Shown: positions 1-64,000 of the stretch, one piece after another
How the letters are laid out: each line of letters begins with the position of its first letter
How positions within the stretch are numbered: the stretch's first letter is position 1
NCBI GenBank assembly: GCA_028287135.1
Contig: JAQBQE010000057.1
Location: 1-64,000, forward strand
Reading direction: 5' to 3'
DNA: 64,000 nt
From: Myxococcales bacterium
GTDB lineage: Bacteria > Myxococcota_A > Polyangia > Haliangiales > Haliangiaceae
The notes under the pieces: model-generated
What the model was told of the DNA's origin: nothing
The model's database searches: none
The model's input: the letters and a program-made list of their open reading frames with translations, nothing else
Program-made: the position numbers and the translations under genes

Positions 1-39
1 CGCTGGCACCCTGTCATCGCGTCATGATCGCGGTGTCAG

Positions 40-885
40 GTGGCCCTCGTAGACTCCGTCATCTACATGTCGCGCGATTACCCCACCGGATTGTCTGGCG
101 CATCGGAATCAACAGTTACGTCGCCGAAAGCCGTGTCGTCGGCGCGGGAATCACGTCCGTTGTCGATGTTTACGTCGCTGAACGCGGCGAACGCGATTCG
201 GCTCACTCGGGGGCAGGTTGCCACGCGGTTGGGCATCAGCGTGTCCACCGTTCGCCGACTCGAAGGAACGCGCCTGCACCCCACGATCGACGGAGACGAC
301 GTGCGCTGGTTCGACGAGAGGGAGGTGGCGGCTCTCGCGGCGGAGCTGGTGAACACCACGAACACGAAGCGCAGAGGCGCGAAGGGCGCACCAGGCGCCG
401 AAACGACGCCTGCACGATCTCAGGGCGAGACCGCCGCGCTCGTCTTCGAGCGGCTCGAGCAACGGCAGTCGCTCGCCGAGATCGTTGTGGGCCTGCGCGT
501 CACGCCCGAGACCGTCCGCGCGCTGTTCGAACAGTGGTCGCTAGGACTCACCGAGGGTCAGCTCCGTATGGATGGCGAGCCGGCGCTCCCGCGCGCGAGT
601 GACTTCGACCGCGTAAAGCCGGCCGCCCTTGCCGCTCGCCTCGCCGGTCTGCCGGACGATCAGCTCACGCGCATCAGCGTTGCGCGTTTCCGCGAATGGT
701 ACCCGCACGGCGTCCACGAGTTTGCGCTCCTCGACGAACTGGGCGGCTTCCATGTTTCGGGGCCGTGCACCGTCCGCGAGATCACGCAGCGCCACGGCGG
801 CGGCAGCTACCGCGTCACCGCGTACGGCTTCAACCCTAACGGCCTGCGTTGGGAGCTTCTTGTCGAGGGGCTGGATGGCACCTGA
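40..885 (+). CDS. HTH DNA-binding protein (MerR/excisionase-like)
   Basis: A 281-residue product if read from GTG at 40. An in-frame stop at 25-27 bounds the frame. In-frame ATGs at 67 and 166 are equally possible starts, and the one at 166 sits just before the recognisable domain. That domain (RGQVATRLGISVSTVRRLEG, roughly residues 57-77 of the long form) is a MerR/HTH_17-type helix-turn-helix, followed by a short beta-wing-like segment. A second HTH-like segment (LAEIVVGLRVTPETVRALF) lies near residues 153-172. The C-terminal half is unrecognised. It sits at the left visible edge of element A, so a role in element regulation is inferred, not shown. Confidence 0.6.
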   Translation: MALVDSVIYMSRDYPTGLSGASESTVTSPKAVSSARESRPLSMFTSLNAANAIRLTRGQVATRLGISVSTVRRLEGTRLHPTIDGDDVRWFDEREVAALAAELVNTTNTKRRGAKGAPGAETTPARSQGETAALVFERLEQRQSLAEIVVGLRVTPETVRALFEQWSLGLTEGQLRMDGEPALPRASDFDRVKPAALAARLAGLPDDQLTRISVARFREWYPHGVHEFALLDELGGFHVSGPCTVREITQRHGGGSYRVTAYGFNPNGLRWELLVEGLDGT

Positions 886-1141
886 CAGGAACAAGAAGAC
901 ACCGAAGACCACCGCGCCTGGCGAAGCCGGTCCCAGCGAAAGAATCGGCAGGCACTGCCTGCCAAATTGGAGAATCCAGCATCGCGAGGATCCAAGCACG
1001 AGTAAGACCGACGAGAGAACCAGGCAACCTCAGCGCATCCACCGGACGATCGCGTCAATGCTGCGGCAGATAGTCTCGACTCGAAGGCCATCGCTGCCCA
1101 GCAGTGCAGGAGGTTCTGCGGTTACACTGACGACGACTTGT

Positions 1142-1744
1142 ATGCCGAAGCGAATCACGCGTGAGCTTGCGGTCGCTCAGTTCCGAGAGATCTTTGCCCA
1201 GCTCGATGCTCTTCGAGACCTGCTGGCTAATCCCGACTCATTCCTAGTCGTGACAACAACGCTTACGAAACAGATCGATCGCGGTCATCTGATCATCCCG
1301 GCAATCCCGTCGGAGTACGACTTCCTCAACCTCTGGCGTTACGAGGACAGAGGGATACTACCTGAGGATGGTGGAGCACCATTGTTCGCCGTGGTGCGCA
1401 AGCATGCGCACTACCATCGCGCGTCGAAGCGAGTTCTCGACCTGCTTGATGACGAAGCGTTCTGGCTAATCCACTCGCTTCCATCCGTCACCGCTCACGT
1501 CTCACCCAGCGCCCTTTCGCCACGGCTGACCAACGGCGAGCTACCAAAGCTGTCGACGTTCCCAGCGCCTAAACCACCGCTCACCCAAGACGCCGAAGCA
1601 TCCGCCCTCAAGGGACAAAAGGTTCTCCTGCTCGCGGCCACTCATGCGGAGCGCAACGCGATTCTTTCACGGCTGCAACCAGCGGAGGGCCAGACACATG
1701 TTCTGCGAGTCTTCGAAGGTGCCCAAACATACTACTGGGCTTGA
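1142..1744 (+). pseudogene. Truncated phosphorylase/nucleosidase-type gene, cut by IS
   Basis: An open frame from ATG 1142 encodes 200 residues. The first 150 are not recognised. The last 40 (KVLLLAATHAERNAILSRL, then a GAQTYYW ending) resemble the first strand and helix of PNP/UDP-phosphorylase-type effector domains, which normally continue for about 200 residues more. The reading frame ends at a TGA (1742-1744) that is the first three bases of the IS terminal repeat, so the stop is supplied by the insertion and the rest of the domain is missing. Such N-terminal-adaptor plus nucleosidase proteins are known in bacterial conflict systems. Family assignment is moderate at best because only the domain start is left. 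Confidence 0.5.
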
Positions 1745-1762
1745 CCCGGTCTCGTGGACACC
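1742..1762 (+). repeat. IS3 left inverted repeat
   Basis: The end starts TGACCCGGTCTCG and closes with TGGACACC. It matches the reverse complement of 2984-3004 at 17 of 21 positions. The TGA at its tip terminates the upstream interrupted reading frame. Confidence 0.88.
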
Positions 1763-1820
1763 GGTCTTACGCTGCAATTCCTTGTTGAACGAACTCGCGT
1801 TCGAAGTCAATCGGGCTCAG

Positions 1821-2678
1821 TTAGCGATTGTGTGAGTGCCTCCGGTCCGCGTTGTAGAAGCCGTCGATGTACGCAGCGACGTCATGCTCGACGTCGTGCG
1901 CATCACGCCACTGGGCGTTGTCCTCGAGTTCGAACTTGAGCGACGAGAAGAAGCTCTCGGCGACGGCGTTGTCCCAGCAGTTGCCCTTACGGCTCATGCT
2001 GCGCCGCACGCCATGGTTCTCAAGAACGGCGCGGTAGTCAGCGCACGCGTAGTGCACGCCGCGGTCACTGTGATGCAGCAGTCCCGCAGGCGCAGGGCGA
2101 AGCGCGAGCGCACGCTGAAGGGCGGTGACGGCGACGGTCGCATCGAGGTTGTCGGAGACAGCCCAGCCGACAACGCGACGAGCAAACAGGTCCAGGATCA
2201 CCGCGAGGTAGGCGAACCCGGTCTGCGTCGGCAGGTACGTCAGGTCGGAGACCCATACCTGGTTCGGGGCGGAGACCTCGAACTGCCGCGCGACGACGTT
2301 CGGCGCGACTGGTTCGCAGTGCTTCGACAGAGTCGTGTGACGAAATCGTCGACGAGAACGTGCTCGAAGGCCGTCTTCTCGCATCAGGCGAGCAACGCGC
2401 TTGCGGCCTACGCGGTGCCCTTGGGCTCGCAGCTCGGCGTGAACGCGCGGGCTGCCGTACCGCTGCTTGCTCGCCTGGAACGCTGCACGCACGTGCGGTT
2501 GGAGCGCGTCGTCCTGCTGCGCTCGTTTCGAGGTGGGGCACTTGAGCCAGGCGTAGTAGCCCGATGGCGCTACTCCAAGCACCCGGCACATGAAGGCAAC
2601 CGTGTACGCGCCCACGTGGGCAGCAATCGCCGCGTACTTCACGACTGGTTCCTCGCGAAGTACGCCGCCGTTTTTTTT
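1821..2678 (-). CDS. IS3-family transposase OrfB (DDE), made by frameshift
   Basis: This frame encodes the catalytic half of the transposase. The HTH_21-like segment (RYGSPRVHAEL) is followed by an rve integrase core with the DDE triad visible as WVSDLTYL, HSDRGVHY and WDNAVAESFFSSLK. The C-terminus ends normally (DRRHSHNR). No good independent start is obvious. The frame is entered from orfA by a -1 slip on the A8 run (2671-2678 on the complement), giving an OrfAB fusion of usual IS3 size. All three catalytic residues are intact, so the element may be active. Confidence 0.92.
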   Translation of the reverse strand, partial: KKNGGVLREEPVVKYAAIAAHVGAYTVAFMCRVLGVAPSGYYAWLKCPTSKRAQQDDALQPHVRAAFQASKQRYGSPRVHAELRAQGHRVGRKRVARLMREDGLRARSRRRFRHTTLSKHCEPVAPNVVARQFEVSAPNQVWVSDLTYLPTQTGFAYLAVILDLFARRVVGWAVSDNLDATVAVTALQRALALRPAPAGLLHHSDRGVHYACADYRAVLENHGVRRSMSRKGNCWDNAVAESFFSSLKFELEDNAQWRDAHDVEHDVAAYIDGFYNADRRHSHNR

Positions 2679-2965
2679 AGAAAGTCGCGCTCCTGCTCGA
2701 CGGTGCGCAGCTCGCGCCGCAACCTCGTCAACTCGGCCCGCTCCTCGGTAGTGAGCGGCCCCTGCGCGTCGGGGCGCTCGTCGACTTCTGCTTGCTTGAC
2801 CCACGCGCGCAGGGCCGTCTCCGTCAGGTCGAGCTCGCGCGCCACCTGCGAAATGGTCTTCCCAGGCGTCCGCGCGATGCGAACCGCCTCAGCCTTGAAC
2901 TCCGGCGTGAACGACCTGCGCTTGCGGGCCGTCTTGGACAACTTCTTCATGAACACCTCCATCAT
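2639..2965 (-). CDS. IS3-family transposase OrfA (HTH_Tnp_1)
   Basis: A 108-residue protein. The N-terminal helix-turn-helix has the family signature RRSFTPEFKAEAVRIA, followed by a segment including ISQVARELDLTETALRAWV. A leucine-zipper-like helix (TTEERAELTRLRRELRTVEQE) ends in DFLKK at the slippery A run. It binds the terminal repeats, and its last codons overlap the start of the OrfB frame. Two ATGs at the beginning (2965 and a few codons in) are both usable. Confidence 0.92.
   Translation of the reverse strand: MMEVFMKKLSKTARKRRSFTPEFKAEAVRIARTPGKTISQVARELDLTETALRAWVKQAEVDERPDAQGPLTTEERAELTRLRRELRTVEQERDFLKKTAAYFARNQS
2671..2678 (-). promoter_or_regulatory. Programmed -1 frameshift site (A8)
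   Basis: Eight consecutive A residues on the minus strand contain an A_AAA_AAA heptamer in the orfA frame (CTA AAA AAA ACG). A slip of -1 joins orfA to orfB, as is usual in IS3 elements. The downstream stimulatory structure was not assessed. Confidence 0.8.
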
Positions 2966-4508
2966 GACGAGAAAGGGATGGGAGGTGTCCGCGGAATCGG
3001 GTCAGGCCCACGAGCACGCGCTCGAGGCATCGCTTTGCGTCGAGAGCTTCGCTGACTTCGTTACGCGGTTCTGGCCGACGATTGACGCGCACACGTACAA
3101 ACCGACCACGGCCAGCGAAGCGATCATCGCGACGCTTCAAGCCGTCGCGGAAGGTCGAATTCGACGGCTCGCGATCGAGGTTCCACCTGGAACCGGCAAA
3201 AGCACGTTGCTCGCGCTCTATGGTGCGTGGCGGCTCGCACGTAACGCTTCACATCGGGCCATCTACGCGAGCCACGCGTACACGATCGCGGCGAACGGGC
3301 TCTCGCTTCGAGCTCGCCGCATCGTCGAGAGCGAGGGCTTTCACGCGATGTTCCCCGCCATCGAGCTCCGCGACGACGAGAACACGGCGAGCGTGTGGGC
3401 GACGACGAGCAACGGGAAGTATGTGGCCGTCGGTGTAGGCGGTGCGCTCACCGGCCATCGCGCAAACGAAACCGTGGTGGATGATCCACTGAACTCGATC
3501 GATGCGCACTCGAAGGCAACGCGCGACACGTGCCACGCGTGGTTCGGCGAGAGCTTCTCTACCCGCGTTGATGGTGATGGTCCGATCACCGTCGTGGGCC
3601 AGCGTCTCGGTACCGATGATCTGATCGGCCGACTCAAAGCGAGTGGTGCCGCGTGGACATGCCTCACGCTACCCGCGGAGTTCGACGGTCGCCGGCGATG
3701 CACGGTGCTCGCTCTCGATGGCTCGGTGGTGTGGACGGATCCACGCACCTATGACGGTGAGCTCCTCGCACCGGCGATCCTGTCGCGGGGGAAGCTCGAT
3801 GAACTCAAGCTCGGGATCGGTTCGGCCGCGTTCCAGAGCCAATACAATCAGTATCCGAGCTCCGACGAGAACTCGATGGCACCGGCGCGGTGGTGGCGCT
3901 TCTACCGGCCGCAACACGCATCGGACGGTGTGCGCCGTCCCCTGGGGTGTAACGAGGATCCGGCGGCCGAGCTCCCCGCCACATTCGATCGCGTTGTCAT
4001 CGCCGCGGATCTCACGTTCGGCTCGGTGAAGGGTGACTTCGCCGTGGTCCAGGTGTGGGGAGCGAAGGGTGGCGGCCGATATCTCCTTCGCCAATGGCGA
4101 CAACGCGCCGGCTTCGAAGATCAGGTGGCCGCGATCAAGCGCTTCGCCGCGGAGTTCCCCGGCGCGAAGATCGCCGTGGAGAAAGCCGCCAACGGTGCGG
4201 CCGTGATCGAGACGCTATCGAAGAGCCTTCCCGGTGTGGTTCCCCAGATCCCGATCGGTTCGAAGGCGCAACGCCTCGCATCGGTGGTGCCTACGCTCGA
4301 GAGCGGCGCGTGTTTGCTACCGGAGAGCGCGAACTTCATCGCCGAGCTCGTGGAAGAGTTCCAGACGTTCCCCGGCCGCCACGATGATCAAGTCGATTGC
4401 GCGGTGTGGGCTCTCCTCGCGTTGCAAGGATCGTCGTATTCGCTCCCCGAGGTTGATGCCGACGACGAAGGTCTAGTTGCCTACGGCATGCGGCTCATGG
4501 GTTTCTGA
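2964..4508 (+). CDS. Phage terminase large subunit, 5' end replaced by IS
   Basis: A 514-residue frame reading from an ATG inside the IS right end. Native sequence begins only after 3004. The ATPase domain has Walker A VPPGTGKSTLL near residues 73-83 and an acidic Walker B-like VVDDPLNS near 171. The RNase H-like nuclease domain has IAADLTFG (acidic residue about 349) and the terminal HDDQVDCAVWALLAL (about 473-487), as in TerL proteins that package phage DNA. The family normally starts only a few residues before the first native residues here, so the IS landed at or next to the start codon. The replacement ATG has no Shine-Dalgarno sequence, so expression is doubtful. No small terminase, portal or capsid gene is next to it. 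Confidence 0.85.
   Translation: MTRKGWEVSAESGQAHEHALEASLCVESFADFVTRFWPTIDAHTYKPTTASEAIIATLQAVAEGRIRRLAIEVPPGTGKSTLLALYGAWRLARNASHRAIYASHAYTIAANGLSLRARRIVESEGFHAMFPAIELRDDENTASVWATTSNGKYVAVGVGGALTGHRANETVVDDPLNSIDAHSKATRDTCHAWFGESFSTRVDGDGPITVVGQRLGTDDLIGRLKASGAAWTCLTLPAEFDGRRRCTVLALDGSVVWTDPRTYDGELLAPAILSRGKLDELKLGIGSAAFQSQYNQYPSSDENSMAPARWWRFYRPQHASDGVRRPLGCNEDPAAELPATFDRVVIAADLTFGSVKGDFAVVQVWGAKGGGRYLLRQWRQRAGFEDQVAAIKRFAAEFPGAKIAVEKAANGAAVIETLSKSLPGVVPQIPIGSKAQRLASVVPTLESGACLLPESANFIAELVEEFQTFPGRHDDQVDCAVWALLALQGSSYSLPEVDADDEGLVAYGMRLMGF
2984..3004 (-). repeat. IS3 right inverted repeat
   Basis: The complement of this stretch starts TGACCCGATTCCG and closes GGACACC, pairing with the left end at 1742. 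It lies between the orfA start and the terminase coding sequence. Confidence 0.88.
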
Positions 4509-4514
4509 TTGGCG

Positions 4515-5129
4515 TTACTCAATCGCGCTCGTCGCCACCTGAAAGCTCGTCGGCGCAATCTCGGCGCCCGTGACGCCGTAGAACGAAATGTTCGGAACCA
4601 CATTCGGTCCGCTACAGGTTGTCCCGCTCTTGCTGTAGTACGAAGGATAGGCCGTACCGCGTGCGTAGATCCGCGGTCCGGTTGCAGTTGGTCCCGTCGG
4701 ACACGTTGGCGACGCGGCGACCGTCGGCACAGCAACATACGTCGGTGGCGAGCATGTGTACGCGATCGTCAATCGGATCGTGCAAGCCGCATCGGCGAAG
4801 TAGTCGGCGACGGGCGCCGCCCCGGGAAGGCACCGAGTCATGCCGTCGGACGCGAGTTGGAACGAGCAATCCTCGTTATTCCTGGCCGTGTCGACGAACC
4901 CGGAGAACTGCTTTGCACCGTCGGGTGTGGTCAAGACCTTCATCTTGATCCGCGTGCCGCTCTTCGCGATCTCCGTTCCGAGATCACCACCACCGCCACC
5001 ACCGCCACCGTCTCCAGCGTCTCCACCACCCGCTCCGTCGGTTCCACCCGCATCGTCGGTCGGACGATCGCCGCTCGTGGTTCCGCACGCACCGAGCACC
5101 ATCACCAACATCACCCGTTGAATCGTCAT
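4515..5129 (-). CDS. Secreted lipoprotein (myxobacterial DUF-type)
   Basis: A 204-residue protein with a short signal peptide and lipobox (MLVMVLGAC) followed by an acidic, glycine-rich linker containing a run of eight glycines. The folded part carries several cysteines (EDCSFQL, TRCLPG, DAACTIRL, YTCSPP, TTCSGP). This pattern is common in outer-membrane lipoproteins of Kofleriaceae-like bacteria. The start at 5129 is chosen because the longer upstream frame adds an implausible charged leader. The gene is convergent with terL (7 bp apart) and opposite to the surrounding operon, like a moron cargo gene. Function is unknown. Confidence 0.7.
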   Translation of the reverse strand: MTIQRVMLVMVLGACGTTSGDRPTDDAGGTDGAGGGDAGDGGGGGGGGDLGTEIAKSGTRIKMKVLTTPDGAKQFSGFVDTARNNEDCSFQLASDGMTRCLPGAAPVADYFADAACTIRLTIAYTCSPPTYVAVPTVAASPTCPTGPTATGPRIYARGTAYPSYYSKSGTTCSGPNVVPNISFYGVTGAEIAPTSFQVATSAIE

Positions 5130-5308
5130 CCGACCATCATACGCGCGCGGCCGAGCTCGCTCGCCGGCGAACGCTGCATTCGTTTCACGATCGCGAGGGT
5201 CTGACATCGATCGTTGGTTGCGGGCAAACCCCGCGAGATCGTTGGCCGCGGATGGGAGCGATCGATCGGGTACTGGCGGCCGTGCGTTCGTCAAATCACA
5301 GATGACGC

Positions 5309-5494
5309 ATGACTCAACTGCTAACGGTGTCGGACGCGGCGCGAGCGCTCGGGCTCACGCCGGCCGCGGTGAAGAATCACGATGACGAGCTCGCGCCCGA
5401 GCGCACCGAGAGTGGCCGGCGCATCTACCACCGAGCGCGGGTGGAGGCATTCGCCGCGCGCCGCGATGCCGCACGCGATCGGGGTGTCCGATGA
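5309..5494 (+). CDS. Small MerR-type HTH protein
   Basis: A 61-residue protein. LLTVSDAARALGLTPAAVKN forms a MerR/HTH_17 helix-turn-helix, followed by a wing (RTESGRRIYHRARVEAFAAR). It is the first gene of a five-gene run with 4-bp start/stop overlaps, and it occupies the same position as the 64-residue HTH gene that opens the element B operon (14490). It is probably an AlpA/excisionase-like regulator of the element. Confidence 0.72.
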   Translation: MTQLLTVSDAARALGLTPAAVKNHDDELAPERTESGRRIYHRARVEAFAARRDAARDRGVR

Positions 5495-5793
5495 GCCCTC
5501 TACGAGAATCGTTGTCGCTCGCATCACTCCGTCACGGAATGACGGCGCACGATGACGAGACCGATCGCGAGTTCGGGATCCGCGTGCTCGAGAGACTCGG
5601 GGTCCGTACGTGTGAACCCGCGGCACCGATGGGTAGCGTTCGCGACTTCACGCCGATCGCCGCGCACGATGATCACTACATCCTCACCCGCGCGATTTTC
5701 GTCGCGGAGTACGAGCCCCGAACCTCGAATGATATCGAGACGCCACGGCGCGAACCAACCCGGCGCTTCGCGTCGGATCGGATGCGCCCGTGA
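5491..5793 (+). CDS. Hypothetical protein, element A operon
   Basis: A 100-residue protein that starts with ATG overlapping the previous stop (ATGA). No domain is recognised. It has a central hydrophobic strand region (DDHYILTRAIFVAEYEP) and a basic tail. The coupled start and the matching codon use support it as a real gene. Confidence 0.6.
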   Translation: MSPLRESLSLASLRHGMTAHDDETDREFGIRVLERLGVRTCEPAAPMGSVRDFTPIAAHDDHYILTRAIFVAEYEPRTSNDIETPRREPTRRFASDRMRP

Positions 5794-5984
5794 TCATGTC
5801 AGTAGCGGACCGCACCGCGTACTTTCGCGCCATGGTCGCGGCGTACGCGCATCCGGCGCCGGCGCGTACCGCGTTCGCCGATCACCTGGATTCGCTCGGT
5901 GAGGCGTACGCGGCCGGGCTCGCCGCTCACCTTCGCAACACGTCCCAGCGCCGGAACCCGGTCCGGCAGAGAGCAGTGAACTAG
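5790..5984 (+). CDS. Hypothetical small protein, element A operon
   Basis: A 64-residue product starting at GTG 5790, which overlaps the previous stop; an ATG two codons later is an alternative. The sequence is helix-rich (RTAYFRAMVAAYAHP, DHLDSLGEAYAAGLAAHLR) and basic at the C-terminus. No family is recognised. The stop abuts the next ATG directly, suggesting translational coupling. Confidence 0.55.
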   Translation: MIMSVADRTAYFRAMVAAYAHPAPARTAFADHLDSLGEAYAAGLAAHLRNTSQRRNPVRQRAVN

Positions 5985-6419
5985 ATGACGAAGGCCACCG
6001 AAGTTTGCGTTTGCGACATCGAACACGGGTGCGCGTGCGAGCCGGACGCATTGCCCGCGGACACGTTGCAGGCGATGAGCGTCGCGAAGATGCGCGGTGA
6101 CTCGAACGAGATCGAGCGGCTTCGCGCCGATGGTCTCGCTCGGATCGCGAGTGCGAAGGGGAAGCACGCGCACCGCGCGGACACGACGGATCGCGAAGCG
6201 CTTCTTTCCCAGCTCGCCGAGCTCGGCGTTCCGCGTGATCGCGTCACGGGCAACGGCCGCCCGATCGCCGAGCGTGATGCGCTGTACCTCGCCGAGCGCG
6301 TGCGTGTGGCGACGGAGAATCGCGGCAAGCGATCCGATGAAACCGATCTGCCGCCGTCGAGTGCCCGCGCCGAATACGTCAACCGTCAACAGAACTCGTG
6401 GAAGGCAGGATCGAAGTGA
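5985..6419 (+). CDS. Hypothetical protein with GCAC and ERDALYLAE motifs
   Basis: A 144-residue protein. The N-terminus has clustered cysteines (VCVCDIEHGCACEPD) and the middle is helical. Near residue 100 it has AERDALYLAERV. The 157-residue protein at 15428 in element B has both a GCAC motif near its N-terminus and ERDALYVAEV, so the two are probably diverged homologues at equivalent operon positions. Function is unknown; a metal site formed by the cysteines is possible. Confidence 0.62.
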   Translation: MTKATEVCVCDIEHGCACEPDALPADTLQAMSVAKMRGDSNEIERLRADGLARIASAKGKHAHRADTTDREALLSQLAELGVPRDRVTGNGRPIAERDALYLAERVRVATENRGKRSDETDLPPSSARAEYVNRQQNSWKAGSK

Positions 6420-7111
6420 AAACCACCACCGATGACAGGATCGCGATGCTCGAGAGCACCGTCGCCGAGCTCGCCGCGACCGTGGCGATTCTCGTGGAGG
6501 CAAGCCGCCCGATGATCGGTGGCCCCACCGCGATCGAGATCCACCGCGCGGAAGCGGCGCAACTCGCCGCGCAACGCGAGCGCAAGGCGCAACGGGAAGC
6601 CGTGCTCTCCGCAACCACGAAGGAACGATCGGCCGCGTATCTCAAGCTCGACGAATCGAACCGCAAGGCACTCCTTCACACGATGGCGTTGCCGGCGCGG
6701 TTGGAGTTCGCCAGCACGCTCACCAATGCGGCGTATGACACGATGATCGCCGATCTCGCGCACGAAGCCCCGCACGTTGCGTTCGCGCTCGCTGCACCGG
6801 CCGAGCCGCAAGTGATCGTCACGACGACGGCACCGCGCACCGACGTTCGCACGCCGATGGGTTTCGCGATCTCATCGGGTCAAGAGCATGTCGAATCCGC
6901 GTCGGCATGGGCGCAACGGCTCGATGCGGACCCGGAGCTCCGACGCATGCTCGAGGGGCTGGCCGCTTCGCCGATCCACTTTCCGCATCCACCACGGATC
7001 CAAGTTCGCGAGCTCACCACGAACGAAGCGATCCATCGCGCGATCCGCGACTGGCGAACGGGCGCACCGCTTCCCGCACGCGCCAAGCCGAGCTCGACGC
7101 GCGCGGCGTGA
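6416..7111 (+). CDS. Coiled-coil protein, element A operon
   Basis: A 231-residue product starting at GTG 6416, which overlaps the previous stop (GTGA); a frame extension to 6398 adds six residues. The first 40 residues form a likely coiled coil (MLESTVAELAATVAILVEA), then comes a charged helical stretch (QLAAQRERKAQREAV) and a less regular C-terminal half with a basic tail. The element B gene at 15913 likewise opens with a coiled coil. No catalytic motif is seen. Confidence 0.6.
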   Translation: MKTTTDDRIAMLESTVAELAATVAILVEASRPMIGGPTAIEIHRAEAAQLAAQRERKAQREAVLSATTKERSAAYLKLDESNRKALLHTMALPARLEFASTLTNAAYDTMIADLAHEAPHVAFALAAPAEPQVIVTTTAPRTDVRTPMGFAISSGQEHVESASAWAQRLDADPELRRMLEGLAASPIHFPHPPRIQVRELTTNEAIHRAIRDWRTGAPLPARAKPSSTRAA

Positions 7112-7294
7112 TCGTTTATGGCGACGTGCGAGAGCACCGGCGCGAATGATTGGCGCGTCGCTATCCGAGAGCTCGGTGTGGTGCCGTGGGAGATCCACGG
7201 ACGGGGAACCTTCGCCCCCTTGAATCAGAGCGCTCGTCTGGTGGGTCCCCACCTTTCGCCTGTACGACGACGAGCTAGCCCTGCTTACGTCGGA

Positions 7295-7519
7295 TCAGGT
7301 GTGGCCGAGCGCGAGCCGTTGGTGGTGCCCGAACCGCTCACCCGGTGCCGTCCGTGCGATGTGGATCGCACCGCTCGACACGAGTTCCCGAGCGGAATCA
7401 AGGCTCACCTCGCCATGGTCGCGAACGTCGCCGAGCCGGTCATCGTCTTCGTAGACGAGCGTCGTGTGGCGGTACGTTCCATCGCTGAGAAGCGTCACGA
7501 GCTCCGTTGTTTTGCCCAT
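7295..7519 (-). CDS. Possible small protein (low support)
   Basis: A 74-residue minus-strand frame (begins MGKTTELVTLLSDGTYRHT) with codon use like its neighbours. It would follow the 144-residue gene at 7575. There is no clear ribosome site and no recognised family, and the plus strand is open over the same stretch. I keep it because 7112-7574 otherwise has no gene. Confidence 0.35.
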   Translation of the reverse strand: MGKTTELVTLLSDGTYRHTTLVYEDDDRLGDVRDHGEVSLDSARELVSSGAIHIARTAPGERFGHHQRLALGHT

Positions 7520-7574
7520 ACCGTCGGGGTTACCACGACGACTCGGAGCCGTGCGCGAATTCGCTCTTCCGCGA

Positions 7575-8009
7575 TTAGCGAAACGACTTCGGTTTGGGGA
7601 AGTCCTCGATCAGCGCTGCAAGCAACGTATTGGCCGCCGAGCGCTTCGAGACCGGCTCGCCCGGAACCGGCGTACGAAACGTGTCGGGCTCGATACCCTC
7701 GAAGGTGTTTGTGATGACGTTCCATCCGAGCGGGACCTTCCTGTGGCTCGGCGCAATCGCATGGCCTCCACGCCACACGAACGTGATCCAGGCTTCCGCA
7801 CCCTTCAATTTGAAGACAAGCGCGCATTCATGCGGGTCTGGATAGCGCGCGATCTTCATCCCGGCGTAGCCATCGAGTTGAAGGATCTCTTCGAAGAGCT
7901 TTTCGTTCGCCGCGATTCTCGCTTCGCGGACTTCATCGTCGTCGGTGCGGCTCGCGACCAAGGTGCGGATCAGAAGGCGGGCTTCGTCGAGTTCGGGCGA
8001 TTCGCTCAT
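7575..8009 (-). CDS. Hypothetical protein downstream of the module (element A only)
   Basis: A 144-residue protein, helical for the first 50 residues (ARIAANEKLFEEILQLDGY) and then alternating strands including ECALVFKLKGAEAWITFVW. It looks like a compact alpha/beta domain. It lies 72 bp after the DUF6575-like gene on the same strand, so it may be co-transcribed. Element B has no counterpart, which makes it optional cargo rather than a core part of the repeated module. No function assigned. Confidence 0.62.
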   Translation of the reverse strand: MSESPELDEARLLIRTLVASRTDDDEVREARIAANEKLFEEILQLDGYAGMKIARYPDPHECALVFKLKGAEAWITFVWRGGHAIAPSHRKVPLGWNVITNTFEGIEPDTFRTPVPGEPVSKRSAANTLLAALIEDFPKPKSFR

Positions 8010-8080
8010 TGCGGCTACTTTCCTTGCGAGGCGACGCGCGCATTGAGGGGCAAGCGCGACACGGAATCCCGGCAGAACCG

Positions 8081-9193
8081 CTATCCCTCCGTAGGAGGGT
8101 CGGCCGCAAGCTCGGTGATGAAGACCGCCTCGATCCAGTTGCGTTCGCGCTGACCGACGAGAAGAACTGCGTGACCCGCGTCGAAAGCATAGTCCACATC
8201 ATCGGCCAACGTCTCGTCGCAATAGCAACGCGACTCACCCGCGGTTACGTGCGGTGCGGTGCGAAGTGTGAATGTGAGCTTGTCGCGATCGAATTCGCGC
8301 ACGTAGCCCTCAAGCTGGACCGCCCTTGGCTTGCCGCGAGTCTTGAGTGCATGGATCACGTTCTTCGTGGCCTTGCGATTCAGGCTTATCTTGCGGCGAG
8401 CGAGCTTCCCGTCGATCTCGACGTTTTGCACAGCCCCGGTTCCCGGTGGGACGAGATGTCGAAGTGCCGCAAGAATTGCGGTCCACTCGTCGTCATCGTC
8501 AGCCGGCGGGCGTGCATTCGGCGTCGTTGCCCAGGCGAGACCCTTTTGGAGCAGCCCCGCAGCGTCGTTCATCAACTTCTTCTCATCGTCGAGAAGATCC
8601 AACTGCGTGGGCGAACCGAAGTCCACTTCAAGACTTCCGTACGCCATGCGTCGAGTCGGCAAATCGTATAGACGTCGAAGATTGTTCGTCGGCCGCCCTT
8701 CAGGATCACTCTTCGTGAGGAAATCGAGAATCGGCTTTAGTGCTCCTCGGACCGCCTCTGTCGCTCGTCCGATGACGCTCGCTGCTACGTAGTTCTCTTC
8801 AATGTCGCCCGTGAAGCGAACCGAGAGCAATGGAGCAAACTCCGGTTGAAGATAGACTCCCGACTGCGGCAGGCAGTCATCAGGAAGGTCGTCCAACTTG
8901 ATCGATCGAATCGTGGAGCCGAAGGAGAGCCACGCCCATGGTTGCTTGAGTGCTTCGCGGATCGTGACTTCGCCCTTGAAGAGCTTCATGACGATCGATT
9001 CTTCGGTGGGGACGACAAGACGCACATCGCCCTCATCGTCCTCGTCAACCCAGTACACCAACGCGAGTTGAAGCGTAGGGAGTCGCGATGTGAACAGCAT
9101 CGGGCGTTCGAGCTCATCGAGCACATCCACCGGACGCAGAGTCCCCAGCGATCCAAATGGGATCTCGGTGCCGAGGTTTCTGAGTTCGGTCAT
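8081..9193 (-). CDS. DUF6575-like protein, module copy A
   Basis: A 370-residue protein. The first 130 residues resemble DUF6575 proteins: LGTLRPVDVLDELERPMLF, a strand-rich LALVYWVDEDDEG, then VRLVVPTEESIV and DLPDDCLPQSGVYL. The middle and C-terminal parts (FTGDIEENYVAASVIGRAT, RRLYDLPTRRMAYGSLEVD, REFDRDKLTFTLR) are strongly shared with the second copy at 17640-18767. The start at 9193 is fixed by the ATGA overlap with the upstream gene, which the second copy shares. No membrane segment or classical catalytic motif is visible. The family has no established function; its place at the edge of two mobile elements suggests defence or superinfection control (inference). Confidence 0.75.
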   Translation of the reverse strand: MTELRNLGTEIPFGSLGTLRPVDVLDELERPMLFTSRLPTLQLALVYWVDEDDEGDVRLVVPTEESIVMKLFKGEVTIREALKQPWAWLSFGSTIRSIKLDDLPDDCLPQSGVYLQPEFAPLLSVRFTGDIEENYVAASVIGRATEAVRGALKPILDFLTKSDPEGRPTNNLRRLYDLPTRRMAYGSLEVDFGSPTQLDLLDDEKKLMNDAAGLLQKGLAWATTPNARPPADDDDEWTAILAALRHLVPPGTGAVQNVEIDGKLARRKISLNRKATKNVIHALKTRGKPRAVQLEGYVREFDRDKLTFTLRTAPHVTAGESRCYCDETLADDVDYAFDAGHAVLLVGQRERNWIEAVFITELAADPPTEG

Positions 9194-9564
9194 ACGGCGG
9201 CCACTACTTCGAACAGGGAATGCCGCTCTACACCGTCGGACGGCCACCAAGTGTGGTGGGGCGGTGCGAACGTCTGCTTGAGCTTGCCATGCGGGGGTGT
9301 CAGCTGTGCTCGGGCAATGAGCTTGCCCAAGCGTTGATACTGGCGAGCTTTGTACCGTGCGTGCTCCTCATCCAACCAAACAGAGATGCCGCATCGGCAA
9401 CAGGGATCTCCGTCCTTGGCCAGACCGCGCTCGGCCTGCGACTTGAAGTCTTGGGCGGCGCACGGATTTTCCTTCACGATGTAGAAGACGGCGGCATCCA
9501 CATCCGCGGCATCCGCCGGCGGGCAACCATGGGGCAACACCGCAACGATTGGAGCCTTTGTCAT
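9190..9564 (-). CDS. Small Cys/Trp-motif protein, module copy A
   Basis: A 124-residue protein whose key features are conserved with the copy at 18764: LPHxCPP near the start, a PC-x4-DF segment, DPCCRCGISVW (a CxxCG knuckle), and the C-terminal HGKLKQT, HHTWWP and VERHSLFEV motifs. The Cys residues suggest a small metal or structural site. Its stop overlaps the start of the DUF6575-like gene by 4 bp, so the two are translationally coupled. The start at 9564 is taken from alignment with the other copy; a longer frame to 9678 is open but unlikely. The protein family is not recognised. Confidence 0.7.
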   Translation of the reverse strand: MTKAPIVAVLPHGCPPADAADVDAAVFYIVKENPCAAQDFKSQAERGLAKDGDPCCRCGISVWLDEEHARYKARQYQRLGKLIARAQLTPPHGKLKQTFAPPHHTWWPSDGVERHSLFEVVAAV

Positions 9565-9716
9565 CCGATCCCTCTCCACTCGACGTTCCCAGTAATTCTT
9601 CAACTCACCCACTTCACCCCGCCGCCCATGAGCGCACAAGTTACTAACGATCAGCCGCGCCGTACAATGGGCGTGCAATGCAGCCGACCGACAACCACCC
9701 GTCGCCTAACTGTTCG

Positions 9717-9774
9717 TAAGTACGTGGAGGTTTGGGGGATCGAACCCCAGACCCTCGGCTTGCAAAGCCGATGC
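9717..9774. repeat. Attachment repeat (tRNA-Ala 3' fragment), att copy 1
   Basis: These 58 bp are identical to 19273-19330. They contain the 3' 50 nt of tRNA-Ala(UGC) (9725-9774, minus strand) through the anticodon arm, and stop matching inside the D arm. It is a displaced tRNA tail, not a functional tRNA: the D arm and 5' acceptor strand are missing. It marks the junction between elements A and B. Confidence 0.93.
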
Positions 9775-9888
9775 GGCGTGTGTTCACGAGAGTTAGCAAG
9801 CGTCACCGCCGAACACCACCCGAGGTCATTCTACGACGAGGATTACTCAGATTTGCGGCAGCGAGCGTCACGCTGCGTCACGGCCGGC

Positions 9889-9945
9889 GTTGACTAGCGC
9901 GTTGACTAATCCTGTTGATTAGACCCTGGGATCCGTGTTGACTAG
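9889..9945. repeat. GTTGACTA repeats upstream of integrase (putative arm sites)
   Basis: Copies of GTTGACTAG/A lie at 9889, 9901 and 9937, with a variant GTTGATTAG at 9914. All are in the same orientation and 12-23 bp apart, between the att core and the integrase start. The same 8-mer recurs at 11403, 11416, 19236 and 19247, i.e. after the integrase and at the other end of the element. This is the expected pattern for integrase arm or excisionase sites. Confidence 0.65.
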
Positions 9946-9951
9946 AGGTCC

Positions 9952-11394
9952 ATGAAGCTCCACCTCACCGACGACACGCTCCGCGGCCTCAAGCTCCCCG
10001 ACGGTGCGCCTCAGCTCGTGCGGTTCGACACCAAGCTCGCCGGGTTCGGCGTGGTCGTGGGGCGCACGCGGACCACGTTCGTGGTCAATCGCCGGGTCGG
10101 GCCCAAGCTCCACCGCGAGGCGATCGGGCACTGGGGCAAGAAGGAGGACGGCGGGATCAACGCGCTCGACGCGCGCAAGCTCGCGCTCGTGATGCTCGGC
10201 AAGCTCGAGGGCAAGGAGTCGACGCCGAACAAGGCCAAGCGCGCGCGGTCCACCGGCCCTACCCTCGCCGAGGCGTGCGAGCTCTACGTCGAGAAGCTCC
10301 GCGCGGGTGGCGCCCGACCGTCGAGCGTGGCGACCGTGGCGCGCGAGATCGGTCGGGACGACAAGCGCAAGGACGGCGAGCGCGAGCGGAGCTACCTCGC
10401 GGTCTGGCTCGATCGACCGCTCGCCTCGATCACGGGCAAGGAGTGCCGGGCCCGCCATGAACAGATGACGGCCGACAACGGACCGCACGTCGCGAACCGG
10501 GTCATGCGCGAGCTCCGGGCGATCTGGAACCACGTCGCGAAGGAGGCCAGCGCCGGGACCATCGACGGGCTCTCGGAAGGGACCGTGTTCCCGGCGAACC
10601 CGACGATCGCGGTCAACTGGAACAAGGAGAACGACTCGTCGAGCTACGTGGACCGACGTCGGGAACCGATCGCGTGGGCCAAGCTCCCCGCGTGGCATGC
10701 CGCGGTCCTCGCACTCGAGACCGGCGTCCGCCGCGACTACAGCCTCGTCGTGCTCCTGACCGGGCTCCGCCGCAACGATGCCGCCTCGCTCCGGTGGGAA
10801 CACATCAACACGACGAAGGAGGCCGTCGCGTCGCGCGTGTGGCACGCCAGCAAACGCAAGTGGGACGAGGTCGAGCTCCCCGCTCGCTCGATGCTCCGGC
10901 CGTCGCCGAAGGGTGGTCGAGCTCGGGCGTTCGTGGTCCCGCTCTCGTCTGCGATCGCCAAGGTCCTCGAACGTCGCCGCACCGAGAACGTCGAGCTTGG
11001 CCAGGACGACGGCGGTTGGGTGTTCCCGTCGCGGGCCCTCAAGAGCGACGCGGACCGCAAGGAGCCCTGCTACTTGTGCCGCGACCTCGGCATGCCGCCG
11101 CACGAGGCTGGAGCGATCGTGCACATCGCCGAGCCCAAAGAGGACTCGAAGGTGCTCGTCGCTCCGCACCGCCTCCGCGACACGTACACGACCGCGCTCG
11201 CCCAGCTCGATCCGCCCTTGAGCCCGTACGTGGTCGACGTGCTCACGAACCACCGCTCCCCGCGCGGATCGGTCACGGCCGGCTACATCGGCGCGCTCGA
11301 CCTCCACGACGCCCAGGAGCGCGCCAGTGCGTTCCTCGTCGAGCGGTTCAAGTCGTCGCCGACCAGCGCGCGCGGCAAGCTCAAGGCCGTGTGA
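9952..11394 (+). CDS. Tyrosine recombinase / phage integrase
   Basis: A 480-residue integrase. The N-terminal DUF4102-like arm-binding region (LKLPDGAPQLVRFDTKLAGFG) and a SAM-like core-binding domain (about 105-215) precede the catalytic domain. Catalytic residues are visible: Arg in LLTGLRRNDAASLRW (about 271), His and Arg in APHRLRDTYTT (about 405 and 408), the second His in NHRSPRGSV (about 433) and the nucleophile Tyr in AGYIG (about 445). It lies 177 bp inside the left att repeat and reads into the element. It is expected to recombine the 58-bp tRNA-Ala core. Confidence 0.95.
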   Translation: MKLHLTDDTLRGLKLPDGAPQLVRFDTKLAGFGVVVGRTRTTFVVNRRVGPKLHREAIGHWGKKEDGGINALDARKLALVMLGKLEGKESTPNKAKRARSTGPTLAEACELYVEKLRAGGARPSSVATVAREIGRDDKRKDGERERSYLAVWLDRPLASITGKECRARHEQMTADNGPHVANRVMRELRAIWNHVAKEASAGTIDGLSEGTVFPANPTIAVNWNKENDSSSYVDRRREPIAWAKLPAWHAAVLALETGVRRDYSLVVLLTGLRRNDAASLRWEHINTTKEAVASRVWHASKRKWDEVELPARSMLRPSPKGGRARAFVVPLSSAIAKVLERRRTENVELGQDDGGWVFPSRALKSDADRKEPCYLCRDLGMPPHEAGAIVHIAEPKEDSKVLVAPHRLRDTYTTALAQLDPPLSPYVVDVLTNHRSPRGSVTAGYIGALDLHDAQERASAFLVERFKSSPTSARGKLKAV

Positions 11395-11402
11395 GCGTCG
11401 AA

Positions 11403-11424
11403 GTTGACTAGGTACGTTGACTAG
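11403..11424. repeat. GTTGACTAG repeat pair downstream of integrase
   Basis: Two direct copies, 13 bp apart, begin 9 bp after the integrase stop. They match the copies before the integrase and near 19236-19255. They could be arm sites or a regulatory site affecting integrase transcription. Confidence 0.6.
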
Positions 11425-11484
11425 ACCCGCGTGCGGGCTCGTTCTCCGACGAGGCTCGAGCCCCGCCCCATCGGCTTCAATGGC

Positions 11485-11862
11485 CTAGGGTTTGGACCCG
11501 GCGGGCAACGCGAGCGACGGCGTCACGTGCTGATCGAGGAACGCGGATCGTTCCGAGGTCGTCATCTGATCCCAGTGCGGCGGCAACGAGCTCGCTCCGG
11601 CGAGCTGAGCGCGGAGGTCGAGCGACTGGACCGGTTTCCCCTCAGTGCGATCGAGGATCATCTCGCATGCGAGGAGTCGCGCACGAAGCGGGTGCACCGA
11701 CGAGGTCGCGACCGAGATCAAGAACCGCGCGATCTCGTCGGGGTCGACCATGCGCCTCAGAGCATTTGTGATCGCGTTTCTGGCGGGCCCGACCCTCGCG
11801 AGAGGCGCGTGTCCCACCACAAATCGACCTGCTCGATCTCGATCGTCTCCAGAATCAGCCAT
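11485..11862 (-). CDS. DUF5681-like element protein
   Basis: A 125-residue protein. GRFVVGHAPLARVGPARNAI resembles the N-terminal motif of DUF5681-type phage proteins (FxxGxxxxGxxxN), followed by a helical segment (VDPDEIARFLISVAT, ACEMILDRTEGKPVQ). Such proteins often accompany terminase-type genes, but no terminase is next to it here. It faces the integrase tail to tail. Start ATG 11862 has only a weak ribosome site. Assignment is tentative. Confidence 0.55.
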   Translation of the reverse strand: MADSGDDRDRAGRFVVGHAPLARVGPARNAITNALRRMVDPDEIARFLISVATSSVHPLRARLLACEMILDRTEGKPVQSLDLRAQLAGASSLPPHWDQMTTSERSAFLDQHVTPSLALPAGSKP

Positions 11863-12007
11863 GATCCGATCTCTAGCTTCGCGAGATCATTTGTCGAGCG
11901 CGAGACACGTGCAGAGTCCGATCCGTTATTCACAATAAATCATCATGCGCTCGGCTAAATACTCCTAGACGCGCGCGACCGCTGCTTGACGCTCGCTATC
12001 GATGGGC

Positions 12008-12197
12008 GTTCCCGACGACGTTCCCACGTTCCCGCGCGGGAACGTTCTGGGAACGGATTTGGGAACGTCCAATAGCTCAGGCGCCCTGTGTACTTAGACA
12101 ACATTCCAATACCCACGTTCCGCGAGTTCCGCACAAGGACTCTGTCCGTGCGGACACGCGCTCGGGAACCGTAAAGGCGGGAACGTCTCGGGAACGT
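12008..12197. repeat. GGGAACGT repeat cluster with 20-bp palindrome (putative origin)
   Basis: Eight or more copies of GGGAAC(G)(T), in both orientations, fall in two groups (12008-12067 and 12164-12197). At the centre of the first is a perfect 20-bp palindrome, ACGTTCCCGCGCGGGAACGT, at 12026-12045. The rest of 11863-12209 has no gene. Iterons next to a RepA-like helicase operon are typical of a replication origin; an operator array is the alternative. Confidence 0.6.
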
Positions 12198-12209
12198 CCG
12201 AAACGAATA

Positions 12210-12241
12210 AACCCGGCCGGGCGTGTCCACCGGGCCGGGTT
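12210..12241 (-). terminator. Rho-independent terminator of helicase operon
   Basis: A perfect inverted repeat (AACCCGGCC with GGCCGGGTT, 14-nt loop) is followed on the minus strand by TTTATTCGTTTC. It lies 19 bp after the stop of the 56-residue gene, so it closes the minus-strand operon. Confidence 0.72.
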
Positions 12242-12260
12242 GGTCTCGTGCGAGGTCGCG

Positions 12261-12431
12261 TTACGCGTGCACGAGCTGGTCGCGGGTTCCTCGCTCCGCG
12301 TCTCGAGCGATGAGAGCCGCGAGCTGACCCTCGATCCCCAGCGCGGCCCACGCGTCGATCTCCGCGTCCATCGCGGCAGCCTCGGAGTCGGTCAGGTACA
12401 TCGTCATAGGAGGAAGTTGGACTCGGCGCAT
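12261..12431 (-). CDS. Small acidic protein (56 aa), end of helicase operon
   Basis: A 56-residue reading frame starts at ATG 12431, five bases after a strong ribosome site (AAGGAG), and ends at TAA 12261. The product is helical and acidic (MYLTDSEAAAMDAEIDAWAA, then a helix ending RDQLVHA). It follows the helicase by 64 bp and precedes the terminator. No family is recognised; it may be an accessory replication or copy-control protein. Confidence 0.65.
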   Translation of the reverse strand: MRRVQLPPMTMYLTDSEAAAMDAEIDAWAALGIEGQLAALIARDAERGTRDQLVHA

Positions 12432-12495
12432 GCGTCTCCTTGTCGTGGTGTTGAGCGCGAACGCGGACCGCGCGCTTCGTATTCCCGGATCATGG

Positions 12496-13911
12496 CTAGC
12501 ACTCGGCGGCCAGTCGCCAACGACCGTCGTCCCCTTGTGCGATCTTGCCCTCGTCCTCGAGCGTGCGGCGCATCGCGATCACGCTGGCCTTGCGGGTGCC
12601 GAGCTCCTTCGCGATCAGGGTCGCGAGCGAGTCGCTGCCCATCGGAGTGGTCGCGAGCGTCGCCAGCACGCGAGCGCGTACTGGGTCTGCAGCCGGGGCG
12701 TGCTTAGTCGCCGTCTCCACGAGCGTGGGCACGATCGCGTCGGCCCCGTCCACGAATCGGAGCCGCATGTCCTCGCCTCCACCCGATCGCGACTTGCCGC
12801 GACTGATCTCGATCACGGCCTCGTTCCGGTCCGAGCCGCGCTCCAGGGTGAGCACGTGATCGGCGTGTTGCCGGATCGCGGTCGAGCCGCGCACGTCACC
12901 CGATGCGTTGGCGTGGTGCAAGAGCACGACGGCGAGCGGTCGGGTCCCGAGCTTGCCCTGCGCCAGGTGCGCGAGCGGTCGCATGGCATCGCCGAGCACG
13001 CTCGCATCGTTCTCGCTTCCCGGCCCGCGGACCTCGGAGAGGTTGTCGATCATGATCGCGGAGTAGCCGAGTCGATCGATGTGCTGCACGAGCCGCGACA
13101 TGGACGCGGGCTCGGTCACGTCGAGCGCACCTGGGTAGAAGTCGACCTTACCAGCGAGCTCCGTCAGGTTCGTCCCCATGCCCCCGGCGAGACGCTGTAG
13201 CCGACGAGCAATCACGGCCGGGCTGCCGTCCAGAAACACGCACAGAACCCGGCCTCGCCTCGCGACGCGACCGCAGAACGGACGGCCGGTCCCGATGCTG
13301 ATCGCCCAGCCGATCGTGACGAACGTTTTTCCTGATCCCGCGGCACCCGCGAGCAAGGTCAGCGATCCGTCCGGGACGAGGCCCTCGATCGCCCAGGTCT
13401 GATCGGGTGCATTTCCAAGGGCGAGGATGGAGACGCTGGCCTCCATGCGCGCGAGCTCGTCCTGGGCGGCTCGAGTCAGGTCCGCGGCTCGTGCTCGCGC
13501 CTCGCTCGCCTCGTGCTCCAGAATCGCGCGCCGGATTCCGTCCTCGATCGCCTGCGGCGCACACTCGGCCAGGCACGCCACCTGGAGCGTGGTCGCGGTC
13601 TCGCTGGCGTACACGAGCGTGGACGCGTCGCGGTCGTGGCATGCCGGGCACAGCGTCGTGAAGCGATCGGTGCCGACGATTGGGGACACGTCATGACCCA
13701 TCGCGCCCACGAGGCGAAATCCGAGCCGTGAGTAGAGGGTGACCTCGCGAGCGTGGCCGGCGTCGCTGTCATCGTCCCCACGCTCGACGTAGGGGGCCGG
13801 CAACCGGAAGACGCGGACCTCGGCGAGTGCAATCTTCTCCAGCGTCCGCACAGGGGCGAGCCTCGCGGCTTGGGCGAGGGCAACTCGATCTAGCGCGTCG
13901 ATCAGGGACAC
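12496..13911 (-). CDS. RepA-like AAA_25 replicative helicase with N-terminal zinc motif
   Basis: A 471-residue product from GTG 13911, which overlaps the previous stop. Residues 85-115 hold paired cysteines (CPACHD, CLAEC) like a primase-type zinc ribbon. A RecA-fold ATPase follows with Walker A GAAGSGKT near 190 and Walker B AIMIDNLSEV near 285, then LAVVLLHHANASGDVRGSTA, a typical RepA/AAA_25 motif containing the sensor His. The last 70 residues look like a winged helix (LATLIAKELGTRKASVIAMR). It probably unwinds the element origin after excision. Confidence 0.85.
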   Translation of the reverse strand: MSLIDALDRVALAQAARLAPVRTLEKIALAEVRVFRLPAPYVERGDDDSDAGHAREVTLYSRLGFRLVGAMGHDVSPIVGTDRFTTLCPACHDRDASTLVYASETATTLQVACLAECAPQAIEDGIRRAILEHEASEARARAADLTRAAQDELARMEASVSILALGNAPDQTWAIEGLVPDGSLTLLAGAAGSGKTFVTIGWAISIGTGRPFCGRVARRGRVLCVFLDGSPAVIARRLQRLAGGMGTNLTELAGKVDFYPGALDVTEPASMSRLVQHIDRLGYSAIMIDNLSEVRGPGSENDASVLGDAMRPLAHLAQGKLGTRPLAVVLLHHANASGDVRGSTAIRQHADHVLTLERGSDRNEAVIEISRGKSRSGGGEDMRLRFVDGADAIVPTLVETATKHAPAADPVRARVLATLATTPMGSDSLATLIAKELGTRKASVIAMRRTLEDEGKIAQGDDGRWRLAAEC

Positions 13912-14084
13912 AGCGGCTTCGCCTTTGCGATCAGCGCGTCGAGCTCGGCGCGAATGTCCGCTGTCGTGTCGGGATCTGCGGCGACCTCGCGTGCCAGGCG
14001 ACTCAGGATGAAGTTCGCGAGGTTCGTGTACCCGAGGTCGCGCGCGCGGCGCGCGGCGTCGAGCCGCTCGCGGCGATCGTTCAC
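13902..14084 (-). CDS. Small helical protein in helicase operon
   Basis: A 60-residue product. GTG 14084 overlaps the stop of the upstream HTH gene (GTGA) and its own stop overlaps the helicase start, so the three genes are coupled. The protein is helical (RARDLGYTNLANFILSRLAR) with an acidic segment. Not recognised. Confidence 0.65.
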   Translation of the reverse strand: MNDRRERLDAARRARDLGYTNLANFILSRLAREVAADPDTTADIRAELDALIAKAKPLCP

Positions 14085-14269
14085 GCCGCACCGCCCACGG
14101 TCTGAGCGGCGAGCCACGCGTCCACCGCGACGCGGGCATAGCGCACCTGCCGACCGATGCGGATCCAAGCGGGGCCTTGCGCGAGCCGGCGCCAATTGCG
14201 GAGCGTGGAGAGCGAGAGGCCGAGCTCGGCGGCCAGGGACTCAGTGTCGACGTATGCATTAGCGGTCAT
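14081..14269 (-). CDS. AlpA/HTH_17-type regulator
   Basis: A 62-residue protein. SLAAELGLSLSTLRNWRRLA plus the wing GPAWIRIGRQVRYARVAVDAWL is the standard helix_turn_helix_17/AlpA excisionase-like domain. It is the first gene of the minus operon (HTH, 60-aa protein, helicase, 56-aa protein) and faces the plus operon. It is a likely regulator of the divergent promoter region and/or excision. Start ATG 14269 is preferred over the longer frame to 14305. Confidence 0.85.
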   Translation of the reverse strand: MTANAYVDTESLAAELGLSLSTLRNWRRLAQGPAWIRIGRQVRYARVAVDAWLAAQTVGGAA

Positions 14270-14313
14270 TGTGCGTTGTCCTTGGGTTTGGCGAGCCCTT
14301 GACACTCCTTAGC

Positions 14314-14328
14314 ACTCGTCGCACGAGT
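14314..14328. promoter_or_regulatory. Inverted repeat in divergent promoter region (putative operator)
   Basis: ACTCGT-CGC-ACGAGT is a perfect 6-bp inverted repeat with a 3-bp spacer. It sits in the 220-bp space between the divergent HTH genes at 14269 and 14490. It is a plausible binding site for one of those HTH proteins. Confidence 0.45.
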
Positions 14329-14489
14329 AGATAGTTTCATCCGGCCGCAACACGCGGAATGAAGAAAATACGACGAGAACAGCCGTGAATCCGGGCACCT
14401 GGCGAGCGTGACGCACTGACACGCCTTCTTTCATACGTTGCATATTGCGGACTCCTTCTCTTCCAGCCGCGGTCAACTACGATTGACTT

Positions 14490-14684
14490 GTGACACCCCT
14501 ACTTCCGCGCTGGCGAATCGGTCGCGCCGCACACGCGCTCGGCCTCTCCGACCAGCGCGTCCGCGGTCTCGTCGATGAAGGCGAGCTCGCGTGTGAGCGG
14601 CTCGAGGACGGCACGCGGATTTTCGATCCCGCGGACGTGTTTGCGCTCGCCACCCGCCGCGCGGAGAGCAAGGACAGCCGATGA
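14490..14684 (+). CDS. Small MerR-type HTH protein, element B operon
   Basis: A 64-residue product from GTG 14490. RIGRAAHALGLSDQRVRGLV and the wing (ERLEDGTRIFDPADVFALA) form a MerR-like winged helix. It is equivalent in position and size to the element A gene at 5309, and opens a ten-gene operon in which most neighbours overlap by 4 bp. Confidence 0.72.
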   Translation: MTPLLPRWRIGRAAHALGLSDQRVRGLVDEGELACERLEDGTRIFDPADVFALATRRAESKDSR

Positions 14685-15115
14685 ACGAGCCCGATGACTA
14701 CGGTCTCGATCTCGAGGAGCTCGCGAAGACGCCGCGCTCGACGCGGTTTGTCCCGAAGAAGCTCGGACGTCCACCCGGATCGAAGACGTCCTCGACGCCC
14801 CCGCCGTCGAGGCTGAGTCCTCGAGCGCGCGCTGCGCTTGCCCGGACGGCTGCTGTCCGAGCCGCTCAAGACCAGGCCGCTGAGGTCGAGCGACTCGAGA
14901 ACGCCGCCAGCGGAGGTCGTGCGCGTGCCGCCGCAACGACGCCCGAGCAGCGTTCGCGTGTCGCGAGTGCCGCGAGTGCGGTACGTTGGTCCAAGATCCC
15001 AGCGGGCGAGCGGACCTCGCCCAACCCCGATTGGTCAAAGCTCTCGCGCGACGTCGCGATCAAGAGCAAGGGCGGTCGCGCTCGTGCGGCCAAGCTCGCC
15101 TCCGAGGCCCCGTGA
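14681..15115 (+). CDS. Basic protein with AT-hook-like motif
   Basis: A 144-residue, Ala/Arg-rich protein. KLGRPPGSKT near residue 30 matches an AT-hook core (GRP), and the C-terminal half has two GGRARAA repeats (SGGRARAAAT, KGGRARAAKL) typical of basic DNA-binding tails. ATG overlaps the previous stop. It is likely a DNA-associated protein of the element; no enzymatic domain is seen. Confidence 0.6.
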   Translation: MNEPDDYGLDLEELAKTPRSTRFVPKKLGRPPGSKTSSTPPPSRLSPRARAALARTAAVRAAQDQAAEVERLENAASGGRARAAATTPEQRSRVASAASAVRWSKIPAGERTSPNPDWSKLSRDVAIKSKGGRARAAKLASEAP

Positions 15116-15312
15116 GCCGGACCGATCGACCGTCGATGGGCGAGCTCCTACTCGACGGCGACGGTTGGGCGATCGCCGCGATCGCCTCGGTCGCGCATGG
15201 GCTCACTGAGCGCCAGCTCCGACGACGCGTGCGCAGCGGCGCGATCCGTTCGCGCATGACCGCGAACCAGGTCGAGGTCTTCGCTTTGCCCGCCAACGAG
15301 GAAGCGCTGTGA
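15112..15312 (+). CDS. Small HTH-like protein
   Basis: A 66-residue product from GTG 15112 overlapping the previous stop (GTGA). WAIAAIASVAHGLTERQLRR and a following RVRSGAIRSRM segment look like an HTH with a short wing. It is part of the coupled plus-strand operon. Family not certain. Confidence 0.55.
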   Translation: MSRTDRPSMGELLLDGDGWAIAAIASVAHGLTERQLRRRVRSGAIRSRMTANQVEVFALPANEEAL

Positions 15313-15425
15313 CGCTCCACGTTCAACGCGACGCGCGCTACTGGCTCGATGTGTATCGGGAGGGCCTCGTCGCGTGGTGGAGCACGGGGCATCGCATGGC
15401 CGCTCGCCCCCAGGAAAGAAACTGA
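15309..15425 (+). CDS. Very small protein (38 aa), element B operon
   Basis: A 38-residue frame. GTG 15309 overlaps the previous stop (GTGA) and ends 2 bp before the next ATG, so it is embedded in the coupled operon. It has a Trp/Tyr-rich centre (YWLDVYREGLVAWWSTGHRM). The spacing is what supports it; nothing is known of its role. Confidence 0.45.
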   Translation: MTLHVQRDARYWLDVYREGLVAWWSTGHRMAARPQERN

Positions 15426-15427
15426 TC

Positions 15428-15901
15428 ATGAAAATCCAAACCGACTCGGAAGCGACCAGCGAACGTTCAGGCTGTGCGTGCCGCGAACAGCACACCGACG
15501 AGGTCGAGGACCCGCACGCGGTCGACCTCGAGCGCGACTCCGCGGTCCTCCTGCTGGGCGAGCCGCACCGCGCGATCCTCGAGCGGTTCGGCCGCGCCGA
15601 GGACGTCCGCGCGTACGCCGCGTCGATGCGGTCACGGATCGAGGAGCACGACGCCTACCTCGAAGGACTCCGCGAACAGGATCTCGCGCGCGCCTCTGAA
15701 CGTGACGCTCTCTACGTCGCCGAGGTCGCGACCGCACAACGCGCGCTTGACAAGGCGACAGGCATGCAGATGCCCCGGCGCCCCCTCGCAACACTCCCCA
15801 ACAGTGCGGAGCGCCCGCTCACCGACGACGAACGCGCACGACCACGCGGCATGCGCCCGCTCCGTCCATCGCTCCTACGCCGCAACCGGCACCGCTTCTA
15901 A
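15428..15901 (+). CDS. Hypothetical protein with GCAC and ERDALYVAE motifs
   Basis: A 157-residue protein. SGCACREQH lies near the N-terminus, followed by a long helical centre (HRAILERFGRAEDVRAYAAS) and ASERDALYVAEVATAQ near residue 95. The motif pair is shared with the 144-residue gene of element A (5985). The tail is basic and proline-rich. It is a conserved element gene of unknown function. Confidence 0.62.
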   Translation: MKIQTDSEATSERSGCACREQHTDEVEDPHAVDLERDSAVLLLGEPHRAILERFGRAEDVRAYAASMRSRIEEHDAYLEGLREQDLARASERDALYVAEVATAQRALDKATGMQMPRRPLATLPNSAERPLTDDERARPRGMRPLRPSLLRRNRHRF

Positions 15902-15912
15902 GAAGGATCACC

Positions 15913-16401
15913 ATGACTCAGGAACTCAAGACGCTCCTCGACAAGATCGCCGAGCTCGAGGCCCGCGCCTCCGCCAGCGAAACCCGGCTCGCACGCATCG
16001 AGCGCTGCCCCCAGGTCATGCACCTCGTGACCACTCACGAGGCCACCGAGCGAGCTCGCGAGCTCGCGATCGCGGTGGACGAGCACAAGGCGGCAGCGTT
16101 CGCGACCGCGAGTGCCGCGCTTCGCCGCTCGTGCGAATCCGAGAATGGACGCTGGCGCGCGCTACGGGTCGCGCCGGACAACACGGGCTGTGTGGCAGTC
16201 GAGCTCGACCTCGGCTCCCTCGGCAAGGTCCGTGCGGCGCCCGGTGCGGCCGTCCGTCACCTCCGCAACATCGATCTCGAGGTGTACCTCAAACGAGACC
16301 AGCAACTCGCTGCCGCGGTTGCGCAAGGTCACGTGCTAATCGAGGACGTCGAGATCGAGCGCGCGATCCGTTTGGAGCGCGCGGATCGGGCTGGTCGATG
16401 A
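15913..16401 (+). CDS. Coiled-coil protein, element B operon
   Basis: A 162-residue protein that opens with a coiled coil (LKTLLDKIAELEARASASET, residues 5-35), followed by more helix. A strand-rich segment begins near residue 75 (WRALRVAPDNTGCVAVELDL). A good ribosome site (AAGGA) precedes the ATG. It is positionally equivalent to the coiled-coil gene of element A at 6416. Confidence 0.62.
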   Translation: MTQELKTLLDKIAELEARASASETRLARIERCPQVMHLVTTHEATERARELAIAVDEHKAAAFATASAALRRSCESENGRWRALRVAPDNTGCVAVELDLGSLGKVRAAPGAAVRHLRNIDLEVYLKRDQQLAAAVAQGHVLIEDVEIERAIRLERADRAGR

Positions 16402-16619
16402 TCAACTCAGTCCCACTCTTCGGCGACCGGCCTGAGATCTCAGTCGCCGAGCTGATGATCGAAACTCTTCTCAACCACTTTGCGACTCTTCAAGAGCGCG
16501 ATCCGAGCCGGTTGAGCAAGGACTACTTCGCGACGCGTTGGGCGCTCGAAGAGGCAGCCAAAGCGCACCCGCGCGATTTCGTCGAGGCCGCGCTCCGCCT
16601 CCGTGGGACCAGCCGATGA
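16398..16619 (+). CDS. Small helical protein
   Basis: A 73-residue protein whose ATG overlaps the previous stop (ATGA). It consists of two or three helices (SVAELMIETLLNHFATLQ, RWALEEAAKAHPRDFVEAAL). No family is recognised. Confidence 0.55.
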   Translation: MINSVPLFGDRPEISVAELMIETLLNHFATLQERDPSRLSKDYFATRWALEEAAKAHPRDFVEAALRLRGTSR

Positions 16620-16831
16620 TCAACGAGATCGCCGAGCACCTCAGTCGAATCGTTGGACGCGTCCTCTACAACGAACACAGCGACTCCGTGCACGGACCGA
16701 ACAGAAGTCGTGCGTCTGAGACGGCGGGCCTCACGTGGGCGCTTGGGGAACTCTCGGAGCACTTCCCTGAGGAAATGGCCGCAGCCGAGCGGATCGCCGA
16801 AGCGCGCGAACAACAGAGAAACCGCCGATGA
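16616..16831 (+). CDS. Small helical protein
   Basis: A 71-residue protein, ATGA-coupled to both neighbours. It begins MINEIAEHLSRIVGRVLY and ends in a charged helix (EEMAAAERIAEAREQQ). It resembles its upstream neighbour in size and opening (MIN). Unknown function. Confidence 0.55.
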   Translation: MINEIAEHLSRIVGRVLYNEHSDSVHGPNRSRASETAGLTWALGELSEHFPEEMAAAERIAEAREQQRNRR

Positions 16832-17166
16832 AATTCGCGGACCGCGAACGCTCGGTGTTGCGCGAGCACGCGATGTCGATCTTCGCAGATCCGAAATCGA
16901 GCTCGGAGGATCGCGCCGCCGCGCGCGCGCGTCTGACCGACGACCAACGCGAGCTCGACGTCTCGGTCCTGCACTCGGCGGAGGTCGTGCTCCTTGCGCT
17001 GATCTGCGCCAAGGCCCTCGGCAACGAGTGCCCGATGGGCTGGAACCACCCGAGCGTCGATCGACACGACGAACTACGTGGCGTGTTGAGCCAGCTCGAG
17101 TCGTACGCGAACCAGATCCGCGCAGAGCTCGCGACGCTCAGCGCCGCGGACGGAGTGCGCGGTTGA
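16828..17166 (+). CDS. Hypothetical helical protein
   Basis: A 112-residue protein, ATGA-coupled to the previous gene. It is helical with a hydrophobic centre (SAEVVLLALICAKALG) and a PMGWNHP turn. It is too short and polar for a membrane protein. Not recognised. Confidence 0.55.
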   Translation: MKFADRERSVLREHAMSIFADPKSSSEDRAAARARLTDDQRELDVSVLHSAEVVLLALICAKALGNECPMGWNHPSVDRHDELRGVLSQLESYANQIRAELATLSAADGVRG

Positions 17167-17175
17167 CAACCTTTC

Positions 17176-17237
17176 TCGTCGGGCGCGGAGGGTTCGAGAA
17201 TCCTCTCGTGCCAGGTCCGCATAACCGCGCCCGACGA
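17176..17237 (+). other. 13-bp perfect stem with T-arm-like loop
   Basis: TCGTCGGGCGCGG (17176-17188) pairs perfectly with CCGCGCCCGACGA (17225-17237) across a 36-nt loop. The loop contains GAGGGTTCGAGAATCCTC, which resembles a tRNA T arm but with an 8-nt loop. There is no tRNA fold around it and no T-run, so it is neither a tRNA nor a standard terminator. It may be a structured leader of the next gene. Confidence 0.4.
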
Positions 17238-17253
17238 AACTTTTCTCGCTGAA

Positions 17254-17547
17254 GTGCTGATGCCGAACGAACCGACCAACCTCACCCTGCCGCCGCTCGA
17301 TCTCACGGCCGCCCCCTTCGTCGCTCCGCCGGATAACGACACGATCGTGCGCGTCGAGATTCTCGAGCGACAGCTGGCGGAGCTCGTAGCCCGCGTACAC
17401 GGTGCATGCAGCGTTCTCGACATGCTCAACAAGGCTGCGCTCGAACTCGCCGCGAACATCGATTCACGGAAAGTTGCCGAGCCTACGGGCGGTGGCGTCA
17501 CGGGCGACTCGTTCCGCGACGTCCAGGTCAACGTCACGCGCCCTTGA
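17254..17547 (+). CDS. Hypothetical protein, last gene of element B operon
   Basis: A 97-residue product from GTG 17254 (an ATG two codons later is possible). A proline-rich, extended N-terminus is followed by a coiled-coil-like helix (VEILERQLAELVARVH) and a second helix. It ends 92 bp before the convergent module gene. Unknown function. Confidence 0.55.
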   Translation: MLMPNEPTNLTLPPLDLTAAPFVAPPDNDTIVRVEILERQLAELVARVHGACSVLDMLNKAALELAANIDSRKVAEPTGGGVTGDSFRDVQVNVTRP

Positions 17548-17639
17548 GCTCAAGCTCGTGGTCGATCGGTCGCGCGCCAGCACTCCGTGATCGGTCCGCG
17601 TCCATAGGGCGCCTATCGAGCGCGCCGTCCCGGGGTTGC

Positions 17640-18767
17640 TTAGCCTTCGACTTGGGAGTCCGGTCCGCTATGTTCGGCTAGTTCCTCGACGACAACCACT
17701 TGGATCCAACCGCCAGAACGAAAGCCGATCAGGTTCACACGACGTTCGCTATTGAACGCGTCGTCAACGTCCCCGACCAAGCTCTCGTCGCAGTAGCATT
17801 TCTCGCCGTGCATGACACCAGGCTCGGGGCGGAGGGTGAACGTGAGCTTGTCTCGGTCGAACTCGCGGACGTAGCCCTCGAGGTTCACGGCCTTCGGCTT
17901 GCCACGGAACTTCAAGGCACGGATTACGTTCCTGGTCGCCTGGCGATTGAGGCTGACCTTGGATCCCGTCAACTGCCCGCTGAGTTCGACGTTGCTAACC
18001 TGGCCCGTGCCCGGGGGAACGAGATAACGGAGCGCAGTGAGGATCGCATCCCATTCAGGATCGTCAGGTGGCGTTGAGTCCTTGGACGTTTCTGCCGCCC
18101 ATGAGAGCCCACGGCGCAACATGCCCGCCGCTTGCTCCATGTACCGGCGGTCGTCGCCAAGGAGGTCGAGTTGGGCGGGTGCGCCGAAATCCACCTCGAA
18201 ACTCCCGTACGCCATTCTCCGCGCTGGGAGGTCATAGAGTCGCCGCAAGCTGTTCGTTGGGCGCCCCTCAACGTCGCGATCGGTGACGTAATCCAAGAGT
18301 GGCTTGAGCGCGCGACGAACTGTATCGGTAGCACGACCAATAATGCTCGCCGTAACGTTGTTCTCGTCGATGTCTCCGGTGAAACGCACCGAGATAATCG
18401 GTTCAAACTCTCGAGAAAGGTAGATCCCAGCTCGCGGCAAGCAGTCGTGCGGAAGATCCTCGACCCGGATTGAACGAGCGTCCCCGTCTCCGAAGGCGAG
18501 CCACGCCCAGGGTTGCCGAAGGGCCTCACGGATCGTGAGCTCGCCTCTGAGCAAATGCTCAATGATGGTGCTCTGAGTCGGAACGACGAGTCGGACGTCA
18601 TCGCCGAGAGCGTCCTCCTCGATCCAGTACACAAGCGCGAGCTGTGTGGTGGGGAAGGACGCGGTGAACAAGGTCGGGCGATCGAGCTCGTCGAGCACGT
18701 GCTTAGGCCGCAACGCGCCGAGATAATTCCTCGGAATCGGACTGCCTATGTTGCGTAATTCGCTCAT
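17640..18767 (-). CDS. DUF6575-like protein, module copy B
   Basis: A 375-residue homologue of the protein at 8081-9193, alignable end to end: MSELRNIGSPIPRNYLGALR at the start, FTGDIDENNVTASIIGRAT in the middle, and YVREFDRDKLTFTLRPEPGV followed by a CYCDESL segment near the end. The start at 18767 follows from the ATGA overlap with the upstream gene, as in copy A. Divergence is spread along the protein, so the two copies came in with different elements rather than by recent duplication. Function is unknown; DUF6575 resemblance is restricted to the first third. Confidence 0.75.
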   Translation of the reverse strand: MSELRNIGSPIPRNYLGALRPKHVLDELDRPTLFTASFPTTQLALVYWIEEDALGDDVRLVVPTQSTIIEHLLRGELTIREALRQPWAWLAFGDGDARSIRVEDLPHDCLPRAGIYLSREFEPIISVRFTGDIDENNVTASIIGRATDTVRRALKPLLDYVTDRDVEGRPTNSLRRLYDLPARRMAYGSFEVDFGAPAQLDLLGDDRRYMEQAAGMLRRGLSWAAETSKDSTPPDDPEWDAILTALRYLVPPGTGQVSNVELSGQLTGSKVSLNRQATRNVIRALKFRGKPKAVNLEGYVREFDRDKLTFTLRPEPGVMHGEKCYCDESLVGDVDDAFNSERRVNLIGFRSGGWIQVVVVEELAEHSGPDSQVEG

Positions 18768-19123
18768 ACCGTCGCTATCACTTCGAAAATCGAATGCCGC
18801 TCTACGTCGTCGGCGGGCCACCACGTGTGATGGCTGGGTCTGTACGTCTGTTTCAGCTTGCCATGCTCGGCTTGGAGTCGCCCGCGAGCGATCATGTTGC
18901 CAAGTCGGGGATGTTTACCGGCTTGGTACCGCGCATCGGCCTCGTCCTTCCACACGGAAAGGCCGCAGCGGTTACAGGGATCTGCGTTGCGCTGCGAGTT
19001 GCGCTCCGCGTGCGTTTGGAAATCCGTCGCCTCGCACGGCGACACTTTGACGACGTAGTAGACCTCGAGCTCGCAATCGAGCGCGTCCGTCGGCGGACAG
19101 TCGTGCGGCAGCACCAGTGGCAT
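18764..19123 (-). CDS. Small Cys/Trp-motif protein, module copy B
   Basis: A 119-residue homologue of the protein at 9190-9564. Conserved blocks are VLPHDCPP, DPCNRCGLSVWKDE, HGKLKQTYRPSHHTWWP and VERHSIFEVIATV. Start ATG 19123 has an AGGGG ribosome site just upstream; a GTG nine codons earlier is less likely. The stop overlaps the DUF6575-like start by 4 bp. It is the gene nearest the tRNA junction in the element. Confidence 0.72.
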   Translation of the reverse strand: MPLVLPHDCPPTDALDCELEVYYVVKVSPCEATDFQTHAERNSQRNADPCNRCGLSVWKDEADARYQAGKHPRLGNMIARGRLQAEHGKLKQTYRPSHHTWWPADDVERHSIFEVIATV

Positions 19124-19235
19124 CGGAACCCCTAACGTGCCAGCTCGCACGCCAGCAGGATCACATCGTAGTGACCCCCTCTGATCAAGTTTCTCGCCTG
19201 CCGCGAAAGGCGTCAGGGATCACGCAAAAGCACGC

Positions 19236-19255
19236 GTTGACTAAACGTTGACTAG
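19236..19255. repeat. GTTGACTAA/G pair near right att (putative arm sites)
   Basis: Two direct copies begin at 19236 and 19247, 18 bp from the 58-bp att repeat. They match the copies flanking the integrase at the opposite end, as expected for integrase/excisionase arm sites on both arms. Confidence 0.62.
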
Positions 19256-19272
19256 AGCCGCTTCGAACCGTC

Positions 19273-19330
19273 TAAGTACGTGGAGGTTTGGGGGATCGAA
19301 CCCCAGACCCTCGGCTTGCAAAGCCGATGC
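19273..19330. repeat. Attachment repeat in tRNA-Ala, att copy 2
   Basis: These 58 bp, identical to 9717-9774, overlap the 3' 50 nt of the intact tRNA-Ala gene plus 8 bp downstream. Recombination between the two copies would excise about 9.56 kb and leave the tRNA intact. Confidence 0.93.
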
Positions 19331-19352
19331 TCTCCCACTGAGCTAAACCCCC
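19281..19352 (-). tRNA. tRNA-Ala (anticodon UGC)
   Basis: A complete 72-nt cloverleaf without encoded CCA. The acceptor stem is GGGGGTT with AACCTCC (one G-U pair), the D stem GCTC/GAGC, the anticodon stem TCGGC/GCCGA with loop TTTGCAA (anticodon TGC), and the T loop TTCGATC. It is the integration target: its 3' half forms the 58-bp att repeat. Confidence 0.96.
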
Positions 19353-19386
19353 GGGACGCGTACGTAGCGCAGCGCTCACGACGCTG

Positions 19387-19809
19387 TCAAGGACTCGGCG
19401 GCGCACCGATGCGGACCCACGGCACGAGCGGTCCTGCGTCGGCGGCATCCTGTTTCGCCTTCGCCTTCGCCTCTGCCTCGCGCTCGCCCGGAGGGCGCTG
19501 CTGGGTCGGCTGGAGGATCTGGTTCTCGTCGAACGTGGTAGCGCCCCCGAACGTCACGTTCTCGGTCTTCGAGAACATGTGGCCGAGGATCGCGGCGGCG
19601 GTCGCGGCGGCGGTCTCGACCTTGCGCGCGCGGGGCGAGGCCAGCGGCTGTCGCTGCTCGGGACCGGGCTGGGCGACCGCGCTATCGAGGATCGCATCGC
19701 GCTTCTGCGCCTCGGGCGGCAGCTCGGACATCTTGCCAATCACCGCCGGGCGCATCGACGATGAGAAGCAGCCCGCCGACAAGGTCATCACGAGGAGCAG
19801 GACGCGCAC
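19387..19809 (-). CDS. Lipoprotein of unknown function
   Basis: A 140-residue product from GTG 19809 with a short signal and lipobox (VLLLVMTLSAGC). A frame extension to GTG 19860 would add 17 residues before the hydrophobic core and is less typical. The mature part is Ala/Lys/Glu-rich and probably disordered (EAEAKAKAKQDAADA), with a short hydrophobic helix (AAATAAAILGHMF). It is the first backbone gene beyond the tRNA. No family is recognised. Confidence 0.6.
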   Translation of the reverse strand: MRVLLLVMTLSAGCFSSSMRPAVIGKMSELPPEAQKRDAILDSAVAQPGPEQRQPLASPRARKVETAAATAAAILGHMFSKTENVTFGGATTFDENQILQPTQQRPPGEREAEAKAKAKQDAADAGPLVPWVRIGAPPSP

Positions 19810-19918
19810 GGTGGCTAGCCCAGCATATCGCGCGCCGACCGCCGTGGGGAACAAACTCACGGGCTTACCCGGCCCGCGGTGTGGTGTTCGCGCAACAGGG
19901 GCGCGAGAACTGCGCCGT

Positions 19919-20842
19919 TTAGTCGCGGTCGCGGACGGCGGTGCCCGCGGGCGCCTCGTCGAGAACGATGTCCTCGATGTCGGCCTGCGGGCGCAGGTGC
20001 GGGCGGACCGGCTCCTTCTTGGGGAACAGCGGCGGCGGATACATCGCGCGAGCGGTCGCCGAGGCCTGGCCCCAGATCAGGAAGATGATCATCCAGCCGG
20101 TCGGCATCCAGAAGCAGATCTCGGGGAAGTGCATCGCGAAGCCGCAGACGTAGCCGCTGATCACGAGGATCAGCAGGCCCACGCTGACCGCCTTGTTCTT
20201 GGTCATCCCGACCTTGGGCATCGGCAGCCGCGACGCCATCAGGTAGCCGAGGATCGCGACGGCGATCGGGAGGTACTTCCACGCGCCGACCGGCGTGTGG
20301 AGGTTGTCGCCGAACAGCTTCACGCCGCCGAACGCGCCACCGTAGTGCTCGATCTGTGGATCGTACTTGAGCATCAGCAGCATCCAGATCGCGAGGGTGC
20401 CGCCCGCGAGCGTGGTCGGGACGCCGAAGAAGATCTTGGTCGGGATCTGGTCGTCGCTGAGGATGTTGTAGCGAGCGAGCCGGAACACGGCGCACAGCAT
20501 GTAGCCGCCGCACACGATCCACAGCAGGACCTTCGCGGTGCCGTCGTGATACGGCAGATCGGGCCGGCTCGAGAGATAGGTGAGGACGAGGTACGCCGGC
20601 GCGACGCCGAAGTTCAAGAAGTCGGCGAACGAGTCGAGCTGCATGCCGAGCTCGCTCGTGCCCTTGACCGCACGGGCGACCAGGCCATCGAGGCGATCGG
20701 TGAGGACCGCGTAGATGATCATCCAGGCGGCGAGCGATGGATGGTCATGCGCCGCGGCCCACAGGGACACGAGGCCGAAGATCATCGACGACAGCGTGAT
20801 GAGATTCGGTGCGAGATAGCGAAGGAACCGAGCGGACGCCAT
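19919..20842 (-). CDS. pssA: CDP-diacylglycerol-serine O-phosphatidyltransferase
   Basis: A 307-residue integral membrane enzyme that makes phosphatidylserine from CDP-diacylglycerol and serine, the precursor of phosphatidylethanolamine. The full CDP-alcohol phosphotransferase motif D(x2)DG(x2)AR(x8)G(x3)D(x3)D is present at residues 49-74 (DRLDGLVAR to DSFAD). Several hydrophobic helices follow. The C-terminal 45 residues are a charged tail not needed for catalysis. It is one base out of phase with the upstream PilZ gene (TAATG overlap), so the two are co-translated. Serine specificity is inferred from overall similarity to PssA rather than PgsA. Confidence 0.85.
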   Translation of the reverse strand: MASARFLRYLAPNLITLSSMIFGLVSLWAAAHDHPSLAAWMIIYAVLTDRLDGLVARAVKGTSELGMQLDSFADFLNFGVAPAYLVLTYLSSRPDLPYHDGTAKVLLWIVCGGYMLCAVFRLARYNILSDDQIPTKIFFGVPTTLAGGTLAIWMLLMLKYDPQIEHYGGAFGGVKLFGDNLHTPVGAWKYLPIAVAILGYLMASRLPMPKVGMTKNKAVSVGLLILVISGYVCGFAMHFPEICFWMPTGWMIIFLIWGQASATARAMYPPPLFPKKEPVRPHLRPQADIEDIVLDEAPAGTAVRDRD

Positions 20843-21246
20843 TAACCCTTCTTCTTCTGCGCGTGGTCCATGAGCTTTGAGTACAGGCGGGGTCCGAAGC
20901 TCTCGGTCATCAGGCCCTCGACAATTCGTGCGATCTCCGTCTGCGGATCGCCTTCGCGGTAGACAAATCGGATCGCCATGCCAGGCTCCTCGTCGTCGGT
21001 GGCGTCGATGATTCGCTGGACCTCGCCGTGGATCGTGAGAGGCTCACCACGACCTGGAACGAACAGCTTGAACAAGAACTCAGTGCCCACAGGCAGCGGT
21101 CGACTTGTCTTGATGAAGGTTCCACCGCGCGAGATGTTCTTGGTGTAGTCGGCGAAGAACGTGTTTAGCCGCTTGTACTCGACCTTGAGCTCAATGGGAC
21201 GGCGCGCCTCTGACCGGCGGTCGTGCTGGGGGTCTTCGTCGACCAC
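20842..21246 (-). CDS. PilZ-domain protein
   Basis: A 134-residue protein with a single PilZ domain of the short myxobacterial (TIGR02266-like) type. The cyclic-di-GMP signature is visible as RRSEARRPIEL (RxxxR) near residues 10-20 and NISRGGTFI (D/NxSxxG) near 37-45. It probably couples c-di-GMP to surface behaviour or to a partner. Its overlap with pssA suggests co-expression with phospholipid synthesis. It diverges from the metallopeptidase gene starting at 21271. Confidence 0.85.
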   Translation of the reverse strand: MVDEDPQHDRRSEARRPIELKVEYKRLNTFFADYTKNISRGGTFIKTSRPLPVGTEFLFKLFVPGRGEPLTIHGEVQRIIDATDDEEPGMAIRFVYREGDPQTEIARIVEGLMTESFGPRLYSKLMDHAQKKKG

Positions 21247-21270
21247 GGCTCACCATACCAGGAACACGCG

Positions 21271-23721
21271 ATGAGCGTTGGTCACGCGCGCGCCGCGATC
21301 CGCGAGATGGTTCGACTTCCGCGGCCAGGACGGGTCTGGCCACGCTGGTTGTGGATCGTTGCGCTGGCGTTTCCGCTCGCGATCGTGGCCAAGCTCGTCG
21401 GTCGGCTGTGGACCTGGATCGGCCTCACGGTGGGCTTTGGCCTCGCGCTGGGGCTCGTCCCGCTGTTCGGCGTCCTTGGCTACGAGCTCGCGATCGCCGC
21501 CTCGCTGTTCGCGGCGGTGATGGGGCTCGATCTCGGCAGCGCGCTCGCGCGTGAGCTGCAACGGACGCCCGCCCCGGGGGTGGCGCGGTCCGCGTTCGCG
21601 GGGCGGACCCTCGCGCACTCGACGGCGAGCGCGGTGCTGCTGGTCACCGGCCTGATGCTGATCCCGGCGGTGATCTCGGCGGTCCGCGGGATCTGGCTGC
21701 CGACCTGCGACTGGTGGTTCGGGATCAAGGCGTATCTCGTGATGCCGATCGTCACCGCGATGCTCGCGGCCGCGGTCGGTCACACGATCGGGATCATCGC
21801 CGGCCCACGCCGGTTCGTCGGCGCCGCGCTCGCCCAGGTCCCGCTGATCGCCGTGGCGCTCGCGGCGCTGTACCGGTTCTACAGCGCACCGCCGGTGTTC
21901 ACCTACAACGCGGTGCTCGGCTACTTCCCGGGCAACCTCTACGACGAGAACGTCAAGCTGACCGCGACGCTCGCGTGGTCGCGGCTCGAGCAGGTGCTGT
22001 GGGTGATCACGTTCGTCGCCGCGATCGCGCTGCGGTTCGACGTCCCACGGTTCCGGTTCGCGAGTGAGCCCCGCCCTGCCGGCCGCCGGTACGGCTCGTT
22101 CGCGATCGCCGTGGTCTGCGCCGCGAGCGCGGTCGTCCTCCACACGCAGAGCGGCCAGCTCGGCTACGCGATCGATCGCGAGGACATCGAGGAGGCGCTC
22201 GGCGGCCGCCTCGAGACCCCGCACTTCATCATCCACTACTCGGACACCGAAGATGTTCGCGAGGTGATCGGGCTTGTCGCCGCGGATCACGAGTTCCGCT
22301 ACGCCCAGGTCACCGCGCAGCTCGGTGTTCAGTCAGCGGGCAAGATCCGCTCGTTCTACTTCGCGAATCGCGACGAGAAGGAACGCTGGATGGGCGCGCG
22401 CGATGTCGAGATGGCCAAGCCGTGGCGCCGCGAGATCTATCTCGACCATCGCTCGTTCCCGCACGGCTCGCTGCGCCACGAGATCGCGCATGCGGTCGCT
22501 GCCGAGTTCGGCGATCCGCTGTTCGGCGTCGCGACCCAGCGCGTGTTCGGGCTGCCGCTGCTCGCGAGCCCCGGCCTGATCGAGGGCCTCGCGACCGCGA
22601 TCGACTGGCCCGGCCGCTACGATCGAATGACGCCGCACGAGTCGGTCCGCGCGCTCCAGGAGATGGGCAAGCGGCCCTCGATCACCCGCCTGCTCTCGCT
22701 CCAGTTCTTCTCGGTGTCGTCGGCGACCGGCTACACCACCGCCGGCTCGTTCCTCCGGTTCCTGCTCGACACCTACGGCGCCCCGGGGCTGCGCGCCGTG
22801 TATCGCAACGGCGGCGACTTCGAGGCCGCGTACGGCAAGTCGCTGGCCGTGCTCGAGCAGGAGTGGCTCGCGATGACCTCGAAGATCGTGCTGCCACGGT
22901 CGGCGGTCGAGGCCTCCCGCGAGCGGTTTCGCGGCACGAGCGTGTTCTCGCGGCCGTGCCCGCACGCGATCGCCGCGAGTCGCGAGCACGTGGCCGATGC
23001 CCTCGGCCAGGGTGATCGGCCGCGCGCGATCACGCTGATGCGCGACGTCTGCGGCGACGCGCCCGAGGAGCCGCGCTACCGGCTCGACCTCGCCGAGATC
23101 CTGTATGGCGGCGAGCCGCGCGAGCGCCTCGAGGCGATCACGTTGTGGACGGCGATCGCGCTCGATCCGGAGGGCGTGACGTCGACCCTGCGCGCCGAGG
23201 CGCTCGAGAAGCTCGCGCGCGCCGCGGCGGCCCGCAACGACTTCGTCGAGGTCCGTCGGTTGATCGCGGAGGCGGTCAAGCTCCCCGTCGACGCCGACGA
23301 TCGCCGCCAGCTCGAGGCATTGTCGTTCGCGCTCGCCTATCCGGGCCCGGCGGGCGACGCGATTCGCGGCTACTTCTACGACACCGACCACGGCATCACG
23401 CCACCGACGTGGGCGCTGCTCGCCACGTTCGCCGAGCCCACGCTGGGCTTTGGCCACTACCTCCTCGGCCTCCAGCGCTACGGGCGCGGCGATCTGACCA
23501 GCGCGGCGACCGCGCTCGAGCGCGCGCTCGCCCTCGGGCTGCCCGGCACCGCGTTCGTCAAGAACGCCGCGCGCCGGCTCGCGGTCGCGGCGTATCGCGT
23601 GAACGATCCGGCCAAGGTCGCGGTCGCGATCAGCGTGCTGTCCGGCCCGGAGATGACCGCCGCGGATCGCCTGCTCGCCCAGGACTGGGCCGCCCGGCTC
23701 GCGTTCGACGCGAAGCGCTGA
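21271..23721 (+). CDS. Membrane metallopeptidase (gluzincin, MA-type) with TPR-like tail
   Basis: An 816-residue protein. The first 290 residues hold about seven to eight hydrophobic helices. An extracytoplasmic gluzincin domain follows with HEIAH near residue 402 and the third-ligand segment EGLATAIDW near 438, as in Peptidase_MA-like proteins. The C-terminal 250 residues are helical repeats that look like TPRs (LLGLQRYGRGDLTSAATALE). ATG 21271 has AGGA 9 bp upstream; the longer frame to 21223 is not used. It is probably an envelope protease or a protein-assembly factor. Substrate unknown. Confidence 0.75.
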   Translation: MSVGHARAAIREMVRLPRPGRVWPRWLWIVALAFPLAIVAKLVGRLWTWIGLTVGFGLALGLVPLFGVLGYELAIAASLFAAVMGLDLGSALARELQRTPAPGVARSAFAGRTLAHSTASAVLLVTGLMLIPAVISAVRGIWLPTCDWWFGIKAYLVMPIVTAMLAAAVGHTIGIIAGPRRFVGAALAQVPLIAVALAALYRFYSAPPVFTYNAVLGYFPGNLYDENVKLTATLAWSRLEQVLWVITFVAAIALRFDVPRFRFASEPRPAGRRYGSFAIAVVCAASAVVLHTQSGQLGYAIDREDIEEALGGRLETPHFIIHYSDTEDVREVIGLVAADHEFRYAQVTAQLGVQSAGKIRSFYFANRDEKERWMGARDVEMAKPWRREIYLDHRSFPHGSLRHEIAHAVAAEFGDPLFGVATQRVFGLPLLASPGLIEGLATAIDWPGRYDRMTPHESVRALQEMGKRPSITRLLSLQFFSVSSATGYTTAGSFLRFLLDTYGAPGLRAVYRNGGDFEAAYGKSLAVLEQEWLAMTSKIVLPRSAVEASRERFRGTSVFSRPCPHAIAASREHVADALGQGDRPRAITLMRDVCGDAPEEPRYRLDLAEILYGGEPRERLEAITLWTAIALDPEGVTSTLRAEALEKLARAAAARNDFVEVRRLIAEAVKLPVDADDRRQLEALSFALAYPGPAGDAIRGYFYDTDHGITPPTWALLATFAEPTLGFGHYLLGLQRYGRGDLTSAATALERALALGLPGTAFVKNAARRLAVAAYRVNDPAKVAVAISVLSGPEMTAADRLLAQDWAARLAFDAKR

Positions 23722-24219
23722 CTACATGCCCGCGAGGAACAGCCAGCGGCGGCCGTCCCATTCGAGCATGAGCTGGTTCTGGTCGCGCTTGTCAGGGCGG
23801 CTCGGCTTGCCGAGGACGTTCTGGATCGTGAAGCTCGCGTCGATCAGGACGTCGACGGTGGCCTTGCAGCCCGGCTGGAGGTCGCCCTTGCACTCCTGCG
23901 AGACGCCCATGTACCGCAGCGAGTAGCGGATCTCGGTCGCGGCCTTGAGCCGGTTCGCGAGCACGGTGCGCAGGCCTTCAAAGCCGTAGTCGTCGCTGCC
24001 GGACGGGGTACCGCTGTCTTCCCAGTACTGGCGGTGCGCCATCACCATCAGCGCTTCGGCGTCCGCGCGCTCGACGGCGAGCCGATACTCCTCGACCGCG
24101 TCGAGGACCGACTTGTTGTTGTTGCTGTACGGAACGCGCGTTCCGGCGACGTAGGTGGCTTTGGCCGCGCAGCCAGCGATCGAGCTCGTGATCGCAGCGA
24201 TGAGGAACAACCGGTTCAT
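23722..24219 (-). CDS. Lipoprotein with NTF2-like fold
   Basis: A 165-residue lipoprotein with signal and lipobox (FLIAAITSSIAGC). The mature part has the helix then strand pattern of NTF2-like proteins (VLDAVEEYRLAVERADAEAL, later KATVDVLIDASFTIQ and LMLEWDGRRWLFLAG). Convergent with and adjacent to the metallopeptidase. The start at 24219 avoids a ten-residue leader. Function is unknown. Confidence 0.68.
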   Translation of the reverse strand: MNRLFLIAAITSSIAGCAAKATYVAGTRVPYSNNNKSVLDAVEEYRLAVERADAEALMVMAHRQYWEDSGTPSGSDDYGFEGLRTVLANRLKAATEIRYSLRYMGVSQECKGDLQPGCKATVDVLIDASFTIQNVLGKPSRPDKRDQNQLMLEWDGRRWLFLAGM

Positions 24220-24264
24220 GCAGGCAAGCGTGGCGTTTTCAAGAAGCACGCCAGCGGGTGAAAC

Positions 24265-25239
24265 CTACAACACCGAGGAAAGTTGGCCAAGTACGGGACC
24301 CCGCCAAGCTTCACTACGCGCCAGAAAGGCACGGAAGTCCTTGTCGGGGTTCGACACCCTTGCCAAATAGACATCGGTGATGCGGGTGATCGTGAACCGC
24401 GCCGCGGCCGCCCGGACTTCTATAGGTAGCGCCTCGCGGTCGCCCGCCGTCAGCGGCCGGACGCTGCCGTAGCCCGCGAGAAGCGCGGTCACGAGGTCGA
24501 TCCGCGGCCCGTCGGTCCAGCACCAGTCATTGATGCAGACGGCGAGGTCGTACGCGAGGCTGCCGCCCGAAGCCTGTTCGAAGTCGAGGATCGCGGTGAC
24601 CTCCCCGCCCTCCCACAGGACGTTGTCGCGGAACAGATCCCCATGGATGATCCCCTGGGTCGCGCGCCGGCGGACGGCGGACGCCTCGGCCAGGGTCGCG
24701 AGCTCCTCGCCGAGCACCGCGATCGCAGGGGCGAGCACCGGATCGACGTGACGCTGGAACCGCTCGAACCGGGTCACCAGGTGGTCGTGGTCGTAGATGC
24801 TGCCGCGCCGCCACGATGTCGGCAGCTCGAGCCCGGCCAGGTGGAGCCGCGCGAGCGCAGCGCCGAGCTTGCTCGCGATCTCGGGGGTCACATCGGCGGC
24901 CCCGACATGGCGGCCCGCGCGCCACGGGAACACGCTGATCCACTTGCTGTGCGCACCGAGGAGCGGCGCGTAGGGCCGACCATCGCGCGCGACGACCGGT
25001 GGTGGCGTGGTCACCCCGCCCTCCGCGAGTGCGGCGACCAGGCGCGATTCCCATGCGACGTCGACCTCGGCCTTGCCCTCGTTGACGCGGACGAACCAGC
25101 GGCCGCGATCGGTATCGAGCGCGTAGTTCGAGTTGATCGTGCCGGCAGCGATCGAGGTGAACGCTGCGACCTCGCCGAGGTCGAACGCCTCGGCCACGTG
25201 GGTCAGCTCGTCGGTTCCGAGCTGCGTGAACACGGCCAC
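24265..25239 (-). CDS. thrB: Homoserine kinase (APH-fold, ThrB type II)
   Basis: A 324-residue cytoplasmic kinase that phosphorylates L-homoserine in threonine synthesis. It belongs to the aminoglycoside-phosphotransferase-fold class of ThrB, not the GHMP class. The early motif FTSIAAGTINSNYAL, the catalytic loop GIIHGDLFRDNVLW and the metal site AILDFEQASGG are all visible. Its length is usual for the class. No other threonine-pathway gene is adjacent. The gene is divergent from the sigma factor. Confidence 0.88.
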   Translation of the reverse strand: MAVFTQLGTDELTHVAEAFDLGEVAAFTSIAAGTINSNYALDTDRGRWFVRVNEGKAEVDVAWESRLVAALAEGGVTTPPPVVARDGRPYAPLLGAHSKWISVFPWRAGRHVGAADVTPEIASKLGAALARLHLAGLELPTSWRRGSIYDHDHLVTRFERFQRHVDPVLAPAIAVLGEELATLAEASAVRRRATQGIIHGDLFRDNVLWEGGEVTAILDFEQASGGSLAYDLAVCINDWCWTDGPRIDLVTALLAGYGSVRPLTAGDREALPIEVRAAAARFTITRITDVYLARVSNPDKDFRAFLARSEAWRGPVLGQLSSVL

Positions 25240-25258
25240 GCACCGAACCTAGCAGCAA

Positions 25259-25975
25259 ATGCGGTACGTTCGAAGCGTGGATCCGACGGAGCGTGGGCGA
25301 CTGGTCGAGGCTCACCTCGATCTCTCGCAGAAGGCGGCCCGGATGATCTTTCCCCGCGTGCGCCAGTACATCGAGTTCGACGAGCTCGTCGCACTCGGGA
25401 ACACGGGGCTCGCCGAGGCCGCATCGAGGTTCGATCCCACGCGCGGCGTTCCGTTCGGCGCGTTCGCCTGGTACCGCGTGCACGGCGCGGTGATCGACGG
25501 GCTGCGCAAGGCGACCGCGTTGCCGGCGCGCGTGTGGGCACAGCTCGTCGCCCTGCGCGCCGCGAGCGACTACCTCGAGCATCGCGGGGAGCGCGATCAA
25601 GGCGCGGCCCAGACCGGGGTCTCGCCGCCGAGCGGTGCCGATGCGCTCGCCGCGGCTAAGAGCGCGCTGTCGGCGATCCGCACGATGTACATGACGTCGC
25701 TCGAGACCCTGCGCGAAGGCGGGTTCGATCCGGCGAGCGAAACCACCGATCCATCGCACGCGATCGACACCGGCCGGATGTCGAAGCGGCTGCGCCAGGC
25801 GATCGCGGAGCTGCCCGAGCGCGAGCGCGCGCTCATGACCAAACACTACTGGGAGGGCAAGAACCTGCTCGAGGCCGGCGCGGAGCTCGGGATCTCGAAG
25901 TCGTGGGCAAGCCGGCTCCACGCGCAGGCCGTCGATCGGATACGCGCGATCGTCGACGCCGAAGACCGCCGCTGA
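25259..25975 (+). CDS. FliA/WhiG-type sigma-70 factor
   Basis: A 238-residue sigma factor. Region 2 includes YIEFDELVALGNTGLAEAAS, RFDPTRGVPFGAFAWYRVHG and AVIDGLRK, typical of group 3 sigma factors. Region 4 ends with ELPERERALMTKHYWEGKNL and an HTH (EAGAELGISKSWASRLHAQA). A GTG at 25277 is an alternative start. The linker around residues 110-165 is long. It directs RNA polymerase to a specialised promoter set; no flagellar genes are nearby, so the regulon is unknown. Confidence 0.85.
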   Translation: MRYVRSVDPTERGRLVEAHLDLSQKAARMIFPRVRQYIEFDELVALGNTGLAEAASRFDPTRGVPFGAFAWYRVHGAVIDGLRKATALPARVWAQLVALRAASDYLEHRGERDQGAAQTGVSPPSGADALAAAKSALSAIRTMYMTSLETLREGGFDPASETTDPSHAIDTGRMSKRLRQAIAELPERERALMTKHYWEGKNLLEAGAELGISKSWASRLHAQAVDRIRAIVDAEDRR

Positions 25976-26023
25976 GTGCGCGGCCACGCGAATAGCGCCC
26001 GACCGACCGACGTACTACCGGGG

Positions 26024-26515
26024 ATGGCCCGGTGCACGCCCCCTGTCCTCCTGCTCGTACTCGCCGCGTGCGGTGGCAGCGCTCCACGCCCGGCCGCACC
26101 CGAGCCCGTTCTGACCTCGACCGCGGCGCCGGCACCGCCTGCGAGCGCACCATCCGTACGGCGGGTCGAGCGCGGCGATCTCGCGACGCTCGGGCTCGTA
26201 CACCTTCCGCAGCTCGACGCGACGGGCGAGTGGAGCGGGTTCTCAGGAACGAGTGCGCAGGTCTCGGTCGACGACGACGGGCGAACGCTGCGAATCTTGG
26301 TCGGCGGTGTGCCGGTGTTCAACTCGCTCGCGCCGTGGTTCACCGATCCGATGCCCGACATGCAGCGCACCCACCCGCATGGCGCGTGCTCCGACGAGGG
26401 TGTCGAGATCATGGCGGCGTGGGTCGTACCGGACCAGCGTCGCGCGCTGCTGCTCGCGCAGGTCGACTTCCCGCCGTGTGCGGTCGAGGACGGGCTGTAC
26501 TTGATCGCCTGGTGA
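26024..26515 (+). CDS. Lipoprotein of unknown function
   Basis: A 163-residue lipoprotein with signal and lipobox (PPVLLLVLAACGG), a Pro/Ala linker, and a compact domain of about 100 residues containing VSVDDDGRTLRILVGG and two cysteines (GACSD, FPPCAV). Start ATG 26024 is chosen from the signal peptide. No family is recognised. Confidence 0.65.
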   Translation: MARCTPPVLLLVLAACGGSAPRPAAPEPVLTSTAAPAPPASAPSVRRVERGDLATLGLVHLPQLDATGEWSGFSGTSAQVSVDDDGRTLRILVGGVPVFNSLAPWFTDPMPDMQRTHPHGACSDEGVEIMAAWVVPDQRRALLLAQVDFPPCAVEDGLYLIAW

Positions 26516-26518
26516 TCG

Positions 26519-27652
<1,134 letters not shown>

Positions 27653-27716
27653 GGCGCGCATCCTGGCACGACCTCGGCGCGCTCGGTATCGGGTCAGCGC
27701 TGATCCGAGACCGTGA

Positions 27717-29330
27717 TCACGGCGCGGCGGCCGGCGCGACCCGATCGCTTGGCGGGTCCTGTCGTGCACTCACGTGCCCACCACCGGCGCTCTTCATGAT
27801 CGCGATCGCGATGATCAGGCAGATCAGCGCACCGCCTGCCCACATCACTCGCCGCTGCAGCCGGTACGCCTGTTCCGGCGTGTAGCCGAGCGCCACCGGG
27901 TTCGCAGTCGCCGGCCATGCGACGGGCTCGGGCCTGGCGAGGCCGGTTGGATCGAGCTTGCCGATCATGACGCTCGGCAGCGGCGTCGCATCGAGCCGGC
28001 GGAGCCCCATTGGCGTGACGATCACGGTCCGCGTGCTCGCGTCGGCCGCGGTCATCGGCATCCCCGGCGGTGGCGTCATCGTGCGTGGCGTGATCGTGCG
28101 CGGCAGCGCCGGTGGGACGCTGTCGCGGACCTGCGGCTTGCTCGCGCGCATGGGATCGATCTGCGGATCGATCATGCCGGCGACCGCCCGCAAGGTCTCG
28201 GGCTCCTCGAGGTCGTCGAGCTCGTCGTCGTCCTCGTCGTCGTCCTCCTGCTGTTCCAGCGCGGCGAAGTCGAGCGCCTCGATGAACTCGCTCTCGCTGA
28301 TCGGGGTCGTGACATCGCCAGCGTCCGCGATCTCCTTGGTCAGGTGCTCGGACAGCACGACGCCGGCGGCCTGCGCCTGGTGCCACGACGCGATCTCGTG
28401 ACGGAACAGCTCTGCCATGTAGTTGCCGAGCGTGGTCGACGACTGCATCAGCTGGAGCTGCCGGACGAGATCCTCGAGCTCGAGCGCCAGCTCCTGCGCC
28501 GTCTGGTAGCGCGTCGCTAGATCCTGGGACAGCGCGCGCAGCACGATGCGCTCGAGCTCCCTGGGACACTCGGCGTTGACCTCGGTCGGCTTGCGCGGCG
28601 GCTGGTTGATGATCAGCTGCAGCGTCGCGAGATCGTTCTCGCCGCGGAACAGCCGGGTCGTCGTGATCATCTCCCACAGCACGATCCCGAGCGAGAAGAT
28701 GTCGCTGCGGCGATCGATCGACGCGCCCTTCGCCTGCTCGGGCGACATGTACGAGATCTTTCCCTTGAGCGTGCCGGTGCGCGTCTTGATCGTGCTGCGC
28801 GACGTCTTCGCGACGCCGAAGTCGAGCAGCTTCACCGCGCCCTCGTACGACACGATGATGTTCGACGGCGAGACGTCGCGGTGGACGATGTCCATCAGCG
28901 AGCCATCCGGGCGCCGCTTCTCGTGGGCAAAGTGCAGCGCTGCGGCGACCTGACTCGCGATGTGGATCGCGTGGACGATCGGCACCTTCTCGCGGAGCCG
29001 CCACGTGCGATGCAGGATCGTCCGCACGTCCTGGCCATGGAGGAACTCCATCGCAAAGAACGACTCACCGCGGTCCTGCCCGATGTCGAAGACCTGGACG
29101 ATGTTCTTGTGGTTCAGCCCGGCGGCGAGCGTGGCCTCATCGAGGAACAGCTGGATGTAGCGCGGGTTCGCCGCGAACTTCGGCAGGATCTTCTTGAGGA
29201 CGACGAGCCGCTCGAACGTATGCGTGGTCGTACGCGCGAGAAACAGGTCCGCCATGCCGCCCCGGGCAAGCTTGCGAACGATCTCGTACGACCCCAGATG
29301 GGTCGGCGCCGCCTCCTCCGGCTTCCACAC
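27717..29330 (-). CDS. Ser/Thr protein kinase with C-terminal membrane anchor
   Basis: A 537-residue PknB-like kinase. The glycine loop (LARGGMADLFLA, 21-32) is followed by catalytic Lys about 46, HRDVSPSN (150-157), DFGVAK (170-175) and SYMSPEQA (193-200). An acidic run follows near 350-380. A single transmembrane helix (MWAGGALICLIIAIAIM) lies near residues 490-510, with a short extracytoplasmic Pro/Ala tail. All catalytic residues are intact. It is transcribed away from the small gene at 29445. Confidence 0.92.
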   Translation of the reverse strand: MWKPEEAAPTHLGSYEIVRKLARGGMADLFLARTTTHTFERLVVLKKILPKFAANPRYIQLFLDEATLAAGLNHKNIVQVFDIGQDRGESFFAMEFLHGQDVRTILHRTWRLREKVPIVHAIHIASQVAAALHFAHEKRRPDGSLMDIVHRDVSPSNIIVSYEGAVKLLDFGVAKTSRSTIKTRTGTLKGKISYMSPEQAKGASIDRRSDIFSLGIVLWEMITTTRLFRGENDLATLQLIINQPPRKPTEVNAECPRELERIVLRALSQDLATRYQTAQELALELEDLVRQLQLMQSSTTLGNYMAELFRHEIASWHQAQAAGVVLSEHLTKEIADAGDVTTPISESEFIEALDFAALEQQEDDDEDDDELDDLEEPETLRAVAGMIDPQIDPMRASKPQVRDSVPPALPRTITPRTMTPPPGMPMTAADASTRTVIVTPMGLRRLDATPLPSVMIGKLDPTGLARPEPVAWPATANPVALGYTPEQAYRLQRRVMWAGGALICLIIAIAIMKSAGGGHVSARQDPPSDRVAPAAAP

Positions 29331-29444
29331 GCGGGTCGACTATACGCTGTTTGCCCACCGGGCTTCGATTGCGCGGAGGATGCAGAACGCTGCATCTGTA
29401 GCTGAAAATTTGCAGCATCGATCTGCGGGTGTGAGTGTGCCTCC

Positions 29445-29645
29445 ATGGGCGAGACGCTATTCACCAGCACGTACACGCCGGATCCGAAGAACGCGCTCGA
29501 CGTCTTGGCCTTCGTGCTGACGCCGATCCAGGCGTTCGCCAGCGATCCGGACGAGCTCGAGGCCGTGGCCGAGCTCCTCGGAGCGGCCAAGGAAGAAGCG
29601 ATCGAGCGCTGGCAGTCGCTGCAGTCCGAAGCGCTGCGCCAGTAG
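29445..29645 (+). CDS. Small hypothetical protein (66 aa)
   Basis: A 66-residue protein with ALDVLAFVLTPIQAFASDPD and a charged helix (ELEAVAELLGAAKEEAIERW). Codon use fits the backbone. It lies between the kinase and the tail-tube-like gene, ending 3 bp before the convergent tail gene stop. No family is recognised. Confidence 0.6.
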   Translation: MGETLFTSTYTPDPKNALDVLAFVLTPIQAFASDPDELEAVAELLGAAKEEAIERWQSLQSEALRQ

Positions 29646-29648
29646 CGA

Positions 29649-30578
29649 CTACGGCCGCGCGGCGGCGTATGCGAACGTCATCTTCTCGGTGAACAGGTCG
29701 ATCTTGACCTGCTTGATCTCCTCGCTCGTCGCGTCGCCCTTGTCGGGCTGGACGTTGAGGATGTCGGCCTCGAAGAACTCGAGGGTGAACAGGGGCTTCA
29801 GCTCCTGGTCATAGGTCTGGATCGTGCCGGCCTTCTGGGCGCCGTGGCCACGAACCTCGCCCTTGATCCCGCGCTTGGCGAAGTGCTCGAAGAACGGATC
29901 GGCATCTGCCTCGGGCACGTAGAACGACAGCGTCGGGAAGTCGATCTGGCTCGGCGTCTTGGTCGGGTGGCGCTGGCCGCCCGAGTGATACTCGAGGACG
30001 TTCTGCTTGATCGTGAACGCGTCGACCTTGGTCACGCGGCGGCACGCCTGCTCGAAGCCGTCGAGCGAGAACCGGAAGTTGCACGAGGTCCACAGCTTCT
30101 GGGCCTGCATGCCGTGGTTCTGCTGGAGGACGGCCTCGCTGCCCTTCTTGAACAGGATCTCCTCGACCGCCAGCGCGACCGTCATGTACGCGGCGCTCTT
30201 GTCCTGACCGTCGAGCTTGGGGAACGTCAGCTCCTTGATCATGGCGTTCGTGAACTCGCGGCGCGCCCGCTCCTTGTAATAGAAGTCGGCGGCGACGATC
30301 GCGCCGTTCTTGCGCTCCGCGATGCCGACGAAGAAGTTCTCGATCCACTCGTAGAACGGCAGCGACATCGCCATTCCGACCTGGACCTTGATGTCCTCGA
30401 ACTTGGGCTTACCGAGCGAGCGCCACTTATCGTAGTTGGCGCCGTTCTGGTACGTCATGACGTCGGCCTTGACGCCACCGCCCTCGATCGAGCGGAACAG
30501 CCCGACGTCCTTCTTGCCATCGAGCTCCAGCGCGAAGTGCGCTGCAGCATAGGTTCGGGGCTGTTGGTTAGCAGGCAT
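29649..30578 (-). CDS. Phage tail-tube-like protein with two tube domains (orphan)
   Basis: A 309-residue protein. Residues 10-150 match the T4 gp19-like tail-tube family used by contractile phages, eCIS and related particles (HFALELDGKKDVGLFRSIEG, GMAMSLPFYEWIENFF, DGQDKSAAYMTVALAVEEI). Residues 165-305 look like a second, diverged copy (CNFRFSLDGFEQACRRVTKV, LFTEKMTFAYA at the end). Single-domain family members are about 150 residues, so this is a tandem duplication. No sheath, baseplate, spike or AAA ATPase gene is nearby. It may be a co-opted or remotely encoded tube subunit. Confidence 0.75.
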   Translation of the reverse strand: MPANQQPRTYAAAHFALELDGKKDVGLFRSIEGGGVKADVMTYQNGANYDKWRSLGKPKFEDIKVQVGMAMSLPFYEWIENFFVGIAERKNGAIVAADFYYKERARREFTNAMIKELTFPKLDGQDKSAAYMTVALAVEEILFKKGSEAVLQQNHGMQAQKLWTSCNFRFSLDGFEQACRRVTKVDAFTIKQNVLEYHSGGQRHPTKTPSQIDFPTLSFYVPEADADPFFEHFAKRGIKGEVRGHGAQKAGTIQTYDQELKPLFTLEFFEADILNVQPDKGDATSEEIKQVKIDLFTEKMTFAYAAARP

Positions 30579-30711
30579 GCGTCCCTTGCCGATTGTACAT
30601 CAGGCGAAACCGACGTCCGCGCGTGCGGCGAGGTGTCGGGTCCGGACATGCTACGGTTGACCGGCGCGGGGCCTTCCTAGCTGTGAATCATTACGGTGGC
30701 TTCGCGCAGCC

Positions 30712-31398
30712 ATGCCCGATCCGTCTCCGACCAGCGTAAGCCCGCGTCCTCGTGGGGAAATCCACGTGATTCCAGCGCGATGGGGGTTCGTCAAAGGGCT
30801 CCTGACCGGGGCGGCGATCGAGATTCCGGTGCTCGCAGGTACCGTCTGGGCCCTGTCCCGGTTCGGTGTAGGAGATCCCGACGCGGGGCTGATGCGGATC
30901 ATCCGGCTGACCACCGTGTTCGCCGGCATCGCCGCCCTGCTGACCGCCGGGGGCATCGGCCGGCTGGCTGCCCACGCCTCGGCGATCGGCGGCCGACGTC
31001 GCGCCGTCCTGGTCTCGGCGCGTGCGCACGCGGTCGCGAGCGCAGGCCTCGTCATGATCGCGACGATTCCCCACGGTCATCTACCGGACTCGTCGTGGGC
31101 GTGGTTGCCGATGCCGCTCGCGGGGCTGGTCGCGGGAGCGCTGTGCGGCACGCTGATCGGCGCGGTCTGCGGCGGCCAGGCACCGGTCGGGTTCGCGGAG
31201 GTCTGGTCGATCGCGCGCAAGCCGGGCGATGCGATCCGTCAGCTGCTCAGCCCCGATGACATCGTCAAGCTCGGCTCCGCGCTGCGCACGCGGACGACGA
31301 CGCTGTTCGAGGGCATCTTCGAGCCCGCGCCTCTGCCGCCGAAAACGGCGGAGCCGCCGCCGCCGGCAGAGCCGGTCCCGACGCCGAAGGATCCGTGA
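30712..31398 (+). CDS. Integral membrane protein
   Basis: A 228-residue protein with four hydrophobic helices (GLLTGAAIEIPVLAGTVWAL, LTTVFAGIAALLTAGGIG, AVASAGLVMIATIPHG, PLAGLVAGALCGTLIGAVCGG) and a Pro-rich cytoplasmic tail. Its stop overlaps the start of the M50-like gene (GTGA), suggesting that the two act together. No family is recognised. Confidence 0.68.
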   Translation: MPDPSPTSVSPRPRGEIHVIPARWGFVKGLLTGAAIEIPVLAGTVWALSRFGVGDPDAGLMRIIRLTTVFAGIAALLTAGGIGRLAAHASAIGGRRRAVLVSARAHAVASAGLVMIATIPHGHLPDSSWAWLPMPLAGLVAGALCGTLIGAVCGGQAPVGFAEVWSIARKPGDAIRQLLSPDDIVKLGSALRTRTTTLFEGIFEPAPLPPKTAEPPPPAEPVPTPKDP

Positions 31399-32255
31399 CG
31401 CGCCCTGAACCTCGCGAGATGCGGACGCTCGCGTTCGCACTGCTTGCCTCGCTGCTCCTGTGGAACCTGCCGATCGGTGGGCTCGTCCTCTATCCGTTCA
31501 AGCTGCTCGCGACCTGGCTGCACGAGCTCTCGCACGGGCTCGCGATGATGGCGACCGGCGCCGGCTTTGACTACGTCCTCGTCTACCGCGACACCAGCGG
31601 GCTCGCGTACGCGAAGTCGAGCGTCGGTCCGTTCGGCACCGCGATCATCGCGGCCGCTGGCTACATGGGAACGCCGGTGTGGGGCGCGGTGCTGATCGTC
31701 GTGACGCCGACCGCACGTGCGGCGCGCCGCGCGCTGTTCATCCTCGCGGGCCTGCTCGTGTTCTCGAGCTTCTTCATCGTCGCCGCGCGGCCGGATGATT
31801 CGTTCGGGCCGTGGGCGATCGGTGGCATCGGTGGCGGCGTCGCGCTGTGCGGCATGCTGCCGGCGCGCTGGCGGATCGCGACCGCGCACTTCCTCGCGGC
31901 GCAGTCGTGCGTCAACGCGCTGCTCGATATCCGCGTGCTGCTGCGGCCGTCGCAGGTCGTCGACGGTCAGTTCGCCGGGATGTCGGACGCCGGCAACATG
32001 GCGATGTCGACGTTTGGAACGACCGAGGAGTGGGCGGTGTGGACGTGGGCCGGAATCTGGCTCGCGTGGTCGCTCGTGGTGCTGTTCGTCGCGCTCCGGT
32101 TCAATGGATCGCCTGCGTCGGCGAGCGCAGCGACGTCCGATCCGGCCACGGCTTCACCTCGAGGTGAAAGTGATCGTGATGAGCGTCGTCATAGTCCGGA
32201 GACAGCACCAGGTGAAACAGCCCCGAGCGGACCAGCTGACACTGCAGGACCTTGA
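31395..32255 (+). CDS. M50B-like membrane metalloprotease
   Basis: A 286-residue product from GTG 31395 overlapping the previous stop. HELSH near residues 43-47 within a hydrophobic helix is the zinc site of M50-type (site-2/SpoIVFB-like) proteases. Several further helices follow up to residue 235. The last 50 residues are a low-complexity hydrophilic tail whose DNA is antisense to the end of the peptidase gene at 32101. The second, membrane-embedded metal motif of M50 proteins is not obvious, so activity is uncertain. Confidence 0.7.
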   Translation: MTRPEPREMRTLAFALLASLLLWNLPIGGLVLYPFKLLATWLHELSHGLAMMATGAGFDYVLVYRDTSGLAYAKSSVGPFGTAIIAAAGYMGTPVWGAVLIVVTPTARAARRALFILAGLLVFSSFFIVAARPDDSFGPWAIGGIGGGVALCGMLPARWRIATAHFLAAQSCVNALLDIRVLLRPSQVVDGQFAGMSDAGNMAMSTFGTTEEWAVWTWAGIWLAWSLVVLFVALRFNGSPASASAATSDPATASPRGESDRDERRHSPETAPGETAPSGPADTAGP

Positions 32256-32715
32256 GCACCGCCCCGCCTTGCGTCAGCGGGAGCCCGACGCAATCGACGT
32301 CATCGCCCAGCCCCTGCTCGTAGTCGCGATCCATCCGCACACTGCCGAGCTCGGGGCCGGTGAACGTGTGGACATCGATCGCGAGCCCGTAGCTGTGCTT
32401 GCTCGGTCGGTTCGTGCCGCGCACGTTGCGCCGTGAGTACGCCGAGGAATACGTGACCTGCTCGATGCCGAGGTCCGTCAGGTAGCGACCAGCCTCGTCG
32501 AGCGACACCGCGAGCGAGCAATCGATCACGAGGGACTGCCCGTCCGCGTGCAGCATGACGCCACCCAGCGGGCCGGTGATCTCGACGCCGTTCTTGATCC
32601 CGCTCCGCGTGGCCTTCTTCCACCGGATGCCACGGGCATCGAGCTCGTCGGTGCACGGGTCGGCCGCCGCCGACGCGGTCAGCGCGACCAGGATCACGAG
32701 GGCGAGCGCGCGCAT
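32101..32715 (-). CDS. Extensin-like / D-Ala-D-Ala carboxypeptidase-type secreted protein
   Basis: A 204-residue protein with a Sec signal (ALALVILVALTASAAA). The mature domain has SYGLAIDVHTF and DDAHHDHFHLEV, the paired zinc-site motifs of extensin-like and VanY/LAS-type peptidases (SxHxxxxAxD and HxH). Cys residues could form disulphides. It is expected to act on peptidoglycan in the periplasm. The end of the gene overlaps the M50-like gene on the other strand by 155 bp. Confidence 0.8.
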   Translation of the reverse strand: MRALALVILVALTASAAADPCTDELDARGIRWKKATRSGIKNGVEITGPLGGVMLHADGQSLVIDCSLAVSLDEAGRYLTDLGIEQVTYSSAYSRRNVRGTNRPSKHSYGLAIDVHTFTGPELGSVRMDRDYEQGLGDDVDCVGLPLTQGGAVLKVLQCQLVRSGLFHLVLSPDYDDAHHDHFHLEVKPWPDRTSLRSPTQAIH

Positions 32716-32763
32716 CGGCTCGAGCCTAGCGAACGCGCGCGCCGGCGGGCAAGTTCTCCGAGC

Positions 32764-34944
32764 TCAGCCGGGCTTGATCGACGACAAGATCCGCGTCAGG
32801 TAGCCGGGAGCTGCGGTCGCGATCGATTCGGGAGCGTGGAGCACGACGGTGATCAGCTGATCGCCAACCGGTTGGGCACACACGATCAGCCGGTACTGCT
32901 GGCGATAGCCCATCGGATCGGCGAACGACGCGATCAGCTCGACGCCCTCCCACCCCGCCGGGCGCTTGATGACGTCCACCGGCGCCCGATCGATCTTGTC
33001 GAACCCGTGACTGCGCGCGATCGCCGGCGCGGTCTCGCCGATCCACATCGAGGTCTGCAGGGCGAGGTCGGTCAAGGGCTCGCGCTTGACCGCGACGATC
33101 ATCAGCCCGTCGGGCTCTGCGAGCTCGACATCGTTGAGCCAGTTCGCGGGCGCGGTGATCGCGACGCCACCGACGAGGTGCCGGATCCGCGGTAGCCGGG
33201 TGAAGCTATCCTCGACCGAGGTCCGCGCGACCCGCGCACCGGCGGTCAGCATGAAGCCAAACGCGATCACCGCGATCGCGCGACCGAGCTGGCGGCCCGC
33301 ACCGACCCATGGCGCGTGCGGCGACAGGACCGCACCGAGCACGAGACCCGCGACGAGGCCGGCGCCGTGCGCCCACTGATCGATCACGGGATACAGAAAG
33401 CCGTAGCCGACCTGCGCGACGATCACGACCGCGAGGCCGCCCCACATCCCGCGCTTCCACGCGGCGCGGTAATGCTCGCGATGCCAGGTCAGCTCGACGA
33501 ACACCGCACCGAGGAGGCCGAACAGCGCCCCCGAGGCGCCCGCCGAGATCCCGGCCGGCGACGCGAGGTAGCTCGCGACCGCACCCGCGAACCCCGCGAC
33601 GCCGAACAGCGCGAGCGTGCGGGTCGTGCCGAACAGGTCCTCGGCGATCCGGCCGACGAAGTACATCCCCATCACGTTGACGAGGAGATGGAGTCCACCG
33701 ACGTGGACAAACACGCACGAGAAGATCCGCCACCACTCTCCGCCGTCGACGAGCCCGCGGACGAGCGCACCCGAGCGGGTGAGCACGCCGACGTCGCTCG
33801 TCGGACCGACGAACACCGTGATCAGGCCGGCGACCACGAGCAGCGTCCCGGTCATGCTCCAGGTCGCGATCGGGCGCGGCTGGCGTGGAACGCGGACCCG
33901 CGGCGGCAGCGGGGCGGCCTCGACGCGCGCGACGATCTCGTTGGCTTCCTCGGACAGCTTGACCGGGATGCCATCCGCCTTCGCAAGGTTGGTCAGCGCC
34001 TGATCGATCAGCTCGCGCGGGCGGCCCCGCGAGCGATCGCGCGCCTTCTCGTAGGCGGCGGTGGCGGCCGCGCGATCACCGCGCTGCTGATGCGCGACCG
34101 CGAGCCAGTACGTGCGCGCAGCGGGGCTCATGTGGCGCGCCTGGCGCGGCTCGACGAGCGCCTCGACCGCGGCGGTCCGGCCGGCGAGCGCGAGGAACAT
34201 CAGTCGCGCGCGGTGGATCCACACGGCGGCATCCTCGCGGCCGTCGCAGACATCCTCGAGCTTGGCGAGCATGCGCGCGGCGCGATCGAGATCGCCGGTG
34301 CGACCGTACGCACCGAGCAGCTCGACCCACACCGGAGGCGCGAGACCGAGCGCACGGCGCAGGGACACCGGCGCGGCGGTCTCGGTATCCGCGATCGATT
34401 CCTTCGCGGCCCCGAACAGGTGGGCCTCCGCGTGCGCGATCGCGTCGTTCCATCGGTACGCGGCGAGATAGAGCATCGCGATCCGCTCGTCGATCGCGAG
34501 CCGCGCCTCGATCGGTGCACGATCCTTGGCGGCGGTCAGCGCGTCGACGGTGTGCTCGATGTGACCGTCGCGGATCTCCTTCATCGCGCCGATCAGTGCC
34601 TTCTCGTCGGCGACCCCCGAGCCGGGCGCGAGGACCTCGGCGACATCGAGCAAGCGCGACGCGACCCCGAGCCGCTCGGCGGCGGCGAACCGGCGCGCGA
34701 GCCCGCGGATCATCGGTCCGACGACGAGCAAGCAGGTGCCGGCGCCGAGGCCGATCGCGCCGGCGACGCCCATCCACGGCGCGGCCTCGTACCTGTGAGC
34801 GTAGAGCCCGATCGCGCACGCGAGCGCAGCTGCGAGCTGCATGATCCCGAACAGTGGAGTCCCGTGCGGCTGGCGGCGCACGAAGAACCATCCCCAGTAT
34901 CCGCCCGCGACGACGACGGAGATCAGCGCGAGCTCGTAATACAT
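32764..34944 (-). CDS. Rhomboid intramembrane serine protease with helical-repeat domain
   Basis: A 726-residue membrane protein. Two N-terminal helices precede a long TPR-like region (about 90-340). The rhomboid domain follows (380-570) with VHVGGLHLLVNVMGMYFVGR, the catalytic Ser in SAGASGALFGLLGA (about 470) and the catalytic His in DQWAHGAGLVAGL (about 524). The last 140 residues form a soluble domain. Start ATG 34944 lies one base after the accA stop, so the gene is co-transcribed with accA. The substrate is unknown. Confidence 0.87.
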   Translation of the reverse strand: MYYELALISVVVAGGYWGWFFVRRQPHGTPLFGIMQLAAALACAIGLYAHRYEAAPWMGVAGAIGLGAGTCLLVVGPMIRGLARRFAAAERLGVASRLLDVAEVLAPGSGVADEKALIGAMKEIRDGHIEHTVDALTAAKDRAPIEARLAIDERIAMLYLAAYRWNDAIAHAEAHLFGAAKESIADTETAAPVSLRRALGLAPPVWVELLGAYGRTGDLDRAARMLAKLEDVCDGREDAAVWIHRARLMFLALAGRTAAVEALVEPRQARHMSPAARTYWLAVAHQQRGDRAAATAAYEKARDRSRGRPRELIDQALTNLAKADGIPVKLSEEANEIVARVEAAPLPPRVRVPRQPRPIATWSMTGTLLVVAGLITVFVGPTSDVGVLTRSGALVRGLVDGGEWWRIFSCVFVHVGGLHLLVNVMGMYFVGRIAEDLFGTTRTLALFGVAGFAGAVASYLASPAGISAGASGALFGLLGAVFVELTWHREHYRAAWKRGMWGGLAVVIVAQVGYGFLYPVIDQWAHGAGLVAGLVLGAVLSPHAPWVGAGRQLGRAIAVIAFGFMLTAGARVARTSVEDSFTRLPRIRHLVGGVAITAPANWLNDVELAEPDGLMIVAVKREPLTDLALQTSMWIGETAPAIARSHGFDKIDRAPVDVIKRPAGWEGVELIASFADPMGYRQQYRLIVCAQPVGDQLITVVLHAPESIATAAPGYLTRILSSIKPG

Positions 34945-34945
34945 G

Positions 34946-35932
34946 TCACCCGGTCGACTCGACGTAGGCACCCATCGTGCGGAACTTCTGATAGCGCTTC
35001 TCGAGCAGCTCGGTCGTCGACATCTCGGTCAGCTCGCGCAGGTGCTTCTTGATCGAGGCGCGCAGCTTCGCGGCGGTGACAGCGGCGTTGCGATGCGCGC
35101 CACCGGCGGCCTCGGGAATGATCTCGTCGCAGATACCGAGCGAGACGAGGTCGGGTGCGGTGAGCTTGAGCTGCGCCGCGGCCTCGCCGATCTTGGTCGG
35201 ATCGCGCCACAGGATCGACGCGCACCCCTCGGGCGAGATCACCGAGTAGATCGAGTACTCGAGCATCAGGATCCGATCGGTGACGCCGAGGGCGAGCGCT
35301 CCGCCGGAGCCGCCCTCCCCGATCACGACCGAGATCATCGGGCACTCGAGGCTCGCCATCACCTGCAGTGCCTTGGCGATCGCTTCGGCCTGACCGCGCT
35401 CTTCGGCGCCGAGCCCGGGATACGCGCCCGGCGTATCGATGAAGCACAGGATCGGACGCCGGAACCGTGACGCGAGCCGCATCAGGCGCGTCGCCTTGCG
35501 ATAGCCCTCGGGGCGCGCCATCCCGAAGTTCCGCAGCATGTTGTCCTTCGTGTTGCGGCCCTTCTGATGGCCGAGCACGAGGACCTCCCACTCGTCGAAC
35601 TGCGCCATGCCGCCGATGATCGCGGGGTCATCGCGGAAGCTGCGATCACCGTGCAGCTCGATGAAGTCGTCCATCAAGAACCCGACGTAATCCATCAGGT
35701 ACGGCCGACCGGGATGCCGGGCGAGCTGGACCTTCTGCTGGGCGGTCAGATCCGCGAACACTTCCTTCTGGAGCTTGCGCGCCTTCTGCTCGAGGCGCCG
35801 GATCTCGCTCGAGAAGTCGACGGTCTCGGTCGAGAGGCCACGCAGCTCGCTGATCTTTCTCTCGAGGTCGATGATCGGCCTCTCGAATTCGAGGATCATG
35901 CGGTCGGAGATCTGCGCGGGTTCGGTCGTCAT
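34946..35932 (-). CDS. accA: Acetyl-CoA carboxylase carboxyltransferase subunit alpha
   Basis: A 328-residue protein of normal length. It forms the carboxyltransferase with AccD and transfers CO2 from biotin to acetyl-CoA in fatty-acid synthesis. Typical segments include ELHGDRSFRDDPAIIGGMA, GHQKGRNTKDN, FIDTPGAYPGLGAEERGQAE, GEGGSGGALALGV and SVISPEGCASILWRD. The end abuts the rhomboid gene, and miaA follows 9 bp upstream of the start. accD is not in the window. Confidence 0.96.
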   Translation of the reverse strand: MTTEPAQISDRMILEFERPIIDLERKISELRGLSTETVDFSSEIRRLEQKARKLQKEVFADLTAQQKVQLARHPGRPYLMDYVGFLMDDFIELHGDRSFRDDPAIIGGMAQFDEWEVLVLGHQKGRNTKDNMLRNFGMARPEGYRKATRLMRLASRFRRPILCFIDTPGAYPGLGAEERGQAEAIAKALQVMASLECPMISVVIGEGGSGGALALGVTDRILMLEYSIYSVISPEGCASILWRDPTKIGEAAAQLKLTAPDLVSLGICDEIIPEAAGGAHRNAAVTAAKLRASIKKHLRELTEMSTTELLEKRYQKFRTMGAYVESTG

Positions 35933-35941
35933 TTGTGAGGG

Positions 35942-36877
35942 CTAGAGCCCAGCTAGGTACCGCTCCAGGTCCGTCAGGTCAACGGCGGCGGGGGTCGGGG
36001 ACCACGTGACGTCGCTCGCACCTGATGACGGGGCGCGGTACCAGGACAGCTGTCGGCGGGCGTAATGCCGTGAATTCCTTTTGATCAGCTCGATCGCGCG
36101 GGTGCGATCCAGGGTGCCCGCGGCGACCGCGTGAAGCTCGGCGTAGCCGATCGCCTGCTGGGACCGGAGGGGCGGTTGGTAGCCGTGGGCGCGCAGGGCC
36201 GCCACCTCCGCCTCGAGGCCCGCTGCGATCATCGCGTCGACCCGTGCGTCGATCGCGCGGTAGAGATCCTCGCGCTCGGGCGCCAGCCCGACCAGGCGCA
36301 CCGGGTAGCGCGACGGCATGGAGCGATGGTCGTGGCGCGCTTGATGCGCGCTCATCGGCTCGCCGGTCAGCCGGAACACCTCGATGGCCCGGATGATCCG
36401 CTTGGCGTCGTGGGGATCGATCTTCGCGGCCGCCGTGGGATCGATGACGGCGAGCTGGGCGTGCAACGCGGCGGTGCCGTCCCGTGCCACGATCTCGGTG
36501 AGCTCGGCCCGCAGCTCGGGCGAGGCCGGCGGACCGTCGAACAGGCCGAGCAGGAGCGCGCGGACGTAGAGCCCGGTGCCGCCACACACGATCACCGGCT
36601 TGCTGCGGGCTGCGACGTCGGCGATCGCGCGATCCGCGAGCTCGATGAACCGAGCCGCCGTCATCTCCTCGTCAGGACGCACGACATCGAGCAGGTGGTG
36701 AGGCACGTGGCGGCGTTCCTCCGCGCTCGCCTTGCCGGTCCCGATATCCATCCCGAGGTAGACCTGCTGCGAGTCCGCGGAGATGACCTCTCCTCCGGTG
36801 CGGGTCGCCAGGTCGAGAGACAGCCGCGTCTTCCCGGCACCGGTCGGTCCGACGATGACTACGAGGCGGGGCGTCAC
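35942..36877 (-). CDS. miaA: tRNA dimethylallyltransferase
   Basis: A 311-residue enzyme that adds the isopentenyl group to A37 of tRNAs reading U-starting codons. It has the P-loop GPTGAGKT at residues 8-15, ISADSQQVYLGMDIGTGKA and GGTGLYVRALL, plus a C-terminal QAIGYAELHAVAAGTLD. GTG 36877 is the start: the upstream extension to 37099 is a Ser/Pro artefact of the lysine-rich gene on the other strand. It is the first gene of a probable miaA-accA-rhomboid transcription unit. Confidence 0.94.
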   Translation of the reverse strand: MTPRLVVIVGPTGAGKTRLSLDLATRTGGEVISADSQQVYLGMDIGTGKASAEERRHVPHHLLDVVRPDEEMTAARFIELADRAIADVAARSKPVIVCGGTGLYVRALLLGLFDGPPASPELRAELTEIVARDGTAALHAQLAVIDPTAAAKIDPHDAKRIIRAIEVFRLTGEPMSAHQARHDHRSMPSRYPVRLVGLAPEREDLYRAIDARVDAMIAAGLEAEVAALRAHGYQPPLRSQQAIGYAELHAVAAGTLDRTRAIELIKRNSRHYARRQLSWYRAPSSGASDVTWSPTPAAVDLTDLERYLAGL

Positions 36878-36915
36878 GCGCGACGAGTGTAGCCCGCCAG
36901 TGATAAACAAGGACC

Positions 36916-37536
36916 ATGGCGAAGGCGAAGGCGGGGAAGACCAAGGCGACGAAGACCACGGCCAAGGCCAAGAAGCCCGCGGCGAAGGCGAAGGCGAAGA
37001 CAAAAGCGCCGGCGAAGCCGAAGGCAAAGGCGAAGGCGAAGGCGAAGGCGAAGGCGAAGGCGACCAAGCCTGCCGCCAGGAAAGCGCCGCCGAAGACATC
37101 GAGCGCGTCGACCTGGAAGACCAAGACGTCGAAGGTGGCGAAGCACAAGCCGACCCAACCCGGTGGGCGCACGACCTCGGGCGACGATGCCGTTCGCCGT
37201 GTGCTGACCGAGGCCGGCTGGCAGCTCACGACACGCGGTGAAGCCAACGCCGTCGCCGAGTTCTCCTACCAGGGCCACGGTATCGAGCTGAAGGCGCGCG
37301 GCGAAGGAGATCGCAAGCACGCGATCTACCTGACGTTGACCGAGGACAGCGGGAACAAGCTGACGCTCAAGATCCCGATGGGCGACGACGCAGAGCACGT
37401 GCTCGCGCTGATCACGTCGCGACAGGATCAGATCGATCCGAGCAACTACTCGGAACTGATCAACGCGATCGCGAAGACCGTGCCCGGGACGCAGGGCGTT
37501 CGCGACGGTGCGCTGGTCGATCTCGAGCCGAGCTGA
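36916..37536 (+). CDS. Lysine/alanine-rich histone H1-like protein with C-terminal domain
   Basis: A 206-residue protein. The first 80 residues are almost only Lys, Ala and Pro (repeats of AKAK and KPAAKAKAK), like histone H1-type tails in myxobacteria and Bordetella. Residues 85-200 form a separate domain (DDAVRRVLTEAGWQLTTRGE, then HAIYLTLTEDSGNKLTLKIP) that is not recognised. The tail should bind DNA or RNA. It starts 38 bp from miaA on the opposite strand. Confidence 0.75.
   Translation: MAKAKAGKTKATKTTAKAKKPAAKAKAKTKAPAKPKAKAKAKAKAKAKATKPAARKAPPKTSSASTWKTKTSKVAKHKPTQPGGRTTSGDDAVRRVLTEAGWQLTTRGEANAVAEFSYQGHGIELKARGEGDRKHAIYLTLTEDSGNKLTLKIPMGDDAEHVLALITSRQDQIDPSNYSELINAIAKTVPGTQGVRDGALVDLEPS
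37020..37062 (+). repeat. GCGAAG hexanucleotide tract
   Basis: About seven head-to-tail copies of a GGCGAA-type hexamer encode the AK repeats of the histone-like tail. In-frame copy changes would vary tail length without breaking the reading frame. Confidence 0.75.
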
Positions 37537-37586
37537 CTACGTAGTTGCCCGCTACGTAGTCGCCGCTACGTAGTCGCCGCTACGTC
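37535..37586. repeat. TACGTA-containing short tandem repeats
   Basis: Two exact 14-bp copies of GCTACGTAGTCGCC (37551-37564 and 37565-37578), with a partial copy after and a diverged copy before. They start at the stop of the lysine-rich gene. Each contains the palindrome CTACGTAG. There is no CRISPR-like spacer structure. Confidence 0.7.
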
Positions 37587-37730
37587 GAACGACGGAGTGC
37601 GAACGCGCCGCGATCTCTCGCTCGCGAGACTGCAGCGCACGTGCTATCGCGGGGAAGTGCGTAAGATCCGGAGTCCGCAGGCGCGCATGAGAATTGCTGC
37701 TTGCGTGCTCGGGCGTAAGGGCACCCACCG

Positions 37731-38237
37731 ATGAAAAAATCCATCCTCGTTATCGAAGGCTCGGATGATCTGCGTACGGGACTGGTCATCCTGCTCCGAC
37801 TGGTCGGGTACGACGCGATCGGCGAGAGCACGCCGAGTGCAGGACTCCAGCGCTTGCTCGAACGTGACTTCGACCTCGTGATCACCGACTGGATGATCGG
37901 CCGGCTCACGGCAGAGTCGATGCTGGTCCAGGCCGACACCGCGGGTGCGCTCGAAGGTGTCGGCGTGCTCATCCACACGGGATGGCCGTACATCGATCGC
38001 CCGGCGTCGCTCGCGCGCGCCGTGATCGTGACCAAGTCGCCGCGCTCGGAGATCTTGATGGAGACGATCGCGCGCATGCTCCCGGGCACGCTTCATCCGG
38101 AGTTCGCGCGCCGGCTGTTCACGGCGAGCTCAGCGCCCGAACCGACGCGCAATCTCCCCGAGCGGCAGGCGGAGCAGGATCGGCCGGCCGTGTGGTCCTC
38201 GGTCGGCGTACGCAACCGCATCCAGGCCGCGAAGTAG
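37731..38237 (+). CDS. Single-domain response regulator-like protein
   Basis: A 168-residue protein. Residues 4-120 form a receiver domain: VIEGSDD supplies the acidic pocket in unusual form (one acid replaced near residue 9-10), VITDWM has the phospho-acceptor Asp53, and Thr83 (LIHTG) and Lys102 (IVTKS) are in place. The last 45 residues are a hydrophilic tail without an output domain; its coding DNA overlaps the end of mutL on the other strand by 108 bp. No histidine kinase is adjacent. Confidence 0.75.
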   Translation: MKKSILVIEGSDDLRTGLVILLRLVGYDAIGESTPSAGLQRLLERDFDLVITDWMIGRLTAESMLVQADTAGALEGVGVLIHTGWPYIDRPASLARAVIVTKSPRSEILMETIARMLPGTLHPEFARRLFTASSAPEPTRNLPERQAEQDRPAVWSSVGVRNRIQAAK

Positions 38238-40073
38238 CGCCTCTGCCTCGCCCGGGGTCAGGCGATCACCCGCGCGCACGACGGAGTGACACGCGATCTC
38301 GGCGAGCATGCGATCGAGACGCTCGGGCTCGCTCGGCGCCCCCTCGGCCGCCCACTCCGTCAGGAGCTTGCGGAGCAGCAGCGCCGGATCGCTGTTCCGG
38401 ACGCCAGAGGGCACGGCCTTGATCGCGAGCGTGGCCTTGCCGAACGCCTCGACCTCGAAGCCGATATGCGCGAGCGCCTGCTGGAGCGCCGGCCGTGCGC
38501 ACAGCTCGAGCTCTCCGGCGTTCGCGTCGATCGTCATCGGGAACAGCAGCTTCTGCGTGGCGACGTCGCGATCGATCGGATGTGCGCGAAGGCGCTCGAG
38601 CTCGACGCGCTCGTGCGCGGAGTGCTGATCGACCAGGACGAGCTCGCCATCGCCGTCACACACCAGGTAGGTCAGGTCGAGCTGCCCGAGATAGCGCAGC
38701 GAGCTGAAGAAGCCGGGCGCGGGAACCGGGTCCACGACCTCGTCGCGGGTCCGCAGCGCATCGAGCGCGAGCGCCTCGCGGGCGAGGACCTCGCGCGACT
38801 CCTGTGCCTCGGCGGCACGCGCACCCCGGATCGATTGCTGGACCTGCGCGACCCACGCGCGCGCGGGGCCCGAGCCGGTGAGCGACGGATCCGCGAGCTC
38901 CTGTGAGCCCTCGAAGCTGAGCGACGGCTGCATCGATCGCTCGCGCAGCTGTGCCGCGTAGCGAGCCGAGAGCGCGGTGGCCCCCTGCCCGTCGAGCGGG
39001 AGCCGCGGCGGTGCGACGCTCGTCATCGCGCTCATCTGGATCGGTCCCGCGCCGCCGAGCTCGCCGCGCCACGGGGCGGAGCCGACGCCGGACTGGACCA
39101 CGTGGCGCACCGCCGCGCAGACCTCGTTGGCGTCGGAGAACCGGACCTCGAGCTTCTGCGGATGGACGTTGACGTCGACCGCTCCGCTCGGGACATCGAG
39201 ATGCACGATCGCGATCGGGTACCGGCCGCGTGCGATCAGCTCGCCGTAGCCCATCGTGATCGCGTGGAGCAGACCGCGGTCGCGGATCGGTCGCTTGCCG
39301 ACGAACAGCTGGACGCCGCGCGCGGTCGCCTGGGCAAGCTCGGGCGCCCCGAGGTACGCGGTGACGCGAACCCCGGCCTCCTCGCCACTGACCGCGATCA
39401 CCCGGGACGCGATCCGCGCGCCGAGCAGGGCCTGCGCCCGGGCGAACCCATCGCGATCCGGTGGCGTCTCGAGCGCGGTGCGGCCGTTGTGGCGGAGCCG
39501 GAGGTGGAGGTGCGGATGCGCCATCGCGACCTTGGCGACGAGGTCGGTGATGTGCGTCGCCTCGGTCGACTCGCCCTTGAGGAACTTCAGCCGCGCCGGG
39601 AGGTTGAACAGCAGGTCACGGACCTCGATCGTGGTCCCGACCGGCGCACCGACCTCGGACACCGTGACCTTGCGCGCGCCCGCGCCAGGCTCGATCACGA
39701 TCCGGGTCGCCGCGAGGTCGCCGTCACGCCGGGTGGTCAGCGTCATCCGCGACACGCTCGCGATCGAGGGCAACGCCTCGCCGCGGAACCCCATGCTCGC
39801 CAGCCCCCACAGGTCGTCGACCGAGCGAATCTTCGACGTGGCGTGACGCTCGAGGGCGAGCACGGCGCTCGCGGCGCTCATCCCGCAGCCGTCGTCGGAG
39901 ACCCGGATCAGCGCGCGACCGCCCGCGGTGGTCTCGACCGTGATCGTCCGGGCCCCGGCGTCGATCGCGTTGTCGACCAGCTCCTTGACCACCGAGGCCG
40001 GTCTCTCGATCACCTCACCGGCGGCGATCTGATCGATCACCTCCGGCGACAAGACCGCGATCACGGGCTCCAC
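38130..40073 (-). CDS. mutL: DNA mismatch repair protein MutL
   Basis: A 647-residue protein. The GHKL ATPase is at the N-terminus (IAAGEVIERPASVVKELVDN, DDGCGM, TSKIRSVDDL, GFRGEALPSIASV), then a Pro/Ala linker (about 345-450) and a dimerisation domain. The C-terminal DQHSAHERVELERL fits the endonuclease motif DQHA(x)2E(x)4E except Ser for Ala. The usual CPHGRP motif reads GPHGRP here, so one metal-ligand Cys is missing. mutS is not in the window. Confidence 0.94.
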   Translation of the reverse strand: MEPVIAVLSPEVIDQIAAGEVIERPASVVKELVDNAIDAGARTITVETTAGGRALIRVSDDGCGMSAASAVLALERHATSKIRSVDDLWGLASMGFRGEALPSIASVSRMTLTTRRDGDLAATRIVIEPGAGARKVTVSEVGAPVGTTIEVRDLLFNLPARLKFLKGESTEATHITDLVAKVAMAHPHLHLRLRHNGRTALETPPDRDGFARAQALLGARIASRVIAVSGEEAGVRVTAYLGAPELAQATARGVQLFVGKRPIRDRGLLHAITMGYGELIARGRYPIAIVHLDVPSGAVDVNVHPQKLEVRFSDANEVCAAVRHVVQSGVGSAPWRGELGGAGPIQMSAMTSVAPPRLPLDGQGATALSARYAAQLRERSMQPSLSFEGSQELADPSLTGSGPARAWVAQVQQSIRGARAAEAQESREVLAREALALDALRTRDEVVDPVPAPGFFSSLRYLGQLDLTYLVCDGDGELVLVDQHSAHERVELERLRAHPIDRDVATQKLLFPMTIDANAGELELCARPALQQALAHIGFEVEAFGKATLAIKAVPSGVRNSDPALLLRKLLTEWAAEGAPSEPERLDRMLAEIACHSVVRAGDRLTPGEAEALLRGLDAVAYADRGPHGRPILLRLPLGEIARRFGR

Positions 40074-40116
40074 GCGACCTGGGTAGCACGCCGCTCTGAT
40101 CTGCTATAAGGCGTGC

Positions 40117-41139
40117 ATGCCGCCCAGTGCCACGACCACGCCCGCCGGCACCGGCCGCGTCGTCGCGGTCACCGGGGCCTGTACGTTCCTCGGCGGGGAG
40201 CTGCTCCGCCGCCTCGAGGAGGACCCGAAGTACAGCCGCGTGCTCGCGCTCGACATCCGGCCTCCGGCCCTCGCCCCGGGCGGCAAGGTCGAGTACGTCA
40301 AGATCGACCTGACCCAGCCGACGGTCGATGGCGAGCTCGCGACGCTCCTCGAGCGCCACCAGGTCGACACCTTCGTTCACGGTGCCTTCCTCTCGCATCC
40401 GACGCACGCGGCCGACTGGGCTCACGAGCTCGAGGATGTCGGGACGATGCACGTGCTCAACGCGTGTGCGGGCGTGGCGCCACGCCGGCTCGTCATGATC
40501 TCGACGTCGCTGGTCTACGGAGCGCATCCCAAGAACCCGAACTTCCTGACCGAGGACGCGGAGCTCAAGGGCCACCGCGACTCACGGTTCGTCAACGACA
40601 AGGTCCGCGCGGAGCGCCAGGTCCAGCGGTTCGCGAAGGAGCACGCGAACGTCGAGGTCTGCATCCTGCGGTTCGCGCCGATCCTCGGGCCGACCGTGTC
40701 GAACATGTACACGCGGTTCTTCTCGCGGCCGATCGCGCCGGTGATGATGGGCCACGATCCCCTGATGCAGTTCGTCCACGAGCAGGACGCCGCGTACGCG
40801 CTCGTCAGGGCGGTCGACTCGCGGGCGACCGGCGCGTTCAACATCGTCGGCAAGGGCGTCCTGCCCTACACCACCGTGCTCGCCCTGCTCGGCCGCGTTC
40901 CGGTCCCGATGCCGCAGTTCGTGGCGCGCCAGCTATCGAAGGTGCTGTGGGCGACCCAGCTCGTCGGCTCGCCGCCCTCGTTCCTCGATTTCCTGCTCTA
41001 CCTCTGCGTCGCAGATGGGGCACGAGCCCGTCGCGAGCTCGGGTTTGCACCGCGGCTCTCGATCAAGCGTACGATCTTGGACTTCCTCGGTGTTGCACCC
41101 GAGGATGGCGCCACCGACGCGGCGATCGCCCAGGCCTAG
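40117..41139 (+). CDS. NAD-dependent epimerase/dehydratase (extended SDR)
   Basis: A 340-residue cytosolic protein. The Rossmann motif is VVAVTGACTFLGGELLRRL (variant TGxxxxLG), with SDR strand VMISTSLVYGAH. The expected YxxxK is not clear: the aligned region reads RDSRFVNDKVRAERQ, with Phe in place of Tyr, so catalysis may be altered. It is followed 3 bp later by a lysophospholipid-acyltransferase-like gene; this pairing suggests a lipid-related role. Confidence 0.78.
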   Translation: MPPSATTTPAGTGRVVAVTGACTFLGGELLRRLEEDPKYSRVLALDIRPPALAPGGKVEYVKIDLTQPTVDGELATLLERHQVDTFVHGAFLSHPTHAADWAHELEDVGTMHVLNACAGVAPRRLVMISTSLVYGAHPKNPNFLTEDAELKGHRDSRFVNDKVRAERQVQRFAKEHANVEVCILRFAPILGPTVSNMYTRFFSRPIAPVMMGHDPLMQFVHEQDAAYALVRAVDSRATGAFNIVGKGVLPYTTVLALLGRVPVPMPQFVARQLSKVLWATQLVGSPPSFLDFLLYLCVADGARARRELGFAPRLSIKRTILDFLGVAPEDGATDAAIAQA

Positions 41140-41142
41140 GTC

Positions 41143-42267
41143 ATGAACGACGACGATGACGATACAAACGACGAGTGGTACGGCGAGGCCGATCCGCGCG
41201 TCCCCGATGCCGCCTCCGTCGATCGGATCTTCGGCGATCGCGATCTCGGGTTCCTCGAGGACGACGTGTACCTCGGCGAAGAGGCGATGATCCCCCACGA
41301 GCTCGGGGGCTCGCACGTGCCGTCGCGTGGCGAGCGCGAGAGTGCCGAGCTCCGCGAGCTCGAGCGCCGCATGGAGCAGCACCGGACCCCGGTGTTCCCG
41401 ATCGATCTGCGCCGCCGGCTCCCGCTCGAGGCGGTGTGGCGGCGATGGCGCGCCCTCGCGATGTGGGGACGCTCCGACGTCGTCGACGATTTCGGTCGCG
41501 ATCCGCGGGCGACCGCGCGCTGGGAGTGGCTGTTCGAGTTCCTCTACTCGAAATGGTTCCGCGTGCAGGCGAGCGGGCTCGAGCACATCCCGTCGCGCGG
41601 CCGAGCGCTGCTGGTCGCGAATCACGCGGGCTCGCTGCCGTACGACAGCGCGATGGTGATGCACGCGGTGCGTCGCGATCATCCGTCACGTCGCGATGTG
41701 CGGCCGCTCGTCGAGGACACCGTGTTCCATCTCCCGTTCCTCGGTCCGATCATGAATCGGATCGGCGGCGTGCGTGCGGATCCCGAGAACGCCGAGCGCC
41801 TGCTGATGAAGGACGAGCTGGTCGCCGTGTTCCCCGAGGGCGAGAAGGGGATGGGCAAGCTGTGGAAGGATCGCTACCGGCTGCAGCGCTTCGGGCGCGG
41901 CGGCTTCGTCAAGCTCGCGCTGCGCACCGGCGCCCCGATCATCCCGGTCGCCGTCGTCGGCGCCGAGGAAGCCGCGCCGATGCTCGGCAAGATCACGTGG
42001 TTCGCCAAGAACATCGGCATCCCGTGGATCCCGGTGACCCCCACGTTCCCGTGGCTCGGCCCCGCCGGCCTGCTGCCCTTGCCGAGCAAGTGGTACGTCC
42101 AGTTCGGCGCGCCGATCGATCTCGGCAAGGCGCACGGTGCCGCAGCGGCCGAGGACCGCTTGCTGGTCAATCGGCTCGCCGATCAGATCCGCACGCAGAT
42201 CCAGACCATGATCGAGGGGCTGCTCGGCAAGCGGCGCTCTCCCGTGTTCCCGGCCTTCCTGGGCTGA
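41143..42267 (+). CDS. Lysophospholipid acyltransferase-family protein (PlsC-like)
   Basis: A 374-residue protein. An acidic N-terminus (MNDDDDD) is followed by a PlsC-type domain from about residue 135: ALLVANHAGSLPYDSAMVMH (block I, with NH and a displaced D), VFPEGEKGMGKLWKDRY (block III) and PIIPVAVVGAEEA (block IV). It resembles the DGAT/plant-type acyltransferase subgroup. It is transcribed with the epimerase upstream and the VOC protein downstream. The acceptor lipid is unknown. Confidence 0.83.
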   Translation: MNDDDDDTNDEWYGEADPRVPDAASVDRIFGDRDLGFLEDDVYLGEEAMIPHELGGSHVPSRGERESAELRELERRMEQHRTPVFPIDLRRRLPLEAVWRRWRALAMWGRSDVVDDFGRDPRATARWEWLFEFLYSKWFRVQASGLEHIPSRGRALLVANHAGSLPYDSAMVMHAVRRDHPSRRDVRPLVEDTVFHLPFLGPIMNRIGGVRADPENAERLLMKDELVAVFPEGEKGMGKLWKDRYRLQRFGRGGFVKLALRTGAPIIPVAVVGAEEAAPMLGKITWFAKNIGIPWIPVTPTFPWLGPAGLLPLPSKWYVQFGAPIDLGKAHGAAAAEDRLLVNRLADQIRTQIQTMIEGLLGKRRSPVFPAFLG

Positions 42268-42271
42268 GCCG

Positions 42272-42670
42272 ATGACCCTCGCGATCACCGGGCTCGCGCA
42301 CATCGGCATCCGCGTCCACGATCTCGAACGCTCGCTCGCGTTCTACCAGCTGCTCGGGTTCACGAAGACCCTCGGTCCGATCGGGCCCGAGCCGGTCGCG
42401 ATCCTCGACCACCCGTCGGGGCTCGAGATCAACCTCGTGCTCAATGCACCGGCAGCGAACGCGCCGAACATCCTGATGGACGTGCCCGACAAGCACGCCG
42501 GCATCACCCACATCTCGCTACTCGTCCCGGATCTCGACGTCGCGCGCGCCGCGATCGAGGCCGCTGGGATCGTCCTCAGCGGTGGTCCGGTCCAGTTCAC
42601 GCCGACGTCGCGCGGGTTCTTTGTCCGCGATCCTGACCGCAACGTGATCGAGATCCATCAGCGGATGTGA
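42272..42670 (+). CDS. VOC/glyoxalase-family protein
   Basis: A 132-residue single-domain-pair VOC protein. Two beta-alpha-beta-beta-beta units are visible (GLAHIGIRVHDLERSLAFYQ and GITHISLLVPDLDVARAAIE), with the end motif FFVRDPDRNVIEIHQ. Putative metal ligands are His in each first strand and the terminal Glu. It lies 4 bp after the acyltransferase gene. The substrate cannot be told from sequence. Confidence 0.85.
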   Translation: MTLAITGLAHIGIRVHDLERSLAFYQLLGFTKTLGPIGPEPVAILDHPSGLEINLVLNAPAANAPNILMDVPDKHAGITHISLLVPDLDVARAAIEAAGIVLSGGPVQFTPTSRGFFVRDPDRNVIEIHQRM

Positions 42671-42720
42671 CGCGCAGTTCGCGCGGGCACGGTCGGGATC
42701 GCCGTGTTAGCGTGAGCTGA

Positions 42721-43260
42721 GTGCGCGTCCCGTTCGATACCGAGTTCGACCGCCTGCTCGACCGAGCACGGGAGCTCCTCGGTGCAGCCGATGACGATCA
42801 GCTCGGCGATGCCAACGTCGCGGTCAACCAGGCGCTCGTGCTGCGGCCCGATTCGGTCGACGGCTGGTTGATCAAGTGCCAGGTCTGCTCGGCCACCGGT
42901 GACGACATCGCTGCGTTCGCGGCGGCCGAGATGGCGTTCGCGCGCGCACCGGAGCGTGCAGAGTGCCTGTACTGGCGCGGCGCCGTGCTCGGCGATCTGG
43001 GCCGCCATGGCGAGGCGCTGCGCGCGATCGAGAGCGCGTTCCATGCGGCCACCGATCACGATCAGTGGCTGCTCGAAGATCTGTTCTACGAGAAGGTGCT
43101 CGTGCTCGAGGCGCTCGGGCTTCCCCAGGCCGCGGTCGCGACGTGCGAGGCGGGCCTCGTCCAGTGTCCCGGCTCCGCGCTGCTGCGCGCCGCGCTCGTT
43201 CCTGCAGAACGCGCTCGCGTCCGCTCCGGGCTCAAGGTCCTGCGCGGCGGCGTGGGCTGA
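42721..43260 (+). CDS. TPR-like helical-repeat protein
   Basis: A 179-residue product from GTG 42721. Helical pairs of about 34 residues (AVNQALVLRPDSVDGWLIKC, AEMAFARAPERAECLYWRGA, YEKVLVLEALGLPQAAVATC) are TPR-like. No signal peptide or catalytic motif is present. It is probably a cytoplasmic scaffold protein. Confidence 0.72.
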   Translation: MRVPFDTEFDRLLDRARELLGAADDDQLGDANVAVNQALVLRPDSVDGWLIKCQVCSATGDDIAAFAAAEMAFARAPERAECLYWRGAVLGDLGRHGEALRAIESAFHAATDHDQWLLEDLFYEKVLVLEALGLPQAAVATCEAGLVQCPGSALLRAALVPAERARVRSGLKVLRGGVG

Positions 43261-43286
43261 GACCTCGCGGCGAACGGTGGATCCTC

Positions 43287-43814
43287 GTGCGTGCCTGGCT
43301 GTTCGCGATGCTCGGATTGGTCGGCGGATGCTGGACGCAGGCGTCGACGCCCGCGTCCCCTGCCGTGGCGACCGGCACCGCGGCGGCGGCGAGCACGCCG
43401 TCGGTCAGCGCGCGCGCCCTCGCCTCCCATCTCGAGGACGAGCTCGGCGATCGCAGCGAGGCGATGTTCATCGATCGGTACATCGAGCGGCAGCTCGTGA
43501 TCGTCGACCTCCAGCACGGCGCGGTCGAGGTCCTGTGCGATGCGCACACGCTCGCGGTGGCCGCGCGGATCGGCGATCTGCTGAGCGATCCAGACCGCCC
43601 GCCCGTGGAATGCGGCTCGGGGTCGAACCAGACCGTGACTTGCACCCAGGCCGGCGGGGCCGCGATGCTGTGGCTCGACTTCCGGCGGCATGCCGATACC
43701 TGGCGGCTGCTCGGCGGCATCCTGCCGCGCGATCCAGGGCCCTCCCGCCACGACGCACGGCCGCTGATCCGCGAGTACCGCAGGAAGCGCGACGCGGTCG
43801 TCTGCCCGCCGTAG
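43287..43814 (+). CDS. Lipoprotein of unknown function
   Basis: A 175-residue product from GTG 43287 with a signal and lipobox (RAWLFAMLGLVGGC), an Ala/Ser/Thr linker and a mature domain of about 130 residues (FIDRYIERQLVIVDLQHGAV, MLWLDFRRHADTWRLLGGIL) that holds several Cys (LCDAH, ECGSG, TCTQ, VCPP). No family is recognised. It is transcribed in the same direction as its neighbours. Confidence 0.62.
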   Translation: MRAWLFAMLGLVGGCWTQASTPASPAVATGTAAAASTPSVSARALASHLEDELGDRSEAMFIDRYIERQLVIVDLQHGAVEVLCDAHTLAVAARIGDLLSDPDRPPVECGSGSNQTVTCTQAGGAAMLWLDFRRHADTWRLLGGILPRDPGPSRHDARPLIREYRRKRDAVVCPP

Positions 43815-43878
43815 CCGCCCACCGCGACGTCATCGACGGAAACGCGCGCGATCCCGCGCGGTTTGCTACGATCCTGAG

Positions 43879-44790
43879 GTGCAGCGGGCACGTCGTGCAG
43901 TCGTCGCAGGCCTCGGGATCGCGGGGCTCGGCGTCATCGCGCTCGCATGGATCGGATCGGCCCGCGCCAACGATCCCAACGATCCCGATGTCGTCACCAC
44001 GGTCGATGCGGGCACCCACCCGATCGCTGCGGCGGTGCAGGCCGGCAGGCACCTGCGGATCGATGGACCGCGCGGTCCGATCCACGTGTGGATTCCCGCC
44101 GGCTATCACGCCGACACCGCCGCGACCATCGTCTACGTCCACGGCTACTGGGACACCGTCGATACCGCATGGACCACACATCAGTTGCCCGAGCAGGCCG
44201 CGCTGTCGGGTCTCAACGCGATGCTGATCGCCCCCGAGGCGCCGTCGCACCAGCGGATGCCGGTCAACTATCCCGATCTCACCGAGGTGATCCGGATCGT
44301 CGAGGACGAGCTCGGTGTGCCGCGCGGTGCCGCGCTGACGGCCGCGATCGGTCATAGCGGCGCGTTTCGCACGCTGAACGCCTGGCTCGACGAGCCGATG
44401 CTCGATCATCTCGTGATGATCGATGCGATGTACGGCGACGAAGATCTGATCGTCGAGTGGTACCGATCGTCGAACCGGCATCGCCTGATCATGGTTGGCG
44501 AGGACACGGTGCTCGGGACCGAATCGGTCAGCGCGAAGCTCCCCGACCAGGGCGTGACACTCGATCGGTTCCCGCCCTCGTACGAGCTGTGGCCGCCCGA
44601 GGCGCGGCGTGCTCGGCTGGTCTACATCCGCGCGCAGTTCGGCCACATGGCGCTCGTCACCGAGGGCATCGTGTTGCCGTCGATCCTGCGGCTGTTCCCC
44701 GTCGAGCGGCTCGCCGATCTCCCGTGGAAGGAACCGCTCGGCTCACTGCCGCCGTTGATCGACGGCGGCACGGACGCGGCGGCGGACTGA
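43879..44790 (+). CDS. Secreted alpha/beta-hydrolase-like protein
   Basis: A 303-residue product from GTG 43879. It has an Arg-rich signal-type N-terminus and a hydrophobic segment (VVAGLGIAGLGVIALAWIGS) ending in ARAND. The hydrolase domain has the HG oxyanion motif ATIVYVHGYWDT and the nucleophile elbow AIGHSGAFR; a candidate acid and His (AQFGHMALV) lie at the end. It probably acts as an esterase in the envelope. It is 2 bp upstream of the membrane phosphatase-like gene. Confidence 0.75.
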   Translation: MQRARRAVVAGLGIAGLGVIALAWIGSARANDPNDPDVVTTVDAGTHPIAAAVQAGRHLRIDGPRGPIHVWIPAGYHADTAATIVYVHGYWDTVDTAWTTHQLPEQAALSGLNAMLIAPEAPSHQRMPVNYPDLTEVIRIVEDELGVPRGAALTAAIGHSGAFRTLNAWLDEPMLDHLVMIDAMYGDEDLIVEWYRSSNRHRLIMVGEDTVLGTESVSAKLPDQGVTLDRFPPSYELWPPEARRARLVYIRAQFGHMALVTEGIVLPSILRLFPVERLADLPWKEPLGSLPPLIDGGTDAAAD

Positions 44791-44792
44791 TC

Positions 44793-46283
44793 ATGCGCCA
44801 GCGAATCACGGCTGTGATCGCCATCGTGGTGCTCGCCGGGCTCGCCTGGTGGTTGCCCCAGGTCCGCCGGTCGCTGACCCGCGCGGTGGTCACGTTCGAC
44901 GCCAAGGCGATGGACCCCGCGCCGCTGCCGGGTGGCGGCGGACCCGGGCTTGCGCGTGTGGCGCGGACCCGCGTCGTGCTGATCGACGGGCTCGCGGCGG
45001 CGACCGCCCGCACGCTGCCGGCGATGTCGGCGCTGTGCAAGACCGGCGCGACGCTCGACGTCGAGGTCGGGTTCCCGACGGTGTCGCTACCCGTCGAGGT
45101 CGCGCTCTGGACCGGCTTGACGCAGCAGCAGACCGGCGTGGTGTATCGCTCGAGCCGACCGCTCGAGCCGCCGCTCGATCGCCACGGCATCCCGGCGCAG
45201 GTCCCCGGTAGCTGGGCGGTCGCCGAGAACTACGGCTACATCGTTCGCTCGCTCGGGTTCGCGCGCGTCGAGCCCGCCGCCGATCCTGCGAAGTCGTCGA
45301 AGGACCTCGAGCCCGCCGCGTGGATCACGCAGTGGCAGGCGCGCGCGCTCGAGGCGGTGAAGAGCGCGGCGCCACTCGCGTTCATTCACATCCTGCGTGT
45401 CGACACCGCCGGTCACAAGCACGGCATCGATGCCGACTATGCGCGCGTCGCGCTGGAGGCCGACGCGATCCTCGCGACGCTGCACGCCGCCGATCCGACC
45501 GCTCGCTGGTTCGTGCTCTCGGACCACGGGCACATCGCGACCGGCGGTCATGGCGGCGAGGAACGCCACGTGCGGCACGTGCAGGGCTGCATCGCGGGCC
45601 CCGGCATCTCGCCGAGCCGCGGTTCGCTCGTCCACATCGTGGATGTCTCGCGCGCGATCGCGGACTCCGTGGGTGCGACGCTCGATCCCGCGTCGCGCGG
45701 ACGTCCGCTGTCTGCCGCTTTGGTCAATCCGCTGACCGAGGACCAGGGAGTGCCACCGATGGCGCTCGGCTCCGGTGCGCTCGCGATCTTCGTCCTCGTC
45801 GCAGGTCTCGCGGTGTCGTCGCTCGGCGTGCGGCGCTGGTGGCTCGTGCCGTGGTGGTTTGTGATCGCGTGCGGCACGCTGATCGCGATCCGCGGCCTGC
45901 CCTCGCTGTCGACGCCGATGATCTACAAGCCCGAAGGACGCGACATGTACCTGACGTGGCTCCCGGCGCTGGTCATCGCGTTCCTCGCGACCTGGATCGG
46001 CAGCAGGCGCACCACGCTCGGCCGGGTCCTGATCGCACAGCTCGCGCTGCCGTTCGCGGCAGCCGCAGCCGCGATCACCGCCGCCGGCGCCTGGCCCACC
46101 GTGCTCGGCGAGCCGGTCGCACCGGTGGTGCCGTACTTCACGGCGTGGATGTCGCCGCTGATCCTGATGGCGGCGCACGGGTCGGCGGCGGTTGCGCTTG
46201 GCGTTCTCGCCACTTTCGTCCCTCGGTGGTTCGGTCGACCCGAACCTGCGGAACCTCCGCGTAGCGAGCCTGCAGCCGGCTGA
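44793..46283 (+). CDS. Alkaline-phosphatase-superfamily membrane enzyme
   Basis: A 496-residue protein. An N-terminal anchor helix is followed by a type I phosphodiesterase/nucleotide-pyrophosphatase-like domain: RTRVVLIDGLAAATARTLPA, VGFPTVSLPVEVALWTGLTQ (nucleophile Ser/Thr region), DTAGHKHGIDADYA and VLSDHGHIATGGHGGEE, the metal ligands. The last 160 residues contain four or five membrane helices. The final helix-coding part overlaps the convergent sulfatase-like gene by 146 bp. The substrate is likely a lipid- or glycan-linked phosphate (inference). Confidence 0.78.
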   Translation: MRQRITAVIAIVVLAGLAWWLPQVRRSLTRAVVTFDAKAMDPAPLPGGGGPGLARVARTRVVLIDGLAAATARTLPAMSALCKTGATLDVEVGFPTVSLPVEVALWTGLTQQQTGVVYRSSRPLEPPLDRHGIPAQVPGSWAVAENYGYIVRSLGFARVEPAADPAKSSKDLEPAAWITQWQARALEAVKSAAPLAFIHILRVDTAGHKHGIDADYARVALEADAILATLHAADPTARWFVLSDHGHIATGGHGGEERHVRHVQGCIAGPGISPSRGSLVHIVDVSRAIADSVGATLDPASRGRPLSAALVNPLTEDQGVPPMALGSGALAIFVLVAGLAVSSLGVRRWWLVPWWFVIACGTLIAIRGLPSLSTPMIYKPEGRDMYLTWLPALVIAFLATWIGSRRTTLGRVLIAQLALPFAAAAAAITAAGAWPTVLGEPVAPVVPYFTAWMSPLILMAAHGSAAVALGVLATFVPRWFGRPEPAEPPRSEPAAG

Positions 46284-48285
46284 CGACGTCGGCGTGCGTC
46301 GCCGAGAGATCCGAGGACTGCTGCGGATCACGCTCGAGATCGTAGAGCTCGACCAGGTCATCCGCGGGGCGCACGATCAGCTGGTACGGCCACTCGACGA
46401 CGCTCCACTGGAGCTCCTCGTGGATCACGAGCGCGCGGCTCATCGGCCGCAGCGATGCCGGGGCATCGAGCAGCGAGGGCACGAGGTCGATCCCTTCGAG
46501 GGGCGACATCGCCTGGGGCGCCGCACCGAGCAGCGATAACAGGGTCGGCGCCAGATCGACGAGCGAGACCGCATCGGTGCGCTGACCGCCGGCGACGCCG
46601 GGGATGTGGAACGCGATCGGGATCCGGACCAGCGGGCTGTACGTGACCTTGCCGTGGGTGTCGCCGAGCCGCGGATCATCACCGAGCGATTCGCCGTGAT
46701 CGCTCGCGAACACGATCATCGTCTTGTCGGCGAGCCCGCGGGTCGCGAGCTCTGCGCGGAGCCGACCGATCTCGCGATCGATCGCGAGCAGCAGCGCGCG
46801 ATAGGTGTGGCGCTTCTTCGAGCCCGTGGGCTGCACGGCCTCGAGCAGCGACTTCGGGACATCGATCTGGTGATGCTCGTGGACGTCGAAGTAGTGGACC
46901 CAGACGAACGAGCGCGCGCCCTGTGCCTCGTCGAGAGCGCGCAGACCCTCGAGTGTCGTCGCCGGCGCACTGACGTGATCGCCGATGTCCTGGTTGCCCC
47001 AGTCGGTGTGCACCGCCCGGGCGCGATCGATGCCGCGCTTCAGCAGGGTCTCGCCGACGTAGCGGTTGACCTCGACCGGAAGCGCAGTCGACGTGCGCAG
47101 CCCGAGCGCGCGCAGCGCCTCCGGCAACGTGGTGTCGATCTTCTGGAACGGGTCATGGCGGCCGGTGAGAAACGTCCCGAGCGCCATGTCGGTCCCGCTC
47201 CCCGGGGCGAACGCGCGGGTGAACCACACCGATTCGTCGAGCAGCCTGGTCAGGTTCGGGAAGTCCGTTCGATCCGCGGTCGTCGGGGCGAGGATGTCGG
47301 CGCGCAACGCGTCGATCGTGATCAACACGATCGACATCTCGCGGGTCCTGTCGAGCACCGCGCGGACCTCGGCCGTCTCCCGCCACGAGGTCTCGACCTG
47401 CGTCGGTGCGGCCTTGACCGACGATGTCAGCACGGCATCGTGACCGTCGCAGTCCTGATCGATCCCATCGCCGGGACCATCGGCCGCCCCGGGGTGGCGC
47501 GCCGGATCGCGATCGTCGCAGTCACCGCCGCCGAGGATCCGCGAGCTGCCATCGCGATCGAGGTCGAGGAGCGACCGCCACACGCGGACGAGATCGCGGC
47601 CCTGATCGCCGGAGGTCGCGAGCAGCCGGCGATCCTGCGGGCGCCGGAGGCCATCGACGATCGCCGCCGTCGCGGTGCCGAGGACGATCGCCGCGACCAC
47701 CGCGGCCACGTACGCGGACACGGTCGTGCGGCGGGCGACGCGCAGCGCCATACCGGCGAGCACGATCACGGCGAAGGTCGCGCCCGCGTGCGCATCGGGA
47801 TAGCCAGCGCGGAGCACGTGCCGCTCGATCCAGACCAGCGCACCGATCGCGCCGGCGCAGGCGAGGATCACGATCGCGCGGGACGTCAGATCGCCGGTCC
47901 GCACGATCCGCCGCCCGAGCGCGACCGCGCCGGCGACGCCGAGCCCGACGACGAGCGGGATCACGAACGGCAGGATGCCGGCGAGCGGCAACGTCTGCGC
48001 GTAGGCGCCTGCGAACAGCGTGCGCGCGACCGGGACCGTGATGATCAAGCTCGGGACCGCGAGCACGAGTGCAGCGATCCACCACACGCGACCGCGTGCG
48101 ACCCGCTCGGCACCGCCGATCGCAGCGGCGGCGATCATCCCGGTCAGGGCGAACACCGGGACGAGGACGAGCGCGAGCGATGCGCTCCCCAGGCGCGCCG
48201 CCTCGAGGGCGCCGATCGCGCCAGCACCCAGCATGTGCGCCACGACCGTCCACGCCCACGGTCCGCGCGAGGACGACTGCGACAT
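46138..48285 (-). CDS. Membrane sulfatase-family protein with MopE-type motif
   Basis: A 715-residue protein. Six to seven membrane helices (1-215) precede a calcium-type Asp-rich motif (GGGDCDDRDPARHPGAADG, then GIDQDCDGHD near 255-285) as in MopE-like proteins. The sulfatase/phosphoglycerol-transferase fold follows: VLITIDALRADI, VWVHYFDVHEHHQ and IVFASDHGESLGD. At the usual formylglycine position the sequence is AFAPGSGTDMALGTFLTG, without CxPxR, so a Ser or Thr nucleophile, as in phosphoethanolamine transferases, is more likely than a true sulfatase. Confidence 0.8.
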   Translation of the reverse strand: MSQSSSRGPWAWTVVAHMLGAGAIGALEAARLGSASLALVLVPVFALTGMIAAAAIGGAERVARGRVWWIAALVLAVPSLIITVPVARTLFAGAYAQTLPLAGILPFVIPLVVGLGVAGAVALGRRIVRTGDLTSRAIVILACAGAIGALVWIERHVLRAGYPDAHAGATFAVIVLAGMALRVARRTTVSAYVAAVVAAIVLGTATAAIVDGLRRPQDRRLLATSGDQGRDLVRVWRSLLDLDRDGSSRILGGGDCDDRDPARHPGAADGPGDGIDQDCDGHDAVLTSSVKAAPTQVETSWRETAEVRAVLDRTREMSIVLITIDALRADILAPTTADRTDFPNLTRLLDESVWFTRAFAPGSGTDMALGTFLTGRHDPFQKIDTTLPEALRALGLRTSTALPVEVNRYVGETLLKRGIDRARAVHTDWGNQDIGDHVSAPATTLEGLRALDEAQGARSFVWVHYFDVHEHHQIDVPKSLLEAVQPTGSKKRHTYRALLLAIDREIGRLRAELATRGLADKTMIVFASDHGESLGDDPRLGDTHGKVTYSPLVRIPIAFHIPGVAGGQRTDAVSLVDLAPTLLSLLGAAPQAMSPLEGIDLVPSLLDAPASLRPMSRALVIHEELQWSVVEWPYQLIVRPADDLVELYDLERDPQQSSDLSATHADVVSRLQARYAEVPQVRVDRTTEGRKWRERQAQPPPTRAPPSGSAATSTP

Positions 48286-48357
48286 CGGTTCGATCAGACC
48301 ACGCGAGCGAGGCGGTGTGAAGTCACGCCCGCCTTACTTCCTCCCGCACTGAACGGC

Positions 48358-48927
48358 CTATTTGCTCGGCGGGTACTTCTGGAGCTTGCGCTGCAAGCTG
48401 CGGCGATGGATGCCAAGCCGGCGAGCGGCCTCGGAGATGTTTCCACCCGCATCCGAGAGCACGCGATTGATGTGCTCCCACTCGGCGCGCGCCAGCGACG
48501 GCGCCTTGTAGTCGCCACCCTCGGAGAGCGGCGGCTCGAGCGGCGGTGCCTCGCCACGCGCGAATGCATGGACGATGTCATCGGCATCGGCCGGCTTCGA
48601 CAGATAGTAGGTCGCGCCGAGCCGCACCGCATCGATCGCGGTCGCGATGCTGCCGTAGCCGGTGAGCACGACGGCCTTGGTCGCCGGATCGATCTCGACC
48701 AGCGCCTTGATCAGCTCGAGCCCACTCTTGCCCGGCATCTTGAGATCGACGACCGCGAACTCGGGCGAGTCACTCGTCGCGAGCGCGAGCGCGGAGTCAT
48801 AGTCCTGCGCGGTGCGGACCTCGTAGCCCCGATCGACGAACGCGCGGGCGAGCCGGTTCCGGTACACCTCGTCATCATCGACGATCAGGATCGACGGCTT
48901 GTCTGCCGGTGCGACGGAGGTACTCAT
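48358..48927 (-). CDS. regA: RegA/PrrA-type redox response regulator
   Basis: A 189-residue protein. The receiver domain has DDD at residues 17-19, phospho-acceptor Asp61 (VVDLKMPGKSGLELI), TGYGSIATA and Lys in LSKPADAD. The C-terminal Fis-type HTH (GNISEAARRLGIHRRSLQRK) is characteristic of RegA/PrrA/ActR. It overlaps the regB start/stop by 4 bp (ATGA). It is expected to control respiratory or redox-responsive genes. Confidence 0.9.
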   Translation of the reverse strand: MSTSVAPADKPSILIVDDDEVYRNRLARAFVDRGYEVRTAQDYDSALALATSDSPEFAVVDLKMPGKSGLELIKALVEIDPATKAVVLTGYGSIATAIDAVRLGATYYLSKPADADDIVHAFARGEAPPLEPPLSEGGDYKAPSLARAEWEHINRVLSDAGGNISEAARRLGIHRRSLQRKLQKYPPSK

Positions 48928-50261
48928 GCTGGTTTGGATACCACTGAGGGGCGTGGGGATTCTTCCGATCGTGACGATCGCGTCGGTTCCCGGGGTGAGA
49001 CGTCCGTGGGGAGCCGTACGTGGACCTCTGTACCGCCCCCGGCACTTGCATGGATCTGCAGGGATCCCCCGACGCCCTCGATGACCGCGCGGGCCAGGAA
49101 CAAGCCGAGCCCCATCCCCCGACCGGGCGCCTTGGTCGTGAAGAAAGGCTCGCCGATCCGAGCGAGGACCTCCGCGGGGATCCCGGGTCCGCGGTCGCGG
49201 ATCGTGATCGTCAGGGCGACCCCTTCGAGGCGGACCAGCACGACGACCGTGGTGTTCGGCGGGGACGCATCCTGGGCGTTGGTCACGAGCGAGCGCAGCG
49301 CCTGGCTGACCGCACGCGGGGGCAAGCGCAGCGCCGACTTGAGGACGTCGCCGGGGACATCGCGGTGGACCGTGGGGGCCTCGCGGATGCCGACCATGGC
49401 TTCGACCAGCAGCTCGCCGACCGTGCATGGCGCGAGGCTCTCACCGACCGTCCCTGCGCCGAGCTGCATCTGATCGAGGATCGCGCGGCACCGCCCGACC
49501 TCTTCGCGGATCAGCCGGGCATCCGCGGCAAGCTCGGGGTCCGCGGTCTTGAGCAGTGCACGCTCGAGCTCCTTGGCGGCGAGCGCCACGGTGCCGAGCG
49601 GGGTCGACAGCTCGTGCGCGGCCCCCGCGGCCATGGTCGCCAGCGAGGCGAGCCGCTCCTGCCGGGCAGCGAGCCCGCGGGCCTCGGTCAGCTCGGTCTC
49701 GCGCTCGGCGAGCGCGCCCGTGATCCGACGAAGGAAGTAGACGACGAACGCAGACGCGACGCCGAGCGCCACCCACATGCCGATCGCGCGGCTCTGATCG
49801 GGGATCGTGAACGCGCGGTCCGAAGCGAGCAGCACGCCGAACGCGACGAACGACAGCGCGACGAGCATCCACGTCCACACGGCACGGAGCAGCACCGTCG
49901 CGAGCGCGATCTGCACGAGGTAGAGAAACCCGAACGGGTTGTGCGGCCCGCCGGTGAGGTAGAGCAACCCGGTCAAGATCGCGATGTCGAGCATCATCAC
50001 GCACGCGATCTGCCACTCGTGAACGGTGCGCGACGGCGCGCCCTCGCGGCGGCGATCGCCGAAGAAGTAGAGCTCGAGCCCGAGGTTCGAGACGAGGCCG
50101 ATCGAGATCACGAGGAGCAGTGCCGTGATCGGCAGCGCGCCATCGAGCAGGAACTGACCGACCAGCACGGTCGCCGCCTGCCCTGCGATCTGCGCCCAGC
50201 GCAGCCGAGCCAGCCACTGGATGTTGACCCAGTTGCGCTCGGGGATCGCCGGTGGAGCCAC
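48924..50261 (-). CDS. regB: RegB/PrrB-type membrane sensor histidine kinase
   Basis: A 445-residue kinase. Six membrane helices (about 20-180) contain the quinone-site heptapeptide GGPHNPF at 104-110, a RegB hallmark. The H box is GAAHELSTPLGTVALAAKEL (His216), the N box ALRSLVTNAQDASP and the G boxes DRGPGIP and GMGLGLFLARAVI. A Cys in GRCRAILDQM sits in the dimerisation helix region. It is co-transcribed with regA; the terminator at 50289-50314 separates it from the DsbA-like gene. Confidence 0.9.
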   Translation of the reverse strand: MAPPAIPERNWVNIQWLARLRWAQIAGQAATVLVGQFLLDGALPITALLLVISIGLVSNLGLELYFFGDRRREGAPSRTVHEWQIACVMMLDIAILTGLLYLTGGPHNPFGFLYLVQIALATVLLRAVWTWMLVALSFVAFGVLLASDRAFTIPDQSRAIGMWVALGVASAFVVYFLRRITGALAERETELTEARGLAARQERLASLATMAAGAAHELSTPLGTVALAAKELERALLKTADPELAADARLIREEVGRCRAILDQMQLGAGTVGESLAPCTVGELLVEAMVGIREAPTVHRDVPGDVLKSALRLPPRAVSQALRSLVTNAQDASPPNTTVVVLVRLEGVALTITIRDRGPGIPAEVLARIGEPFFTTKAPGRGMGLGLFLARAVIEGVGGSLQIHASAGGGTEVHVRLPTDVSPREPTRSSRSEESPRPSVVSKPA

Positions 50262-50288
50262 GCGGGGACCCTACCCCGAAAATGCGAC

Positions 50289-50314
50289 GAGGCCGATCCG
50301 CAGGGACCGACCTC
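50289..50314 (-). terminator. Rho-independent terminator-like hairpin after the DsbA-like gene
   Basis: On the minus strand GAGGTCGGTCC pairs with GGATCGGCCTC (11 bp with two G-U pairs, 4-nt loop), followed 6 bp later by TTTT at 50279-50282. It lies 23 bp after the DsbA-like stop and before regB. Confidence 0.6.
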
Positions 50315-50336
50315 GCACGCGGAGCGCCTGGTGGAC

Positions 50337-51215
50337 TCAGCCGCCGGTCAGGGTCTTCTGACCCTTCGCGATGACCCACTGGTTGTAGTACTCGGCCGCC
50401 GGCGTACCCTGCTGGATCCGCTCATTGGCCTTCTTCAGCTCCTCGTCGATCAGCGCGCTGAAGTTCTCGACCGGCATCGCGCCCGAGAGGAAGCGACCGT
50501 TGACGAAGAACGACGGCGTCGCGCCGACGCCGAGCTGCTGCAGTGCCCGCATGTCGTTCTGGACGATCTGCTGGCACTTGCCCTTCATGTCGGCCTTGAA
50601 CTTGTCGACATTGAGACCGAGCTCGGTGGCGTAGCCCACGACGAGCGGGCAACCCGCGGCGACGTCCCAGCACTTGCCGCCACCACCGGCGGCGCCCGGG
50701 GCTCCGGCGGCCTCGGCGACGGCCGAGTTGTCGAGCTGGCGCTGCTTGAAGCCCTTGTCCCAGATCAGCGCGTCCATCTCCTTGGACTTGCCCTGCTCGT
50801 TCGCCGCGCAGAACGCGAGAGCACCGGCCATCGCGTTGTTCGGGTGAACGACCATCTGCTTGGACACGATGCGGATGTCGTTGCCGTACTTCTGGCGGAG
50901 CTCGGCCATCGTCGGACGAACCTTCTCGCAGTACGGGCAGGCGTAGTCGTACGCCTTGACGAGCGTGACCTTGGCATCGGCCGGACCCTCGAACGCGTCG
51001 CCGTCGACGGGCACCGCGTAGGTCTTGGCGCGATCGGGCTCCTGGCGAGCCGGGCGCTGGTTGGCACCGGCGCCGCCGCCGCCGCCCTTGGCGACCATGT
51101 CCATCAGCTTCTGCTGGTTCTTGGTCAGATCATCGATCTTGCGCTCGAGGTTCTTGGTGTCCTGCTGGCACGCGGCCAACGTCATGGTCAGGGCAATGAA
51201 GACAAGCTTGTTCAT
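50337..51215 (-). CDS. DsbA-like thioredoxin-fold lipoprotein
   Basis: A 292-residue lipoprotein (lipobox LTMTLAAC, Cys16). A coiled coil (KNLERKIDDLTKNQQKLMDM) and a Gly-rich linker precede a DsbA-type domain with the redox pair CPYC (93-96, in DYACPYCEKVRP), a helical insertion with two extra Cys (GKCWDVAAGCPL) and the cis-Pro loop GVGATPSFFVNG. It is predicted to form or shuffle disulphides in the periplasm. Its ATG overlaps the stop of the M56 gene, so it belongs to the BlaI-type operon. Confidence 0.88.
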   Translation of the reverse strand: MNKLVFIALTMTLAACQQDTKNLERKIDDLTKNQQKLMDMVAKGGGGGAGANQRPARQEPDRAKTYAVPVDGDAFEGPADAKVTLVKAYDYACPYCEKVRPTMAELRQKYGNDIRIVSKQMVVHPNNAMAGALAFCAANEQGKSKEMDALIWDKGFKQRQLDNSAVAEAAGAPGAAGGGGKCWDVAAGCPLVVGYATELGLNVDKFKADMKGKCQQIVQNDMRALQQLGVGATPSFFVNGRFLSGAMPVENFSALIDEELKKANERIQQGTPAAEYYNQWVIAKGQKTLTGG

Positions 51216-52489
51216 GGGTCGACTCCTTCAACTCGTTGGCAGCTAGCGTCCAGGCGTCCAGATGATGGGATTAGTCCATCACCAGACTGACAATTGCAAC
51301 AGAGGGGCTCGGCGAGCAAGCGATCCAGATCGATGACGGCGGCCTCGTCGAGCGTCGACACCTGGTCGCTGCCCTCGGATCTGCGCCGCGCCTCGGCCTG
51401 GAACTCACACGCCTCGTCCTTCGAGAGATATCCATCGCCGTCGAGATCCGCTTCGGGATGCGCCTGACGCAGGGTCTCGGCGAGCGTGTACGTGTAGTGA
51501 CAGACCTCGGGCTCACCGCGAGCCGCCGCGCTTCGTGCGCCGCCGAGCGCGAGCACGGCCCAGCCGAGCAGCGCGAGCTTGTGGACGATGCCGATCCGCG
51601 CGCGCACCGGTGCGCCGAGCACGGCGGCGACGCGAGCGTCGAGCGTGCGCGGGCTCGCGAGCCCCGACGCCGCGGTGCGGAGGGCCGCCATCCTGACGAG
51701 CAGCCGCGCGTACGCGGGACGTGGGACGTTCCCCGCCTCGAGCGCCCACGCATCACATGCGGCCTCGCGTGCGAGGTCGAGGCGGCGCCCGGCGAGCCGG
51801 ACGACCGGCCAGAAGAAGAACATCGCGGTCGCGAGGACCTGCACGCAGCGACCGAGCGCGTCGCGGCGACGGACGTGAGCGAGCTCGTGGAGGAGCGCCG
51901 CGCGGAGCAGCGCTGGCTCGGCGAGCAGTGCCGGTGGAACGACGATGGTCGGAGCGAGCAGACCGACCACGAACGGGCCGGTCGCGTCGTCACCGACGAC
52001 GAGGCGCGGGGCACGCACGCGAAGCTCGGCCGCAACCGTCCCGAGCAGCTGGTGTGCGGCACGGGGTGCAGGTGCAGCGCGGCGGGCCATCCGAACGGCG
52101 CGCTGCTGCGCGGACAGTGCGCGTGCGAGGACGATCGACGTTCCGAGCGCCCACACGGCGGCGAGCACGAGCCAGCCGATCGCGGGGGCGATCGAGACCG
52201 CGGGTGCGGGTCCCGCGGCGATCGGGGTGAGCAAGATCGGAGCCGCACCGGGGTCCGACGCACCGAGGGAGGCGATCAGATCCGAGAGCGACCACGGCAT
52301 CGCCGGGCCCCACGGCAGCACGAACTTCGCGAGCACGACGAGCCAGATCCCGGCCTGCCACGACGGGCGCAGCTTGCCGGCGCGAACGAGGAGGAGCGCG
52401 AGCAACGCGAGCACGGTGCCCTGCGCGGCCATCATCGCGAGCATGGTCAGCGCGCCCTTCGCAGCGGCTCCGGCAGCGAGGAGACTCAC
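51212..52489 (-). CDS. BlaR1/MecR1-like M56 membrane protease with C-terminal EF-hand
   Basis: A 425-residue product from GTG 52489 (GTGA overlap with blaI). Membrane helices are at about 10-35, 40-60 and 95-120. The zinc site HELAH is near 200, in the BlaR1-type RAALLHELAHVRRRDALG. After a last hydrophobic stretch (ALLGWAVLALGGA) the outer part has a single EF-hand loop DLDGDGYLSKDE and a Cys cluster (PLCCNCQS) instead of a beta-lactam-binding domain. It likely cleaves BlaI or signals to it in response to a periplasmic cue such as calcium or thiol state (inference). Confidence 0.82.
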   Translation of the reverse strand: MSLLAAGAAAKGALTMLAMMAAQGTVLALLALLLVRAGKLRPSWQAGIWLVVLAKFVLPWGPAMPWSLSDLIASLGASDPGAAPILLTPIAAGPAPAVSIAPAIGWLVLAAVWALGTSIVLARALSAQQRAVRMARRAAPAPRAAHQLLGTVAAELRVRAPRLVVGDDATGPFVVGLLAPTIVVPPALLAEPALLRAALLHELAHVRRRDALGRCVQVLATAMFFFWPVVRLAGRRLDLAREAACDAWALEAGNVPRPAYARLLVRMAALRTAASGLASPRTLDARVAAVLGAPVRARIGIVHKLALLGWAVLALGGARSAAARGEPEVCHYTYTLAETLRQAHPEADLDGDGYLSKDEACEFQAEARRRSEGSDQVSTLDEAAVIDLDRLLAEPLCCNCQSGDGLIPSSGRLDASCQRVEGVDP

Positions 52490-52893
52490 TTCTTGTCTCC
52501 CTTCACGGGACGGTCGGCACGCTCGGCGTCTGCGATCTTGCGCTCGATCGCCCGGAGCTCGGCGCGCGTCAGCGACTCGTCCTCGACGAGGTTCAGCACG
52601 AGGGAATCCGCCTGACCGTCGAACACCTCGCGCACGAACTCGCGAAGCCGATCCCGGAGGACCGACTCGCGGCGATGCGCGGAGCGATAGATGAACGGCT
52701 CCCGATCCTTGTCGACCACGACGGCACCCTTGGTCGCGAGCCGGCCGAGCAGCGTCATCACGGTCGTGTACGCGAGGTCCTGGCCACGACGCCCGAGCTC
52801 GGCCCGGACCTCGGCCACCGTCCCACGCTCGCACTGCCACAGCGCCTTCATGACGCGGAGCTCGGCGTTGGTGAGTTCGGGAAGGCGGCTCAT
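52486..52893 (-). CDS. BlaI/MecI-family repressor
   Basis: A 135-residue winged-helix repressor of usual length. LTNAELRVMKALWQCERGTV, LAYTTVMTLLGRLATKGAVV and the C-terminal dimerisation helices (VEDESLTRAELRAIERKIAD) are typical. It starts the operon blaI-type, M56 protease, DsbA-like. An operator of the BlaI type is visible upstream at 52916-52933, so it should repress its own operon. Confidence 0.92.
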   Translation of the reverse strand: MSRLPELTNAELRVMKALWQCERGTVAEVRAELGRRGQDLAYTTVMTLLGRLATKGAVVVDKDREPFIYRSAHRRESVLRDRLREFVREVFDGQADSLVLNLVEDESLTRAELRAIERKIADAERADRPVKGDKK

Positions 52894-52915
52894 CGTTACG
52901 ACACGAGTGGTAGCA

Positions 52916-52933
52916 TTACTACAACCGTAGTTT
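52916..52933. promoter_or_regulatory. BlaI/MecI-type operator
   Basis: ACTACAACCGTAGT (52918-52931) is a perfect dyad with 5-bp arms and a 4-bp spacer, close to the mec/bla operator form TACTACATATGTAGTA. It lies 25 bp upstream of the repressor start. A second overlapping half (GTAGCATTACTAC at 52910-52922) may extend it. Confidence 0.7.
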
Positions 52934-53011
52934 TGGACGCAAGCGGGAATCTACGGTCGAACAGTGCGTTGCAACCAGCCTCGGGTGGGCGCCATTCCCG
53001 TGCGCCGCAGA

Positions 53012-53899
53012 TCACGTTCCGCGGTGTCGGTGCCAGCGGCGGATCAGCCCGTCGAAGGGACGCTCCGCGGGCAGGCTGGCGACGAACGCAACTCCGAGCA
53101 GCGGATACAGAAACCAGATGTTCATCAGCAGCACGACGCCGACGTGGAAGCCCCACGCCGCGAGGCACCACAGCCTGGCCGGGCGTGGCCCGACCAGCAC
53201 GATCGGAGCGGATAGCTCGAGAACGATCGTCATCACCGAGAACACGGTGAACCCCGAGGGGTGATCGAGGAACTGGGTCGCAAGAGGTGCGATCAGATCG
53301 CCGAACAGCGCCTTGCGCAGGTTATCGACCGCGATCTGGTTGCGCAGCTGCTCGCCGTCGAGCCACGCCATCCCGGCGATCCGCAGCTTCGCGATCGCAG
53401 CGAGCACGTAGGTCACCGCCGTGATCGCCGCGAGCAGCTTGAGCGCCCAGCCGTAGCCGATCGGCGACGCCTGCGCGGGGCGCCGATCGAGGGCCCACGC
53501 ATCGGCCGCGGGTGACACCGAGAGCGCGAGCACGTGCATCACGAGCAGGTTCTCGGTGTGGAAGATCATGCCCCACGAGTTGCGATAGGTCAGCGTCCAC
53601 AGCAGCGCGAGCGCAGCAAACGGCGCGAGCAGCCGAAACCGAAACCCGACGATGAAGGCGGCCATCAACACGCAGGTCGCGATCGTGATCGCGAGTGCGA
53701 CGCCGGGCGGCAGCGGCGTATCGAGGATCTGCACCACCCCGCACGGCTTGAAGTGCTGCGCCGGCAGCCGCGCCACGGCATCGCTCTCGCGGATCCGGAT
53801 CAGCACCCACGCGAGCCCGAAGGCGCCGATCAGGATCCGGACCGCGGCGAGCCGCTCGGCGGGCGCCGGAGCAAACCACCATGCAGAGAGCTTGCTCAT
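53012..53899 (-). CDS. HTTM-domain membrane protein (gamma-carboxylase-like)
   Basis: A 295-residue integral membrane protein with about seven helices. RILIGAFGLAWVLIRI, TYRNSWGMIFHTENLLVMHV, the LALSVSPAADAWALD segment and AIAKLRIAGMAWLDGEQLRN match the HTTM family, which is related to vitamin K-dependent carboxylases. The Lys in the AKL motif is present. Start ATG overlaps the stop of the upstream gene by 4 bp, and the two probably work together. Confidence 0.8.
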   Translation of the reverse strand: MSKLSAWWFAPAPAERLAAVRILIGAFGLAWVLIRIRESDAVARLPAQHFKPCGVVQILDTPLPPGVALAITIATCVLMAAFIVGFRFRLLAPFAALALLWTLTYRNSWGMIFHTENLLVMHVLALSVSPAADAWALDRRPAQASPIGYGWALKLLAAITAVTYVLAAIAKLRIAGMAWLDGEQLRNQIAVDNLRKALFGDLIAPLATQFLDHPSGFTVFSVMTIVLELSAPIVLVGPRPARLWCLAAWGFHVGVVLLMNIWFLYPLLGVAFVASLPAERPFDGLIRRWHRHRGT

Positions 53900-54327
53900 C
53901 GCACGACCTCGCAGCGCACGAGCTCGGTCTCCTTGCCCAGCTGGTCGCGGACGAGGAAATCCACCGCGTCATGGGTGCCGGTGACAAACCGGATCGACAC
54001 GACGTCGCGATACTCGTCGAGGGAGGCGATCCTGGACGCGATCGTCGTGCACAGCGCGGGCAACGTGCGCGTCGACTTCGCGCGGCTGACCACGTTCAGT
54101 GCCTGCAGGACCTCGCCGGAGCCGATGCTCCAGGGGGCGAGGTAGCGGCGGTCTCCGGACGCGGTGATGCCGAGCGGGTACTCGAGCGTCTGGTTCGTCG
54201 GCCGCGCGAACGCGAACATCGCGTACGTCGACAGCGGGAAGCCGTCCTGCCACGGCTTGCGGAGCACGGGCGATGCGGTCGCGACGATCAGCGCGATCGA
54301 CACGACACCGGCGGCGGCCCGATTCAC
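53896..54327 (-). CDS. Membrane-anchored partner of the HTTM protein
   Basis: A 143-residue protein with an N-terminal hydrophobic helix (AAAGVVSIALIVATASPVL) followed by a beta-rich domain (DGFPLSTYAMFAFARPTNQT, VVSIRFVTGTHDAVDFLV). Proteins of this type often sit beside HTTM genes. ATGA overlap with the downstream HTTM gene. Its function is not known. Confidence 0.68.
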   Translation of the reverse strand: MNRAAAGVVSIALIVATASPVLRKPWQDGFPLSTYAMFAFARPTNQTLEYPLGITASGDRRYLAPWSIGSGEVLQALNVVSRAKSTRTLPALCTTIASRIASLDEYRDVVSIRFVTGTHDAVDFLVRDQLGKETELVRCEVVR

Positions 54328-54337
54328 GGGCGGGAGG

Positions 54338-55789
54338 TTACATCGAGCGAACGACGCGCCACGACGTCCGCGGCTGACCGATCTCGAAATAGAACGAGAA
54401 CGCGAACGTGATCAGGCCTTCCTTGACGAGCCCCTCGGGCGGGTTCGGGAACGGAGCGGCCGAGTGAAAGGCGCGGACGGCTTCCTCGTCGAGCTCGTTG
54501 ACGCCCGAGGGATTGGTGACCACGACCTTGGCGAGGCTGCCGTTCGCGGCGAGGCTGACGCGGACCTCGGTGACCCGGGTCTTGAAGCCGTGGACCGTGC
54601 CGTTCGGATCGTTGCGGCGCCACACCGTCGCGGGATCCCAGTTCTGCGCGACCTGACGCTTCAGGCGGTTAAAGAAGCTGGCGTAGACCCAGCGCTTCGC
54701 CGACAGCGAGGTCTCGTCGCCGTTCTCGACCTCTTCGAGGTGATCGACCGAGCCGCCACCGAGAGCTCGCTCGAGTGTCTCCGCCGTGGGCTTGAGATTC
54801 GGGACATCCGGTGCACCGCCGCCTGCCCCGGTGTTCCCGCGTGCGAGCTCGCCAGGGTCACGCTTCTGCTGCTCGATCGCGCCATCACCACGGCGCGGGA
54901 TGAAGCCGTCGGCCACCAGGGGCCCCTTGGCGCCGGCGGCGTCGCCGCGCGTCCGTGCATCCTGAGGCGCTTCCGACGGCTGCTCGGCACCCGGCGTCCG
55001 CATCGCGAGCGTGCCGGGCGCATCCGGTGCCTTCGGATCCTTGCCCGGCGGCTTCTCGGCGATCTCCTTGACGGAGGCCTCCTTCGGCTCGGACGTGGGC
55101 GTCAGCTCCTCGGGCTTGGACTTCGCGACCATCGGCTCCTGCACGGAGCCGCGTGCGACCTTCTGCTTCTCGACGACGACGTTGTGCTCGGACAGGAAGC
55201 GCGCGTTCTCGGGCTCCTGATCGGAGCTCGGCTTCGCCACCTCGACGACCTGCTGCGGCCGCTGCGGCGGAGGTGGAGCTGGCGGCGTCGGCGGCGGCGG
55301 TTGCTGCTGCTTGAGCTCGGGCGGCGGCGGCGGTGGTTCCTGCTTCTTCTCGAGCTGCGCGAGCTCCTCGAGGAGCGGCTCGGGATCGATCGGCTTCAGC
55401 GTCTCGAGCTGGCGCGGCTGCATCAGCTCGATCGGTGCCGCCGCGATCATCTCGCCGCTGCCCTGACACGCCGACAGATCCATCCACATCGCCATCATCG
55501 CGTCGTTGGTGCAGCCCTCGACGTTGTCGTTCCACGGCGCGAGGCACATCGCGGTTCGCGCGCCGGTGGTCAGCAGCACGTCACCCGCACACGACGTCGC
55601 GAGCGACGAGTCTTCCAGCGCGCGATCGAGCATGCGATCGGACTTCGACTTGAAGGCCTCGCCAGCGACGGAGAGCCCGAACGCCTGCACGCTGCCGATC
55701 ACGGCGCCGTGAATCAGGATCGCGGCTGCGACAACGGCCCAGAACGTTGTCGTGTTGACCCGGCGGTGCTGGCGCAGAGGAGTCGGCAT
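54338..55789 (-). CDS. TonB-like energy-transducing protein
   Basis: A 483-residue protein. A single N-terminal membrane helix (FWAVVAAAILIHGAVIGSVQ) is followed by a long Pro/Glu/Gln-rich periplasmic spacer. The C-terminal TonB-type domain (about 385-483) contains RVSLAANGSLAKVVVTNPSG and ELDEEAVRAFHSAAPFPNPP. ATG 55789 has an AGGAG ribosome site. The four Cys near residues 65-110 are unusual for TonB. ExbB/ExbD partners are not adjacent. Confidence 0.85.
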   Translation of the reverse strand: MPTPLRQHRRVNTTTFWAVVAAAILIHGAVIGSVQAFGLSVAGEAFKSKSDRMLDRALEDSSLATSCAGDVLLTTGARTAMCLAPWNDNVEGCTNDAMMAMWMDLSACQGSGEMIAAAPIELMQPRQLETLKPIDPEPLLEELAQLEKKQEPPPPPPELKQQQPPPPTPPAPPPPQRPQQVVEVAKPSSDQEPENARFLSEHNVVVEKQKVARGSVQEPMVAKSKPEELTPTSEPKEASVKEIAEKPPGKDPKAPDAPGTLAMRTPGAEQPSEAPQDARTRGDAAGAKGPLVADGFIPRRGDGAIEQQKRDPGELARGNTGAGGGAPDVPNLKPTAETLERALGGGSVDHLEEVENGDETSLSAKRWVYASFFNRLKRQVAQNWDPATVWRRNDPNGTVHGFKTRVTEVRVSLAANGSLAKVVVTNPSGVNELDEEAVRAFHSAAPFPNPPEGLVKEGLITFAFSFYFEIGQPRTSWRVVRSM

Positions 55790-56049
55790 CGGAGGCTCCT
55801 TGAGTATAGAGACCAGGCGAGCGAGCGTCAGGTCCGATTTCGACAGAGAGCGATCCTCCGACCGAGAACTGTTCGCAGCGACGGCCGTCGCAGGCCACAG
55901 ACGTTCGGAGATTTTCGGTGGCGGACGCACGCTCCCGTCGTGGCCCACATGTACGTCCGGGCGGGCACGCGTCCGATCCCGTGAGCCCCCGGCGAGGTTT
56001 CACAGCGGGAGTTGGCTGCCATCGGCCGCAGTGGAGCTACGAACGGATC

Positions 56050-56649
56050 ATGAGGATCGTCGTCATCGGATCGACCGGCGTGATCGGCAAGGCGGTCACC
56101 CGCGCACTATGGGAACGCCACGAGGTGATTGGCGTCTCTCGCAGCAGCCATCCGGCGGTCGACATCACCGAGTACGCGAGCATCGCCAGGCTGTTCACGA
56201 CGATCACCAACATCGATGGTGTCGTGTCGTGCGCGGGAAACGCTGCGTGGAAGCCACTGCTCCAGCTCACCGATGACGACTTCGAGATGTCCCTTCACGA
56301 CAAGCTGATGGGACAGGTCAACGTGGTGCGCCAGGCGCTACAACGGATCAACGATCGCGGATCGATCACCGTCACGAGTGGGGTGCTGGCGGGTCGGCCG
56401 ATGCACGGCAGCGGTGCGGTCTCGCTGGTCAATGCCGGGCTCGAGGGATTCATTCGGTCCGCCGCTCTCGAAGCGCCACGCGACATCCGCGTCAACATCG
56501 TCAGTCCGCCGTGGGTACGGGAGACGCTCATCCAGCTCGGGATGGACCCGGCTGCGGGGCTGGCTGCGGAGACCGTGGCGAAGGCGTACGTCGCGGCGGT
56601 GGAAGGCATCCATCACGGCGAGACCATCCACGCGACGCAGTTCGCCTAG
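56050..56649 (+). CDS. Short-chain dehydrogenase-type protein
   Basis: A 199-residue minimal SDR. The nucleotide motif is VVIGSTGVIGKAVTRAL, then SCAGNAAWKPLLQL and a strand with SGVLAG. The catalytic Tyr position is replaced (GSGAVSLVNAGLEGFIRSAA, without YxxxK), as in the PRK07578-like short subgroup. It is a likely NAD(P)-dependent reductase or an inactive SDR-fold protein. The 260 bp upstream to 55789 hold no gene that I can support. Confidence 0.78.
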   Translation: MRIVVIGSTGVIGKAVTRALWERHEVIGVSRSSHPAVDITEYASIARLFTTITNIDGVVSCAGNAAWKPLLQLTDDDFEMSLHDKLMGQVNVVRQALQRINDRGSITVTSGVLAGRPMHGSGAVSLVNAGLEGFIRSAALEAPRDIRVNIVSPPWVRETLIQLGMDPAAGLAAETVAKAYVAAVEGIHHGETIHATQFA

Positions 56650-56727
56650 CGCGGTTCGAGTTCAAATCCCCCGCGTAAGTGCTCGGTCGTCGTCGACCGC
56701 GTCGGCACATGGCCACGAGCACGTCGG

Positions 56728-57501
56728 TTGACGCTGAGCCAATCAACCCCTGATACACGTCGTCGCTTGTCCGGCCGCAGCATCCGCATCGCCTCCTTGG
56801 TCGCTCTCCTCGTCGGCTGCGAGAAGGCCGGGCCGCAACCGCCACCCGCGCCGCTCGAGCCGGCGCCAGCGCCGCTGACCATCCGCTATAGCGCGGACAC
56901 CGAGCTGTCGACCGCCGGCACGAACGACAACTCATTCCTCGTCGATGAGGATGAAGCGCTCTTCATCCTCACGGATGCAGACGTCGCGGGGGGACCGACC
57001 GATTCTGCGAAGCGAATGACGGAAGACGTGGCACAGCGCTTCCGCGAACCGTGCCCTTCCGCGACGGAGAGCGGGTCGCAGACCGACGAGCTACACTTGA
57101 CGTGCGCGCTCCGCGAGACCGCTGCCGCGCTGATCGCTGACCACGCAGGCACCGTCTCGTTCGCCGTGGCCGTCGTGCGCGCCCTCGTGGCCGCTCGTGG
57201 CGACGTCGCGATCGTCAGCGTTCGCGCCGGCCGCGCCACCGTGATTCCCTCCCCCGCAGCCGCGCCCGGCACCGCCGCACCGCCCACGTTCTGGCTCGAC
57301 GTCGAGCCGAACGAGACGCTCGCGCTCGTCAACAAGGACCTGCTCGGAGCGATCGGACTTCCCGGCATCCAGCGGTGGGCAGCGGGGCCGTTCGAAGACA
57401 AGAATGCCCTCGAGGCCGCGATGAAAGCGATGGTCGACGCGAAGAGCCTGCCCGATCATGGCCCGCTCGCGGTCGTCCTTTTCAACTTCGTCAAGAAGTA
57501 G
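56728..57501 (+). CDS. PP2C-like lipoprotein, catalytic residues degenerate
   Basis: A 257-residue product from TTG 56728; TTG 56767 gives a tighter lipoprotein signal (IRIASLVALLVGC) and is equally possible. The mature part resembles PP2C phosphatases: AGTNDNSFLVDEDEALFILT aligns with the GxxRxxNEDS strand, and DADVAGGPTDSA with the DGMGGxxxGE motif. The metal-binding Asp/Gly signature is not kept fully, and the second DG motif is not evident. It is probably a non-catalytic or altered phosphatase fold at the envelope. Start and family are moderately supported. Confidence 0.5.
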   Translation: MTLSQSTPDTRRRLSGRSIRIASLVALLVGCEKAGPQPPPAPLEPAPAPLTIRYSADTELSTAGTNDNSFLVDEDEALFILTDADVAGGPTDSAKRMTEDVAQRFREPCPSATESGSQTDELHLTCALRETAAALIADHAGTVSFAVAVVRALVAARGDVAIVSVRAGRATVIPSPAAAPGTAAPPTFWLDVEPNETLALVNKDLLGAIGLPGIQRWAAGPFEDKNALEAAMKAMVDAKSLPDHGPLAVVLFNFVKK

Positions 57502-57637
57502 CGACGAGGTGACGCCACGACGCGCGACATCGGTTGCAGGTCGGGGATCCCGTCCCGCCTGGCCACAGCCCGGCGATTGCCCTTGCCGCCACCTCGCCTG
57601 CCTTGCCGATCGCGAGGAGCCGTGTGATTCTGCTCTC

Positions 57638-57737
57638 GGAAGCGCGTACTGGACTGGTGCCGGTCTCGGTCTTCAAAACCGATGGAGCTCTGCGCGAGCA
57701 GCGGCTCGGTGGGTTCGATTCCCATGCGCTTCCGCCA
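57638..57737 (+). tRNA. selC: tRNA-Sec (selenocysteine, anticodon UCA)
   Basis: A 100-nt gene including CCA. It has an 8-bp acceptor stem GGAAGCGC with GCGCTTCC (57638-57645, 57726-57733), discriminator G, an anticodon loop CTTCAAA (anticodon TCA), a long variable arm (GAGCTCTGCGCGAGCAGCGG region) and T loop TTCGATT. All are diagnostic of tRNA-Sec. It decodes UGA with SelB; selA, selB and selD are not in the window. It is a classical insertion target, and accessory genes start right after it. Confidence 0.97.
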
Positions 57738-57860
57738 TCTTACACCGACTTCCGCTTAACGAGCGCTGGTCACGTCTAGGCCTAGGACCCGACTAGGACC
57801 GGCGGAACGCCTCGATGGCAGAGCTAGACGGTATCGTGGCCTCATGAAGACGAATGCGGG

Positions 57861-59432
57861 TTGCAGGTGATCACGCCGGTCACGCGTCGCGACCTGCGCT
57901 CTGCAGTTGGCAAGACTTGGTCAGGACGTCTGAATGACGACGAGTTCCTTTCTCGGCTCTACGACCTGACAGCGCTGCCGTCGACCGACCCGCGCCGCGA
58001 CGACATGCTTGGCGACGTCCAGCTACACACGAACGTCTTTTCGGAGGATTGGTCTGACGACTGGATCTTCGATGATACGCGGCTTGCACTCTCCGACGAC
58101 GAGCGTCTCCTCCGGCTTCTCGCGGAGAGTCTTCATCCCGAGGTCTTGGGAGACGGCCACGACGTGAACGCGCTATCGGCGAAACTCAACCGCATCCTGG
58201 TGCCCGACGGATTCGAGCTCTTCGCAGCGAGCGCAATGTCGGGACGGCCAGTGTTCTCGTGGCGTCGAACGGTGCCAAGGAAACCACCCGCCGGCGACTT
58301 CCCATCGTCCCTTGTTGCCGGGATGAGCCAGATCCTTCGTGAGATTACGACGAGCACAGGCATCGATTCGATGTTTGAGGCGGAAGACTTTCCGCGACCG
58401 GACAACGTGGCGCTAAACAAGGAAGAGAAGGTCAAGGCTTGGCTTCGGGCTGCGCAAGACGCTCGCGACTTCGATCATTGGGATGGGCTCGCCCGCTTGC
58501 TGCGCCCGATTCTTGAGGACACGGATCCGTATCGAGAGGAAGCGAAGACCAAGATCGCTGCTGTGCTCGCGAAGCGAGGCGTCAGGTACCTGGACGGGGG
58601 AATGCTCACCACTGCGCCGCAGAACGAGCTTGCTGAGCTTCCTGCACGCCCACCGGCTAACCGAGAGAAGTGGGTCGAGATTGGCAGCGGAGGATTTGGC
58701 GTGGTCTATCGAGCGACCGATCCCCGACTTGAAATCGAGTTTGCTTGGAAGGTGTTTGAGCCCTACCCCGGACTGTCCTATGCGGATGCACGTGCGCGAT
58801 TCCTGCGAGAGGCGGGACTGCTCTTCCGACTCCGCCACGAGAACATCGTCCGGGTGTACGACGCAGGCGAGCTGCACGATGGAAGGCCCTACATCAAGAT
58901 GGAGTTCTTCGACGGCCTCAACCTGAACAAGGCCCGCGCACAACGACCACTAAGCACTGACGAGGTGCTGACTGTGGTCGGCAGGCTCGCCGCAGCCGTC
59001 GAGCACGCCCATTCGCGTTCGATCACCCATCGCGACATCAAGCCATCGAACGTCCTGATCTCCGTTACCAACGAAGTCCGACTGATCGACTTCGGCCTCG
59101 GAGTTCTCGTAGAGGAGGCGGTCAACCGCGCGCGCCTCACGAAGACGACCGACCACTTCGGCGATGCTTTCAGCGCGCCGGAGTTACTGGAGAACGCGAA
59201 GACGACGGACCCAGCGGTCGACATCTACTCGATCGGCGCTGTGTGGTTCTGGCTTCACGCGGGCCACACGCCGAAGGGCGTAGGAGCCGATGAGGCGATC
59301 AACGGATTCGGGCTCGCGCCCGCACTGCAGCGGCTCTTACACGACTGCCTCCGCCAGTCTCCAAAGGACCGCCCCACAGCCAAGGCTGTCCTCGATGGTC
59401 TTCGTGAGTATTTTCGAACGCGTTCTCGGTAG
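57861..59432 (+). CDS. AbiJ-NTD-like protein kinase (putative defence effector)
   Basis: A 523-residue product. TTG 57861 or GTG 57867 can start it, and no ATG is in frame. Residues 4-135 match the AbiJ-N-terminal-type domain seen in front of many bacterial immune effectors (ITPVTRRDLRSAV, GRLNDDEFLSRLYDLTALPS, LLRLLAESLHPEV). A helical segment (185-245) leads to a Ser/Thr kinase domain: GSGGFGVVYRA (275-285), Lys297, HRDIKPSN (390-397) and DFGLG (410-414). Catalytic residues are intact. It is the first gene beyond selC, with codon use less GC3-biased than the backbone. A role in abortive infection is inferred. Confidence 0.78.
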   Translation: MQVITPVTRRDLRSAVGKTWSGRLNDDEFLSRLYDLTALPSTDPRRDDMLGDVQLHTNVFSEDWSDDWIFDDTRLALSDDERLLRLLAESLHPEVLGDGHDVNALSAKLNRILVPDGFELFAASAMSGRPVFSWRRTVPRKPPAGDFPSSLVAGMSQILREITTSTGIDSMFEAEDFPRPDNVALNKEEKVKAWLRAAQDARDFDHWDGLARLLRPILEDTDPYREEAKTKIAAVLAKRGVRYLDGGMLTTAPQNELAELPARPPANREKWVEIGSGGFGVVYRATDPRLEIEFAWKVFEPYPGLSYADARARFLREAGLLFRLRHENIVRVYDAGELHDGRPYIKMEFFDGLNLNKARAQRPLSTDEVLTVVGRLAAAVEHAHSRSITHRDIKPSNVLISVTNEVRLIDFGLGVLVEEAVNRARLTKTTDHFGDAFSAPELLENAKTTDPAVDIYSIGAVWFWLHAGHTPKGVGADEAINGFGLAPALQRLLHDCLRQSPKDRPTAKAVLDGLREYFRTRSR

Positions 59433-60032
59433 CAGGCCAGTGCACCGAGCCGGTTCGCACACGCGTGTCGCGTGGGTGCCGCACGCGAAAGCACGGTCGC
59501 CAGCCAACTTCTCGTCTACACCGGGCGCGGCCTGAGATCACCGACGGCATCGCGCAACGGTTCGAGGTACGCGTTCAGGGAATCGCAGGATCACCCCCCT
59601 GTCGTTCGGCAGTCTGTGCGAGCGCCTCGTCGGCAGCGCGTTCCGGACCGAGTTTGCTTGGCCCGATCCGCTGGCCATCGCGGCATCCGGGACGCCGAAC
59701 CAGTCCCATCCAATGCGACCGTTTCAAGATCTACGACGAAGGGGTTGTGGTCGCGTCGTCGCACTTCGAATTCGCGTACCGCGTGCTCGATGGCCGGATC
59801 GCCCATAACGAGCATGCGCCTGGGTCGATTTATCCGGTGGTGGCACGCGAGACGGCGCAGCGATCGTCGCGTAGCTCAAACGGACGACGCGGCCCGCCAG
59901 CAGCTCACGACGTTCGAGAGAGTCGCTGACTCTCTCCGCGCTCTACTGCGGAGCGTTTGAGCGGAGGTCATCGAGGCGACGCGTCGACTCGATGAGAGTC
60001 TCCAATCTGGCAGCTGGGAGTCTCCGCTCGCT
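59433..60032. pseudogene. Intergenic stretch with degraded coding remnants
   Basis: Six hundred bases without an intact gene that I can support. Protein-like segments change frame: one is readable near 59590-59700 (PLSFGSLCERLVGSAF) and another in a different frame at 59725-59830 (FKIYDEGVVVASSHFEFAYR). This looks like a gene broken by frameshifts, but no family was recognised and it may be non-coding. An inverted pair GAGAGAGTCGCTGACTCTCTC lies at 59917-59937. Confidence 0.3.
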
Positions 60033-61184
60033 TCATCGACTCCTCGACCAGTGAACGCGCACGACGTGGAGGCGATCGTCCCGCATCGCGCGGGCCAACT
60101 CGTCTGGTACTGCAAATGGGCTCGAGTAGATGAGCACACCGAACGTCACCTTGATCTTCTTGACGCGCAGGTAGCCCTTGAGCTTCTCCGCATCCTTAAG
60201 CAATGCGTTTAGGTTGCCTGCCCGTTTGATCTCAAAGGCAGTGTTCCCGCGTGCATGCTGAATCATGACATCGGGGAATTGATCGAGATCTGACAAGTGC
60301 TGCCTCTCTTCTATGTAGAAAGGCTCGCGGCTGATGCGGCTCTCGAGTGCTGCAACGATCTTGTGCTGAAATCTGCCCTCGTTGCTCCCGAGATCATCCA
60401 TGGACTCCAGGTCCCGCTTAAGGTCATGTACGAGATAGCGTCGTAGGTGGTCTAGCGTCTCGATCAGCGGCGAGCTCGCTGCCTGCACGGGGCTCGCATC
60501 GGTGTCTGCTCGCAACAGCGCCGCCTCGATCGGCACTAACCGGCGCCCCTGCAATTCGGCCGTTGACGGCGGTAACGACGAGCGTGTTTGAGACTTCGGA
60601 GCGGCTGACGGCTCGACCGTTGCGTCCTCCGCGCGATCGTACGACAGCTCGAGTCCGACAAGCTCCGCGATCTCGCGCGCAGACAGTTTCCGCATGAGGT
60701 AGTCGCGCAAATCGCCAACTGACCAGGAGCGCCAGGGTGCGTCCACGCGGCCTTGGTCCTCCATCTGCTCAACGAACCCGCGCAGTTGAGCGCGACTGCA
60801 GTTGAGCATGTCCGCCTTCGGAGGTAGACCGAACAATTGAATGAGCAGCGATTCTGCGTAGTAGTAGTCGGAATCGGCCTGGACCTCTCGGACGAGTGTC
60901 GCGGTCTCCCGCACGCCGATCGCCCGTGCGATCTCCTCCGCATAGACAGCCTTGACCCAACCCGCTCGATCCCGAAAACGCTCGCGGGTGGATGCCAGCC
61001 AGTCCGCGACTTCCTTGAGTGCTCCAGATGGAAGCGTAAGCAACAGGTCGTGCTTGCTCATTGGGAACGATTGTTCCGATGCGATCCCGAACGGGTCAAG
61101 CGGATCGCGTCCCACTTGCGTGGCCAACACGAGCGTCATGAACTCTCGAGTCCTGCCGTATTCGAGGACAAGTCGAGTGGTCAC
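60033..61184 (-). CDS. PD-(D/E)XK nuclease-like protein (putative defence gene)
   Basis: A 383-residue protein. Residues 245-375 look like a restriction-type nuclease core: FQHKIVAALESRI, then PDVMIQHARGNTAFEIK, with Asp305 and Glu318-x-Lys320 as the D and ExK residues, followed by helix and strand (KLKGYLRVKKIKVTFGVLIY). The first 240 residues are helical (YYYAESLLIQLFGLPPKADM) and unrecognised. It lies between the AbiJ-type kinase and the large helical gene, on the opposite strand. DNA cleavage in response to phage is an inference. Confidence 0.68.
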   Translation of the reverse strand: MTTRLVLEYGRTREFMTLVLATQVGRDPLDPFGIASEQSFPMSKHDLLLTLPSGALKEVADWLASTRERFRDRAGWVKAVYAEEIARAIGVRETATLVREVQADSDYYYAESLLIQLFGLPPKADMLNCSRAQLRGFVEQMEDQGRVDAPWRSWSVGDLRDYLMRKLSAREIAELVGLELSYDRAEDATVEPSAAPKSQTRSSLPPSTAELQGRRLVPIEAALLRADTDASPVQAASSPLIETLDHLRRYLVHDLKRDLESMDDLGSNEGRFQHKIVAALESRISREPFYIEERQHLSDLDQFPDVMIQHARGNTAFEIKRAGNLNALLKDAEKLKGYLRVKKIKVTFGVLIYSSPFAVPDELARAMRDDRLHVVRVHWSRSR

Positions 61185-61376
61185 ACGGCGAACTTTCAGT
61201 CCACGTCATTGCGTTCGATGGGCCTGCCCGCGGTGAACGGACGAGGTTCATGGCCACCTGATGCGAAATAGACCATGGCGCTGAGCACGCTCGATTTTTC
61301 AACGCCGAGCTGAGACGATGGGTGATCCAAAGCGGACGATCTAATGGCGCGATGGGCTGCGTGACGGGTTTGCGAC

Positions 61377-64000
61377 ATGGAAGGACTAATTCGACGCATC
61401 GAACTCCTTGAAAGGCTGCTGAGCGCAATCACGCCGTTGCGCCGACAATATGTCGATGAATCTATCGACTCGGCGATGTTGGACTGGGCCCCGGCTTCTT
61501 TGCTTGCGAAGTTCCTTCGCGTCTCTACGACGGCACACCAGCCTCTCGATCGCGCCGAGGCGCTAGCGTTCCTCGGCGACTCCGCAATCTTTGCCGCGCT
61601 CGAGACACGGGGAATCCTCCGATGGATTCTTGGGCGACTTCAGGTTTCTTCAGGCGCGAGAATGGTTATTGCCCGTGCTGCGAGTGGAAGGTACGACGGT
61701 GAGTCTTGGGTCGCTCCCCTGCCGGACGCGACGATCACGGCGTTGAGTAGACTCGTCGGGGCCCTCAATCTTCAGGAACGCGAGCCACTCACCCTCGAGG
61801 CAGCTAGCGCGATCGAGCTTCGAGACGCGCATGCGCGCGCACATTCAGGAACCCCGGCGTTCGACACTGTGGCTCGGCTCTTTGGATTGAACAACGTCAC
61901 TGACGAGCGGCTCATCTTTCGCCCGAAGGACGAGCTGCTCGATCGTGCTGCTGCAACACTTTGGCTTGAACTAACACGCGACCCAACCACAACCCGAGCA
62001 AGCGCTTTCGACCTGTGGTTCGCGCGTGTCGGCGGCGATGGCGCCATTGATGCGGCGGGGCACCTCGCGAAGGCTGCGCGCTCAGCGCTGCTCGACGAGA
62101 TGGTCGAACGCCTTTTCGCCGAGAATGACCTAGGTGACTACGCGGCTGAGTGGAGCCGGGTGCTCGTCGATGAGGAGGACCTGGGTGCCTCACTGGGAAG
62201 CCCACCACAGGCCCCTTCCGGGGACGATCTCGTCGAGATTCTGCCGTGGTGGAAGCGGGTCGACAGATTAATTGGCGAACCAGCGTCTGGCGAAATGCGT
62301 TCGGACGTCAGCTCTCTCGTGCTTGCAGTCATACGCCACGACCCGCTCGATGGCGCATACGCGTCGCGTGGGGCCAGAATCGTACGTCTCCTTGGATGTG
62401 GGCATGAGCGGGTGTTCTTGCTGCGCTCCGTCGCCAACGCCATCCTGCGATCGCGACCCGAAGCGATTGCAACTCTGCTCGCTCGCGTGGAGCTGCAGAG
62501 GCTAGGCCTACAGCTTCTTGCCGACGTCGGAATTGATGATGATGCCTTTGTCGGATGGACCGACGAACAGCAGTATCGTCGCAGCCAACGTATTCGACTT
62601 GCATGGAGCGAGGGAGCGAGCATCGCGCTCGAAGTACTCGCTGCCCTACCAATCCAACAAGCAGCCGAGCGTATGGCTCAGCTCCTTCTCCCCCTCGCGA
62701 TCGAAGCTACGGCGGATCTGACATACACCGTGCAACGTCAGCCACGAGCGGACGCAGAAGTCCGCCTCGAAGAGACGCTGCGCCTCCTTGATGCGCTCGA
62801 AACATCGCATTCCGTCAACGGTCACCAACTTCGCGTGTTGCCGAAGATTGCAACGCAGCTTGTCGCGGCCCTTCATCGCCTAACGACGGATGAGTCGGTT
62901 CCCATCGGTGCGCTGAGACTTCTTTTCGGTTTCCTCGACGTGGACCCATCGGCGGCAGCAGTCGCGGCGATAGGCGTGCTGCGCGCCTGGCTGACATCGG
63001 GGCCAAACGGCTGGTCGCATGATCATCGTGCGGTGGCCGCATTCGCCTGGGATCGCGTCGTCCGCGTCGTCGACAACACGGCCTTCGATGCGTTCGTAAC
63101 CACGACCCCGGGGCAACTGGAGGACGATGAGTGGGCGGTTGCCAACCGCCACCGTCTCCTGCTGCGGGTACTCGCGAAAGCCCATTCCGGGATTGCGAAC
63201 CGCAATGCACCCACGGCCGCGGAGACAGCGCGCCGTGATCGGATCGAAGCATCGATCATAAGCCAGCTCGCGGCCAACGCACCCCTTGAGAAGTACGATC
63301 CGGCCAATGTCTTCGGGCGCCTCCTCGAGGGATCCACCATTGGAACGAACGTTGAAGAACTAACCTTCGTCGCTGCGAGATCCGTCGACACGTTTGCTCC
63401 GATCCGACGCGACGAGGCGATCGACAGGTGGCTCGGTGTTTCGCGCGATCCCGTGCTCCTTCTCAGAGCAGCGTCTGCGATGCATGCCGCTCACGCCCGA
63501 GAGGTCGTAGAAGGCCGGCTGATTGGCGTCGATCTCGTGACAGAACTCGCGACGGAGTCGACAGTCTCTATCGCTGGCATGGCCGAGGAGGCCGTCAGTT
63601 TACGGTTCTTGCCTCTAGCGAAAAGTCTGCTCGCCGCCGGAGACACGTTGTTTGATAACGATCGACTTCGCGAGCGGTGGCGTGACGACAGCCTCAGGCC
63701 TCGACTTGCGATGTTGGCGCTGACGGGCGACCAGCCGGGATTCGACGCTCTCGCATCAACCGCAAAAGCTGGCACCGACTTCCAGCGTGGGCTGCTTGCC
63801 CTCCATGTCGACCAGCCGGCAGAGGCTGTAAGGCTCTTCAAGCATCTCGTCCGAGACAATCCGCGCTCCGCGCCCGCGCAGGTGAACCTGTTCTCCGCTC
63901 GGATACGGATGGCTGGACTTCTTGAGCCACCCGAACGCCAACAGGGCATCGAAGCGGCGATCTTCGAATGGAAACGCGCTGAAAGCAGTTTCCGCGAAGA
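61377..64000 (+). CDS. Very large helical protein, truncated by window end
   Basis: An uninterrupted frame from ATG 61377 to the last base, at least 874 residues, with no stop reached. The protein is helical throughout, with repeated amphipathic helices (LLDEMVERLFAENDLGDYAA, AERMAQLLLPLAIEATADLT) and a TPR-like segment near the end (LLALHVDQPAEAVRLFKHLV). No nucleotide-binding or nuclease motif is visible in the part shown. Its position after the kinase and nuclease genes suggests an accessory or sensor subunit of the same island. Family is not recognised. Confidence 0.7.
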   Translation, partial: MEGLIRRIELLERLLSAITPLRRQYVDESIDSAMLDWAPASLLAKFLRVSTTAHQPLDRAEALAFLGDSAIFAALETRGILRWILGRLQVSSGARMVIARAASGRYDGESWVAPLPDATITALSRLVGALNLQEREPLTLEAASAIELRDAHARAHSGTPAFDTVARLFGLNNVTDERLIFRPKDELLDRAAATLWLELTRDPTTTRASAFDLWFARVGGDGAIDAAGHLAKAARSALLDEMVERLFAENDLGDYAAEWSRVLVDEEDLGASLGSPPQAPSGDDLVEILPWWKRVDRLIGEPASGEMRSDVSSLVLAVIRHDPLDGAYASRGARIVRLLGCGHERVFLLRSVANAILRSRPEAIATLLARVELQRLGLQLLADVGIDDDAFVGWTDEQQYRRSQRIRLAWSEGASIALEVLAALPIQQAAERMAQLLLPLAIEATADLTYTVQRQPRADAEVRLEETLRLLDALETSHSVNGHQLRVLPKIATQLVAALHRLTTDESVPIGALRLLFGFLDVDPSAAAVAAIGVLRAWLTSGPNGWSHDHRAVAAFAWDRVVRVVDNTAFDAFVTTTPGQLEDDEWAVANRHRLLLRVLAKAHSGIANRNAPTAAETARRDRIEASIISQLAANAPLEKYDPANVFGRLLEGSTIGTNVEELTFVAARSVDTFAPIRRDEAIDRWLGVSRDPVLLLRAASAMHAAHAREVVEGRLIGVDLVTELATESTVSIAGMAEEAVSLRFLPLAKSLLAAGDTLFDNDRLRERWRDDSLRPRLAMLALTGDQPGFDALASTAKAGTDFQRGLLALHVDQPAEAVRLFKHLVRDNPRSAPAQVNLFSARIRMAGLLEPPERQQGIEAAIFEWKRAESSFRE

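What the first reader, a model, noticed from the sequence alone, without database searches (positions are those of the whole stretch)
8081..19123. Same two-gene module at the tRNA-side end of two tandem elements
The pair at 8081-9564 and the pair at 17640-19123 have the same order, strand, 4-bp ATGA overlap and position just inside the att junction. The large proteins align end to end and begin like DUF6575. The small proteins share LPHxCPP, DPCxxCG, HGKLKQT, HHTWWP and VERHS blocks. The copies are diverged along their length, so each element brought its own. Keeping a coupled pair at the attachment end is typical of accessory immunity or superinfection-exclusion cargo. I know of no described function for this pair.
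Basis: partly seen in the sequence, partly recalled or inferred. Interest (0 to 1): 0.78.

Follow-up and report, generated by a model that had tools for sequence, protein, structure and literature searches.

The report
Twin toxin-antitoxin phage-defence pairs (PD-T4-10-like)
Two neighbouring mobile DNA elements each carry their own copy of a two-gene unit that is a distant member of PD-T4-10, a known toxin-antitoxin anti-phage system of E. coli prophages, and the antitoxin is predicted to have an ADP-ribosyltransferase-like fold, which I have not seen reported for this family.

Summary
In detail: two A-B gene pairs (9564-8081 and 19123-17640, minus strand) have the same order, the same ATGA overlap, 59%/64% protein identity, and lie 153/150 bp inside a 58-bp exact tRNA-Ala repeat. 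It is not a system of unknown function. The large protein is DUF6575. Small and large proteins match PADLOC's PD-T4-10_A and PD-T4-10_B, the two-gene toxin (B)/antitoxin (A) abortive-infection system described in E. coli in 2022. In 284 genomes of the same phylum, A occurs in 9, and B lies beside it in all 9. Related pairs sit in enterobacterial prophages, plasmids and defence loci, mostly with the same ATGA overlap. The two elements share no other detectable coding sequence, so the pair is separate cargo under purifying selection. Two points go beyond the known: AlphaFold2 of the small protein (pLDDT 88) gives an ADP-ribosyltransferase-like fold (50 of the 50 best VIA-align entries), unusual for an antitoxin; and the C-terminal part of B differs between lineages. 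The element between the repeats may be a phage satellite. Function here is inferred by homology; nothing was tested.

The parts
9190..9564 (-). small gene, pair 1: PD-T4-10_A-like putative antitoxin (124 aa)
   Evidence: PADLOC PD-T4-10_A E 4.2e-5, residues 12-123 on profile 23-146/148; 59% identical to pair 2 copy
8081..9193 (-). large gene, pair 1: DUF6575 protein, PD-T4-10_B-like putative toxin (370 aa)
   Evidence: Pfam PF20215 32.7 bits against cut-off 26.6; PADLOC PD-T4-10_B E 6.3e-5
18764..19123 (-). small gene, pair 2: PD-T4-10_A-like putative antitoxin (119 aa), predicted ART-like fold
   Evidence: PADLOC PD-T4-10_A E 1.1e-8; AF2 pLDDT 88.4, pTM 0.81; fold search
17640..18767 (-). large gene, pair 2: DUF6575-like putative toxin (375 aa)
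   Evidence: 64% identical to the pair 1 copy; PF20215 21.3 bits, below the cut-off
9717..9774 (-). att repeat, junction between left and right element (58 bp, identical to the tRNA-side copy)
19273..19330 (-). att repeat in the 3' part of tRNA-Ala(TGC), 19280-19352
9952..11394 (+). tyrosine integrase of the right element
   Evidence: PF00589 31.6 bits; phrog_1 E 5.2e-22
12496..14259 (-). AAA_25 primase/helicase-like protein of the right element
   Evidence: PF13481 E 1.4e-25; phrog_906 E 6.2e-20
14081..14305 (-). HTH_17 small DNA-binding protein (AlpA/excisionase type)
   Evidence: PF12728 E 1e-9

Best explanation
Each pair is a distant member of the PD-T4-10 toxin-antitoxin defence family carried as cargo by its mobile element. 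The large DUF6575 protein (B) is the toxin, and the small protein (A), whose gene comes first and overlaps B's, holds it in check. During infection by some phage, A would be lost, outcompeted or altered, and B would stop the infected cell so the phage cannot spread. Shown here: gene pair, order, overlap, homology of both parts, constant co-occurrence, purifying selection, mobile setting. Inferred: toxicity of B, neutralisation by A, abortive infection, trigger. A is predicted to have an ADP-ribosyltransferase-like fold. Because both window copies have Tyr where most relatives have Arg on the first strand, I think A works here by binding B rather than by NAD chemistry.
For: PADLOC PD-T4-10_A hits both small proteins and PD-T4-10_B hits the pair 1 large protein, in the right order, at levels like those of enterobacterial prophage relatives (A: 1e-5 to 5e-10). 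hhalign of window A against enterobacterial A: 97.5%, E 6.6e-12 over 112 columns; window B against enterobacterial B: DUF6575 part, 93%, E 3.5e-7; window B against Rhodococcus/Oscillatoria/same-phylum B: columns 11-315, E 1.3e-11. In 284 genomes A in 9, B in 11, and in all 9 A lies upstream of B on the same strand. ATGA overlap in 21 of 23 viral-contig loci (several near-identical to each other) and in most other relatives. Vassallo et al. 2022: two overlapping ORFs, B toxic, A neutralises and cannot be deleted, B needed for T4 resistance. Relatives lie beside HsdM, TIR plus Dam, HNH plus DndB-like, SEFIR genes and in prophages.
Against: PADLOC E-values are weak (1e-8 to 6e-5), and P0002 gave no PD-T4-10_B hit. 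Only the N-terminal ~120 residues of B align to the PADLOC model, so the effector part may differ from the tested system. The founding PD-T4-10 protein sequences were not in hand for direct comparison. No phage, host or toxicity data exist for these copies.
Confidence: 0.8

Rival explanations
1. A selfish addiction module: a toxin-antitoxin pair that stabilises the integrated element at its end, with no real role against phage.
For: Overlapping two-gene TA layout at the end of mobile elements and on plasmids, with neighbouring elements each keeping its own diverged pair.
Against: The characterised relative blocks T-even phages; several relatives lie next to restriction, TIR/SEFIR or Dnd-like genes.
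Confidence: 0.25
2. The small protein is an active ADP-ribosyltransferase-type enzyme that neutralises B by modifying it or its target (a type VII-like enzymatic antitoxin), not a binding antitoxin.
For: ART-like fold: the 50 best VIA-align entries are ART-fold proteins, best Tpt1/KptA Z 8.2. Across 22 relatives, strand-1 Arg in 18; Ser56, Gly88, His98, Trp102 in 22; Thr93 in 21.
Against: Best Foldseek E only 0.065. No conserved C-terminal Glu of the R-S-E type. Both window copies have Tyr at the Arg position.
Confidence: 0.15
3. Superinfection exclusion or another phage-specific lysogenic function unrelated to TA.
For: In enterobacterial prophages the pair sits at a cargo position between antiterminator Q and the lysis genes, or between lysis genes and terminase.
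Against: No surface or membrane exclusion protein was found among the family matches; the tested family member is toxic and acts by abortive infection.
Confidence: 0.05

Closest known systems
PD-T4-10 (Vassallo et al. 2022, PMC9519451)
   Same: Two overlapping genes, small A then DUF6575 B, same order; both partners match the PADLOC models; mobile-element setting.
   Different: Very diverged; B matches only in its N-terminal DUF6575 part; function in this host untested.
DUF6575-DUF7226 pairs of enterobacterial prophages (L054, L057, L067, L068, L009)
   Same: A homologous over 112 columns; B shares DUF6575; ATGA overlap.
   Different: B ends in a DUF7226-like part (429-431 aa) instead of the shorter GYVREFDRDKLTF-type end (370-375 aa).
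PADLOC candidates PDC-M32A / PDC-M63B
   Same: Weak similarity to the middle and C-terminal part of the same-type B proteins.
   Different: No DUF6575 part shown; E-values weak for the window copies (0.02-0.06).
ART-fold toxins with separate antitoxins (ParT, RES-Xre)
   Same: Small protein shares the predicted ART-like fold.
   Different: There the ART protein is the toxin; here the ART-like protein would be the antitoxin.

Membership tests
PD-T4-10 | Two overlapping ORFs, small A first, B second | tested here: met
   ATGA overlaps, order A then B in both pairs
PD-T4-10 | A homologous to PD-T4-10_A | tested here: met
   PADLOC PD-T4-10_A E 4.2e-5 and 1.1e-8, nearly full length; hhalign with enterobacterial A E 6.6e-12
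PD-T4-10 | B homologous to PD-T4-10_B with DUF6575 | tested here: met
   PF20215 above cut-off for P0001; P0002 below cut-off but 64% identical to it. N-terminal part only on PADLOC B: E 6.3e-5 for P0001, no hit for P0002
PD-T4-10 | Same C-terminal part of B as the founding system | tested here: inconclusive
   Matches stop near profile position 140 of 353; founding sequence not in hand
PD-T4-10 | B toxic, A neutralises, abortive infection against T-even phages | not testable with these tools
   Needs expression and plaque assays
DUF6575 (PF20215) | Score above the gathering cut-off | tested here: met
   P0001 32.7 against 26.6 bits; P0002 alone 21.3, below it
ART-like fold (small protein) | Overall fold | tested here: inconclusive
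   AF2 pLDDT 88.4; all 50 listed VIA entries ART-fold, Z 8.2 to 4.7; but Foldseek E 0.065 and Z near the tool's background of 7 to 8, so consistent rather than decisive
ART-like fold (small protein) | Catalytic R-S-E or equivalent residues | tested here: inconclusive
   Arg in 18 of 22 (Tyr in both window copies), Ser 22 of 22, no conserved Glu seen; equivalence inferred from strand order, no coordinates
Phage satellite (right element) | Integrase, AlpA-like and primase genes, no virion genes, mobilised by a helper | tested here: inconclusive
   int, HTH_17, AAA_25 found; no structural gene among the proteins scanned, but not every small ORF was scanned; mobilisation not testable

The most novel reading that the evidence does not exclude
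The antitoxins of the PD-T4-10 family are ART-fold proteins repurposed as neutralisers (binding or enzymatic), the family's toxins swap C-terminal effector parts behind a constant DUF6575 part, and satellite-like elements in this phylum carry them.
Probability: 0.45. Interest if true: 0.6.

Novelty: new member of a known kind. Interest (0 to 1): 0.42.

Why it matters
It extends an experimentally proven but mechanistically dark E. coli defence system to a distant, high-GC phylum and to small integrative elements. The predicted ART-like fold of the antitoxin and the variable C-terminus of the toxin give testable structural leads for how this family works.

Tried and rejected
Zinc-finger/MqsA antitoxin reading of the small protein: MqsA hit E 0.15 only, and the CxxC is not conserved in relatives. 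Fold of the large protein: AF2 pLDDT 47 overall; best VIA Z 3.9 (polo-box), not interpretable. PDB sequence searches found no solved relative. Genome-contig scans found nothing; tblastn of the window small protein in phages and of the Rahnella large protein in phages: none. B-only genomes G010 and G151 are partial matches outside the N-terminal part of DUF6575. Outer end of the left element: not found, contig ends. No other paper on PD-T4-10 or DUF6575 in the held library.

Full report
WHAT IS THERE. Two minus-strand gene pairs, 9564-8081 and 19123-17640, each a small gene overlapping the following large gene by ATGA. The proteins are 59% and 64% identical. Both are under purifying selection (pN/pS 0.41 and 0.32). 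A 58-bp exact repeat of the 3' part of tRNA-Ala(TGC) lies at 9717-9774 and 19273-19330, so the pairs start 153 and 150 bp inside the repeats. DNA and six-frame protein comparison of the two elements finds nothing else in common. The pair is therefore independent cargo and not the remains of a duplicated element.

THE ELEMENTS. The right element (9717-19330) has a tyrosine integrase, an HTH_17 protein and an AAA_25 primase/helicase-like protein. No virion gene was recognised among the proteins scanned, which resembles a phage satellite; this is an inference. The left element carries a phage large terminase subunit (3021-4508) and an insertion-sequence transposase. Its outer end is off the contig, and the assembly is 59.5% complete.

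WHAT THE PAIR IS. The large protein is DUF6575. PADLOC's PD-T4-10_A matches both small proteins almost end to end, and PD-T4-10_B matches the pair 1 large protein. PD-T4-10 was found by functional selection in E. coli: two overlapping ORFs, B toxic, A neutralising and not deletable, B required for resistance to T4 (PMC9519451). Profile comparison with enterobacterial prophage homologues confirms the link independently: A over 112 columns, E 6.6e-12; B over the DUF6575 part, E 3.5e-7.

CO-OCCURRENCE. In 284 genomes of the phylum, A occurs in 9 and B in 11, and every A lies upstream of B on the same strand; three of these genomes supplied rows to the profiles, and in G019 both genes match only in pieces. 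The two B-only genomes match only outside the N-terminal part. Small-protein searches in plasmids hit Rahnella, Oscillatoria and Rhodococcus; the first two records annotate DUF6575 next to it and the Rhodococcus DNA reads the same way. A large-protein search added a Pantoea plasmid pair flanked by integrases. E. coli prophages carry the pair between Q and holin or between lysis genes and terminase. Of 23 viral-contig loci, 21 have the ATGA overlap. Same-phylum relatives lie near HsdM, TIR plus Dam, HNH plus DndB-like and SEFIR genes.

MECHANISM. Most likely a toxin-antitoxin abortive-infection module. Inferred by homology: B toxic, A antitoxin. The trigger and the target of B are unknown.

NEW LEADS. 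AF2 of the small protein (pLDDT 88.4, pTM 0.81) was compared with PDB chains: all 50 listed entries are ART-fold (Tpt1/KptA Z 8.2, then RES, ParT, Scabin, Arr and bacterial toxins). Foldseek's best E is 0.065 and a best Z near 8 is not rare by chance, so this is a consistent but not a decisive match. In 22 relatives Ser56, Gly88, His98 and Trp102 are invariant; the strand-1 Arg is in 18 but is Tyr in both window copies. I read A as an ART-fold protein used as a binding antitoxin; enzymatic action is not excluded for the rest of the family. The C-terminal part of B is of at least two types: DUF7226-like in enterobacteria, and a shorter type here and in Oscillatoria, Rhodococcus and same-phylum genomes, weakly like PDC-M32A/PDC-M63B.

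VERDICT. The interpretation as immunity cargo is supported by homology, but the system is already described. The remaining interest is its distant host, the neighbouring-element setting, and the antitoxin fold.

Noticed in passing
9717-19330: Small (9.6 kb) element at tRNA-Ala with integrase, HTH_17 and AAA_25 primase/helicase-like genes and no recognised virion gene: possible phage satellite in this phylum.
   Followed up: partly
1821-4508: Left element carries a large terminase subunit (3021-4508 +) with insertion-sequence transposase genes (1821-2965 -) just upstream.
   Followed up: partly
57638-57737: ARAGORN reports a tRNA-SeC gene (anticodon tca).
   Followed up: no
L077:1512-1926: In this short viral contig the small gene is broken by an early stop while the large gene is open (436 aa); possibly a sequencing error.
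   Followed up: no
L039 (G151), L040 (G010): Proteins matching only the middle/C-terminal part of B without a matched N-terminal DUF6575 part: the C-terminal part may occur with other N-terminal parts.
   Followed up: no
L008:1616-2005: Viral-contig relative whose large gene is only 129 aa, with transposase genes further along the contig; apparently truncated.
   Followed up: no
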